37,539 nucleotides of DNA from a virus. The stretch lies in IMG/VR virus record IMGVR_UViG_3300050034_000546, positions 1 through 37,539 of that record; one strand, written 5' to 3'. Made by a program: the position numbers and the translations under genes. Of the stretch, positions 1 to 37,539 are shown one piece after another. How positions within the stretch are numbered: position 1 is the stretch's first letter; each line of letters starts with the position of its first letter. The notes beneath the pieces are model-generated. The model did no database searches. It saw only the letters and a program-made list of their open reading frames with translations, and had not been told where the DNA came from.

Positions 1-1881
1 ATGGACCGGCGCATTAATCTCCGTCCCGAGCTGGTCAAAGGCTTTGGCGAGGATGGATTCGGGGGTGGGTTTGAGGGCGTCGCGGGCGAAGGCGAGTGCG
101 TCTTTGGCGATGGAGGTTTGGTTGGCTTGGGTGAGCTGGGTGACGAAGGGGCGGACGAGGGTGTAGAAGAGATTGCCGCCACCGTCGGATTTGAGTTTGC
201 GGATGAGATTTTTGTATTCGCTGTAGGCGCCTTGGTAATCCTGTGAGGTGAGTTTTTGCGTGAGGATATCGGAACCGGCGGCGATGGAGAGGTCGGATCG
301 GTGGAGGTGATTGGCCTGCACGATTTGTTGCTGGAGGTCGTCGACAGCGGTGGTGTCGTTTTGAGTCTTCGCGATATCGATGAGTTGTTGAAGCGCGTAA
401 GTTTTGAGATCGCCCTGATTTTCGAACTGGGCGGTCATGGCTTGGAGGTGGGTTTTAAGAAGATCTGGTTGATTGTTGTTGCGGAGGAATTCGGCCATCC
501 CGATCCACGCGGCGGAATTGTCGGGAGCGGCTTTGAGCGAGGCTTGGAGGAGGTCGTAGGTGGCGGTGTTATCGCCATCGGCATCGCTCATCGTGGAGAG
601 AATGAGGAGGCCGTTGCTGTGGCGGTATTCGGGGGAAAGCGTGAGGCGATTGGTAATGGTTTCGAGTTGATGATCGTTGATCACTTTCCAATTTTGCGGA
701 TCGTAGGCGTTGCCGGTGACGTATTTTTGATTTTTGTAACGACCGGCATCCATAAGCCATTTTTCGTCGGTTTGGAGGAAACCAAACCAGGCGTGGCCGC
801 CGTCGCTACCCTGTCCGGAAAAGAAGAGCGTGGGGATGCCATGGGCTTTGCCAGCGATGGCGGCGAAGTAGGCTTGATCGACGCAAATGCCGCCGGATTT
901 GGAGATGGTGTCGAGCGTGTATTCGGTGCCGGGCCAGTTGAAGACATTGGTTTTGGCGCGCTCGATGTCGTATTTGACGATGGAGAAAACTTCTTCAAAG
1001 CGGCCGCGACTTTGGTGGATATTTTTTTTGGCCCATTGGAGCTCTTCGATTTTAAGAGGCGCATCGACCATGAACTTGAGCTGGTCGGCGCGCAGTTTCT
1101 GAATGTCCATAAGGAGCTCATGAGCTTGCGCGGCGGCGGTGAAGTAATCAAAGAGAGCGTTCCAGTTGCCAAAGTCGAGCGGAAGGCTTTCGCGGGGGAC
1201 TTGGGAGTGAGGCCAGTGCGGCGGAAAGGGCTGGTCGTAGACGACGGCGAGGGCGACGTCGAGCGCGGGGAATTGGGTGAAGGTGTCAGGCGCGTGTTGG
1301 CGAAGATCGGAGAGAACGCGGAAAACGCCGGGGAGGTAGTCGTCGCGGGAAATGGTTTCAGCGAGTTGCTCGACCAGATCGGCGTTTGTGAGAATCGCTT
1401 GAAGAGTGTCGGGGTTGAGACGCGCGCCAAGGATTTGGTCCTTGGGATAGTCGGCTTCATCGATGAAAAAGCGCGGGCCCACTTGCTTGAGGAACGCAGG
1501 ATCGCGGAGCGCGTCACGGAGTTTTTCGACTGTGTACTTGCCTTCTTTGTCGACGATGCGGGTGGAGATGTAGAGGGCGGCTTGTTCGGTCTCGTTTTGG
1601 CCGAGCCAGTAGAGAAGTTCGCAAAGTTGAAGCCGCTGGCTCCAGGCGGGATTGATCGCGGAGAAACCGTTGCGGTCGGCGAGCAGCGCGCCGCGGAGCG
1701 TGGTGGCCATTTCAAGCCAGTTGCCGTTTTTAATGCCCGCGTCGGCGATGGCTTGGCGGTCGCCGGGACTGAGCATGGCCCCGGTAGTGGCGAGGGCGGA
1801 AATGGCTACAGTTTGGGCGTGGGCCGTGCAGAGTGAATTGAGGAGGAGTAGCCCGAGGAGTAAGAGAAGTCCTTTTTGCAC
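1..1881 (-). CDS. Secreted transglutaminase-like protein, 3-prime end beyond window (host gene)
   Basis: The frame is open without a stop for 627 codons from a GTG at 1881 to base 1. It begins with a clear signal peptide (a Lys, a long Leu stretch, then Cys-Thr-Ala-His-Ala before the likely cleavage), so the product is exported. A transglutaminase-type triad is visible: Cys333 in GGICVDQAYF, His363 in GGHAWFGF and Asp378 in WLMDAGR. This is the arrangement of papain-like transglutaminase-core proteins, which act as amidases, peptidases or cross-linkers. The region before the triad and the region after it are helical and repeat-like, possibly TPR-type. No ATG lies in frame near the signal peptide and no Shine-Dalgarno is seen, so GTG is inferred. 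The prophage starts within about 70 bases upstream and has probably displaced the native promoter. Substrate unknown. Confidence 0.8.
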   Translation of the reverse strand, partial: MQKGLLLLLGLLLLNSLCTAHAQTVAISALATTGAMLSPGDRQAIADAGIKNGNWLEMATTLRGALLADRNGFSAINPAWSQRLQLCELLYWLGQNETEQAALYISTRIVDKEGKYTVEKLRDALRDPAFLKQVGPRFFIDEADYPKDQILGARLNPDTLQAILTNADLVEQLAETISRDDYLPGVFRVLSDLRQHAPDTFTQFPALDVALAVVYDQPFPPHWPHSQVPRESLPLDFGNWNALFDYFTAAAQAHELLMDIQKLRADQLKFMVDAPLKIEELQWAKKNIHQSRGRFEEVFSIVKYDIERAKTNVFNWPGTEYTLDTISKSGGICVDQAYFAAIAGKAHGIPTLFFSGQGSDGGHAWFGFLQTDEKWLMDAGRYKNQKYVTGNAYDPQNWKVINDHQLETITNRLTLSPEYRHSNGLLILSTMSDADGDNTATYDLLQASLKAAPDNSAAWIGMAEFLRNNNQPDLLKTHLQAMTAQFENQGDLKTYALQQLIDIAKTQNDTTAVDDLQQQIVQANHLHRSDLSIAAGSDILTQKLTSQDYQGAYSEYKNLIRKLKSDGGGNLFYTLVRPFVTQLTQANQTSIAKDALAFARDALKPTPESILAKAFDQLGTEINAPVH

Positions 1882-1953
1882 GGAAAAATTGTGCAGGGTT
1901 TTTGGCGCGGAGGCAACCGAGAACGGAACAGGCGACAGCAGTAGCGTTTCGCG

Positions 1954-1986
1954 AGGTTTGGGAAAAAATAACAAAGGTTTGGGAAA
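1954..1986. repeat. Direct repeat of AGGTTTGGGAAA near prophage end
   Basis: AGGTTTGGGAAA occurs at 1954-1965 and again, identical, at 1975-1986, a 21-bp period or two helical turns. It lies in the non-coding gap between the host gene and the last late gene, where Mu-like phages carry repeated transposase-binding sites. It is therefore a candidate end-binding site; the role is inferred from position and spacing. Confidence 0.5.
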
Positions 1987-2019
1987 GTTGCGCGTTTTAT
2001 TTGATGGAATTTTGGGGCT

Positions 2020-2583
2020 TTAAGGTAGATGCAACGCTGTTGCAACGGGCTTTATTGGGGTTTGCAGGGTGGCTAGGGCGTGCCATTTGGGCTGAGGAAG
2101 CGGGCATTGGGCGGTGGCCAGCCAAAGCTTCGCTTTTGTGCAGCCACATTTACGACATTGACCCAGCCAGAGATTCCCAGATGAATCCCACATGGGGCAA
2201 TGGCTACAAGCCCAGTAGCGGCGGGCGAGGGCGATGGGCGGGGTAATGGGATAGCCTGCTTTATGCCAGAGGCGCAATTCCACGTAGAGCCGTTTGAGCT
2301 TCTGGACGATGTTCGGCGGTCGAATCGGCGCGGATGCGGTTGGGCTTGTAGCGGGCATTGGAGCGCCGGGGGTGACTGGATTCGGCAGATATGAGCCCCA
2401 TTTCTTAGTCCAAGGAATTGGGCAGGCGGCATGGGGATGGGTGTGATCGATCCGGCCCTGGGTGAAATCGGGGCAAGGATGAGGGCAACGCTCACAGGTT
2501 TGGCGATAGATGCGGGAGACTCGCTCGGGAACGATTGGCGATAGCGACCGGAGAGCGGCAGTAATGGAGGGATTGGCGCTCAT
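2020..2583 (-). CDS. Cys-rich zinc-ribbon-like phage protein, last late gene
   Basis: About 187 residues from an ATG at 2583; a TTG at 2601 would add six residues. It has an N-terminal Cys/His cluster (CERCPHPCPDF, then CP), a basic helical middle, and a C-terminal CSHC ... CRKCGC ... CP pattern resembling a zinc ribbon. Small zinc-ribbon proteins of this form are frequent at the distal end of phage tail modules, but their function is not established. It is a paralogue of the gene at 2611-3096: the last 35 or so codons and the stop region are nearly the same, while the N-terminal halves differ greatly. It is the last gene of the leftward late operon, beside the presumed prophage end. Confidence 0.65.
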   Translation of the reverse strand: MSANPSITAALRSLSPIVPERVSRIYRQTCERCPHPCPDFTQGRIDHTHPHAACPIPWTKKWGSYLPNPVTPGAPMPATSPTASAPIRPPNIVQKLKRLYVELRLWHKAGYPITPPIALARRYWACSHCPMWDSSGNLWLGQCRKCGCTKAKLWLATAQCPLPQPKWHALATLQTPIKPVATALHLP

Positions 2584-2610
2584 GAGCTGACGGCCTCGCA
2601 ATACTAACCT

Positions 2611-3096
2611 CTATTTACCCGTTTGCAGAGGTTCTGCAACGGGCTTTATTGGGGTTTGCAGGGTGGCCATGGCTCGCCATTTGGGTTGAGGTAAGGGACA
2701 TTGGGCGGTGGCGAGCCAAAGTTTGGCGCGGGTGCAGCCGCAAACTGTACAGCCACCGAGGCCCCAGTTGGCTTTTTTATCAAATCCCGGATGCTGTTCA
2801 CCGTTTTTGTCGGTGAGGATGCAGGCATCGCAGATCGCATTGCGGGTGCGATGCACCGCTTTTGGGGCCAATTTATAGCCTTCCTTCGCCCATTTTCGCA
2901 ACGCTCGGAAGAGAGTGGTCCTTTTTTGGGCAAAGGTCGGAGACAGCGGAATGCATGTGGTAGTTCCATGCGGACAATCGAACTCGGGTGTCGTTGTCAG
3001 ACCTGCCTTACAAATAGACTCGCGGAATGCGCGGTTATTCCGACAGGCGTAGCAATGCGCCCGAGAGCGACAATGAAGTGTCTCAAAAAATTTCAT
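2611..3096 (-). CDS. Cys-rich zinc-ribbon-like phage protein, paralogue
   Basis: 161 residues. The N-terminus has a CYAC-type pair with further Cys, the middle is a basic amphipathic stretch (RALRKWAKEGYKLAPKAV), and the C-terminus has CDAC followed by CTVCGC and a final CP. The four-Cys C-terminal arrangement suggests zinc binding. The ATG at 3096 overlaps the TGA of the preceding gene as ATGA, the coupling used repeatedly in this operon. The C-terminal 30 residues match the next gene (2020-2583) almost exactly. Function unknown; position suggests a tail-tip or assembly accessory. Confidence 0.65.
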   Translation of the reverse strand: MKFFETLHCRSRAHCYACRNNRAFRESICKAGLTTTPEFDCPHGTTTCIPLSPTFAQKRTTLFRALRKWAKEGYKLAPKAVHRTRNAICDACILTDKNGEQHPGFDKKANWGLGGCTVCGCTRAKLWLATAQCPLPQPKWRAMATLQTPIKPVAEPLQTGK

Positions 3097-3596
3097 GAAG
3101 CAGGCGAGACAGTTCCACTCCCGTTTATACCAATGTCTGCCGAATTGCAGCTCGTCTGAGCATTAGTGCATGTGCCATCGTTGATACTTCCCGTCCAAGA
3201 TAAAAAAAACGAAAAACCATAACTAGTATTACTAACACTGAGTAAAAACAGACAATCGGCATCTACCACATACATTACCTCGACGAAAATATCGATAGGA
3301 GTTGTGCTCGCAATCGACCCATCGCCACATTTTGGGGGGAAGGTTGTCCAATCTTGGTGATGCGTGATAAGGGTAATAACCCCAGGAATAGTAGCTGTCC
3401 AAACATTAGCATTATCCAATCTTGTCAGAGTATAAGCGCCATCGACGGATCCGGTGAATTCTTCGATAAGATCGGCGTCAGGGCAGCGGCAAATTTCCAC
3501 TCCCGAAATAGTGACGGTTAACGTATCAGGCCATTGTGGGCATTCATTGCAACAGCCCGCCGTCGTGCTCGCGTGGAGATTGGTTATGTAGCCCAT
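3093..3596 (-). CDS. Hypothetical phage tail-module protein with N-terminal Cys cluster
   Basis: 167 residues from an ATG at 3596, two bases past the TAA of the upstream gene; a longer reading frame to 3665 would overlap that gene and is not preferred. The N-terminus has a CCNEC motif followed by DTLTVTISGVEICRC, and the rest looks like a beta-rich domain with scattered Cys. Proteins beginning with a similar Cys cluster and a DTLTVT-type strand occur beside tail genes of other phages. Function unknown; it may be a tail-tip or receptor-binding accessory. Confidence 0.65.
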   Translation of the reverse strand: MGYITNLHASTTAGCCNECPQWPDTLTVTISGVEICRCPDADLIEEFTGSVDGAYTLTRLDNANVWTATIPGVITLITHHQDWTTFPPKCGDGSIASTTPIDIFVEVMYVVDADCLFLLSVSNTSYGFSFFLSWTGSINDGTCTNAQTSCNSADIGINGSGTVSPAS

Positions 3597-3598
3597 AA

Positions 3599-5536
3599 TT
3601 AAGAGGCGGCGTAGGGCGAACTGCAGAGGACCAGGATCTTTTGGGCTGGACCGGTTGGTGTGCAATAATCCAAGGCCTGAAGCCGTATGGTGCTCGTGCA
3701 GGCGTCAGGAATATCTCCGGTACTGATAATAATTGTTTTCAAAGGGGAGCCTTGCTTTTTGATCGTAATTATAGCCGTGTTCGTTTGAGACGTATCAATC
3801 GAAACCGATTTTGAATTCGTGGTATCGGTGGGATCGGCCCAGTCGGTTCGTGAGGCGATCCCCGCACCCTTGGAACCGGCATCGGTCGGGACGCTGCCCG
3901 TGCCGGAAACGGTATTATTGGCATTCTTTGAATTTCCCGTGACGCGCGATTGATCGTTGGCCGGTTGAATCTGGATGCGGATGGGCTGCATGATCTTCAA
4001 GAGCGTGTCCTTGCCGAGGTGTTTGGCCACGCCAATCGTGATGCTCGTGGTACCAGTAGCGATGTCGATCTTCACCTGCTGGATCTGTGCATTCATCGTC
4101 TCCCATTCGGCACGACCGCCGATGATATTAAGAACCATACCGGGCCGGATTAAGGTCGTCATGGCCTCTGCTTCGACTAGCTTTACGACGCCATCATATT
4201 GGAGCGTCGACATGGAATCATAGAAGGCTTGAGCCAAGCCGACTGGTGGCGATTGACCGGGATTTGTCGTAATAGTGGGCTGGGATTGGTAGGTACCCGT
4301 CGCGGCGTTCGTACTGATCACTGAGGCCTCGACGGTACAGGTTTTGGTTTCTTGAGCGTTGGTCTTGGGCTGGGTGTAGGTATAAGTGCACGACGCTCTC
4401 ACTTTGCCGGTGACAGTGTGGAGCGCGGGAGAAGTTTCATGCTCCATCCATTCCTGAAAAGTGCCTCCAATCAGCTCATTGGAATAAAACTGAGTAGTCG
4501 ATCCATCCCCCCAGTCAAACGTGGTTTGGACCGTGCTATTGTCGACCGTGACATTGCCGTAGGCGGCATCGTTCATCCAGTTGATATGCCGCTTCCAGAA
4601 CGTGAGATCACTATAATCCGATGGCAGTGGCGTGGTCTTGATATATTGCGTCTGCTGAGTGGCATTGGTGGATCCGCCGTCAAGGTCGAATTCGCCGCAA
4701 AGCACGCGTCGCGAGGCGGGATTGGCATTCGGGGGATACGTGTCGATGGACGGCGTCCAACCCGAGCTGCCGTTGATACTTTCGGAAATGATATAGGTGA
4801 TGGAAACGCCTCCTATAACAAGATCGGGGCGCGCCGTGATCGGTGAGATGATAGATAGCGGTGAAGCCGGATTGACCGAGCGCAGCGCATAGGCCAGCGG
4901 CGTTCCGACAGAGCGGTCGACGACATTAAGAGTGGGAGGCGTCGTGGTGTAATTGAAATAGGTGAGAGCGCTGGGTTGATAAGCCAGATAACGACGCAAG
5001 AGCGCGGCGATGGTCTGCACGCGGACCTCGTCAAAGGGGATCGAGATCGGGTTCATGTTCGTCCCGAGCTGGACATTGAGACCGCAGGTGGTGTGCGCGT
5101 AATTCATAATCTCGGTGACGCACGCAGCGCAATCCTGCCGCGCGCCGGTGATGTCCTGCCCCATAATGATCGCGGAGATCTGGACGGTTCCCGTACCGCC
5201 GTTCGAATTCCAGAGCTGATTGAAATAGGTCTCTTCGAGCTCCTGCCACGGGCCGAGAATACTGACGGTAATGGATTCGCGCGTGGGTTCGCCATAACGC
5301 GGACAGGCCGCGACGCGACCGATAAAGACCGTGGTGCCATGGCCGGAATTATCATAGCGCTTGAGCGTGACAAATTGATCAAAAGCAAACGGCAAATCGG
5401 CATCAAAGGGAAGCCCATTGAAAACCAAATCCAGCGAATCACTGGCCTGATTGACGTACGATACGGACGCGGTATCGACGCCCCAATCTGCGGGGGATTT
5501 TTCAACGCCGTTATAGGTGAGAGTCCACGTGGTCAT
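3599..5536 (-). CDS. Putative tail hub / baseplate-like protein
   Basis: 645 residues, downstream of the tape-measure gene and last large gene of the tail module. The N-terminal 120 residues (TYNGVEKSPADWGVD, then FDQFVTLKR and TVFIGRV) look like the beta-barrel start of tail hub proteins of the gp27/gpD type, in which a strand-rich domain is followed by a FxGRV element. The C-terminal third has a low-complexity Ser/Thr/Asn stretch and a last domain ending in CSSPYAAS. In phages with non-contractile tails the gene after the tape measure usually encodes the distal tail or hub protein, which agrees. The family assignment is by pattern and position only. Confidence 0.6.
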   Translation of the reverse strand: MTTWTLTYNGVEKSPADWGVDTASVSYVNQASDSLDLVFNGLPFDADLPFAFDQFVTLKRYDNSGHGTTVFIGRVAACPRYGEPTRESITVSILGPWQELEETYFNQLWNSNGGTGTVQISAIIMGQDITGARQDCAACVTEIMNYAHTTCGLNVQLGTNMNPISIPFDEVRVQTIAALLRRYLAYQPSALTYFNYTTTPPTLNVVDRSVGTPLAYALRSVNPASPLSIISPITARPDLVIGGVSITYIISESINGSSGWTPSIDTYPPNANPASRRVLCGEFDLDGGSTNATQQTQYIKTTPLPSDYSDLTFWKRHINWMNDAAYGNVTVDNSTVQTTFDWGDGSTTQFYSNELIGGTFQEWMEHETSPALHTVTGKVRASCTYTYTQPKTNAQETKTCTVEASVISTNAATGTYQSQPTITTNPGQSPPVGLAQAFYDSMSTLQYDGVVKLVEAEAMTTLIRPGMVLNIIGGRAEWETMNAQIQQVKIDIATGTTSITIGVAKHLGKDTLLKIMQPIRIQIQPANDQSRVTGNSKNANNTVSGTGSVPTDAGSKGAGIASRTDWADPTDTTNSKSVSIDTSQTNTAIITIKKQGSPLKTIIISTGDIPDACTSTIRLQALDYCTPTGPAQKILVLCSSPYAAS

Positions 5537-5539
5537 CGG

Positions 5540-7228
5540 TTATTGCAACGGAGTGGTTTTGAGCTGGGATTGGATTCGTTCCATGTCGGATTGGAAACGG
5601 GCCATATCGGCGCGGGTTTGAGATTGGGCACCGGCCATGGACATGGAAAAGTCGGTGACGATTTTTAAGATCTGTTGGAATTCGCCACCCGCACCCTTGT
5701 CCTGTGCCGCTTTGTTGAGAAGGTCATCGACTTGACGCGCCACGCCTCCGGAGACGGTGCCGTGTTCGCCTCGATGGGAAAGTAAACCCGCTTCGTCGTC
5801 GCGAATGACTTGATCCGGCGTGCGCTTGGCTAATCGGTCTTGTTCGGCTTTTTTGCGATCATCGTCGGCTTTTGCGGCGGCGGCTTGATCGTTAACGGCC
5901 TGATCGATTTCCTTGTTTTGCGCTTTGGTGATTTCGGGCGCGGCAGTCAGTGCTGCGGTCTGTTGAGTGATGCCGAAAATCGTCTGGCGTTGCGCCATGT
6001 CGCCTTGTGCCTTCTCGATAATATCCTGCGCATCTTTGATGCTGGCCGTCGCGGATTCGACCGTTTGTTTGTAATTATCCGCAGCCTGCTTGAGCGCGGC
6101 TCTTTCCTGATCGCCGGTGCCGATATCGGGATTCGCGGCGCGAGCCGCAGTAAGAGAGTCTTGATTTTTTGCGGAAGCGGATTTGAGATCGCCTAAATTG
6201 CGCTCGGCGAGTTCACGCGCCTCCCGGGCTTGCTGCGCGCCAGCCATGGCCATGGGATCGGAGAAATCGGTGGATTTCATCAACGATTCTTTGGACTTGG
6301 CGGAGGCGAGTTTGGCCTCGGCATCGGTCACGGCCTCCTGAAGTTTCTGATTTGTCGACTCCAGATAATCAATTTGCCCAGCGGCCTCGGCGCGATCCTC
6401 ATGAGATTTCAGGCGGCCACCTGCGAACAATGAAGTTTCATTCTCGTGATTTATGGTCTTTTGCGCATAGGATATTTTTGCCTGATCTTCGGCCTGATCA
6501 GTATCATTTTTTTGTTGTGCGTAGCGGCGTCGGATCAATGCTTCCTGCATGAGCTTTTCGGAGTCGGTACCGTCTCCGGCTTTGACCTTGGCAATTTCGA
6601 GAGCCATCTCCGCGTTGGCAATTTCATCGAGCTTTTGCTGGTGGGCATCGAGCGCTTTGGTCGCCTTGTCCAATGAGGTGGCTTCGTCTTTGGCCGCGTC
6701 GGCAATTTCCTTGAGTTTTTGCTTTCCCTCTTCGGCCTGCATTTCCTCCAAGGCTTTATTATGTTCGCGTTGACGGTCGGCAACTTCTTCCAACGTCTTT
6801 TTTACTTCCTCGGCTTGCTCGCGGAATTTCATGAACGCTTCCGCCGCCAGCCCTATCGCGACCACAGCCAGGGAAAAGACATTTGTCAGTGCGCCCATCG
6901 ATAGGGCGCGCAATGAACCGAGGAGTTGCCGCGCATTGACGTGACCTTCGAAGAGCGCGGAGGAAAGCCCGTGAAAAAGATGCATGCCCTCGTAGGCGCC
7001 ATGACCCGCTTCGCGCAGGGATTCTCCCGTTCCCTCGGCGGCTCCCTCGACGTCTTTAAGGCCCTCGGTGACTTCGGTGGCCGCGATGGTTCCGACCTGT
7101 TGCAAACCCTCTGCGGAGGCACCGGCTTCGGCTCTGAGATCAGCCAGCGCGGCGGTCGTCTGCTCGGCACCGGCCGTGTTGGCGGCGGTGTCGATCTGGA
7201 TTTTGAAATCGGAAGAATTGTCACTCAT
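5540..7228 (-). CDS. Tail tape-measure-like protein
   Basis: 562 residues, mostly alpha-helical and Ala/Glu/Lys/Gln-rich with long coiled-coil stretches (about residues 130-480). A hydrophobic segment lies near residues 110-130 (LTNVFSLAVVAIGLAAEAFM), as is usual in tape-measure proteins that insert into the host membrane. It is short for the family; by the usual proportion it would give a tail of roughly 80-90 nm. It lies between the fibre-type genes and the hub-like gene. The leader upstream of the ATG at 7228 contains a degenerate heptamer repeat (7241-7260). Confidence 0.75.
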   Translation of the reverse strand: MSDNSSDFKIQIDTAANTAGAEQTTAALADLRAEAGASAEGLQQVGTIAATEVTEGLKDVEGAAEGTGESLREAGHGAYEGMHLFHGLSSALFEGHVNARQLLGSLRALSMGALTNVFSLAVVAIGLAAEAFMKFREQAEEVKKTLEEVADRQREHNKALEEMQAEEGKQKLKEIADAAKDEATSLDKATKALDAHQQKLDEIANAEMALEIAKVKAGDGTDSEKLMQEALIRRRYAQQKNDTDQAEDQAKISYAQKTINHENETSLFAGGRLKSHEDRAEAAGQIDYLESTNQKLQEAVTDAEAKLASAKSKESLMKSTDFSDPMAMAGAQQAREARELAERNLGDLKSASAKNQDSLTAARAANPDIGTGDQERAALKQAADNYKQTVESATASIKDAQDIIEKAQGDMAQRQTIFGITQQTAALTAAPEITKAQNKEIDQAVNDQAAAAKADDDRKKAEQDRLAKRTPDQVIRDDEAGLLSHRGEHGTVSGGVARQVDDLLNKAAQDKGAGGEFQQILKIVTDFSMSMAGAQSQTRADMARFQSDMERIQSQLKTTPLQ

Positions 7229-7240
7229 GGGAGGAAGAAA

Positions 7241-7260
7241 GTGATCAGTTTACAGTGAGC
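7241..7260 (-). repeat. Heptamer-repeat leader (upstream of tape-measure gene)
   Basis: On the minus strand it reads GCTCACTGTAAACTGATCAC, degenerate AACTGAN heptamers ending about 13 bases before the ATG at 7228. It belongs to the family seen upstream of many genes in this window. Confidence 0.55.
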
Positions 7261-7283
7261 TAATTAGTGTGAGGAGCAGGTTT

Positions 7284-7353
7284 TCATGGCGCTTGTTCTG
7301 CGATTATAAATCCAGTCAAGGACGCCGTTGTCCCGGCGCTGATGGTTCCCGGA
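7284..7353 (-). pseudogene. Duplicated 3-prime end of the fibre gene at 7503-8543
   Basis: Bases 7284-7353 align with 7503-7572, the stop and last 20 or so codons of the fibre gene, at roughly 80-85 percent identity. The remnant still reads GTISAGTTASLTGFIIAEQA-P and a TGA in frame, against GYIIAEQAP in the intact gene. The small gene at 7381-7500 sits between the two copies. It looks like the debris of a gene duplication or of a cassette insertion, and has no start of its own. Confidence 0.75.
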
Positions 7354-7380
7354 TCGAAGCAATCGAGAGTTTGTCGATAC

Positions 7381-7500
7381 TCATTTTTTCTTTGAACGTT
7401 CGATTTTCTTTCCATCGCGGACGCCGATCCAATAGGCCAGGACCGAGATGATTGGCGTGGAAACCATCAAGACTAAAATATGGCAGGTATTTTGATTCAT
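7381..7500 (-). CDS. Small single-span membrane protein (39 aa)
   Basis: Short frame starting at an ATG at 7500, three bases after the stop of the preceding fibre gene (junction TAATTATG). It has a hydrophobic segment (ILVLMVSTPIISVLAYWIGV) followed by a basic tail (DGKKIERSKKK), so one membrane span with an inner basic end is expected. It lies between a gene and a duplicated copy of that gene's 3-prime end. Function unknown; tail-region membrane peptide or lysogenic-conversion cargo are both possible. Confidence 0.45.
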   Translation of the reverse strand: MNQNTCHILVLMVSTPIISVLAYWIGVRDGKKIERSKKK

Positions 7501-7502
7501 AA

Positions 7503-8543
7503 TTAGGGCGCTTGCTCTGCGATGATATATCCGGTCAAGGACGCTGTTGTTCCCGCGCTTATCGTCCCAGGGCTACCCGTCAGATAATATGACGTCGTTG
7601 TGGTAATTACGACGTATCGATCAGGCACAGGGTAGGTTAAAGTTCCCGTAAACAACGTGACACCCGGCACCGCTGTTTGATTCGGGAATGCCGCTGTTGA
7701 GTTTGATGCCGTGTTAATACTAAGGGTCACGAGGGTATCCGTTAACCCCGAGCCCGTGAACGATCCGGCTCCACGCAACCAATAGTGACCAGCAGGCAAT
7801 GAGATGGTGCCGCTGTAACTGGTGGCTCCCGTAGCTATTCCGGTTAACGCGCCCGTGTTGGACAGTGTATAACCAACTTCTCCCGCCGAAGGTAGCGTCG
7901 CGGTTGTGCCGCCAACCTGCCCCTGCGCTCCGGTCTTAAATAGTAAATTCCCGTTGATGTCGAACCGTGCAAATTCGCTACGACATTGGGCAAATATGAT
8001 AGGCTTGGGGTGTCCAGAATATTGTCCAGAGTTGAGCACAATTCCCGCCACCGATCCCGCACTAGAATCGCACGCTTCTATGACAAAGTACGAGTTAGAT
8101 GAAACGCATAATGCCTGAAAGAAAACATCATTCGTACCAAAAACATTCTGAGTGGTGATATAAAACTGATTGCTGGGTAAATTAAAAACAACGCCATTAT
8201 TGCTGCCGCCAGTCAAATTCATGGAGCTTCCAAGACCAGCAAAAGTCGTTCCCTTGGCATTGACGGTCGCACCCAGAGTGGTCGTTCCGCTTAGGGTTAC
8301 CTGTCCCGATAACGTATTATTGCCCGTCCAACTATTATTCGCCGTGGCACTCGGAACCAGCGCGCCTCCCGTGTACAAACGCCCACTGCTGTCCGTGAGA
8401 GGAACAGATACGGAGGACGTTCGGTACGGGTAATAGAGCACTCCGTTTTGATCGAACGGTTGCATTTGTCCAAACGTCGAATAGGACAGAGTCCCAAAAA
8501 GAGCCAGAACTAGAAATATAGAATGTTTCATAGAATTTTTCAT
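7503..8543 (-). CDS. Putative tail-fibre-type protein with signal peptide
   Basis: 346 residues beginning with a basic, then hydrophobic segment (HSIFLVLALFGTLSYSTFG) that looks like a signal peptide. It is followed by PFDQNGVLYYPYRTSS and long Thr/Ser/Gly/Asn-rich beta-type repeats (WTGNNTLSGQVTLSGTTTL), as in phage fibres and adhesins. The C-terminal 100 residues form a probable beta-sandwich (PAGHYWLRGAGSFTG). It may start at the second Met (8531). A signal peptide on a virion fibre is unusual; see findings. The final 20 codons are duplicated downstream at 7284-7353. Its neighbour at 8550-9905 is also exported and fibre-like. Confidence 0.6.
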   Translation of the reverse strand: MKNSMKHSIFLVLALFGTLSYSTFGQMQPFDQNGVLYYPYRTSSVSVPLTDSSGRLYTGGALVPSATANNSWTGNNTLSGQVTLSGTTTLGATVNAKGTTFAGLGSSMNLTGGSNNGVVFNLPSNQFYITTQNVFGTNDVFFQALCVSSNSYFVIEACDSSAGSVAGIVLNSGQYSGHPKPIIFAQCRSEFARFDINGNLLFKTGAQGQVGGTTATLPSAGEVGYTLSNTGALTGIATGATSYSGTISLPAGHYWLRGAGSFTGSGLTDTLVTLSINTASNSTAAFPNQTAVPGVTLFTGTLTYPVPDRYVVITTTTSYYLTGSPGTISAGTTASLTGYIIAEQAP

Positions 8544-8549
8544 AGAAAA

Positions 8550-9905
8550 CTAATTCGTTGTGTAATAATAAACCAACGAGGAGACCGTGGTATTAGCCGC
8601 TGTGCTATTCCACTGGAAGCTGACGTAATTATTAAAAATAATTGGGTCAGGTTTAAAAATGCGGAAGCTGTTGGCTGCATTGTAGGTCGTGCCCGCAATG
8701 GTAATCTGCGAGTTAAAAACGATTCCGGCATAATTGGATTGTTTTCCGATGGTGTATTGGCCATAGAAATTGGTGCCGAAAAAATCCTCAGTGCCGCCAT
8801 AGATGAAATTAATACCATCGGTATTGATGGTTGGCTTTGTCTCCATCCAACCATCATAATTTGGGCCGCCCGATCCTTGCTGGATTACGTTGAAGTTAAT
8901 TCCCTCAATCACACCAGAGCCTGTAACCGTAGGTAAAATCGTTGGCGACGTCGTCGCTATGGAAACGGGAGGATTATACTGAACGTGAAACACACGTTTG
9001 TAGGGACCATAAACCGCCCACGGAATTGCTCCGATGCGATATTGCACTTGCGTCCAATAGTATGTGGTGACTGCCGAGTTATTTACCAAAACTACGGAGC
9101 AGGACGCGTTAAACGGAATGAAGATTCGACGATAACCCGTGACTCCAGTCGCTTCATTTTCGGTGAGTGCAAAGTCATCGGTAATAAATGTGAACATCGG
9201 AACCACCGCCGACGTATTAATAGCGCAAAGAAAATCCTCCAAGGGAATATCGGGCTGTTGAACTCCATCAACGGTGATGCGAACATTTACAGCACGTGTT
9301 CCGAGGCTGGATATTTGCAAGAAGTCCACGTTGCCGGGGCCGCTCGTCGATGAAAAAAGCGTGACGGATAACGATGCAGGTAGTGGCGCCCCTTTTATAT
9401 ACGAGACCTGCTCTATCCGAGTCTCGTATGGAATCAGCGAATTGGAATTTGTCGCGACAAAAGCCCCTGCTACCGTCCCCGATCCCGACACAGTCCAACC
9501 ACCGGCATTGGTCAGATACGGCGACATCGACGCCGTTTGCTGATAGGTCGACAACACGCTGGTCAGCGCGGTGCCAAGCACGTAATTCGAGAGTGACGAA
9601 GTGAGTTGCGCGGAGCTCACCAGACCCGATAGTGACGAGGCCAGGGCGAAGCTCGGCACGCCGCTGATATTGGCAAACGGCAGAGAATTGCTCGTATTGC
9701 TCAAATCGGCCGGATAGAAGAGCGGTTGTCCGGTCAATCCCGACCACGGGATGGGCGAGCCAACCGAGAGTAAGTTACCGGAGGCGGTTGTCAGTATTTG
9801 CCCGTTCGGCAGCGTGACCGAATTCTGGAGCGTGACATCTTTTTGCAACGTCGCGGCATGAGCCGTGCAAACGCTGAGAAATAAGAGGAGGATTATTTTT
9901 TTCAT
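8550..9905 (-). CDS. Exported fibre-type protein with DUF2961/GH172-like domain
   Basis: 451 residues. Residues 1-17 (MKKIILLLFLSVCTAHA) form a clear signal peptide. Residues 18-150 are a fibre-like, Ser/Thr/Leu-rich stretch. From about 160 to 451 it matches the DUF2961 (GH172) pattern as I know it: DG...DIPLEDFLC, then RRIFIPFNASCSVVLVNNS, then TQVQYR and VFHVQYNPP, and WMETKPTINTDG followed by YGGTEDFFG (residues 353-376) corresponding to the family's acidic loop and GTEDYF signature. GH172 enzymes act on furanosyl or fructosyl glycans and form trimers of double jelly rolls. A glycan-binding or glycan-cleaving fibre is inferred. A heptamer-repeat leader lies upstream. Confidence 0.6.
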   Translation of the reverse strand: MKKIILLLFLSVCTAHAATLQKDVTLQNSVTLPNGQILTTASGNLLSVGSPIPWSGLTGQPLFYPADLSNTSNSLPFANISGVPSFALASSLSGLVSSAQLTSSLSNYVLGTALTSVLSTYQQTASMSPYLTNAGGWTVSGSGTVAGAFVATNSNSLIPYETRIEQVSYIKGAPLPASLSVTLFSSTSGPGNVDFLQISSLGTRAVNVRITVDGVQQPDIPLEDFLCAINTSAVVPMFTFITDDFALTENEATGVTGYRRIFIPFNASCSVVLVNNSAVTTYYWTQVQYRIGAIPWAVYGPYKRVFHVQYNPPVSIATTSPTILPTVTGSGVIEGINFNVIQQGSGGPNYDGWMETKPTINTDGINFIYGGTEDFFGTNFYGQYTIGKQSNYAGIVFNSQITIAGTTYNAANSFRIFKPDPIIFNNYVSFQWNSTAANTTVSSLVYYYTTN

Positions 9906-9910
9906 GGATT

Positions 9911-9945
9911 AAAAGTTTTCAGTGATCAGTTGTCAGTTTTCAGCC
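9911..9945 (-). repeat. Heptamer-repeat leader (upstream of DUF2961-like gene)
   Basis: On the minus strand it reads as four or five AACTGAN-type heptamers (GAAAACTGACAACTGATCAC and so on), ending a few bases before the ATG at 9905. Same family as the elements in the early operon. Confidence 0.65.
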
Positions 9946-9953
9946 AGAGGTTG

Positions 9954-10319
9954 TTAAGAGGCGCTGTAGCAAAGTTGATAATTGGCGTTGGGCGTGAGAG
10001 CGCCCAGCCGCGCCGTGAACCCATTCACCGTGAGCGTCGACGCATCGGCCCAGACCATGAACCCCGCGCCACCAGCCGGAGCCAGGAGCGTCAAATGGAT
10101 CTTTGTCGGCAGAGCGGCCAACGCCGTGGCGAACACAATCGCCACACTCTCCACGCCATTAGGAATTGACACCATCGCCTCGCGCTTGGATGAGGTGAGA
10201 AACGTAGCGAGTTGTGCGGGTGTCAACACCTTGTCCGCGCCGCCTTGGACTGTGTAAATCAATTCAGTTCCGGTCAGCGCGGCGGCTGCGGCAAGTTGAG
10301 TAAGATTTTGATCGGACAT
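9954..10319 (-). CDS. Hypothetical tail-fibre-type protein
   Basis: 121 residues from an ATG at 10319; a longer start at 10352 would overlap the upstream gene. It begins MSDQNLTQLAAAAALTGTELIY and continues with VQGGADKVLTPAQLATFL, an opening common in phage fibre proteins that present a short repeat before a beta-sandwich. The remaining part (IHLTLLAPAGGAGFMVWAD) is probably a small beta-sandwich head. It lies between a tail gene and the exported fibre gene, so it may be a tail-tip or receptor-binding component. Confidence 0.6.
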   Translation of the reverse strand: MSDQNLTQLAAAAALTGTELIYTVQGGADKVLTPAQLATFLTSSKREAMVSIPNGVESVAIVFATALAALPTKIHLTLLAPAGGAGFMVWADASTLTVNGFTARLGALTPNANYQLCYSAS

Positions 10320-10323
10320 AAAA

Positions 10324-10788
10324 TTAGTTCTGTAGAGCGATGGCGTTGCCATTCACCATGCGTAAATATCCGCCACTCATGAGGAGCAGGTCCGAGCTGG
10401 CGATTCCCGTTGGCATCCCGCAGACAAACTCCGCGTCATAGCTCCACGTGACACCGGACCGCGACGATTTGAAATTCTCCATCACCGCCGTCGCAAAGGT
10501 TATTGTGGTGCCGCCCTCGATCAGTTGAAGTTCTCCTGACTGAGGCAAATTTGAGAACCACAAGATCATTTCCAAAAATGCCGCAGATGGAGCGGAAGCC
10601 GGGGGGCGGATGTGGTGGAATGGCAGTGTGTGGCTGCGATTACCGCGCGCCATGGGTTGTTTCCATACGCCGCGCAGAAACTCTGCAATCTGGTTACTTT
10701 GCGTGCCAGAGATCGCGACGCGGCTTACAGCGTCACCCGTGACGTCGTAGTCGTCTGCAATGGTCTGGCCAGCAAAGATGATTTTCAT
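10324..10788 (-). CDS. Hypothetical tail-module protein
   Basis: 154 residues, ATG at 10788. It is predicted to be strand-rich, starting MKIIFAGQTIADDYDVTGD with a central motif HTLPFHHIRPPASAPSAAFL and a C-terminal WSYDAEFVCGMPTG. No family is recognised with confidence. The gene sits between the tape-measure/fibre genes and the tail tube gene, and a virion or tail-assembly role is inferred only from that. The leader contains heptamers of an AGCTAAN form. Confidence 0.55.
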   Translation of the reverse strand: MKIIFAGQTIADDYDVTGDAVSRVAISGTQSNQIAEFLRGVWKQPMARGNRSHTLPFHHIRPPASAPSAAFLEMILWFSNLPQSGELQLIEGGTTITFATAVMENFKSSRSGVTWSYDAEFVCGMPTGIASSDLLLMSGGYLRMVNGNAIALQN

Positions 10789-10798
10789 AAGGGAAGAA

Positions 10799-10829
10799 GC
10801 TGGGAGCGTTTAGCGGTTAGCTTTTAGCT
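10799..10829 (-). repeat. Heptamer-repeat leader, AGCTAAN variant
   Basis: On the minus strand: AGCTAAA, AGCTAAC, CGCTAAA, CGCTCCC, AGC in register. The TAA stop of the upstream gene (10817-10819) lies inside the repeat, as in the early-operon copies, and the next ATG (10788) follows within about ten bases. Confidence 0.6.
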
Positions 10830-11131
10830 GGAGTAGTTTCAGTCTCCGCAGCGGCCTCGGCTTTGATTTCGTCCACAACGTTCACCGGCGCAGCGGGAGT
10901 TTTGGCGACGGCAACCTGCAGATCTTTTTGATCGGCTGCAGTCGGCACCGATCCGGCGAGTTGCAGCGCACGGATCGCGCCCAGGGCGGCAGCGGCTTCA
11001 GTGTTATTCGGATACGCCGCCGCACCCGCTTTAGCGGCTTGATCCCATAGGTTTTTGATGCCGCGTTCGGCGGCTTGTTTTTCGAGGGCGGCCGAGCGAT
11101 CCGCTCCGAGGAATTGCTGTATCTCATTCAT
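10817..11131 (-). CDS. Hypothetical Ala-rich protein after tail tube (tail chaperone position)
   Basis: 104 residues, highly Ala-rich and helical (MNEIQQFLGADRSAALEKQA, later ALGAIRALQLAGSVPTAADQ), with an acidic, Pro/Thr-rich tail. It follows the tail tube gene, where tail assembly chaperones usually lie; no slippery sequence extending it was found. The function is not recognised beyond that position. Confidence 0.5.
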   Translation of the reverse strand: MNEIQQFLGADRSAALEKQAAERGIKNLWDQAAKAGAAAYPNNTEAAAALGAIRALQLAGSVPTAADQKDLQVAVAKTPAAPVNVVDEIKAEAAAETETTPAKS

Positions 11132-11188
11132 GATTTTGATCCTTGTTAATTGGTTTTAAAATTCCGTTAATTCCGTCAAAAATCCGGC

Positions 11189-12127
11189 TCAGACCGGCGC
11201 GGTGGAACCGAGGTAATAGAGCGGATCGAGCGCGCCGGCTGTCACGCTGCGATTGGCCACGAAACCAACCTCATCTTGTCGCAGGGTTGTGGGACCGAAT
11301 TTGAATCCACCGGTTTGCAGCGCGGCGTTGTAGACGCGGCCATAGATTCCGGTACCGGAGATATTGAGATGATTCGCAGACGCCTTCAGACTGCGACCAC
11401 GCGACGCGCCCGCGCCTTGTGCCAGGAGCGCGGTAATGTAATCGGTCTCGGCAATGCCCACCGGTTTGCACTTGTACATCACCGAGAGATTCTTGAGCGT
11501 GTAATCGACGATACCGCAGGAATCGATGGTTACCGGTTCGATTTCGACGTTGAAACTCATCACGCCGCCCGTCTCGGTTTCGAATGCAGACCAGGGAACA
11601 ACAGCGCCCCATGCGTGTCCGTATTTCTGCGTGATGATCTGGCTCACATCAAATCCAGCATCACCGGGATACGCCGCCTGCGTGACCGCAACCAGACTAT
11701 TGGCCGCGCTCCAGTCGGTATTATCGGCATGGAGGAAAGTGAACGTCATCGCACCGAGCAACGTCTTGTTTGAAGCAAAGGTAATATCGGGGAGTTTCGT
11801 CAACGCGGCGGCGGCGAAGACGAGCTTCACCCCGGCCCGCGTCCAGATAGTTAAGGGCGTATCCGCGCCAAAAATCGAGTCGCCGATATTCTTCGTCGCG
11901 TAGGAACTCAACAGCGGAAGGAGCGAGATCATCGCGCCGCTGGAGGTGATTTGTGCCGTGGCGTCGATGGCGTCGACGCGCTTGTCGACAATGCCGAAAC
12001 TGTCAGTCGGCAGATCGAAGGTTTTGAGATTAAGCGGGAGCGAGATATCCCCCTTGGAATAAATCGTCACACCGCCGTACTGAGCTTGGCAGGGACCGCG
12101 AACAATGGTGGAGCGTTGGATGGACAT
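11189..12127 (-). CDS. Major tail tube protein
   Basis: 312 residues, well-formed beta-rich virion protein. The N-terminus (IVRGPCQAQYGGVTIYSKGD, then DSFGIVDKRVDAIDATAQI) follows the pattern of siphovirus tail tube proteins, where a short N-terminal strand and a loop precede the tube barrel, and further on come FTFLHADNTDW and AWGAVVPWSAFET segments. There is no sheath gene in the window, which supports a non-contractile tail. It lies directly after the tail terminator candidate. The leader is A-rich with no strong Shine-Dalgarno. Confidence 0.7.
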   Translation of the reverse strand: MSIQRSTIVRGPCQAQYGGVTIYSKGDISLPLNLKTFDLPTDSFGIVDKRVDAIDATAQITSSGAMISLLPLLSSYATKNIGDSIFGADTPLTIWTRAGVKLVFAAAALTKLPDITFASNKTLLGAMTFTFLHADNTDWSAANSLVAVTQAAYPGDAGFDVSQIITQKYGHAWGAVVPWSAFETETGGVMSFNVEIEPVTIDSCGIVDYTLKNLSVMYKCKPVGIAETDYITALLAQGAGASRGRSLKASANHLNISGTGIYGRVYNAALQTGGFKFGPTTLRQDEVGFVANRSVTAGALDPLYYLGSTAPV

Positions 12128-12154
12128 AGGATTTTCTTTGGTGGTGGTGTTTGG

Positions 12155-12901
12155 TTAGAGAGTGAATTGCTGGACGTCGGAACCGGCTTTGCCGTTGATA
12201 TAGGACGCCGCGCGGATCGTGGCTGGCGCTGCAATCGCGACGGGCACGGTATATTGAATTGCTGTCGAGGGATTGGTTGCCGATCCCGCCCAGGGGAAAG
12301 AGCTGTCGAGTGTGTAATAGGTTACCGCGCCGGGTTCGTTGGTGATGAGGGTCAGACTCGTGCCGTCATAGGAGAAGTGTGGCGCGAGGGCATTGTGAAT
12401 CGGAGGTAGGCCGAGGAAGGTTTTGACGAGACAATCGTAGACGACTTGATCTTGCTCTATGAAAACGGGATTGAGATTGGCGGCCATCGCATCCTTTTCG
12501 GCGTAGACCTCGCTGCCACTAATCCCGAGATTGAAGAGATGCATTCCCTGTAGGACGGATTCACCAATAGTTTCGCAGCTGAGTTGCGTACCGATGTCGC
12601 TCATGTTTGTTGAGGAGTTCTCAATGACTCGAATCAGCCCGACCGCGTCGCAATATGGGCCGGGGAGATTCGGATCGGAAACATGATGGATCGGCATATG
12701 CACAATCACCGTCGCGCCAGTCTTCCCATTTTTGAAAGTAGCCCCAGCAAGGGAATTATTAATCTCGGTCTGTACCGATACCGCCTCTTTCGCCGTCCGT
12801 GGCCGAATGACAAAGACCGGCACATACATCAGGCTTGGCAGCGAGTCGAGCCGCGCTCCGATACCAAGCTGGAATTGTTCGAGGAGGGAAGGCGTGGTCA
12901 T
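12155..12901 (-). CDS. Putative tail terminator (gp37-like) with chitobiase-type C-terminal domain
   Basis: 248 residues from the ATG at 12901, which shares its A with the TAA of the upstream gene (TAATG); a longer frame to 12991 is not preferred. Residues 1-155 (LLEQFQLGIGARLDSLPSLM through ESVLQGMHLFNLG) look like a tail completion or terminator protein of the type at this Mu position. Residues about 180-248 match the CHB_HEX_C pattern (AVTYYTLDSSFPW, then IQYTVPVAIAAPATIRAASY), a small sandwich often added to phage virion proteins and thought to contact glycans. The extension is unusual for a terminator. Confidence 0.55.
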   Translation of the reverse strand: MTTPSLLEQFQLGIGARLDSLPSLMYVPVFVIRPRTAKEAVSVQTEINNSLAGATFKNGKTGATVIVHMPIHHVSDPNLPGPYCDAVGLIRVIENSSTNMSDIGTQLSCETIGESVLQGMHLFNLGISGSEVYAEKDAMAANLNPVFIEQDQVVYDCLVKTFLGLPPIHNALAPHFSYDGTSLTLITNEPGAVTYYTLDSSFPWAGSATNPSTAIQYTVPVAIAAPATIRAASYINGKAGSDVQQFTL

Positions 12902-13131
12902 TAGGGTTGGTTGGTTGTGGCGGCGGCGCGAGCGACGGTGAGTTTCAAGAGTTGATCGATCACGAGTTGGGCTTGCTTGGGCGTGTAGCAAACCGCGATG
13001 CGAGCGTTTTTGTGGAAGGTAAGGAGCTGCTCGATCTCGCCGGTCTGGCGATTGATCGAGAAATTAAAATCCGTCAGATGAAAAAACGGCGGGACGGGCA
13101 GCGGATTTCCGGCTTCCGATTTATCACTCAT
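12901..13131 (-). CDS. Hypothetical small protein between MuG-like and tail terminator genes
   Basis: 76 residues. MSDKSEAGNPLPVPPFFHLTD, then FNFSINRQTGEIEQLLTFHKN and AQLVIDQLLKLTVARAA. The gene overlaps its neighbours at both ends (ATGA at 13131, TAATG at 12901), which argues that it is translated as part of the head-tail joining block. No family recognised. Confidence 0.6.
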   Translation of the reverse strand: MSDKSEAGNPLPVPPFFHLTDFNFSINRQTGEIEQLLTFHKNARIAVCYTPKQAQLVIDQLLKLTVARAAATTNQP

Positions 13132-13754
13132 GAGAGGAGTCCTCCGTAATTGGCATCCAAAAGCGCATCGAAAAAGTCTTTGGCACCGTCTGTCAAAACC
13201 TGCGCATAGACTTCGTTGCTCGGAAGCAACGTGCGGTCTTGTTTGAGGAGAACGCTCTCGACCAGCCAGTAAAACACAATCGTCTGGCGATCCTTGCCGG
13301 TGCCGCGATTGATCACGAGCGCATGAGCGCCATCCTTGCCAAAAGTAATGGGACGCAAATCGCCGAAAGCCTGGGCCACTTCGGAAGCTCGTTTGCCGTA
13401 CGCAGCGGCATTGGCGGGAATGGTGAGGTATTTTCCTTCTTTCGGGACGATGGTGATATCGCCTGCCACACGGCCAAAGCCGGGGCTCGTGATATCGACC
13501 GTGGCACCGTTGCCGTCGCTAGTGCCGCTGACGCTCTCGGCGGCGCGGCTGAGATGCCCGGTGGGCTCCGCACCCAGACGATTAGCCGTGGCGTGGCGAG
13601 TTTGCGCCAATTGAACCAGGTAATCCCGCGTCGTGACGACGGCGCGATTCTCGATAAATTTATTAATCCGCGTGCGGTCGGTCATCCCGCCGATGAGAGT
13701 CTGCAATTTAGGGCTCGCCAGATCGGTATAGGAAAGTTGGAGACCAGCACTCAT
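13128..13754 (-). CDS. MuG-like virion morphogenesis / tail completion protein
   Basis: 208 residues. The segment RINKFIENRAVVTTRDYL, then QTRHATANRLGAEPTGHLSRAA is characteristic of the Mu gpG (phage virion morphogenesis) family, which completes the head-tail joint. The family's usual length is about 150-180, so it is slightly long. It overlaps the MuF-like gene upstream by four bases (ATGA at 13754) and the next gene downstream, matching the F-G order of Mu. Confidence 0.6.
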   Translation of the reverse strand: MSAGLQLSYTDLASPKLQTLIGGMTDRTRINKFIENRAVVTTRDYLVQLAQTRHATANRLGAEPTGHLSRAAESVSGTSDGNGATVDITSPGFGRVAGDITIVPKEGKYLTIPANAAAYGKRASEVAQAFGDLRPITFGKDGAHALVINRGTGKDRQTIVFYWLVESVLLKQDRTLLPSNEVYAQVLTDGAKDFFDALLDANYGGLLS

Positions 13755-14893
13755 GAGAGCACCTCCACGGCATCTATAATCGATTGAATATTTCCGCGAA
13801 TCCGGCGCGAGCGATCCGTGGAATTGCAGAGCGTCACGAATCGAGTGAGGCGATTGCGGATCTGCGCGGCGTTACTGAAATCGCGACGACCGGTTTTATA
13901 AGCTTCCCTGGCATCTTCCATAGCACGGGAAAGACTGGAGCGAAGCGGGACCAAATAATCCCCTTCTTGCTTCATCTCCTCGCGAAAAGCCTTGAGCAGC
14001 TCCGGATCAAATTGTTTCGCATCGGCCTTGAGCCCTTCAAGAAGATCGACCGGCATGGCCTTGCCACCTTCGTCGTCGTCAATCACGCCGAGTTCGATAC
14101 ACTCCGCACGGTCGCGCTCCTGCCAGCCGAATCCGCTATTGAAGGCGAACGGCGGGCAACTCGTGTCGAGAGCGTCGTCGAAAGTTGAACTGTCTCCGAG
14201 GGCTTCCCAGATCGGATCACCCTTGGGTGCGATCATGCGGTCGCCATCGACCAGTTCGCCGCCACAGGCTTCAAAGCGGCTGGGCCAATCATCATCGGGC
14301 ACGGGAATAATCGCGTCCTTGGGACCGCGCCGGTACCCGCGTGGGATCTGGCGCGTATAGATCCGCAGCAACTCATAGCAAGGGAATTGCCAGAGCCGTT
14401 CCGGCTCATTGCCAGCGATCTGCAAACCGCGATTCATCGCGAGGCGATATTGCGTCGTTAAAATTAAATTAGTCCGTTTGAAGCTGGAGAAATCTTTCAA
14501 TTCCCCTGGTTCCACCGGCTCGACGTTTTCGCCGGGGAAACCGTTCTCGGGCGTGTAACCGCAATCGATCACCAACTGGCGCAAATCGGCGCGAGCCGTG
14601 GCGAGATTGATTTTGCCGGAGACCATGTTGTCAGTGAGATCCTTGATCTTTTGCAGGATCTTCATTTGCTGGAGCCGCGCCGAAAAAACGCTTTGGTCGC
14701 GAATCTCGGCGGCGAGTTGGGCTCTCCTCTCGGGCGTGAATAATCCCTCCGGAGGGAAAAACGGAGTCGACCGCACCGACGCCGGATTGCGGATCTGCGC
14801 GGTGGATAAATTTGTCGGCAGTAATCCGCGATCAGCGGCCCATTGCAACGCCTCTTCAAAGGGATGGGGGGGAGAGGAAAGAAAGTCTGGCAT
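13751..14893 (-). CDS. MuF-like minor head protein (gp30-like)
   Basis: 380 residues. The opening PPHPFEEALQWAADRGLLPT matches the PEEA...FRxK start of MuF (SPP1 gp7) head proteins; a helical region (60-160) and a conserved core (residues 169-340, WQFPCYELL through EAYKTGRRDF) follow. MuF proteins bind the portal inside the procapsid. In Mu this gene follows the portal; here it comes after the capsid and DUF1320 genes, a rearranged order. Residues 169-339 have a second copy at residues 80-230 of the gene at 26165-26869, almost identical over the last 50. Family call is by pattern and neighbourhood. Confidence 0.6.
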   Translation of the reverse strand: MPDFLSSPPHPFEEALQWAADRGLLPTNLSTAQIRNPASVRSTPFFPPEGLFTPERRAQLAAEIRDQSVFSARLQQMKILQKIKDLTDNMVSGKINLATARADLRQLVIDCGYTPENGFPGENVEPVEPGELKDFSSFKRTNLILTTQYRLAMNRGLQIAGNEPERLWQFPCYELLRIYTRQIPRGYRRGPKDAIIPVPDDDWPSRFEACGGELVDGDRMIAPKGDPIWEALGDSSTFDDALDTSCPPFAFNSGFGWQERDRAECIELGVIDDDEGGKAMPVDLLEGLKADAKQFDPELLKAFREEMKQEGDYLVPLRSSLSRAMEDAREAYKTGRRDFSNAAQIRNRLTRFVTLCNSTDRSRRIRGNIQSIIDAVEVLS

Positions 14894-15346
14894 TTACATT
14901 CCTTCCTCGGCGCGACGGCCAAAGTGACGGTGACGGTTCGTGGTGAAAGTAGGTCCCAGCGGCGGTTGCTGCTCGGCGGAATCAGCGGGAGAATCGGGAA
15001 TTTCGAAGCGAATCTTGTGATCCACAATGCGATTCAAATAGGAGAGATCTTGGTCCGCTTGCTTGGCTTCCGAAGGTTTCAGCTCGCTATTGATATAGTC
15101 TTTGACCTGACGAATGATCATTCGTTTGGCCAGACCATTGAGCGAATTAGGGATCTTCGTCGGGTCCGCGTCCAGGCGATTCCCAACAGAAATACTCGCC
15201 CGGATTTGAGCCACTACATCCGCGATAATCTCCGGCAACGGATCCGCTTCGCCGCGAGCGGCGGCGGCAGATTGCGCCGTCGCGATATAGCTGCTGATCT
15301 TCGCCGTCTTGACGGACGCGGTCGTTATGGAGGTCCAGTTGCTCAT
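14894..15346 (-). CDS. DUF1320 / Mu gp36-like head-tail protein
   Basis: 150 residues, helical, with IIADVVAQIRASISVGNRLD, DADPTKIPNSLNGLAKRMII and VKDYINSELKPSEAKQADQD. This is the recognisable layout of Mu gp36 (DUF1320) proteins: a short helix bundle ending in a basic tail (residues 130-150), thought to act at the head-tail joint. It lies between the capsid gene and the MuF-like gene. A heptamer-repeat leader and an 8-bp-stem hairpin (15383-15405) precede its ATG. Confidence 0.7.
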   Translation of the reverse strand: MSNWTSITTASVKTAKISSYIATAQSAAAARGEADPLPEIIADVVAQIRASISVGNRLDADPTKIPNSLNGLAKRMIIRQVKDYINSELKPSEAKQADQDLSYLNRIVDHKIRFEIPDSPADSAEQQPPLGPTFTTNRHRHFGRRAEEGM

Positions 15347-15356
15347 GATATAGAAT

Positions 15357-15429
15357 TTTCAGTTACCAGAAGTCAGTTATCAGCCGGAGGAATCGGACCT
15401 CCGGCGATAACTGCGTAGCTGGGAGCTGA
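15357..15429 (-). promoter_or_regulatory. Hairpin and heptamer repeats between capsid and DUF1320 genes
   Basis: GCCGGAGG (15383-15390) pairs with CCTCCGGC (15398-15405) around AATCGGA, a perfect 8-bp stem. Heptamer repeats flank it on both sides (CTGATAACTGACTTCTGGTA on the minus strand, and GTTATCGCC region). It follows the highly expressed capsid gene in the same operon. No U-run follows the stem, so it is more likely an RNA processing or partial-termination element than a strong terminator. Confidence 0.55.
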
Positions 15430-16374
15430 TCAGCTGATATTGAGGAGCTGTGAAGCGGGGGCGTTGGTGACTTCAACGTCTTCGGTCCAGTCGAACTTCG
15501 CGACTTCGCCACGGCCATCGGGCGTGACATAACTACCGGGTTTCATCCACTGTCCGGCGAGCCGGAAGGTTTTCATGAAGCTCGGATCGCGGCGAGTGGG
15601 GGTTGCCAAACGTGCGAACACAATCACCTTCGTATCAAGCACGAAATTGATATTTGCGGCAGCGCCTTGATCAGCGGAGTCGAACACCATGTAGCTCGTA
15701 CGAACGTCGGGGGTACCGACAAACAACTTCGATGCGAGTCCTTCGCTCGGCACTGCGAGACCTACACTACCTTCTCCACCGGTGCCCACGACGAACTTGC
15801 TCCGAACGTTGGCGTTGTTTTTGAAACCGCGCCAAGCGGAAGCACCAAACAAAACCCCGACCCCCATCAAACTACCGTATTTTGCCGCCTTGATAACGGC
15901 GAGAATCGCCGCATCGACATCATCGACGGGATCGGTAGTTCCGGCGCCGCTCCATGTCTTATTGACCGTATTGGTGATTGCACCAATGGCCTTGTTGATA
16001 ACACGGGTTTCATGCTGAAGCGCGGCGGCTTCGGCAACGATTTGCGCGCCTTCCTGCAACAAGTTTTCCAGAGTCGCTTCTTCGGCGGATTCCAGATTAT
16101 CGATTGGGAAATCGAGTGCATTGGGCTGGCAATTGTAAAATGCATCCGAAGCGCTGAAACCAATCTGAGCCGCTTGACCGCCCAGAGCACGCCGGGTATC
16201 CGGAATGCGGAAGCGATCCTGCTCGGTATAGACTTTGTAACGGCCCACGATGGTGGGAACTTCCACAGTTGGGGCCAGAAAATCGGCCACCGGCTGCACA
16301 TTTTGTTGAGCGGCACCTTGCGCGAATTCCCGGATGACCGGTTTGGCGCTGATGCTTTCTAGCATGCTAGGCAT
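15430..16374 (-). CDS. Major capsid protein (HK97-fold candidate)
   Basis: 314 residues, well suited to an HK97-type shell protein: a helical N-terminal arm (MLESISAKPVIREFAQGAAQ), a strand region (VGRYKVYTEQDRFRIPD), a long spine helix about residues 90-130 (EEATLENLLQEGAQIVAEAA) and beta-rich domains to the end. Order protease, scaffold, decoration, capsid is as in Mu-like phages. The leader upstream of the ATG at 16374 is A-rich with no Shine-Dalgarno, like that of the decoration gene, and both products are expected to be abundant. Confidence 0.75.
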   Translation of the reverse strand: MPSMLESISAKPVIREFAQGAAQQNVQPVADFLAPTVEVPTIVGRYKVYTEQDRFRIPDTRRALGGQAAQIGFSASDAFYNCQPNALDFPIDNLESAEEATLENLLQEGAQIVAEAAALQHETRVINKAIGAITNTVNKTWSGAGTTDPVDDVDAAILAVIKAAKYGSLMGVGVLFGASAWRGFKNNANVRSKFVVGTGGEGSVGLAVPSEGLASKLFVGTPDVRTSYMVFDSADQGAAANINFVLDTKVIVFARLATPTRRDPSFMKTFRLAGQWMKPGSYVTPDGRGEVAKFDWTEDVEVTNAPASQLLNIS

Positions 16375-16430
16375 GAGTTTTTATTCTTTCTTTTTTTGGT
16401 TGTTTTTGTGGTGGTTCGAATTGCTCCGAA

Positions 16431-16889
16431 TTAGTGGGTGATGGTGTACGGCGCGAGCGGATGGAACTTAACCAATGATCCATCGATAGCGGCGTCGAGC
16501 GCCTGACCGCGAACGGTGTAGGTTCCGGCTGCGGCGGGCAGCGTCCGAAGCTTGCCCTTGTCGGCGATAACAGACGGATCAGCGAGGACAAGCAGATCGC
16601 CCGGGGTGATCGCGCCCTTGGCCGTCACGCGGAGTTGGGAGTGAGTCAGAATCGGGCGCACCGTCACGGGTTGGCCAGTGGTATCCGCGCTCGAATCCGG
16701 TGCACCATCATCGACGAGAAGATTGGTGACAATGTCCGTATCGGCGGCGGGAACATCGGCGGCAATCACGCCACTGGCGGCATTGTTGACGAGTTTAACC
16801 AAACGCGGAGCGAGGCCATTGAGGTTGCTATTGGCAATTGGCTGCCAATCGCCCTGTTGGGTGTTTGTTTGATTTGCGAAGGGAATCAT
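16431..16889 (-). CDS. Capsid decoration protein (DUF2190-like)
   Basis: 152 residues, Ala/Val/Thr-rich and beta-type: NNAASGVIAADVPAADTDIV, then VTAKGAITPGDLLVLADPS and GQALDAAIDGSLVKFHPLAPY. Short beta-tulip decoration proteins of this composition (family DUF2190 and relatives) lie next to the capsid gene in many Mu-like phages and bind the capsid surface. The leader is a run of A with few other bases just before the ATG at 16889. Confidence 0.65.
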   Translation of the reverse strand: MIPFANQTNTQQGDWQPIANSNLNGLAPRLVKLVNNAASGVIAADVPAADTDIVTNLLVDDGAPDSSADTTGQPVTVRPILTHSQLRVTAKGAITPGDLLVLADPSVIADKGKLRTLPAAAGTYTVRGQALDAAIDGSLVKFHPLAPYTITH

Positions 16890-16937
16890 AGATTTTTATT
16901 TTTTTTTATTTGAATTGTGTTGAGAGTTTGCTGAGGG

Positions 16938-17423
16938 CTATTTCTTTTCCTCGGGGATTTCTGCAGAGGCCGAGCGCCAGGCATCCTTCCATTGGGTTTT
17001 CCCTTTGCTGTCGCGAACGATCTGGGAGGCGCGGTTTTTAATCCTCTTGGCGCGCTCCTCTTCACCGGGTTTAGCCAATGAATCAGCGGAGGTATTCGGA
17101 ACTCCAGCTGTCGCGCGGTTGTAAAGCGGCGCGGCGGGAGTGGCGGCGGGTTTGAGTCCCTTTATTGCGGCCAACGCGTGACTGCGATTGGCAAGCAGAG
17201 CTGGACGCAAAACCTCGCGTTGCGCGGCGTCGGTAATGCCGAGTTCATTGAGATCATTCTCAATAATGGCGGCGTGTTCGGTTTCAAGTGCGGCGTTGCG
17301 ATTTTGCAACGCCATCACATCGTCGTGCGTGGCCACATCGTCCATCGCGCTTTTGATTTCTGGATCGGAGGCGGTGGCGGGCAAGCCAAGCAGTTCGAGG
17401 AGGCATTCTTTGCAGTCTAACAT
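16938..17423 (-). CDS. Scaffold-like protein
   Basis: 161 residues, helical and charged. MLDCKECLLELLGLPATASD followed by a coiled-coil stretch, LRPALLANRSHALAAIKGLK, and a basic C-terminus (RAKRIKNRASQIVRDSKG). In Mu the scaffold is the C-terminal part of the protease gene, starting from a nested start; here an LLELLGLPATASD-type start is a separate gene after the protease. It has a good Shine-Dalgarno (AGGAG, nine bases before the ATG at 17423). Confidence 0.6.
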   Translation of the reverse strand: MLDCKECLLELLGLPATASDPEIKSAMDDVATHDDVMALQNRNAALETEHAAIIENDLNELGITDAAQREVLRPALLANRSHALAAIKGLKPAATPAAPLYNRATAGVPNTSADSLAKPGEEERAKRIKNRASQIVRDSKGKTQWKDAWRSASAEIPEEKK

Positions 17424-17465
17424 TTTGATTTCTCCTATTTTGTTTTGGGTGGGTTTCCGCCGCCG

Positions 17466-18383
17466 TTAGGATTGGAGGCAGGATTTCCGAGCCATCACAC
17501 GATGACCGGAAAAAGTGTTGCGATTTCCGTGAAGGAGGCTCCCCAAGCCACGACGGCCCATGCTGGTGGGAGCGTTCATGCCGGGGAGCTTGTCCCGGAT
17601 TTTCTGAATTACGCCCGAGCCTTTCGGCGCTTCCTTTTCTGGCGTGATGCCGAGTTTGGATTTACGAGCAGCTATGCGAGGCTTTGCGTCTGGGGTTTTT
17701 GATTGGGCTTTGACGCCGGGAAGTTTGTCCCGCGTCTTTTGAATCAGGCCGGAACCCTTCGGAGCTTCTTTTTCTTTCGCCACCTTCGCTTCCTTGATCT
17801 TGGATTTGCGAGCGGCCACGCGAGGTTTTTTTCCGCGGCCGCGCGTATCCCATCCTTTTTTCGCACCTTCAGAGGTGCCGTAGTTTTTGATTTCGCCTGT
17901 CGCGTCGGCACGATTCGTGAGCGGGGTGAGTCCCTTCAAATTGGGATCATTCGTCAAAGCGACGCGATCCAGGCGCATCGGACGCACGCGATTGTTACCT
18001 AAGTCCTCGCAGTCGCTCCGGTTCCAGACGGGAGACACGAGACGATAGCGACCGCCGATGACCGCCTCCTGGCCAAGATCGCTCCAGCGAATTTTAGCCC
18101 AAAGCCCGGTGTCGCGATTTTGCAGATCATAGATCCAGCCCGCAGCGGCGCTGGGCTGCGATGGATCGTTGGAAAAATGATCAAAGTCAGTTAGGAGACC
18201 GGGAAAATTCTCTGCCTTGGATTCCGTCGCAAAACGGTTTGCCATCGCAGTCACGGACGGCGCGTCGACGACCTGGATTAATCCGGAAGAGGGGTGCGGA
18301 AATTCACCGAGCGGCGCGACATGATACCAGCCGTCGTCGGGCATCTTGAAATCACGATTTAGAATGGGAAGATTTGTATTCAT
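17466..18383 (-). CDS. Prohead protease, Mu gpI-like, with basic repeated tail
   Basis: 305 residues from the ATG at 18383; a longer start at 18413 overlaps the portal stop as ATGA. Residues 10-170 match the Mu-I protease pattern: LIQVVDAPSVTAMANRF, GLLTDFDHFSNDPSQPS, AAGWIYDLQNRDTGLWAKI, GRYRLVSPVWN and RVALTNDPNLKGLTPL. From about 175 the protein carries a KKGWDTRGRGKK element and a Lys/Arg-rich tail with two copies of a unit KEAPKGSGLIQKTRDKLPG / KEAPKGSGVIQKIRDKLPG. In relatives the protease is joined directly to the scaffold; here they are split by this tail. The tail may bind DNA or the portal. Confidence 0.7.
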   Translation of the reverse strand: MNTNLPILNRDFKMPDDGWYHVAPLGEFPHPSSGLIQVVDAPSVTAMANRFATESKAENFPGLLTDFDHFSNDPSQPSAAAGWIYDLQNRDTGLWAKIRWSDLGQEAVIGGRYRLVSPVWNRSDCEDLGNNRVRPMRLDRVALTNDPNLKGLTPLTNRADATGEIKNYGTSEGAKKGWDTRGRGKKPRVAARKSKIKEAKVAKEKEAPKGSGLIQKTRDKLPGVKAQSKTPDAKPRIAARKSKLGITPEKEAPKGSGVIQKIRDKLPGMNAPTSMGRRGLGSLLHGNRNTFSGHRVMARKSCLQS

Positions 18384-18393
18384 TTTAGTGTGT

Positions 18394-18408
18394 CCAGCAT
18401 CGCGCTGG
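18394..18408. repeat. Palindrome CCAGCATCGCGCTGG (REP-like element, copy D)
   Basis: Imperfect palindrome between the portal stop (18410) and the protease ATG (18383). It resembles the three other copies of an xCAGCGTnACGCTGx element in the window (22757, 24523, 34405), each at a gene junction. Confidence 0.5.
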
Positions 18409-18409
18409 T

Positions 18410-20026
18410 TCATTTCTTTGATTTCCTGTTTTTGGTTTTCTTTTTTGAAACGGGTTCAGTGGCAAGACCGTTGCCCGTCGCCGCGCCAAGGATTTTTTGG
18501 AGGGCATCGACGGACTCATTGGAAGCGCCGACTTTCTTGGCGAGCGCAGGCACATCGGCTGAGAGTTTTTTAAGCGCCGGAATAAGTTGATCATCAGGAC
18601 CGGCTAAAATCTTCAAGAGCCGATCCCAGACCGGCTTGAGCGATTTCGCATCGGCAGCATTCAACATCTTCGAGGCTTGGGCTAAGAACGCATTGTCCGC
18701 GTCGGCATCGGAGGCATTGAGCAGCGCCCGATTCGCGACCGCGTCGCCATCGTCCTGAGAGCTACCCTCGGGTTTGCCAATGGTCGCGTCCCCGGCCATG
18801 GCCCGTTGCGCCGCTTTATCGACCGGAGCGCGGTCGGAGAGATCGTAGCCGGTGCGCTCGGAAAGTTGGGAAGCTTCGATGGCGTAGCCCGCCTCCGCCA
18901 ATTCCTTGGCATGCGTCACCACGTCGGTCACATTGGTTTCCTCCTTCGCGGCCAGTTCGAAATAGGCGAGTGGCTTTTGACCGGGGAACTTTTGAGCAAG
19001 GAATCCCTTGTCGATTTGCTTTTGGAGCAGCTCCGAAATCTTCTCGGCTTCGGCTTGGGCTAATTCGTCAAAAGTATCCGCGTGAGCGTGACCGGCCAAA
19101 GTGCCGCTGCCACTGGCGGTGAGCATGGTCAATTTGCCGCTGGTTCCCGCCAGCACGATCATTTCGTCGTTGTACTGGATGTGGTCGCGGAAAGGATTCG
19201 TCCCCCGGGCACCGGCATCGACCGTCTGCACTTTGCTGCCAGCGGGAATCGTCCCACGCATGTCGCCGATGATTTGTTCTGCCAGGGCTTGATATTTGTC
19301 CTGCTCGTCTTGCGGCATGTTGGGAGGCAGTTCGATAAAGATCGGAGGAATGCCAAACGTCTCGACAAAGCCGTCCCAATCTTTTTGCGAGAGGTTTTTC
19401 CGCAAGAAGGCATAGATCCCAATCACGTCAATAGGATCGCACTCTTCGCGAACGATAAACCGCTCAGGATCGATTTCCACGACTTGCGACGATTGCGGAC
19501 CACCGGGAACCGAAAACGCGCCGTTATTATAATACCAGTTTCCGAAGAGCCCATCCCGCGCCCAATTCCACTGTGGAACCGGTTCCAGATGGGTAATAGA
19601 TCCATCCGCCGCGTAATGTTTTTCCAGATGCGCAAAACCACGGAATGAAGCCAGAGCGAGATGTCCCACCGCGTCGCGCAGGTTATCGATTGCATCGTAA
19701 ACTTCGCGCAATGCCGTGGCTTGCGCTGTTGCCTGTGCCGCTGTCGCGCCCTTAGGCAGTTCCTTATCGGGAATCGTCTTGATCGACCAGTCCAGCTTTT
19801 CAATCGCCGAAAGCCGTCGCGCCTTGACCCCGCGCAACACCGGATCACGCTCCTCAATGAAGCGATAGGTCCACATCAAATCGGACACGATGCCGATCTG
19901 ATAATTTTGCAGCCGCGCAAATACCAGGGGAAAGGTCAACCCGATCAGCGGATTGTAATATTCCCGCCAACGGCTGGCGCGCTTGAGCTCGGCAGGGAAA
20001 TAAGCCGGAACTTGAATCAAGCTCAT
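18410..20026 (-). CDS. Portal protein (DUF935, Mu gp29-like)
   Basis: 538 residues. The N-terminal third (RLQNYQIGIVSDLMWTYRFI, VLRGVKARRLSAIEKLDWSI) and the middle (ASFRGFAHLEKHYAADGSIT, WNWARDGLFGNWYYNN) carry the hallmarks of the DUF935 portals of Mu-like phages: specificity for an abundant Asp/Arg-rich wing and a helical stem. A Lys-rich tail (SKKKTKNRKSKK) ends the protein. It forms the dodecameric channel for DNA packaging. The ATG at 20026 overlaps the small Cys-rich gene upstream as ATGA. Confidence 0.8.
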   Translation of the reverse strand: MSLIQVPAYFPAELKRASRWREYYNPLIGLTFPLVFARLQNYQIGIVSDLMWTYRFIEERDPVLRGVKARRLSAIEKLDWSIKTIPDKELPKGATAAQATAQATALREVYDAIDNLRDAVGHLALASFRGFAHLEKHYAADGSITHLEPVPQWNWARDGLFGNWYYNNGAFSVPGGPQSSQVVEIDPERFIVREECDPIDVIGIYAFLRKNLSQKDWDGFVETFGIPPIFIELPPNMPQDEQDKYQALAEQIIGDMRGTIPAGSKVQTVDAGARGTNPFRDHIQYNDEMIVLAGTSGKLTMLTASGSGTLAGHAHADTFDELAQAEAEKISELLQKQIDKGFLAQKFPGQKPLAYFELAAKEETNVTDVVTHAKELAEAGYAIEASQLSERTGYDLSDRAPVDKAAQRAMAGDATIGKPEGSSQDDGDAVANRALLNASDADADNAFLAQASKMLNAADAKSLKPVWDRLLKILAGPDDQLIPALKKLSADVPALAKKVGASNESVDALQKILGAATGNGLATEPVSKKKTKNRKSKK

Positions 20027-20193
20027 GCCAAACCTCCGGCCAAAGCCAAAACGAGGATCTCATCCTCAATGCCAATGCCATTGCAAACGCACGGAACACC
20101 GTTGCAATTTGCGCACAGCCATGAAAACCGGCCAACATAGCAGACAAAGGTTTCAAGCGGCTTAAAAAGGCCTCTAGCGCAGATCGTTTTCAT
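20023..20193 (-). CDS. Small Cys-rich protein between terminase and portal genes
   Basis: 56 residues from the ATG at 20193, which overlaps the TGA of the terminase gene; a longer frame to 20316 is not preferred. It contains CYVGRFSWLCANCNGVPCVC, a Cys cluster suggestive of a small zinc knuckle, and ends with a hydrophobic helix. Its ends overlap both neighbours as ATGA, supporting translation as part of the packaging operon. Function unknown. Confidence 0.5.
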   Translation of the reverse strand: MKTICARGLFKPLETFVCYVGRFSWLCANCNGVPCVCNGIGIEDEILVLALAGGLA

Positions 20194-21638
20194 CCGAGCA
20201 CCGCCCTCTTTCGCCGTTCCTGCCACTTTTGCGCGGCGCGGGTGTTCGATACGGGGATAAACCCGCCGGGAATCGTTGCTTTCTTCCCCGCATGGAGAGC
20301 GAGGGCATGCGCCCAAAAATAATCCGCGTGACCGGCTTCGTTGGACTCGGCTACGAACCGGATATTTCCCGCCGCCGTGGTTTCCTTCCGAATTGCCCGG
20401 TGATGGGCAATGATGCTTTTATCGTCGGGAATGCGTACTGATTTATCCTCAAATCCCGCGCGTAACGGATAGGCCAATTCTTCTTTAACCGCGCCCGTGA
20501 AGGTGATGGCCTCGACTTTGTATTCGCCATAGCGTTTCTGCGCCCGCTCCACGAGCTGGCGGCCAATCCCGGTATTGTCGATGCAGGCCCGGCGCAACCG
20601 TGGCAATTGAAGTAGCTCGTAAAGCCGCGCTTCCTGTTCGTCGAAGGTTTTATTCTGAAGCGAGACCAGATGCACCGTGGGCCGTAATCCGCCAATGGCT
20701 TCGACAACCCAGAATACCGTCAAATCCTTGACGCGGCCAATGTCACCGCCGAGATAGAGATTATTCTGACTCGCCGCCAATTCGGAGAGGGTCTTTTCCC
20801 ATTTTTCATCGGGCTTGTATTTGCAACCATCGATCAGTTCATAGGAGAGAAATGCGGATGCGTCGTCGGCAGGCACGCACATGTATTCCTGCAGGAACGA
20901 TTCGTCATCGGCGCAACCGGCCTTGATGAATGTGAAATAATCTGCTTCGTCCATCTGCTGACGTTCGTCGTCGAGGGGCAGTTTGGATTGGAGCTTGTAG
21001 AGGAAACCCTGATCGAGAGCGGTCTGCAGAGTGACCGTATGGAGGCTAAATCCCTTCGGATTGCCCTTGTGCTTGATTTCGAGAATGAGCTGATTGAAAA
21101 AGTTGGCGCTACCACGATGGGTGGAAAAGATCTCCATCGAACCGCCCCAAGTGATGCCAGGATAGGCAATCGAATAGAGTTTGCGCGGATCGGGATGGAG
21201 CGCGAATTCGTCTAGCGTGCGATCTCCGCGTTTACCCGCCTGGGCATCGGGATTGCTGCTCATCGAATGAATGCGCAGACCTGTGGCCATGGCGAGGACA
21301 TAGGCGCTGTGACCGTCGTCATCGATCACGCGCTCGCCGAGATCTTTCGCTCCGAGATTGAGGAGCGATGCAAAGTTCTTGCAGTCTTCGATCAGTAACC
21401 GCGCCTGCAAATCGTCCCGGCTGGAAATCCACGCATCATTGCGCGCCTCTTTGACCGCTTTGGTCGAGACCAGCCGATAGGCATGGCCCCACGTCCAACC
21501 GATCTGGCGCCCCTTCTCGGCGATCTTGAGCCGCGAGTTGTCGCGAATCCATTTGACCTGGTATGGCAACAAAAGGAGCGCGTCGCGCTTGGGAACGATC
21601 TTGGCTTTCCCTGCGAATTTGGGAGCGCGAGCCGTCAT
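20190..21638 (-). CDS. Terminase large subunit (Mu gp28-like)
   Basis: 482 residues from the ATG at 21638, overlapping the small subunit stop as ATGA; the longer frame to 22136 is a read-through of the neighbour. The ATPase has an unusual Walker A (KGRQIGWTW) and a Walker B-like RTLDEFALHPDP. The RNaseH-like nuclease is seen as three acidic positions: YLGGDIGRVKDLTVFWVV, RACIDNTGIGRQLVE, and HADYFWAHALAL. It cuts and translocates phage DNA into procapsids; in Mu-like phages this packages by headful from host-flanked copies. Confidence 0.85.
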   Translation of the reverse strand: MTARAPKFAGKAKIVPKRDALLLLPYQVKWIRDNSRLKIAEKGRQIGWTWGHAYRLVSTKAVKEARNDAWISSRDDLQARLLIEDCKNFASLLNLGAKDLGERVIDDDGHSAYVLAMATGLRIHSMSSNPDAQAGKRGDRTLDEFALHPDPRKLYSIAYPGITWGGSMEIFSTHRGSANFFNQLILEIKHKGNPKGFSLHTVTLQTALDQGFLYKLQSKLPLDDERQQMDEADYFTFIKAGCADDESFLQEYMCVPADDASAFLSYELIDGCKYKPDEKWEKTLSELAASQNNLYLGGDIGRVKDLTVFWVVEAIGGLRPTVHLVSLQNKTFDEQEARLYELLQLPRLRRACIDNTGIGRQLVERAQKRYGEYKVEAITFTGAVKEELAYPLRAGFEDKSVRIPDDKSIIAHHRAIRKETTAAGNIRFVAESNEAGHADYFWAHALALHAGKKATIPGGFIPVSNTRAAQKWQERRKRAVLG

Positions 21639-22132
21639 AGTAACTTGGCAGCCTCCTCGATTTCCTTGAGCGTCTCGGGAGTCAATCCGCCCTTGGATTT
21701 CACCGATTCGAGTTTCGATTTGGCTTCGGCCATTTTCGCTTCGAGCAGCGCCAGCTTGCGTTTGTCGACTTCCAATTTGCTCGCTGCCAATTCGCAACGC
21801 TTCAGGGCGACGATCTCCTTGACGGTCAGTTCGCCATACACTTTCTCGAACTCCCGCTGGGAGAGCCCGCGCCGGATCTTTCCCTCGATATCCGCTGGCG
21901 AGGATTTCTCCGAGGCTTCCGCCGCTTCCTTGGCACGTTGAATGCGCCAGTGCAACCCATACGAGGAGACCAATCGCGACACTGAGGATATGGACGTGCC
22001 GACACCCCACTTCTCGCAAAGCGCTAGTGCCGCCTTGAGCGAGATGCAGTTGTCGATGAGCTCGATCATGAACTCGTCGAGCCGTTGCCGCGCCCGGAGT
22101 TGACCTTCCAATGTGTCTGGCTTGGTTTTCAT
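21635..22132 (-). CDS. Terminase small subunit (Mu gp27-like, DUF3486)
   Basis: 165 residues. The N-terminal half carries a helix-turn-helix-like segment (ISLKAALALCEKWGVGTSIS, then SVSRLVSSYGLHWRIQRAKE), and the C-terminal half is a Lys/Glu coiled coil ending with a SKGGLTPETLKEIEEAAKLL tail. This layout and position, immediately before the large subunit, match Mu gp27 (DUF3486). It binds DNA and stimulates packaging. Confidence 0.75.
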   Translation of the reverse strand: MKTKPDTLEGQLRARQRLDEFMIELIDNCISLKAALALCEKWGVGTSISSVSRLVSSYGLHWRIQRAKEAAEASEKSSPADIEGKIRRGLSQREFEKVYGELTVKEIVALKRCELAASKLEVDKRKLALLEAKMAEAKSKLESVKSKGGLTPETLKEIEEAAKLL

Positions 22133-22387
22133 TCATCGCTTCAAAAGTTGGACTTCACCGGCTTCGGTAATGAGCCAGCGTGGTTCGTCGTCGCCAAACT
22201 CGCCTTCCATGATCGCAATGAGCTTGTGACCGGACAGGTAGGCGATGTGTTCGTCAAACGTGGCGGCGCTCACAGCTGGACGCACCCGAGAATCGAGCGC
22301 GCACCAAAGGGAGTTTTCAGGCAGAGCCTGCGGAGAGGTATCCTTCAGAATCTGCAAAATGACGCGGCGTTCGTCGGATGCTTTCAT
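22133..22387 (-). CDS. Winged-helix-like protein (Mu gp26 position)
   Basis: 84 residues, MKASDERRVILQILKDTSPQ then FDEHIAYLSGHKLIAIMEG and RWLITEAGEVQLLKR. The alternation of short helix and a terminal LITEAGEVQL strand pair suggests a winged helix. Small proteins of this kind occur just before the terminase small subunit in Mu-like phages, and a role as packaging accessory or regulator is inferred. Confidence 0.6.
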   Translation of the reverse strand: MKASDERRVILQILKDTSPQALPENSLWCALDSRVRPAVSAATFDEHIAYLSGHKLIAIMEGEFGDDEPRWLITEAGEVQLLKR

Positions 22388-22728
22388 TTGTTTTTCCCTT
22401 CGAGACGGCAGACAGCCGCCAATACATCATTGATCCGGTTATGCAGCGCAATGGACCGAGTCTCGCCCACTTCCAAAAGCTCCTTGTTGCTCTCGCGTTG
22501 CTCAGTGCGGAAAACTTCAAACTCGCGGCGAAGCTGGGAGAGTTCGTCAAATGTCGCGACGCGCACTTGCGGCGTGACGATGAGCGGCTGTGGGCTAATT
22601 TCGCGCTTCTCGCCTTTGCCGGTTAATTCGCGTTTGAATTTCTCGAAGCCGGAGTTGAGCTTGAAAAAAAAGATCAGCATGATGCAGGCCATTCCGATTT
22701 GACCGGCAGTAAGTAGAGCTTCGTTCAT
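22384..22728 (-). CDS. Membrane-anchored coiled-coil protein (Mu gp25 position)
   Basis: 114 residues. Residues 7-24 (AGQIGMACIMLIFFFKLN) form one transmembrane span near the N-terminus, followed by a charged coiled coil (residues 60-100, FDELSQLRREFEVFRTEQ). Mu-like phages carry similar single-span coiled-coil proteins (gp25) just before the packaging genes. It resembles an inner-membrane spanin in layout and lies beside the endolysin, so a lysis role is possible. Confidence 0.55.
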   Translation of the reverse strand: MNEALLTAGQIGMACIMLIFFFKLNSGFEKFKRELTGKGEKREISPQPLIVTPQVRVATFDELSQLRREFEVFRTEQRESNKELLEVGETRSIALHNRINDVLAAVCRLEGKNK

Positions 22729-22733
22729 AAAAT

Positions 22734-23276
22734 TCAGACCGTTCCTTTTTGTGGGTCCAGCGTCACGCTGGCAGGCAATGCGGCCGCAGGCAGATGGATG
22801 AAGGCTTGGACGTCGGCGTAGGAGCGAGGGCGTTTGGCGACTTCGTAGCCGTCTGCCGAGCCATTGGTATTGGTGTTTCCCTCGACTGCGTAGAAAATGT
22901 CACGGCTCGACGCAATGACGATTCCGCAGTGAGAGAAAGTGTAGACAACAAGGTCGCCACGCGTCGGCTGCGTCCGATCTGCACTGGGAAACCATACGAG
23001 ACAGCTTTGCTGCTTCGCCCAGGTGATGAGTCCGAATGCGGACGGTGTGCGCGGACGCTGGACGCGCGTGGCAAGAGGGTTTTGTGTGATGAATTGGGCA
23101 AGGCACCAATCCACAAAGGCGGCGCACCAGGGCCAGCCTTGGCCATCGAGAGAGGTCGCCTGTTGATATTTCAAAATCGCCGCGCCGCGATTGGTGTGAG
23201 CGGAGTCTTCCTGCGTGCCCACCTGCGATTCGCCAATGGCCGCCAGCGCATCAAAGGGATTAATCAGCGCGGTCAT
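22734..23276 (-). CDS. CHAP-domain endolysin
   Basis: 180 residues from the ATG at 23276, overlapping the holin candidate stop as ATGA; the longer frame to 23486 is not preferred. The CHAP catalytic Cys51 (GWPWCAAFVDW), His116 (TFSHCGIV) and Glu132 (FYAVEGNTN) are visible. It should hydrolyse peptide or amide bonds in peptidoglycan at lysis. No signal peptide is visible, so release depends on a holin. The palindrome at 22757-22771 encodes a PASVTLDP stretch near the C-terminus, so the protein end has been shaped by that element. Confidence 0.85.
   Translation of the reverse strand: MTALINPFDALAAIGESQVGTQEDSAHTNRGAAILKYQQATSLDGQGWPWCAAFVDWCLAQFITQNPLATRVQRPRTPSAFGLITWAKQQSCLVWFPSADRTQPTRGDLVVYTFSHCGIVIASSRDIFYAVEGNTNTNGSADGYEVAKRPRSYADVQAFIHLPAAALPASVTLDPQKGTV
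22757..22771. repeat. Palindrome CCAGCGTCACGCTGG (REP-like element, copy C)
   Basis: Perfect inverted repeat around a central base, followed on the minus strand by ACCCAC as in the other copies. It lies within the last codons of the endolysin gene (residues before the stop at 22734). Confidence 0.65.
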
Positions 23277-23518
23277 TTCTTCCCGCCCTTCGATGTCGGC
23301 CAGGGGATGAAAGCGCAGAAAGATCCGGCGACAAAGGGAAACATCCATGCCACACCCGACGCGATCATTTCCGCGTGCGCCCGGATAAAGGCACACACGA
23401 TACAAAGCGTGGCATAGAGCGATTGAATTCCGGCGACAAAGGCGGCACTCAGAGCCGTCGCAAAGGCCGCGCCGATGCCAAACCAAATAATCGAGAGAAT
23501 GATTTTGGATAATTTCAT
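23273..23518 (-). CDS. Holin candidate, two membrane spans
   Basis: 81 residues. Two hydrophobic spans (residues 4-32, IILSIIWFGIGAAFATALSA; and 52-70, IASGVAWMFPFVAGSFCAFI), with a Lys-rich end (KGGKK). Size, topology and place immediately before the endolysin fit a class II holin, but holin families are not recognisable by sequence alone. It starts at the ATGA that ends the nested lipoprotein frame. Confidence 0.6.
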   Translation of the reverse strand: MKLSKIILSIIWFGIGAAFATALSAAFVAGIQSLYATLCIVCAFIRAHAEMIASGVAWMFPFVAGSFCAFIPWPTSKGGKK

Positions 23519-23991
23519 CGCAGCTTAGTTCCCTGAATTTGCGGCGATTGACGAAGCGAGGGTTTCGGCGCTACTGATGGCGGCACTGACGACAGATTTG
23601 TTTCCACTGGAACTTGTACTGGTCGAAGCTGAACCACCGGCGCTTGAAATGAGATCGGCGAGGTCGGCAGCATAACTTCCCTGACGGGCGCGGACGTAGA
23701 GGTCGGCGAGGGTGCTTCCGTCGAGATAGGGGATGCAGAGTCGAAGCTTATCGAAGTCGCCATCGGTAAGGCGGGGGAGCGGTGCTGACACCCGCAGACC
23801 AGCAATGAGCACGTTGCAACGAGCGCCGTCGCCACGAAGGACTGCGAAACAAAAATCCTCCATGTCGATCTGCGCGCCTTCATAGAGGTCTGCCGCTGCC
23901 TTTTGCTGGCTGGGATTAAGCCAGCTATTGATGAGCTTGAGCAGCTCGCTTGTTGCCTCTGCCACCGCGCCCACATCAGTTGTAGCCACAT
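23515..23991 (-). CDS. Overlapping-frame lipoprotein candidate (o-spanin-like)
   Basis: A second open frame on the same strand runs from the ATG at 23991 (or the internal ATG at 23883, 122 aa) to a TGA at 23515-23517. The TGA overlaps the ATG of the holin candidate as ATGA, the junction used throughout this operon. From the ATG at 23883 it reads MKARRSTWRIFVSQS, a hydrophobic run (FVATALVATCSLLVCGC, lipobox VCGC) and then a Pro/Ser/Thr-rich region. That is the layout of Rz1-type outer-membrane lipoproteins, which are often nested in another frame near the endolysin. A weak point is that the partner frame does not look like Rz. Confidence 0.4.
   Translation of the reverse strand: MWLQLMWARWQRQQASCSSSSIAGLIPASKRQRQTSMKARRSTWRIFVSQSFVATALVATCSLLVCGCQHRSPALPMATSISFDSASPISTEAPSPTSTSAPVREVMLPTSPISFQAPVVQLRPVQVPVETNLSSVPPSVAPKPSLRQSPQIQGTKLR
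23525..23989 (-). CDS. Hypothetical lysis-region protein
   Basis: 154 residues from a GTG at 23989 with the Shine-Dalgarno-like GGAG at a proper spacing. It reads VATTDVGAVAEATSELLKLI, SWLNPSQQKAAADLYEGAQI, with DLYVRARQGSYAADLADLIS and a Ser/Thr-rich tail. Composition is that of a real protein. The second frame through the same DNA (23515-23991) also has features of a protein; see that entry. An ATG in the other frame lies two bases upstream (ATGTG), so both frames can start from the same Shine-Dalgarno. Function unknown. Confidence 0.6.
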   Translation of the reverse strand: MATTDVGAVAEATSELLKLINSWLNPSQQKAAADLYEGAQIDMEDFCFAVLRGDGARCNVLIAGLRVSAPLPRLTDGDFDKLRLCIPYLDGSTLADLYVRARQGSYAADLADLISSAGGSASTSTSSSGNKSVVSAAISSAETLASSIAANSGN

Positions 23992-24018
23992 TGTTTCTCC
24001 GGTTTGAGTTTCTTTCAT

Positions 24019-24046
24019 CCCCTCCGGTCGCTGGTGACCGGAGGGG
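24019..24046 (-). promoter_or_regulatory. 11-bp-stem hairpin in leader of lysis-region gene
   Basis: CCCCTCCGGTC (24019-24029) pairs perfectly with GACCGGAGGGG (24036-24046) around six bases. It is about 30 bases upstream of the GTG/ATG start pair at 23989-23991 and carries a GGAGG-like stretch in its stem, so it could hold ribosomes off until processed. No U-run follows it, which argues against a terminator. Confidence 0.55.
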
Positions 24047-24076
24047 CGGATGGTGTCATTTCGGGTTCTATAAAAG

Positions 24077-24499
24077 TCAGGATGTCTTGGCGGCGTAGAG
24101 ATCGGCACCGGTCTGCATGCCGGTGATGAACGCCTTCGCGTATTGGGTGATGATCGCGGTCGATTCGCCCGCCGCAGACCAGCTCGTCAATTGTGATTGA
24201 AACGCCGAGACAAATTGCTGCGCAATGGAGGCGTAATTCTGCGTCGCGGAATTCGACTTGAGATTCGTAAGCACGCCGCTGATCTGCGAGCTGCTCGGGA
24301 TCGTCCCAGTCAGCAACGTAGTAATCGCATCGGCGATTGATTCAATGTCAGCCGCAGTACCGGCCTTGTTGTCGCCGATTTTAACGATGATTCCCACCGC
24401 AGCGGCCGTGCCCGCGCCCTGGGCGAGAAAGAGTGTTGCGGAATTCGCCGTGCTCGATGAGGTGAGCCAGGACCAAACAGATTTGAGCCAATTGAACAT
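24077..24499 (-). CDS. Hypothetical lysis-region protein with hydrophobic N-terminal half
   Basis: 140 residues from the ATG at 24499; a longer frame to 24655 is not preferred. MFNWLKSVWSWLTSSSTANS, then LFLAQGAGTAAAVGIIVKIG suggests an amphipathic or interfacial N-terminal segment, with Ser/Thr/Ala-rich helices after it. The palindrome element at 24523-24537 lies just upstream of the ATG. It ends in TGADLYAAKTS. Function unknown; pore-forming or structural roles are both possible. Confidence 0.5.
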   Translation of the reverse strand: MFNWLKSVWSWLTSSSTANSATLFLAQGAGTAAAVGIIVKIGDNKAGTAADIESIADAITTLLTGTIPSSSQISGVLTNLKSNSATQNYASIAQQFVSAFQSQLTSWSAAGESTAIITQYAKAFITGMQTGADLYAAKTS

Positions 24500-24522
24500 A
24501 TGATTTTCCTTTTTTATTGGGT

Positions 24523-24537
24523 GCAGCGTTACGCTGC
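24523..24537. repeat. Palindrome GCAGCGTTACGCTGC (REP-like element, copy B)
   Basis: Perfect inverted repeat (7-bp arms around T) between two late genes. On the minus strand it is followed by ACCCAATAA, as in copy A (34405-34419). Confidence 0.7.
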
Positions 24538-24569
24538 TTTGGGTTGGGTGTTTTTTTAAAAACGGAGAG

Positions 24570-24764
24570 CTACTTATCGAACGAGTTGTCTTCCTTGCCG
24601 TCGTCGAGGAAGTCCCCGAGGCGGTTGACGGTGTCCTTGAGCAGGGACGCAACAAAGAAAATGATCACGCCTGTCGAGGGCGAGACGAAGGGAATGGCAT
24701 TGAGGCTGATGACGAGCCCTGCCGCTTTCGCAACATATGAGAGGATTTTGAGAGTGGTTTGCAT
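24570..24764 (-). CDS. Small membrane protein (holin candidate)
   Basis: 64 residues with two likely spans (LKILSYVAKAAGLVISLNAI; PSTGVIIFFVASLLKDT) and a charged, acidic C-terminus. Its size and its place early in the late operon, before the lysis genes, fit a holin or antiholin. The other holin candidate is at 23273-23518, and which of them forms the lesion is not clear from sequence. Confidence 0.5.
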   Translation of the reverse strand: MQTTLKILSYVAKAAGLVISLNAIPFVSPSTGVIIFFVASLLKDTVNRLGDFLDDGKEDNSFDK

Positions 24765-24774
24765 GCGCTTCCTT

Positions 24775-24860
24775 TTTCAGAGTTGAATTGAATTCATATT
24801 CGCGTTATTCATTACGCGAGTGATGAAACCACACTCTGAAACCGAGCGCTAACGGCTCGG
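24775..24860 (-). promoter_or_regulatory. Nested hairpins in a non-coding gap of the late transcript
   Basis: TTTCAGAGT (24775-24783) pairs with ACTCTGAAA (24833-24841), enclosing CGCGT (24801-24805) paired with ACGCG (24814-24818). A third stem, CCGAGC (24842-24847) with GCTCGG (24855-24860), follows. The 118-base gap between two late genes is otherwise without reading frames. It is a candidate structured leader, processing site or small RNA. Confidence 0.5.
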
Positions 24861-24882
24861 CAGGAAGGGCGAAAACGGCGGC

Positions 24883-25212
24883 TTAATTCCGAAAATAAAA
24901 CGCAGATTGCCGCACGATTTTGCGTTTTTTATCCCAATACTCGGGATCTTTCGACTCCACCTTATGCCGGATCAGACTCTCCCAGGTGATCCACGTCTTG
25001 CGTGGCGTGGGCTTGCGGAACTCCAATAATTCCAGATCCATCAGACGGCGCACGCCGTCATCGCTGATTTTGAGATAGTCCGCCGCCTGTTTGACTGACG
25101 CCTCGAACGTGGGCTTCTTTGGCGTGATAATGTAACCGCCCGAACCGTTGGACACGCAATCGAAAAGCCCGAGCTGCGGCGGGCTATCGGTCGTGGTTTC
25201 GGCGGGTCGCAT
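24883..25212 (-). CDS. Helix-turn-helix protein, first gene of the late operon
   Basis: 109 residues. Residues 32-75 (FEASVKQAADYLKISDDGVR, then RLMDLELLEFRKPTPRKTW) match the winged excisionase/HTH_17 pattern, where a helix-turn-helix is followed by an R-x-K-P-P/T strand. Residues 80-109 are basic. It is the first gene transcribed leftward toward the late genes, next to the switch region. It could be the late activator in place of Mu Mor/C, but DNA binding is the only property the sequence supports. Confidence 0.6.
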   Translation of the reverse strand: MRPAETTTDSPPQLGLFDCVSNGSGGYIITPKKPTFEASVKQAADYLKISDDGVRRLMDLELLEFRKPTPRKTWITWESLIRHKVESKDPEYWDKKRKIVRQSAFYFRN

Positions 25213-25374
25213 CGCCAGACATATCCGGTATTTGCCGAAAAAAACAAGATTATTTTTTGGGAGCTGTCAGCTTTCAGCTATTGGCTTACAGCCAGAGCAA
25301 GACCTCTGCTTCCCCGCTATTTCTGACTGACAGCTGATAACTGTGAACTGATAACTTCGCCACGCTCCGCGTGG
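25213..25374. promoter_or_regulatory. Junction between late-operon start and repressor-operon end, with two heptamer-repeat blocks
   Basis: Non-coding. A block on the minus strand (AGCTGAAAGCTGACAGCTCC, about 25260-25287) leads to the late operon's first gene. A second block on the plus strand (CAGCTGATAACTGTGAACTG, about 25331-25355) has the opposite orientation. A GCCACGC ... GCGTGGC hairpin (25359-25375) overlaps the stop of the secreted-protein gene. The leftward late promoter should lie here or within the hairpin region, but no clear -35/-10 was identified. Confidence 0.45.
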
Positions 25375-25375
25375 C
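25359..25375 (-). terminator. Hairpin GCCACGC/GCGTGGC at end of repressor operon
   Basis: A 7-bp perfect stem with a 3-base loop beginning at the stop of the secreted-protein gene. No U-run follows, so it may be a weak or processed terminator or a member of a small palindrome family (a related CCACGCC ... GGCGTGG lies in the coding sequence at about 29247). Confidence 0.4.
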
Positions 25376-26163
25376 TAAAGCATTGTTCTGAGATCTTCCG
25401 CCAGCGGAACCACCAACTCCTTAAACTTCGCCGCATCCTTGGCGGCAAGCGCATCCGCCGCCGCAATGAAATGCTCCAGCCACTGCTTTTGCTCCATTGT
25501 GCAAGGCCGTTGCAACAGTGCTTTAGCTTGCTTCTTCTCAGGAGTCCATCCATCAGCGATCGTACGTTCCCTGGGATAGACCTTATACCATGATCGCGTC
25601 ATGGGATCCGTGGAAACCTTAGAGTGGACGGTGCCAACGTCTCCACCATAGTGAACGTCGACGTCGCCGTTCGTAAATGCGAGAGGTTTTGCTATTTCGG
25701 CCCATTGTGAGAGCAGTACGCTCTGGCTGATAGACGTGATATCGGAGAGGCGCAGAGGATCTCCTGCTACTGTTTCCTCGGCGGCGGTTGCAATCGTCTT
25801 AATCGGAGCTGGAGCACTCGCTTGCTCGGGTGTGAGAATTTCCGAGACGGTGATCGTCCATGTCGGCGAGCCAGAACCGACTTGCAATTTGAAAGCGCCG
25901 GGCCCGGAGAAGGTTAAAGGCGCACTCGGGAACGCCGCCTTATTGTAGATCTGTTTTCCATTTTTATAGAGGAAAATGTTAAGATCGTCGCCGCTTCCTT
26001 GAATAGCAACCGAGCACGTGCCAGTCGTTTCAAAACTAAAAACATTATCGCTGCTTTTATTGCTATAGACGGCGATCTCTCTCGTCGTCAGCGTGGTATC
26101 CTGAGCGCGAGCTTGCAAAATGACGCAAGCAGCCAAGACCAAAATTAGTTTGATGATTTTCAT
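25375..26163 (-). CDS. Secreted hypothetical protein in the repressor operon
   Basis: 262 residues from the ATG at 26163, one base after the preceding stop; the longer frame to 26217 is a read-through. A signal peptide is clear (MKIIKLILVLAACVILQARA). The mature part starts with a beta-rich domain (residues 20-105, FSFETTGTCSVAIQG, then GPGAFKLQVGSGSPTWTITV) of the kind found in small beta-sandwich binding domains, then a helical region ending in AADALAAKDAAKFKELVVPL. It is co-transcribed with the repressor, so probably made by the lysogen. Lysogenic conversion or blocking of adsorption is inferred. Confidence 0.6.
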   Translation of the reverse strand: MKIIKLILVLAACVILQARAQDTTLTTREIAVYSNKSSDNVFSFETTGTCSVAIQGSGDDLNIFLYKNGKQIYNKAAFPSAPLTFSGPGAFKLQVGSGSPTWTITVSEILTPEQASAPAPIKTIATAAEETVAGDPLRLSDITSISQSVLLSQWAEIAKPLAFTNGDVDVHYGGDVGTVHSKVSTDPMTRSWYKVYPRERTIADGWTPEKKQAKALLQRPCTMEQKQWLEHFIAAADALAAKDAAKFKELVVPLAEDLRTML

Positions 26164-26164
26164 T

Positions 26165-26869
26165 TTATATTCCTTTTTTGAAATCGCGTCGACCGGTTTT
26201 GTAAGCTTCGTCCGCATCGGCGATGGCGCGGGAAAGACTGGAGCGAAGCGGAACCAAATAATCCCCTTCCTGTTTCATTTCCTCGCGAAAAGCCTTGAGC
26301 AGCTCAGGATCAAATTGTTTCGCATCGGCTTTAAGTCTTTCCCGAAAAGAATCCGACATTTTTTCATCATTCTCACCGATTACTCCTAGGTCAATAGACT
26401 CTTCACGATCAATATCAGAGGTTGCCATTCCCGATCCGAAAACAAACGGAGCATGTCCCACGTCAAGCCCATCGTCAAATAACTCAGAGGAGCCCAACCT
26501 ACTCCAAATATCGTCACGTTTCCAAGCAAGCATACGATTTTCATAGAATTTTCCACCGGCCATTTTCCATCTTTCTGCCAAAGGGACACGTTCGGTGGGC
26601 CGCATGCTTACCAATTCTGAACAGGGAAACTGATAAATAAAAGTATCTTCAAATGCTTCTTTCCATGAACGCTCTCCTAATCGGAGGGCATCGCAGGCGT
26701 GCCTTAAATCGTTACTTATTTCCCAAATGGCCAGCCAAGACTCCATACCCTCAATAAAATAATAGTCAGTTAATGAAATTTCCTTACGCTTCCACATCGC
26801 ACAAAGATTCCTTATTGAAAAAGGACCTTGCTGAACCCCGTCTTTAGCAATGTAACATTTCCAGCCCAT
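26165..26869 (-). CDS. GYF_2-like domain fused to C-terminal part of the MuF-like head protein
   Basis: 234 residues. Residues 1-55 match GYF_2 (DUF4339), with GVQQGPFSIRNL and IEGMESWLAIW, a small domain thought to bind Pro-rich or peptide partners. Residues 80-230 are homologous to residues 169-339 of the MuF-like protein at 13751-14893: they diverge at first (QFPCSELV against QFPCYELL) and become nearly identical from DAKQFDPELLKAFREEMK to GRRDF. DNA of the matching ends is also above 90 percent identical, so gene conversion is recent. It lies two bases after the repressor stop. It may be an immunity decoy; no catalytic residues are seen. Confidence 0.65.
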   Translation of the reverse strand: MGWKCYIAKDGVQQGPFSIRNLCAMWKRKEISLTDYYFIEGMESWLAIWEISNDLRHACDALRLGERSWKEAFEDTFIYQFPCSELVSMRPTERVPLAERWKMAGGKFYENRMLAWKRDDIWSRLGSSELFDDGLDVGHAPFVFGSGMATSDIDREESIDLGVIGENDEKMSDSFRERLKADAKQFDPELLKAFREEMKQEGDYLVPLRSSLSRAIADADEAYKTGRRDFKKGI

Positions 26870-26871
26870 TT

Positions 26872-27234
26872 TTATTCCCCTGCCAGCTTTTTAAGCCGTT
26901 CCTTTAACTCTTTCAATTCCTTCTCGGCTTTTTCGGCGCGTTGACGCCAGTTAACGCCGTAATTCGGACTATCCTCATGGACAACCGGTGTGACTTTAGC
27001 TGTCAGTAAAGGTGAAACAGAGGCATTCATTATCTCGTCAACAGTCATTCCCAAAGCAGTGGCGATTTTGGATAGATTCTTTAATGTTGGTTCTCGACCG
27101 TGGAGGTAGCGCGAAATATCCGGCTGACTACATCCACTCGCTACCGCTAGCTCCTGTTGAGTCACCCCCTTTTCTTCCATCACCTTTTTGATGACGGTCG
27201 AAATAATACTCTTAGGTATATTTTCTCCTTGCAT
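26872..27234 (-). CDS. XRE-family repressor (Mu c-like role)
   Basis: 120 residues. A lambda-type HTH is seen at residues 25-46 (VTQQELAVASGCSQPDIS, RYLHG), continuing with LKNLSKIATALGMTVDEIM, and a coiled-coil C-terminus (residues 95-118) suggests dimerisation. The gene is divergent from the Ner-like gene with only 18 bases between starts, so the two promoters overlap and share operators. It is the natural lysogeny repressor. No Shine-Dalgarno is seen before the ATG, although an AAGGAG lies just after it. Confidence 0.75.
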   Translation of the reverse strand: MQGENIPKSIISTVIKKVMEEKGVTQQELAVASGCSQPDISRYLHGREPTLKNLSKIATALGMTVDEIMNASVSPLLTAKVTPVVHEDSPNYGVNWRQRAEKAEKELKELKERLKKLAGE

Positions 27235-27254
27235 AATTATGTCGGCAGGTATAT
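27214..27254. promoter_or_regulatory. Divergent switch region with repeated AGGTATAT (candidate operators)
   Basis: AGGTATAT occurs at 27214-27221 and again at 27247-27254, 33 bp apart (about three helical turns), one on each side of the repressor start and close to the Ner-like start. The second copy is part of a near-palindrome GGCAGGTATATGCC. This is the place and spacing expected of repressor or Ner operators. -35/-10 boxes were not clear. Confidence 0.5.
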
Positions 27255-27438
27255 GCCTCTAAACATGATGTTGCCAGCCACAAAAAGAAAACGCACCAAA
27301 TTTCGCGGAATTTGCCGCTTCGCCAAATTGGCGGGTGTGGACCGAGTTCACGCCTACCGGGTGCTGATGGGGCAGCGCGAGTCTCACCGCCTGCTCACGC
27401 TTTGGGAGCAATTCAAAAAGGAAAACAAAATCAAATGA
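27253..27438 (+). CDS. Small HTH regulator (Ner/Cro-like)
   Basis: 61 residues from the ATG at 27253; ATGs at 27265 and 27268 are also possible. A basic N-terminus (ATKRKRTKFRGICRF) precedes an HTH-like stretch, FAKLAGVDRVHAYRVLMGQR, in which the second helix would read DRVHAYRVLM. It starts 18 bases from the divergent repressor gene, the place of Ner in Mu, which shuts down the early and repressor promoters. It begins the early operon. Confidence 0.6.
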   Translation: MPLNMMLPATKRKRTKFRGICRFAKLAGVDRVHAYRVLMGQRESHRLLTLWEQFKKENKIK

Positions 27439-27737
27439 CCAACCAACAACTCATTGCCGAGTTTGAAAAACTGATCGCGGAGGAAGATGCCGCTCTGGCC
27501 AAATACGGGGCCAAGGACAGCTTCGAGGAACTGATCGAACAGCGTCACACCGCCCGCTCGATGGCTCGTCGGCTGGCGTGGACATTGGAGAAGACGTTTC
27601 TTCACTATGACGAGTATTGCGCCTGGCAGGACCGCGCCTGCGCGCTGCCAAAATTCAGCGCCCTGATCGATCTCAAACGCGATGCGCAAGCTGCGCCATC
27701 CGTTTCCAAGGCAGCGCTCACGGAGGCGGGAAAATGA
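27435..27737 (+). CDS. Hypothetical early protein (100 aa)
   Basis: 100 residues from an ATG at 27435 overlapping the Ner-like stop as ATGA. Helical and charged: MTNQQLIAEFEKLIAEEDAA, LAKYGAKDSFEELIEQRH and SMARRLAWTLEKTFLHYDEY. No recognised domain. The ATGA overlap marks it as a real member of the early operon. Confidence 0.55.
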   Translation: MTNQQLIAEFEKLIAEEDAALAKYGAKDSFEELIEQRHTARSMARRLAWTLEKTFLHYDEYCAWQDRACALPKFSALIDLKRDAQAAPSVSKAALTEAGK

Positions 27738-27745
27738 GTGAGCCG

Positions 27746-28057
27746 CTACCAGCCCAGCGTACGCGGACGACGGGGAACGCTTTGAACGGAGACGGCTTGG
27801 CCTGCCTGACGTTCAAGCTGTTTTGCCTTTTCCTCCAGCGCAGTTTTCTCCGCGCACAGCTTTTCGTTCTCACGCTGAAGCTGATCGTTTTGGAGCTTCA
27901 GCGTGATCTTCTCATTATCCGCAACCAAAAGCTTCTCTTTCAAATCAGCCTTTTGTGCTTCAAGCAACGCGATCCGCGATTCGAGAGATTCGAGCTTCTC
28001 GCGCAGAAATACAACCTCGCCCCCTTTGCGGGCGAGTTCGATGAGCTTTTTGATCAT
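27746..28057 (-). CDS. Coiled-coil protein on the opposite strand inside the early operon
   Basis: 103 residues from an ATG at 28057. Almost the whole protein is a Leu/Lys/Glu heptad coiled coil (LREKLESLESRIALLEAQKA, then LQNDQLQRENEKLCAEKTAL). Its composition is far more protein-like than the plus-strand frames over the same DNA. It is convergent with the gene ending at 27737 and divergent from the gene at 28116. Transcribed against the early operon, it may be expressed in the lysogen. No family recognised. Confidence 0.5.
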   Translation of the reverse strand: MIKKLIELARKGGEVVFLREKLESLESRIALLEAQKADLKEKLLVADNEKITLKLQNDQLQRENEKLCAEKTALEEKAKQLERQAGQAVSVQSVPRRPRTLGW

Positions 28058-28084
28058 GCCCGCAACTCTGCCATCTCTGACTGA

Positions 28085-28115
28085 AAACTGACAACCGTTA
28101 ACTAAGAACTTCCTT
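28085..28115 (+). repeat. Heptamer-repeat leader (upstream of gene 28116)
   Basis: AACTGAC, AACCGTT, AACTAAG, AACTTCC, then TTATG at the start codon. Same layout as the other early-operon leaders. Confidence 0.65.
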
Positions 28116-28361
28116 ATGACCAATACCCTTTTCTCCCTCTCCAACAGTCGCCCGAGATTCAGCCGCTCGGTGTATCCAGCGGCGTTTCGCAACCAGACGC
28201 GACACGCCAGTGCGACCGTCAGCGCGGGCATCGTCGTCTTGCCACCACGCGTCAAGGATCTGCGTTCCCTCGCCACGCGCTACCAGATCCCCGATCGCTC
28301 CAAAGCCCGGACCAAAGCCGCTCTCGTCTCCCTCCTCAACACCTATTTCACCGCTTTATGA
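28116..28361 (+). CDS. Small early protein with SAP/Rho-N-like C-terminus
   Basis: 81 residues. The N-terminal half is basic and Ser/Arg-rich (RPRFSRSVYPAAFRNQTRHA). The C-terminal 35 residues (VKDLRSLATRYQIPDRSKAR, TKAALVSLLNTYF) resemble the SAP/Rho-N fold, where an LRxLAxxYxIxxRSK motif binds nucleic acid. It overlaps the next gene (28358) as ATGA. DNA or RNA binding is inferred. Confidence 0.5.
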   Translation: MTNTLFSLSNSRPRFSRSVYPAAFRNQTRHASATVSAGIVVLPPRVKDLRSLATRYQIPDRSKARTKAALVSLLNTYFTAL

Positions 28362-28564
28362 AATCTAAATCTCTCGCCAACGACATTCCCTGTTTATCGC
28401 TTTTGCGAGGCATTTCCCAGACGGTGGAAAGGATCGAATCCGAATTGCTCGATGAAAATTACGGCGAGGCCGAGATGCTTGCCTTCCATGTGAAATTAGA
28501 CGCGATGGCGCTTGAAGATCTCATCCATCGCATTCCCGAACCCAAATGGTTTTACGAAATCTAA
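28358..28564 (+). CDS. Hypothetical small early protein
   Basis: 68 residues, MKSKSLANDIPCLSLLRGIS then ERIESELLDENYGEAEMLAF and a tail PEPKWFYEI. Acidic, helical; no family recognised. Translationally coupled to the preceding gene by an ATGA overlap. Confidence 0.5.
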   Translation: MKSKSLANDIPCLSLLRGISQTVERIESELLDENYGEAEMLAFHVKLDAMALEDLIHRIPEPKWFYEI

Positions 28565-28567
28565 TCT

Positions 28568-28774
28568 ATGAAAATCATCCAACTTTTTCTCGACTGGCGA
28601 GCGGGCAAGCTTGTTCCCAATAAACGTCAAGAAGCGGTCTTAATCTTGTGGGGAACATTCCTCGCTGAGCATCCCGAAGGCGATTACGAGACAATGGTTC
28701 TTTGGCTCCCGGAGGTCTTGAGCGATCTATACGAACTCGCTAGCCGGGAAACTTTGTCAGGTCCCGTTAACTGA
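28568..28774 (+). CDS. Hypothetical small early protein
   Basis: 68 residues, MKIIQLFLDWRAGKLVPNKR then EAVLILWGTFLAEHPEGDYE and WLPEVLSDLYELASRE. Starts three bases after the previous stop. Its last codons (GTT AAC TGA) form the beginning of the heptamer leader of the next gene, so the C-terminus is shared with that element. No family recognised. Confidence 0.5.
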   Translation: MKIIQLFLDWRAGKLVPNKRQEAVLILWGTFLAEHPEGDYETMVLWLPEVLSDLYELASRETLSGPVN

Positions 28775-28784
28775 GAACTTTTTT
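28766..28784 (+). repeat. Heptamer-repeat leader (upstream of gene 28785)
   Basis: GTTAACTGAGAACTTTTTT then ATG. The upstream gene's stop TGA is inside the repeat. Confidence 0.6.
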
Positions 28785-29519
28785 ATGACTAAATCCATCA
28801 TCCTCAAAGCTGAAATCCTTCCCGCATTCGACGATGCCGCCGAGGGAAAGGAACTGACCACCGCCTTTAAGGAAGCGACCTCCGGTATGCGTCGCGTGCT
28901 CGAATTCGGAGCCAGACTTTGGAAGGTGAGAGAAGTTTTGTCCGCACGCGGACAAAACTCCCCAAAGCGTGGACCTGGAAGCACGGAAAACAGCTTGGGC
29001 AACTGGCTGAAAGAACATGCGCCCGATGTAAATCACTCTACAGCTTACCGCTTTCTCGACGTGACGGAAGCCATCGCCCAGGACTACGCGCAGATCGTGG
29101 GTCAGCGGGTAGCAAAGCAATTTGCTCTCTGCGATCTGGTCACGACACCCGCCGCAGATCTCCCAGAAGATGCGCGAGAGAAACAGCTTTCTCTTTTCGA
29201 TTATGCCTCGGGTAAATCCCAACGCTCCTGGCTGGATCGGTTCGCCACGCCGAAGGGGCGTGGTGGCGATCACGGTGGCGGCAAAGGCAAGGGCAAGCCC
29301 AAATCGCCCGAGCAGCAAAAAGCCGCCATGCGCGAGCGTTGCAATCTCCTTGGAGAGGCGTTGCAGGCCCTTATCACCGATAAAGATTATAAAATTCTGG
29401 AGCGCATCGAACTCGATCATCTGGAGGATCTCCTCACTGAACTCAACACCGCCGTCAAAGGCTGGGCCAAGAAATCCGCCAACGAGCGCCAAGGCCTGGT
29501 CCCCACCGTCGCCGTCTAA
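28785..29519 (+). CDS. DUF3102-like early protein of unknown role
   Basis: 244 residues. Residues 20-120 are helical with GMRRVLEFGARLWKVREVL and NWLKEHAPDVNHSTAYRFLD, which resembles the DUF3102-type pattern of phage proteins in which a WLxxHxP segment precedes an S-x-x-A-Y-R/N helix. A Gly/Lys-rich linker (GGGKGKGKPKSPEQQ, about 170-185) and a helical C-terminus follow. It is immediately upstream of the transposase. Within its coding sequence sits a 26-base palindrome (28934-28959). DNA binding is possible but unproven. Confidence 0.5.
   Translation: MTKSIILKAEILPAFDDAAEGKELTTAFKEATSGMRRVLEFGARLWKVREVLSARGQNSPKRGPGSTENSLGNWLKEHAPDVNHSTAYRFLDVTEAIAQDYAQIVGQRVAKQFALCDLVTTPAADLPEDAREKQLSLFDYASGKSQRSWLDRFATPKGRGGDHGGGKGKGKPKSPEQQKAAMRERCNLLGEALQALITDKDYKILERIELDHLEDLLTELNTAVKGWAKKSANERQGLVPTVAV
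28934..28959. repeat. 26-base near-perfect palindrome in coding sequence
   Basis: AGTTTTGTCCGC (28934-28945) and GCGGACAAAACT (28948-28959) are exact inverted repeats around AC. It encodes EVLSARGQNSP in the DUF3102-like protein, in a region between two helices, so it may be an inserted palindromic element tolerated in frame. Confidence 0.7.
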
Positions 29520-29560
29520 AGCAGCGCAATAAAATCTTCGTACCTAGAACTTTTTCCTCC

Positions 29561-31396
29561 ATGTCCTCATTCTCCTCTCTCCAACTTGCCACCGCTCCCA
29601 ACTCCGTGATTGAAACCGCCTATTTTTGGCAAGAACAACTCACCCCCGTTTTAGGAATGAAACGCGGTGCGGTGAAAGCTGTCGAAGCAATCGCCGCGCG
29701 ACTCGGCGTCTCGCGCACGACCGCCTTACGCAAGTATTATGACCTCAAAAAAAAGGGCGTGAGCGGATTAGTCGACAACCGCCGTCTTGGCCCGGACGCC
29801 TGGAATATGACCACCGGTAGCGTGTTGCCCGAGTCGGATATAGAATTACTTCGTCTCTATATAGAAAAAAATCAACGTTCCAGCGAAGCCGGTATCCGCG
29901 CCATGAAACAGAATTGGCGCGAAGGCAAAATCACCACGACGCAACCGATCAATCTCGCCACGGGCTATCCGCAAGGTTGGAGCGACGGAAATCTCAAACG
30001 TTACGCGCCGTCCAAATTTGAACTCAAAGCCTCGCGCATTGGCCGCACCGCCGCCGCGAGCGAACGCCGTCTGGTCTACACCACGCGCAAGGATCTCTAC
30101 GTTGGGCAATTCTACCTCTTCGACGATATGTGGCATGACCACTTCGTCAATAATCTCGATCTGCAAAAGACGGGCCGTCCGTTGGAATTTCACGCGCTCG
30201 ATCTCGCGAGTGCCTGCAAGTTTGCCTGGGGAATGCGTGTCCGCACCGAGAATGCGGATGGCTCCATGGAGTCCCTCAAGGAAGCCGACATGCGATTTCT
30301 CCTTGCCGCCGTGCTGGCGGGTTACGGATATCATCCGCAAGGCACCACGCTTGTCGTCGAACACGGCACCGCCGCGATCAAGGATTGGCTCGAATCGTTT
30401 CTCTACGACGTCACGGGCGGTCTTATCAAAGTGGCCCGCAGCGGCATGGACGGTGCAGCGGCGCATGCAGGTCAATACGCCGGTCGTAGCAAAGGCAATT
30501 TTCGGTTCAAGGCCGCTCTCGAATCCCTCGGTAATTTGATCCACAACGAAATGGCCGCGCTCCCGGCGCAGACCGGCAAGGACCGCGACCATCGCCCCGA
30601 GCAGCTCCACGGCCTGCTCAAGCACAATGACGCGCTTCTGATGGCGATCTCTCAATTGCCAGCCGAGCGCATCGACATGTTGCAATGGCCCATGTTGACC
30701 GTCCAACAATTCCGCGTGATCGCAGCCGAAATCTATATGCGGATTAACTCCCGCACCGAGCATAACCTCGAAGGTTGGGACATGAACTATCGGCCCGATA
30801 CGCGGCTCGGCGGCATGCGCAAGTTGTCGCCACTGGAAGTCTGGCAACCGGGACGCCGCGCGTTGATTCAACTCCCCATCGAACACGCCGCCCGGATCAT
30901 CGGCACCGAGAGTGGCAAAGAACGTCTCACCCGCTCGGGAATGTTTAGCTTTACCGATAGCGAACTCAGTGGTGACGAATTGCGCTTCGATGCCCACGCC
31001 CTGGCTGATCGCGAAAAGTATCTCGTCGTCGTCAATCCCTTCTGGCCCGAGGCCGCGTTCGCCTTCGACTCCAAGGATCGATTTGTCTCCGTCTGTGCGC
31101 GTATCCACTCCGTTTCCCGCGCCGATCAGGAAGCTATCAACCGCGAATGTGGAGCCGCTGCCAAACTCGAAGCGATCCGCCTGACTCCCTTGCGTGCGCG
31201 CCACATGGCCGAGGCACGCGAGAAAGCCGCAATGCATAGGAATAACGCGAATGTCCTTTCCGGCGCGCCAGTGACGCCCGAGGAAAAAATCCGCAACCGT
31301 ACCGAACTTAATTTATCCGCGAAAGCGGACGCGGCTCTCGCCGCACAAAACGCAAACCAAACCGAAAGTGATTCCACAGATGACGACTCCTATTAA
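29561..31396 (+). CDS. DDE transposase (MuA-like)
   Basis: 611 residues. Residues 40-75 carry an HTH (AIAARLGVSRTTALRKYYDL), then a helical domain to 170. The catalytic core follows: first acidic residues D188/D189 in FYLFDDMWHDHF, second position at E267 in LVVEHGTAAIKDW, third at E321 in KAALESLGNLIHNE. Spacings of about 78 and 54 fit MuA-type cores, but the second acidic residue is Glu rather than Asp. A beta-barrel domain (400-530) and an acidic C-terminus that would contact MuB follow. It performs strand transfer during integration and replication. The next gene starts inside its last codons. Confidence 0.85.
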   Translation: MSSFSSLQLATAPNSVIETAYFWQEQLTPVLGMKRGAVKAVEAIAARLGVSRTTALRKYYDLKKKGVSGLVDNRRLGPDAWNMTTGSVLPESDIELLRLYIEKNQRSSEAGIRAMKQNWREGKITTTQPINLATGYPQGWSDGNLKRYAPSKFELKASRIGRTAAASERRLVYTTRKDLYVGQFYLFDDMWHDHFVNNLDLQKTGRPLEFHALDLASACKFAWGMRVRTENADGSMESLKEADMRFLLAAVLAGYGYHPQGTTLVVEHGTAAIKDWLESFLYDVTGGLIKVARSGMDGAAAHAGQYAGRSKGNFRFKAALESLGNLIHNEMAALPAQTGKDRDHRPEQLHGLLKHNDALLMAISQLPAERIDMLQWPMLTVQQFRVIAAEIYMRINSRTEHNLEGWDMNYRPDTRLGGMRKLSPLEVWQPGRRALIQLPIEHAARIIGTESGKERLTRSGMFSFTDSELSGDELRFDAHALADREKYLVVVNPFWPEAAFAFDSKDRFVSVCARIHSVSRADQEAINRECGAAAKLEAIRLTPLRARHMAEAREKAAMHRNNANVLSGAPVTPEEKIRNRTELNLSAKADAALAAQNANQTESDSTDDDSY

Positions 31397-32324
31397 TCCC
31401 GAACCCATGATCGATCCTGAAATCCACCCCGTCCGCGCCGACGTCATTGAACGGCTGGTCGCCTTCAAAAAACAGAGCGGACTCTCGTTTGAGGAAATCG
31501 CGAATTTGATTGGCTCCAGCGCTGCGCAGGTCAATCGCGCTGTGAATAAAAAATTCAAGGGCGACCCGATTACGTTCGAAGCCAAGGTCGAGGATTTTCT
31601 CAAAAACGAGCCCAAGCGCCGTCGTGATTCCAAAGTGCTTTTCGAGAATGATTTTTCCCGCGAGGTCGGAAACTTCCTCGAAACGGTTCGCCGCACCAAC
31701 GATATTGGAATTGGCCATTGCCAAGCGGGCATGGGCAAGACCAAGGGCATTACGCTCTACGTTATTAAAAATCCCACCACGATCAGCGCCGAGTTGCCGA
31801 TTTGGGACGCGGGTGTGAACGGCGTGGAACGCATACTCTTCAACTGCATTGAGACTCGCGGCTGGGACCACAACACCAGCCGTGGCGATTTCATCTCCGC
31901 CCGGCTCTCAGGCAGTCATCGTCTCATCATCATCGACAACGCCCACAAGCTGAGCTTCCGGTCACGCCAGTGGCTTTTTGATTTCCACGATCAGAGCGGT
32001 TGCCCCATCGCACTGATCGGCAACCCCGAGATCCTCGAAGAAATCAAAAAAAACGATCAGCAGTTTTCCCGCGTCGGGTTGCTGTGTGAATTTCGCGGCC
32101 AGTCCGCGTCGGTCGATGCCGAAAGGATGATTAAGATCCACTGGCCCGACGCCGAGGGAAAACTCGATGGTCTACCGATCCAAGTGATCAAGGAGCAGGG
32201 CCACCTGCGCTCTCTGCGCAAGCACCTTGAACTGGCACGCGACATCGCGACCGCGTTCGACAGCCCCGAGGAAGCCTTCCGCGCCGCCCACACCAAACTC
32301 GTCACCAACTACAAACTCAAATAG
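31380..32324 (+). CDS. MuB-like target-selection ATPase
   Basis: 314 residues from the ATG at 31380, overlapping the transposase end; a GTG at 31368 is also in frame. N-terminal HTH (residues 32-58, LSFEEIANLIGSSAAQVNRA). Walker A at about 117-122 (AGMGKTKG), Walker B-like LIIIDNAHKL at 183-192 and a sensor-like IALIGNPEI further on. MuB binds DNA, selects targets and activates the transposase. The Walker B has Asp-Asn where Asp-Glu is typical, so hydrolysis may be altered. Ends in a TNYKLK tail. Confidence 0.8.
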   Translation: MTTPINPEPMIDPEIHPVRADVIERLVAFKKQSGLSFEEIANLIGSSAAQVNRAVNKKFKGDPITFEAKVEDFLKNEPKRRRDSKVLFENDFSREVGNFLETVRRTNDIGIGHCQAGMGKTKGITLYVIKNPTTISAELPIWDAGVNGVERILFNCIETRGWDHNTSRGDFISARLSGSHRLIIIDNAHKLSFRSRQWLFDFHDQSGCPIALIGNPEILEEIKKNDQQFSRVGLLCEFRGQSASVDAERMIKIHWPDAEGKLDGLPIQVIKEQGHLRSLRKHLELARDIATAFDSPEEAFRAAHTKLVTNYKLK

Positions 32325-32333
32325 CAGCGTCCC

Positions 32334-32558
32334 ATGAAATTCCTCATCATCCTTTTCGCGGCGGCGTGTGCCACCGGAGCGGCGACCGTCGAGATCTATA
32401 ACTACGATCCGATGCATCCGGTGTTGTGCCTCGCCACGGCCACGCTGGCGGCCTGCGCGATCATCTTCAGCTATGTCGCCTACGACATGGACTGCGCCGA
32501 ACGCGACCGCAGCGAGATCTTCCGGCGTTCCGAACACGAACGCAAATCTTTGAACTGA
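32334..32558 (+). CDS. Small membrane protein
   Basis: 74 residues with two hydrophobic spans (FLIILFAAACATGAATVEI; VLCLATATLAACAIIFSYVA) and a charged C-terminus with DRSEIFRRSEHERKSLN. Preceded by a GCAGCG half-palindrome. It ends at a TGA that starts the heptamer leader of the next gene. Function unknown; an early membrane protein such as an exclusion factor is possible. Confidence 0.5.
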   Translation: MKFLIILFAAACATGAATVEIYNYDPMHPVLCLATATLAACAIIFSYVAYDMDCAERDRSEIFRRSEHERKSLN

Positions 32559-32587
32559 TAACTGTAAACTGAAAACTGAGAACTCCA
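32553..32587 (+). repeat. Heptamer-repeat leader, best copy
   Basis: AACTGAT, AACTGTA, AACTGAA, AACTGAG, AACTCCA in register, then AAAAC and ATG. The stop codon of the upstream gene (32556-32558) lies inside the first unit. Confidence 0.75.
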
Positions 32588-32592
32588 AAAAC

Positions 32593-32730
32593 ATGTCCAA
32601 CAAAAACGAAATCCGAAAACTCGAAGGCGAGCGCAAGCGCTGCATGAACCGCGTCGGCAAGATCGATCTGCGCATTAATCAACTCCAAGCGCGTGATGCC
32701 GTCGCTGCGCGTAAAGGCGGTCGTAAATGA
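32593..32730 (+). CDS. Small basic protein (45 aa)
   Basis: 45 residues, MSNKNEIRKLEGERKRCMNR then KIDLRINQLQARDAVAARKG, highly basic and helical. It ends as ATGA overlapping the next gene, evidence for translation. No domain recognised; nucleic acid binding is plausible. Confidence 0.5.
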   Translation: MSNKNEIRKLEGERKRCMNRVGKIDLRINQLQARDAVAARKGGRK

Positions 32731-33170
32731 ATTCGTACCAACTCAAGCTTAACGTCGAGCGGGGCGCGAATATCGCTCGGGAAATCGAGACGCTTCAAGA
32801 GGAACTCAAGGCGATTAAAAAATCACTCGTTACCGAAGCCGCGAGCCGCCCCCAAGAGCATGAACCATCCGGCGCTAATGACGGCACGGTCTGGTCATTT
32901 CTCGGCGTTGAACACGCCGCCGTGGTCACGTTCCCGACCGACACGCTGAAGGAATCCATTAAGCTCGATTCAAAAAACTTCGAGCAGATCGAAGTCCTCC
33001 TCAGGGGCTCCGATATCGCCGAGTTTTTCGAACGCGTCAATGCCGTCCGACCCATCGCCAATTTCCGACCGTTCCTCACCGGTCGCGTCGGAGAGAAAAC
33101 CGCCGAACGCATTCTCAAACTCTGCACCACGGCCAGCAGCCCCAAAGTCACATTCAAAGAGGTCGCGTGA
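32727..33170 (+). CDS. Hypothetical early protein (147 aa)
   Basis: 147 residues; N-terminal coiled coil (RGANIAREIETLQEELKAI), then a mixed domain with WSFLGVEHAAVVTFPTDTL and IANFRPFLTGRVGEKTAERI. No family recognised with confidence. It may pair with the small basic protein just upstream, to which it is coupled by the ATGA overlap. Confidence 0.55.
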   Translation: MNSYQLKLNVERGANIAREIETLQEELKAIKKSLVTEAASRPQEHEPSGANDGTVWSFLGVEHAAVVTFPTDTLKESIKLDSKNFEQIEVLLRGSDIAEFFERVNAVRPIANFRPFLTGRVGEKTAERILKLCTTASSPKVTFKEVA

Positions 33171-33179
33171 GCCTGAACA

Positions 33180-33210
33180 TAGTACTCAGAACTTAATACC
33201 GAGAACCTCC
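33180..33210 (+). repeat. Degenerate heptamer-repeat leader (upstream of gene 33216)
   Basis: TAGTACTCAGAACTTAATAC then CGAGAACCTCCTGCCC and ATG. Fewer intact units than other copies but the same end, GAGAACCTCC. Confidence 0.45.
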
Positions 33211-33215
33211 TGCCC

Positions 33216-33350
33216 ATGAACCCCACCGCCGCCGAAGAGCGCCGTACCGAGATCAATTCGCTGACGTTTCGCGTTCGCGATTTCCTGACCGCGATGGCGA
33301 CCTTCGTCGGCTGGTTGGCCGCCATCTGGCTCGCCTTTGGACTCCTATGA
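33216..33350 (+). CDS. Single-span membrane protein (44 aa)
   Basis: 44 residues: a charged start (MNPTAAEERRTEINSLTF) followed by one membrane span (FLTAMATFVGWLAAIWLAFG). It ends at the ATGA of the next gene. Function unknown. Confidence 0.45.
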   Translation: MNPTAAEERRTEINSLTFRVRDFLTAMATFVGWLAAIWLAFGLL

Positions 33351-33526
33351 AAAATTTATCCAACATTCTCGTCATGACCGACACCAGCGAGTTTCCCTTC
33401 AGGCGAAATTATTATTCCTCCGTGGCGGCGGCTTGCGACAAATGGCTCCAACGTCGCGGCGTCGAAGGCACAGCGACGGCCAAGGAACTCGCCAAACACC
33501 GTTACCACGCCAAGCCCCGCAAATGA
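33347..33526 (+). CDS. Small early protein (59 aa)
   Basis: 59 residues, MKNLSNILVMTDTSEFPFRR then YSSVAAACDKWLQRRGVEGT and a basic end (HRYHAKPRK). Overlaps the genes before and after as ATGA, which supports expression. No family recognised. Confidence 0.5.
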   Translation: MKNLSNILVMTDTSEFPFRRNYYSSVAAACDKWLQRRGVEGTATAKELAKHRYHAKPRK

Positions 33527-33798
33527 AACTCATCGTCCATGCCGGACATTGGCAACCGTCCAATAAACTCGAACTGGAGATCCTCGCCGCGATCCAGCCC
33601 GTGATCGAAGAATATCTCGTCACTCTGGCCATTATCCGCAGTCGCCAACGTAGACGGTTTTTCGCAACGGCACGGCAGGCTTGCATGCGAGCGGCTCGGC
33701 AAAAGACAAATGCGTCACTGGCTGAACTCGACCGCTTTTTCAATCGCACTCACGGAACCGTCGCCTATGCGGTTCGCAAATTCCGTACCCAGAACTGA
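33523..33798 (+). CDS. DnaA-domain-IV-like DNA-binding protein
   Basis: 91 residues from the ATG at 33523, coupled as ATGA. Residues 36-88 follow the DnaA domain IV pattern: RSRQRRRFFATARQACMRA, then ASLAELDRFFNRTHGTVAYA and VRKF, in which the THGTVAYAVRK part matches the DHTTVLHAxRK DNA-binding helix of DnaA. Only this domain is present; there is no AAA part. It may recognise DnaA-type sites and redirect or compete with host initiation. Its stop is inside the next heptamer leader. Confidence 0.5.
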   Translation: MKLIVHAGHWQPSNKLELEILAAIQPVIEEYLVTLAIIRSRQRRRFFATARQACMRAARQKTNASLAELDRFFNRTHGTVAYAVRKFRTQN

Positions 33799-33819
33799 GA
33801 ACCGTCAACCGAGAACTCC
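33791..33819 (+). repeat. Heptamer-repeat leader (upstream of gemA)
   Basis: CAGAACTGAGAACCGTCAAC then CGAGAACTCCCCC and ATG; the stop codon of the DnaA-IV-like gene (33796-33798) is inside it. Confidence 0.65.
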
Positions 33820-33822
33820 CCC

Positions 33823-34404
33823 ATGACCCAACCCCAAAAATTTGAATTTTTCCGCCGCTGGAAAAAAGTATGCATCGCCCAAGGATGGATGACTCTTTCT
33901 GTCAAAGAGCGCGACGAGAAACGTCATGTTTGTCATCTCACGGCGTTGCATCGTGAAAAATCGAGTAAGGATTTCAACAACGGTGACATCGACCGCGTTT
34001 TCGCCCTCTTTGCCGTTTTGATAGATCCAGACGATCTCGATGCCCAGTTAGTATGGGCGGCTTACGAGCGCGGCGAAGATCCCGGACTCTGCAAGCGCTT
34101 GATACATTCAATTCGTAAATCTGGTTTTGAGATGAGCTATATCGAGAAAATCGCCGGGGACAAATTCGGCACGCGACGGCTGGCCGATCTCTCCCTCGAC
34201 CAGCTCAACCAACTTCGCATCACCGTCATCGAACGCCAGCGCAGCAAACAGCGTGACGCGGCAAGCAAGCCTGCACCCGCATCGAAAGCCGCTCCTAAGC
34301 CCCAAGCCGAGCATACCTACGTTCTCAAACCCTACGTTCTCAAACCCCGCCGCGAACCCGCCTTAGCTTCCGCCGCTCCCCTCAACGACAACGAACCTTA
34401 TTAA
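33823..34404 (+). CDS. gemA: GemA/Gp16-like regulatory protein (DUF1018)
   Basis: 193 residues. The DUF1018 layout is present: an N-terminal helical domain (FRRWKKVCIAQGWMTLSVKE), then IEKIAGDKFGTRRLADLSLD and QLNQLRITVIERQRSK, matching the conserved FGxRRLADLxxxQL region. In Mu GemA modulates host gene expression and DNA supercoiling. The tail contains a repeat YVLKPYVLKP and ends REPALASAAPLNDNEPY. The last 55 bases of the gene are repeated 806 bp downstream (35156-35210). Confidence 0.7.
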   Translation: MTQPQKFEFFRRWKKVCIAQGWMTLSVKERDEKRHVCHLTALHREKSSKDFNNGDIDRVFALFAVLIDPDDLDAQLVWAAYERGEDPGLCKRLIHSIRKSGFEMSYIEKIAGDKFGTRRLADLSLDQLNQLRITVIERQRSKQRDAASKPAPASKAAPKPQAEHTYVLKPYVLKPRREPALASAAPLNDNEPY

Positions 34405-34419
34405 GCAGCGTGACGCTGC
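34405..34419. repeat. Palindrome GCAGCGTGACGCTGC (REP-like element, copy A)
   Basis: Perfect inverted repeat with 7-bp arms just after the gemA stop (34402-34404), followed by ACCCAATAATTTT and the ATG of the next gene, the same order as copy B on the other strand. Confidence 0.75.
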
Positions 34420-34432
34420 ACCCAATAATTTT

Positions 34433-35131
34433 ATGAATTACCATCCTATTCTCATGCAGCGGGACATGGTCCACGCCACGCTCGCCGATCAGAAAAACAA
34501 CACGCGCCGCGTTGCCCACACAAAAGGCTACGGTAACGTATCGTTTTTAGGGCAAAATCAAGGCGGCAAACGGCGTGTTTATTTTTTCAATCGCGACAGT
34601 GATCGCAAGGCCATGCTTAAGGAATGTCCTTACGGCCAACCCGGTGACCGCCTCTGGGTGAGGGAGTCTTTCTATTGCGATATCTTTGATTATCCTGACG
34701 GCGACTTAGAAGAGATGAAAGAAAATCTCTATTACCGCGCCGACGCTTTTAACGGACGCATTGACGATCTTATTTCAGAATGTGAGCCAGGCCCCGAACC
34801 TTGGAAACCTTCCATCCATATGCCGCGCTGGGCGAGCCGGATTACCCTCGAAATTATGGAGATCAGAGTCGAGCGAATCCAGGACATCTCGGAAGTAGAT
34901 GCTATTAACGAGGGAATACTCTCGGTTCGCTGTGATGCGTGGGATTTGAAGCACTTTCCCGATTGGAAAAAGAAATTTGATCGGGCTGTTGCTCTAAAAA
35001 TGAAACCCCCAATTGGCCCCACGCCCAAGCAATCTTTCAAGCCGCTCTGGAACTCCATCAATGCCGAGCGCGGCTTCGCTTGGGACATAAACCCTTGGGT
35101 CTGGGTTATCGTATTTCGGAGGGTGATATGA
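34433..35131 (+). CDS. Phage ASCH/PUA-like protein
   Basis: 232 residues. The order of motifs (ILMQRDMVHATLADQKNNTR, GDRLWVRESFYC, SIHMPRWASRITLEIMEIRV, IQDISEVDAINEGI, then INPWVWVIVF) is that of a large phage family with an ASCH/PUA-like fold, seen in many temperate phages. RNA or modified-base binding is inferred. The gene is part of a segment flanked by the gemA 3-prime end and its copy, so it looks like an inserted cassette. Confidence 0.65.
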   Translation: MNYHPILMQRDMVHATLADQKNNTRRVAHTKGYGNVSFLGQNQGGKRRVYFFNRDSDRKAMLKECPYGQPGDRLWVRESFYCDIFDYPDGDLEEMKENLYYRADAFNGRIDDLISECEPGPEPWKPSIHMPRWASRITLEIMEIRVERIQDISEVDAINEGILSVRCDAWDLKHFPDWKKKFDRAVALKMKPPIGPTPKQSFKPLWNSINAERGFAWDINPWVWVIVFRRVI

Positions 35132-35229
35132 GCGACGAGTATCCCATTTTAACAGCCGCGAACCCGCTTTGGCTTACGCCGCTCCCCTCAACGACAACGA
35201 ACCTTATTAATTATGACCAAAGAAATTAA
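35128..35229 (+). pseudogene. Short frame fused to duplicated 3-prime end of gemA
   Basis: An ATG at 35128 overlaps the preceding TGA as ATGA and reads MSDEYPILTAANPLWLTPL, then runs on. Bases 35156-35210 repeat 34350-34404 with about three mismatches; in the gemA frame they still read REPALAYAAPLNDNEPY and stop. The start of another gene seems to have been joined to the copy of the gemA end. Translation is unlikely to matter. Confidence 0.55.
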
Positions 35230-35488
35230 CGATGGAGGGCCAGTCTTTCCCGCCCGCTTTGTGAGCTGGACCGACCGGGAAGGCAATACCAAAACCGAAG
35301 TCGACCTCGAAGATAATGGAGGACTTTCTCTGCGGGATTATTTTGCTGCCCATGCGCTCCAAATGGCTGGAGCGATGGCTATCAGCCTCCAGATATCGGG
35401 CGAAATTCTGGCAAAAAATCGAGAATCTTTTGTTGCTCAGAACGCCTATCGAATCGCCGATGAGATGCTCAAAGCTAGGCAAAAATAG
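35213..35488 (+). CDS. Small phage protein of the GGPxFP...GLSLRDYFAAHAL type
   Basis: 91 residues. NDGGPVFPARFVSWTD, NGGLSLRDYFAAHALQ and AYRIADEMLKARQK follow the pattern of a small family frequent in temperate phages, whose function is unknown. The ATG follows the duplicated gemA end as TAATTATG. Confidence 0.6.
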   Translation: MTKEINDGGPVFPARFVSWTDREGNTKTEVDLEDNGGLSLRDYFAAHALQMAGAMAISLQISGEILAKNRESFVAQNAYRIADEMLKARQK

Positions 35489-35491
35489 TCT

Positions 35492-35896
35492 ATGAAAATC
35501 AAAGCTCTTTCCATTCGCCAACCGTGGGCGTGGCTGATCGTCAACGGTTACAAAGACATCGAGAATCGCAGTTGGCAAACCCGCTATCGCGGTCCCGTTC
35601 TGATTCACACTGGTCGACTACTCGGCGCTGAAGAGAAAGCCGATTGTTACCACGTCCGCAAAAAATTCGGCATCGACGTTCCCAGCTCCTTCGACCTCGG
35701 CGGCATCGTCGGAATCGCCACCATCATCGATTGCGTCGATCATAGCCGTTCCCCCTGGTTCAACGGCCCATTCGGTTTCGTCCTCGTAAAAGTTCAGCCC
35801 CTGCCGTGGTTTCCGCTCCGTGGCGCTCTCGGTTTCTTCGATGTGCCGGATGACATCCTCAACATGTACAAGCTTCAAACTCAACCCAAGGAATAA
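35492..35896 (+). CDS. ASCH-domain protein
   Basis: 134 residues. MKIKALSIRQPWAWLIVNGY, KDIENRSWQTRYRGPVLIHT, then LGGIVGIATIIDCVDH and FGFVLVKVQPL are typical of ASCH domains (PUA-like), which bind RNA or modified nucleosides; the QPWAWLIVNGYKDIENRSW region is the signature. Adjacent to thyX, a link to modified-nucleotide metabolism is suggested but not shown. Confidence 0.8.
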   Translation: MKIKALSIRQPWAWLIVNGYKDIENRSWQTRYRGPVLIHTGRLLGAEEKADCYHVRKKFGIDVPSSFDLGGIVGIATIIDCVDHSRSPWFNGPFGFVLVKVQPLPWFPLRGALGFFDVPDDILNMYKLQTQPKE

Positions 35897-35901
35897 CCAT
35901 T

Positions 35902-36522
35902 ATGCCTATTATCGTCAAACCCTCCGCAACCCTGTTGTCCATCACCGAATCACCCGAGCAGCTCATCGAACGCGCAGGCCGTGTTTGTTACAAATCCGAA
36001 GGAGCGATCACCGAAGATTCGGCACGGCCTTTCGTTGCCAAGCTTTGCCACGTGATGAAGCATGAGAGCGTTTTGGAACATGCCAGTGCAACCTTCCACT
36101 TCGTCACCGACCGTGGCATCACCCATGAGATCGTCCGGCACCGCCTCGCGGCTTATAGCCAAGAATCAACGCGGTATTGCAACTACTCCAAAGACAAATT
36201 TGATAAGCAAATCAGCGTGATTCAGCCGCCTGGATTGTCGGCCGATGATACCAGCTTTCAAACGTGGTGGAGCGCTATGGAGGTCGCAGAGACTTATTAC
36301 TTTGCCCTCATAGAGTCAGGCAAGCCGCCGCAGATTGCTCGTTCCGTTCTCCCAACCTGCCTCAAAACCGAGATCGTGATGACGTGCAATATGCGCGAAC
36401 GGAAGCACGTCTTTAAGATGAGATGTTCTGAAAGAGCCCATCCACAAATCCAAGAGATCATGAAGCAGGCCCAAGCGATTCTATGTGAGCGAGTGCCATC
36501 TATCTTCGAGGAGGTTGCGTGA
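35902..36522 (+). CDS. thyX: Flavin-dependent thymidylate synthase ThyX
   Basis: 206 residues. The ThyX signature RHR-x7-S is at 79-89 (RHRLAAYSQES). LEHASATFHFV and the late segment FKMRCSERAHPQIQE, which holds the region of the substrate-binding Arg/Gln, are also visible. It makes dTMP from dUMP using FAD and methylene-tetrahydrofolate. In a phage it supplies thymidylate for replication, or may be needed if host thyA is absent. The DUF3310 gene follows, starting at a GTG that overlaps the thyX stop. Confidence 0.9.
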   Translation: MPIIVKPSATLLSITESPEQLIERAGRVCYKSEGAITEDSARPFVAKLCHVMKHESVLEHASATFHFVTDRGITHEIVRHRLAAYSQESTRYCNYSKDKFDKQISVIQPPGLSADDTSFQTWWSAMEVAETYYFALIESGKPPQIARSVLPTCLKTEIVMTCNMRERKHVFKMRCSERAHPQIQEIMKQAQAILCERVPSIFEEVA

Positions 36523-36743
36523 GCGCTGCAAACTCTATCCAGATTGGAGGCAGTCATTATAAAGGCAGGGCAATTCAGCCTTGGGATTATATCATCGCCA
36601 ATGATATTCCTTTCCTCGAAGGCAATGCGATTAAATACCTCACTCGCTGGCGCGACAAAGGCGGTATCGATGATCTTAAAAAGGCGCGGCACTACGTCGA
36701 CAAGCTGATCGAAACTGAGGAGGCCAAAACGGTAAAGCCATGA
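36519..36743 (+). CDS. DUF3310 protein
   Basis: 74 residues from a GTG at 36519. IGGSHYKGRAIQPWDYIIAN then GNAIKYLTRWRDKGGIDDLK and ARHYVDKLIE are diagnostic of DUF3310, small phage proteins annotated as nucleotide-kinase-like. It is coupled to thyX by overlap (GTGA) and likely joins nucleotide metabolism. Its stop overlaps the next gene's ATG. Confidence 0.85.
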   Translation: MSAANSIQIGGSHYKGRAIQPWDYIIANDIPFLEGNAIKYLTRWRDKGGIDDLKKARHYVDKLIETEEAKTVKP

Positions 36744-37018
36744 ACAAAATGCCTAAAGTAAAAGTAGTCATTTTTGAAAACGCCCAAGGAGCGCGACGAG
36801 CTGAAGTTTCAGGCTTTGACGATCTCGACATATGGGCGACGCGCAACGATACGGCGTGGCGGCGGATAAAGCAAAATTGTCTCCTGGCTGGCGCATCTGA
36901 GATCGACACCCTCAAGGTTTTATCCGCCTTCCTTCTTGATGAGAATCAGGCTCTAAAAGACGGCCTCGTGGAGGAACTCCGGAGCGGCAGATATATCCCC
37001 ACCTTTCGTCAATCCTGA
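36740..37018 (+). CDS. Hypothetical early protein
   Basis: 92 residues: MPKVKVVIFENAQGARRAEV, WATRNDTAWRRIKQNCLLAG and FLLDENQALKDGLVEELRSG. ATGA-coupled to the DUF3310 gene. No family recognised. Confidence 0.5.
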   Translation: MNKMPKVKVVIFENAQGARRAEVSGFDDLDIWATRNDTAWRRIKQNCLLAGASEIDTLKVLSAFLLDENQALKDGLVEELRSGRYIPTFRQS

Positions 37019-37022
37019 AATC

Positions 37023-37256
37023 ATGAACACCATCCCGCCCAAATATGTCCCGTATTTCAACGCCGTCTGCAACCTGCCTGGAGACATCCAGATGCTCTAC
37101 CTCAAGTCGCTCAAAGTCGCCTCCATCATCGTCTGCCAACACCTCACCACCACCGCGCAGATTCGCGGCGTCTTCGCCCAAGAGCGCCTCACCAAAAAAG
37201 AACTCGACTGCCTCACCCGTTACTTCCCCACCGGCCTCGGCAATTTCCCGAGATAA
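37023..37256 (+). CDS. Hypothetical early protein
   Basis: 77 residues, MNTIPPKYVPYFNAVCNLPG then MLYLKSLKVASIIVCQHLTT and a helix (AQIRGVFAQERLTKKELDCL). No family recognised. Four bases separate it from the gene before it and from the next start at 37261. Confidence 0.5.
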   Translation: MNTIPPKYVPYFNAVCNLPGDIQMLYLKSLKVASIIVCQHLTTTAQIRGVFAQERLTKKELDCLTRYFPTGLGNFPR

Positions 37257-37260
37257 AATT

Positions 37261-37539
37261 ATGAACAGCATCGTATTCAGCGATAGGGAGCGTAAAGAAA
37301 AGTTTCTTCGTAGCATTGATTTCTATAAAGACAACGGCGAATGGCGTCCGAGCGGGCGCGGAGGTGGCTGGATCTCCCTTGACGAAAACGATCCCTCCGA
37401 TTGGGAATGGGACACCGAACTCGAATTCATCTTCTGGGCCGCCAAGACCGCCCGCAAACGCGGCTATTCCGAAGGCCGCAAATCCCTCCAAAAGGAAGTA
37501 CTCGAACTCCTCGGCGCAACACCCAGGTCAACATTATGA
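37261..37539 (+). CDS. Hypothetical early protein ending at window edge
   Basis: 92 residues, complete, its TGA being the last codon of the window. MNSIVFSDRERKEKFLRSID, GGGWISLDENDPSDWEWDTE, then FIFWAAKTARKRGYSEGRKS. Acidic centre and basic helix; no family recognised. The early operon presumably continues beyond. Confidence 0.5.
   Translation: MNSIVFSDRERKEKFLRSIDFYKDNGEWRPSGRGGGWISLDENDPSDWEWDTELEFIFWAAKTARKRGYSEGRKSLQKEVLELLGATPRSTL

Follow-up and report, generated by a model that had tools for sequence, protein, structure and literature searches.

An orphan MuF head-protein gene in the repressor operon of Mu-like phages of Verrucomicrobiota, a candidate self-derived decoy made in the lysogen

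We found that a Mu-like phage carries, directly behind its repressor gene, a derivative of its own MuF minor head protein, and that three more such phages or prophages, all from Verrucomicrobiota, have an orphan MuF gene in the repressor operon as well, each apart from the structural MuF. The repressor-linked orphans are most likely MuF derivatives expressed in the lysogen. The fact that three related viruses did the same, apparently independently, suggests that the dormant virus uses its MuF copy, and the likeliest role that we infer, put forward tentatively, is that the copy interferes when related phages infect or assemble their heads.

The window (the whole stretch of DNA analysed) is an entire IMG/VR virus record, 37,539 bases long, and its gene set is Mu-like. 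Its plus strand encodes a divergent early module with a MuA-type transposase (29561..31396; phrog_310, E 3.6e-18) and a MuB-type DNA transposition protein (31368..32324; phrog_296, E 9.6e-29). The minus strand encodes the terminase large subunit (20190..22136; phrog_5909, E 1.8e-36), the portal protein (18410..20026; Portal_Mu, PF06074, E 1.6e-42), a head maturation protease, the major head protein (15430..16374; phrog_1005, E 1.8e-25), MuF and a gpG-like gene. The repressor operon, also on the minus strand, sits between the transposition module and the head module. Its first gene encodes a Cro/C1-type HTH repressor (26872..27234; HTH_3, E 1.7e-13), its second the chimera studied here (26165..26869, 234 aa, hereafter P0001), and its third (25375..26163) a protein with a hydrophobic, signal-like N-terminus (KD19 1.89) and no Pfam family match. 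The repressor stop and the chimera start are 2 nt apart and the chimera stop and the third gene 1 nt, in keeping with the preliminary description of the chimera as the second gene of a repressor operon. Operon and expression claims, for the window and for its relatives, are read from gene spacing alone, and a promoter scan of this operon gave a score not above that of shuffled sequences. The chimera lies outside the head and packaging module, 11-12 kb from the structural MuF. Repressor and chimera (26165-27234) are AT-rich, with a GC3 of 0.40-0.45 against about 0.62 in the phage, a composition pointing to an imported immunity cassette.

The chimera is an intact open reading frame in which a GYF_2 domain, a MuF-derived body and a MuF tail follow one another. 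GYF_2 (PF14237) matches residues 6-52 (26714..26854, minus strand) at E 1.2e-9, with 38.3 bits against a curated cut-off of 25.8, and the modelled N-terminus aligns with annotated GYF-domain structures at Z 3.5-5.3. MuF homology begins at about residue 56, and the MuF-derived body covers residues ~56-165 (26375..26704, minus strand). A blastp comparison with the phage's own MuF (13751-14893) pairs chimera residues 78-233 with MuF 167-342 at 51% identity (E 2e-49), and a score of E 2e-26 against a MuF core profile indicates that the core of the domain is present. The fusion of a GYF_2-like domain to a homologue of the resident MuF is as first described; the homologous part, which had been called the C-terminal half of MuF, comprises more exactly the MuF domain itself and the tail. 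What GYF_2 replaces is the helical region at the N-terminus of MuF, which the chimera lacks. In the structure model (46 rows; mean pLDDT 81) a helix at residues 45-72 joins GYF_2 to a confident MuF-like body, and the helical tail is of lower confidence than the body. Predicted viral structures resembling the body were head-morphogenesis and minor capsid proteins, and no family stood out clearly in a comparison with solved structures. No toxin domain was recognised in the chimera or in the phage's own MuF (P0002), and a scan of the phage's own proteins for a PPG motif as GYF ligand returned a single, uninformative match.

Body and tail have different histories. Against the phage's own MuF, body residues 78-176 are 47% identical in nucleotides and 41% in amino acids, and the roughly 53 residues of the tail (179-231) are 87% and 92% identical. 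By blastn the tail (26179..26329, minus strand; query 541-691) matches 14026-13876, that is, a segment of the MuF gene (13876..14026, minus strand) that may have been donor or recipient, over 135 of 151 ungapped nucleotides. The near-identity of the last 50 or so residues after a divergent stretch is thus borne out, and the DNA identity, first given as over 90 percent, is slightly lower, at 89%. Where the residues are identical, the same codon is used at 36 of 48 positions in the tail and at 8 of 37 in the body (Fisher p 1e-6), which argues that the similarity of the tail is due to recent exchange or copying and not to constraint alone; local gene conversion, or a recent copy, is accordingly supported as had been suggested. 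As to the direction of exchange, the GC3 of the tail (0.51) is intermediate between that of the orphan body (0.39) and that of MuF (0.67). The tail differs from its MuF counterpart by 11 synonymous codons and three replacements, all three inside one five-codon patch (NG86 dN 0.046, dS 0.47), and three or fewer replacements would be expected with p 0.05-0.014 under a neutral orphan branch with 5-6 synonymous changes, a modest test that suggests a tail under constraint. The body is no closer to its own MuF (41%) than to the nearest MuF of other phages (42-53%), and 7 of 32 family-conserved positions are broken in it, a higher number than in any other of 44 rows. A pattern search for the 94-aa MuF tail found it nowhere else, although related MuF proteins repeatedly show weak motifs of the tail (KFDPxFLxxLR).

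The structural MuF itself (13751..14893, minus strand, 380 aa) has no Pfam or PHROG match as a single sequence; a 67-row alignment of its relatives matches Mu gpF by hhalign (Prob 94.5, E 7.8e-8), with the PP motifs aligned. Its identity is supported by the gpG-like gene that comes next (13128..13754, minus strand; named by position and used as a marker of structural context), as gene G follows F in Mu, and by relatives that carry effector domains typical of MuF proteins. The gene does not lie just downstream of the portal gene and is preceded by the genes of the major head protein and of a 150-aa product; proximity to portal or terminase, found for 85-87% of MuF genes, is a usual and not a strict feature (PMC5576092). 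MuF and the gpG-like gene follow the major head protein in the window (13128-16374) and the portal in Mu, and in this phage group the two genes seem to have moved as a pair (F-G). Structural MuF proteins of the group carry C-terminal effectors (PBECR2, Gln_amidase, which is papain-fold toxin 1, and inorganic pyrophosphatase; L060:9554-11077, L069:510-3116 and L023:9248-10873). The MuF effector theme thereby extends to Verrucomicrobiota Mu-like phages whose MuF escapes Pfam.

Orphan MuF genes beside a co-directional repressor are few and specific. A single-sequence search for relatives of the chimera returned one viral locus, no genome locus and nothing among phage GenBank records. The MuF-core search gave 74 loci in viral records and 29 in genomes, those with a name being nearly all from Verrucomicrobiota, a second alignment search gave 53 viral loci on records partly shared with the first, and whole-record scans covered 100 viral records and 388 Verrucomicrobiota genomes; many loci come from fragments and metagenome assemblies. 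Structural neighbours stood beside 213 of the 250 MuF-core ORFs collected, and an orphan occurred in only about 2-3% of related phage records. Counts of orphans linked to a repressor are lower bounds, since repressors with no HTH_3-like domain would be missed.

The three further cases are a 252-aa orphan (L201, in G207) that overlaps its repressor (6796-6353) by 4 nt and is followed by a gene with a signal-like N-terminus; a 196-aa MuF derivative (L202, in G320) that follows an S24 repressor and a lipoprotein-like gene; and a 311-aa derivative (L263, in G485) that overlaps an HTH_3 repressor by 1 nt (TGATG). MuF-derived genes with a different N-terminus beside the repressor, which the preliminary description had predicted for related prophages, thus exist in three cases, and all three frames are intact and not frameshifted remnants. 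Their termini vary: a Zn-ribbon-like N-terminus, none, or a C-terminal extension. The N-terminus of L201 has two CPxC pairs, Zn-ribbon-like by eye, and no significant Pfam family; L202 and L263 have no N-terminal domain of the GYF_2 or Zn-ribbon type. The motif PPF..GSG is kept in L201 and missing in L263. In its core L201 shares 70% identity with the structural MuF of its phage (dN 0.26, dS 1.3) and L202 shares 51% with that of its own (dN 0.42, dS 2.2), in both cases with dS near saturation and with a contribution from the constraint on the MuF partner. Hydropathy indicates no transmembrane segment in any repressor-linked orphan. The layout is common to these loci (the window; L201/L200/L302; L202/L303; L263/L244): a divergent transposase on one side of repressor and orphan, terminase on the other, and elsewhere a structural MuF with a gpG-like gene behind it. 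Between the window and L201 operons there is no other clear homology, the third genes being unalignable and the repressors matching at E 0.06. A fifth phage-borne orphan, a divergent MuF-like gene (L262:4118-4741, in G506, which also has a structural MuF), lies 44 nt downstream of a tyrosine integrase. With the window left out, three of four phage-borne orphans are at a repressor, for which the chance is roughly 0.0005-0.004 if the slot makes up 2-4 of 40 genes (binomial, small sample).

Two chromosomal copies were also seen. An intact 226-aa MuF-like gene (L103:9644-10324) lies in a Verrucomicrobiota chromosome between era-like and uvrA-like genes, with no phage genes recognised within 10 kb, and is possibly a domesticated orphan MuF; another (L264:4465-4983) is cut by a stop and is an apparent remnant. 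A second copy in G278 was rejected as an orphan, as both copies adjoin gpG-like or portal genes, and a weak second match in G029 (E 0.002) was left out of the count.

In core trees the orphans are scattered over separate clades, on long branches. L202 groups with its own MuF (SH-aLRT 98-99), L201 falls near its own (93-94, an open fork) and so does L262 (90-92), while P0001 sits on a long branch with no supported position. A smaller tree held four orphans (P0001, L201, L202 and L262; L263 was left out of the trees), and its starred branches require each of them to be placed separately. Neither the pairing of P0001 with P0002 (p 0.49) nor that of L201 with its own MuF (p 0.37) was rejected by AU tests. 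Since the orphans fall in separate clades, some near the MuF of the same phage, recruitment of MuF appears to be repeated, and the arrangement at the repressor most likely arose several times, within the resolution that a short core allows.

The slot after the repressor is highly variable in related phages and often holds lipoprotein-like, signal-bearing or membrane proteins. GYF_2 proteins occur upstream of the late genes in 3 of 50 records (G023, G014 and G048), in G023 directly after an S24-type repressor; they share a GYF_2 N-terminus with the chimera and differ from it by transmembrane segments and the lack of a MuF part. One possible reading of the window's chimera is a GYF_2 protein of this slot in which MuF has taken the place of the membrane part. 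The loci L108:1468-2121, L109:1465-1971 and L110:1192-1644 hold such GYF_2 transmembrane proteins of related Mu-like phages, a recurrent protein of the lysogeny slot.

How might such a gene act? The orphan and the repressor would share transcription in the lysogen, at a time when no MuF, portal or capsid would be made. When a related phage infects, the orphan would bind the partners of MuF (portal, procapsid or packaged DNA) by means of the MuF domain and the self-matching tail, and, with the N-terminal helices lost or another domain in their place, would give defective heads as a dominant-negative decoy. Once the prophage itself is induced, the repressor operon would fall silent and the orphan would be outnumbered by MuF made late. 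In favour of this reading are the slot and layout common to four phages, the tight coupling to the repressor, the separate clades of the orphans, the mostly synonymous change in the tail and the lack of predicted transmembrane segments. The MuF protein of SPP1, gp7, sits at the portal in just 1-2 copies per capsid (PMC5576092), so that a decoy would need few molecules, and interference with assembly by a prophage-encoded protein has a precedent in Tai (PMC11364771). Several observations count against the proposal. The MuF surface of the chimera may be altered, given the broken conserved positions; a binding surface common to the orphans is in doubt because one keeps PPF..GSG and another does not; and self-targeting would depend on the tail, the body being no closer to the resident MuF than to others. 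The differing N-terminal additions have no explained role, and the orphan is rare among related records. A fuller proposal is that copies of these phages' own MuF were converted, several times over, into an inhibitor that is expressed in the lysogen and blocks head assembly or the delivery of the genome, and that gene conversion keeps this self-derived decoy immunity in step with the resident head protein. We hold this possibility as more doubtful than interference as such.

Other explanations have to be weighed against this. The orphan may be an ordinary lysogenic-conversion gene, in which the MuF domain is reused as a binding module with no effect on phages. The repressor-linked slot gathers such morons, the GYF_2 transmembrane proteins of G023 and G014 among them, and both the AT-rich composition and the intact chromosomal gene L103 would fit; this reading leaves the repeated recruitment of a head protein and the tail match to the resident MuF unexplained, and we regard it as unlikely. 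It is rather improbable that the orphan is a cargo that is made before induction, enters the heads of its own phage by way of MuF domain and tail, and delivers its N-terminal domain to the next host. MuF proteins of the same family do carry C-terminal effectors, as in MuF toxins (PMC5576092, PMC5512222), and the chimera keeps the MuF tail almost unchanged, but effectors are normally fused to the late structural gene and not sited in a repressor operon, the binding domains GYF_2 and Zn-ribbon are not known to be toxic, and two of the orphans have no such domain.

An orphan might instead neutralise MuF or MuF-effector proteins injected by a related phage, as an immunity protein built from the fold of its target. 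Effector-bearing MuF proteins circulate in the phage group, expression in the lysogen would suit immunity and putative immunity genes for MuF toxins have been described, yet those are small ORFs adjoining the toxin (PMC5576092) and the window's own MuF has no recognised toxin domain, which makes this quite improbable. Least of all do we favour decaying duplicates, that is, MuF copies that landed near the repressor by recombination and are now drifting. Long orphan branches, the conserved residues lost in P0001 and the broken chromosomal copy are what drift would leave; against it, the four repressor-linked frames are open and closely coupled, the changes in the tail are mostly synonymous, and dN is well below dS for L201 and L202, with the reservations given above.

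The proposed decoy resembles Tai, a set of single genes on prophages or satellites that stop the assembly of other phages' virions, in its presumed logic of defence through assembly interference. The targets of Tai are tail proteins; Tai has not been described as derived from a head protein of its carrier and is proven by plating and microscopy (PMC11364771), whereas the orphan is such a derivative and is known here from sequence. PADLOC 2023, which predates the Tai paper, left the chimera unmatched and matched only the repressor, as generic HTH. With the MuF superfamily and the MuF polymorphic toxins (Mu gpF, SPP1 gp7; PMC5576092, PMC5512222) the chimera shares its domain, and effector fusions occur in this phage group too; known MuF genes lie in the packaging or head module and vary at the C-terminus, whereas the chimera lies in a repressor operon and has its N-terminus replaced.

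If the decoy reading is true, a prophage would use part of its own virion in the defence of its host. Domesticated retroviral genes provide capsid-derived restriction, in which a viral structural gene is kept on the host side to block related viruses; the orphan would be its bacterial counterpart, by analogy only, as the viruses and the mechanism are others. It would likewise open a way to study what the MuF domain does, of which little is known, as the orphans show which part of it can act by itself. Even without a role in immunity, one would not have expected a head protein to move repeatedly into a repressor operon, and the matter can be tested.
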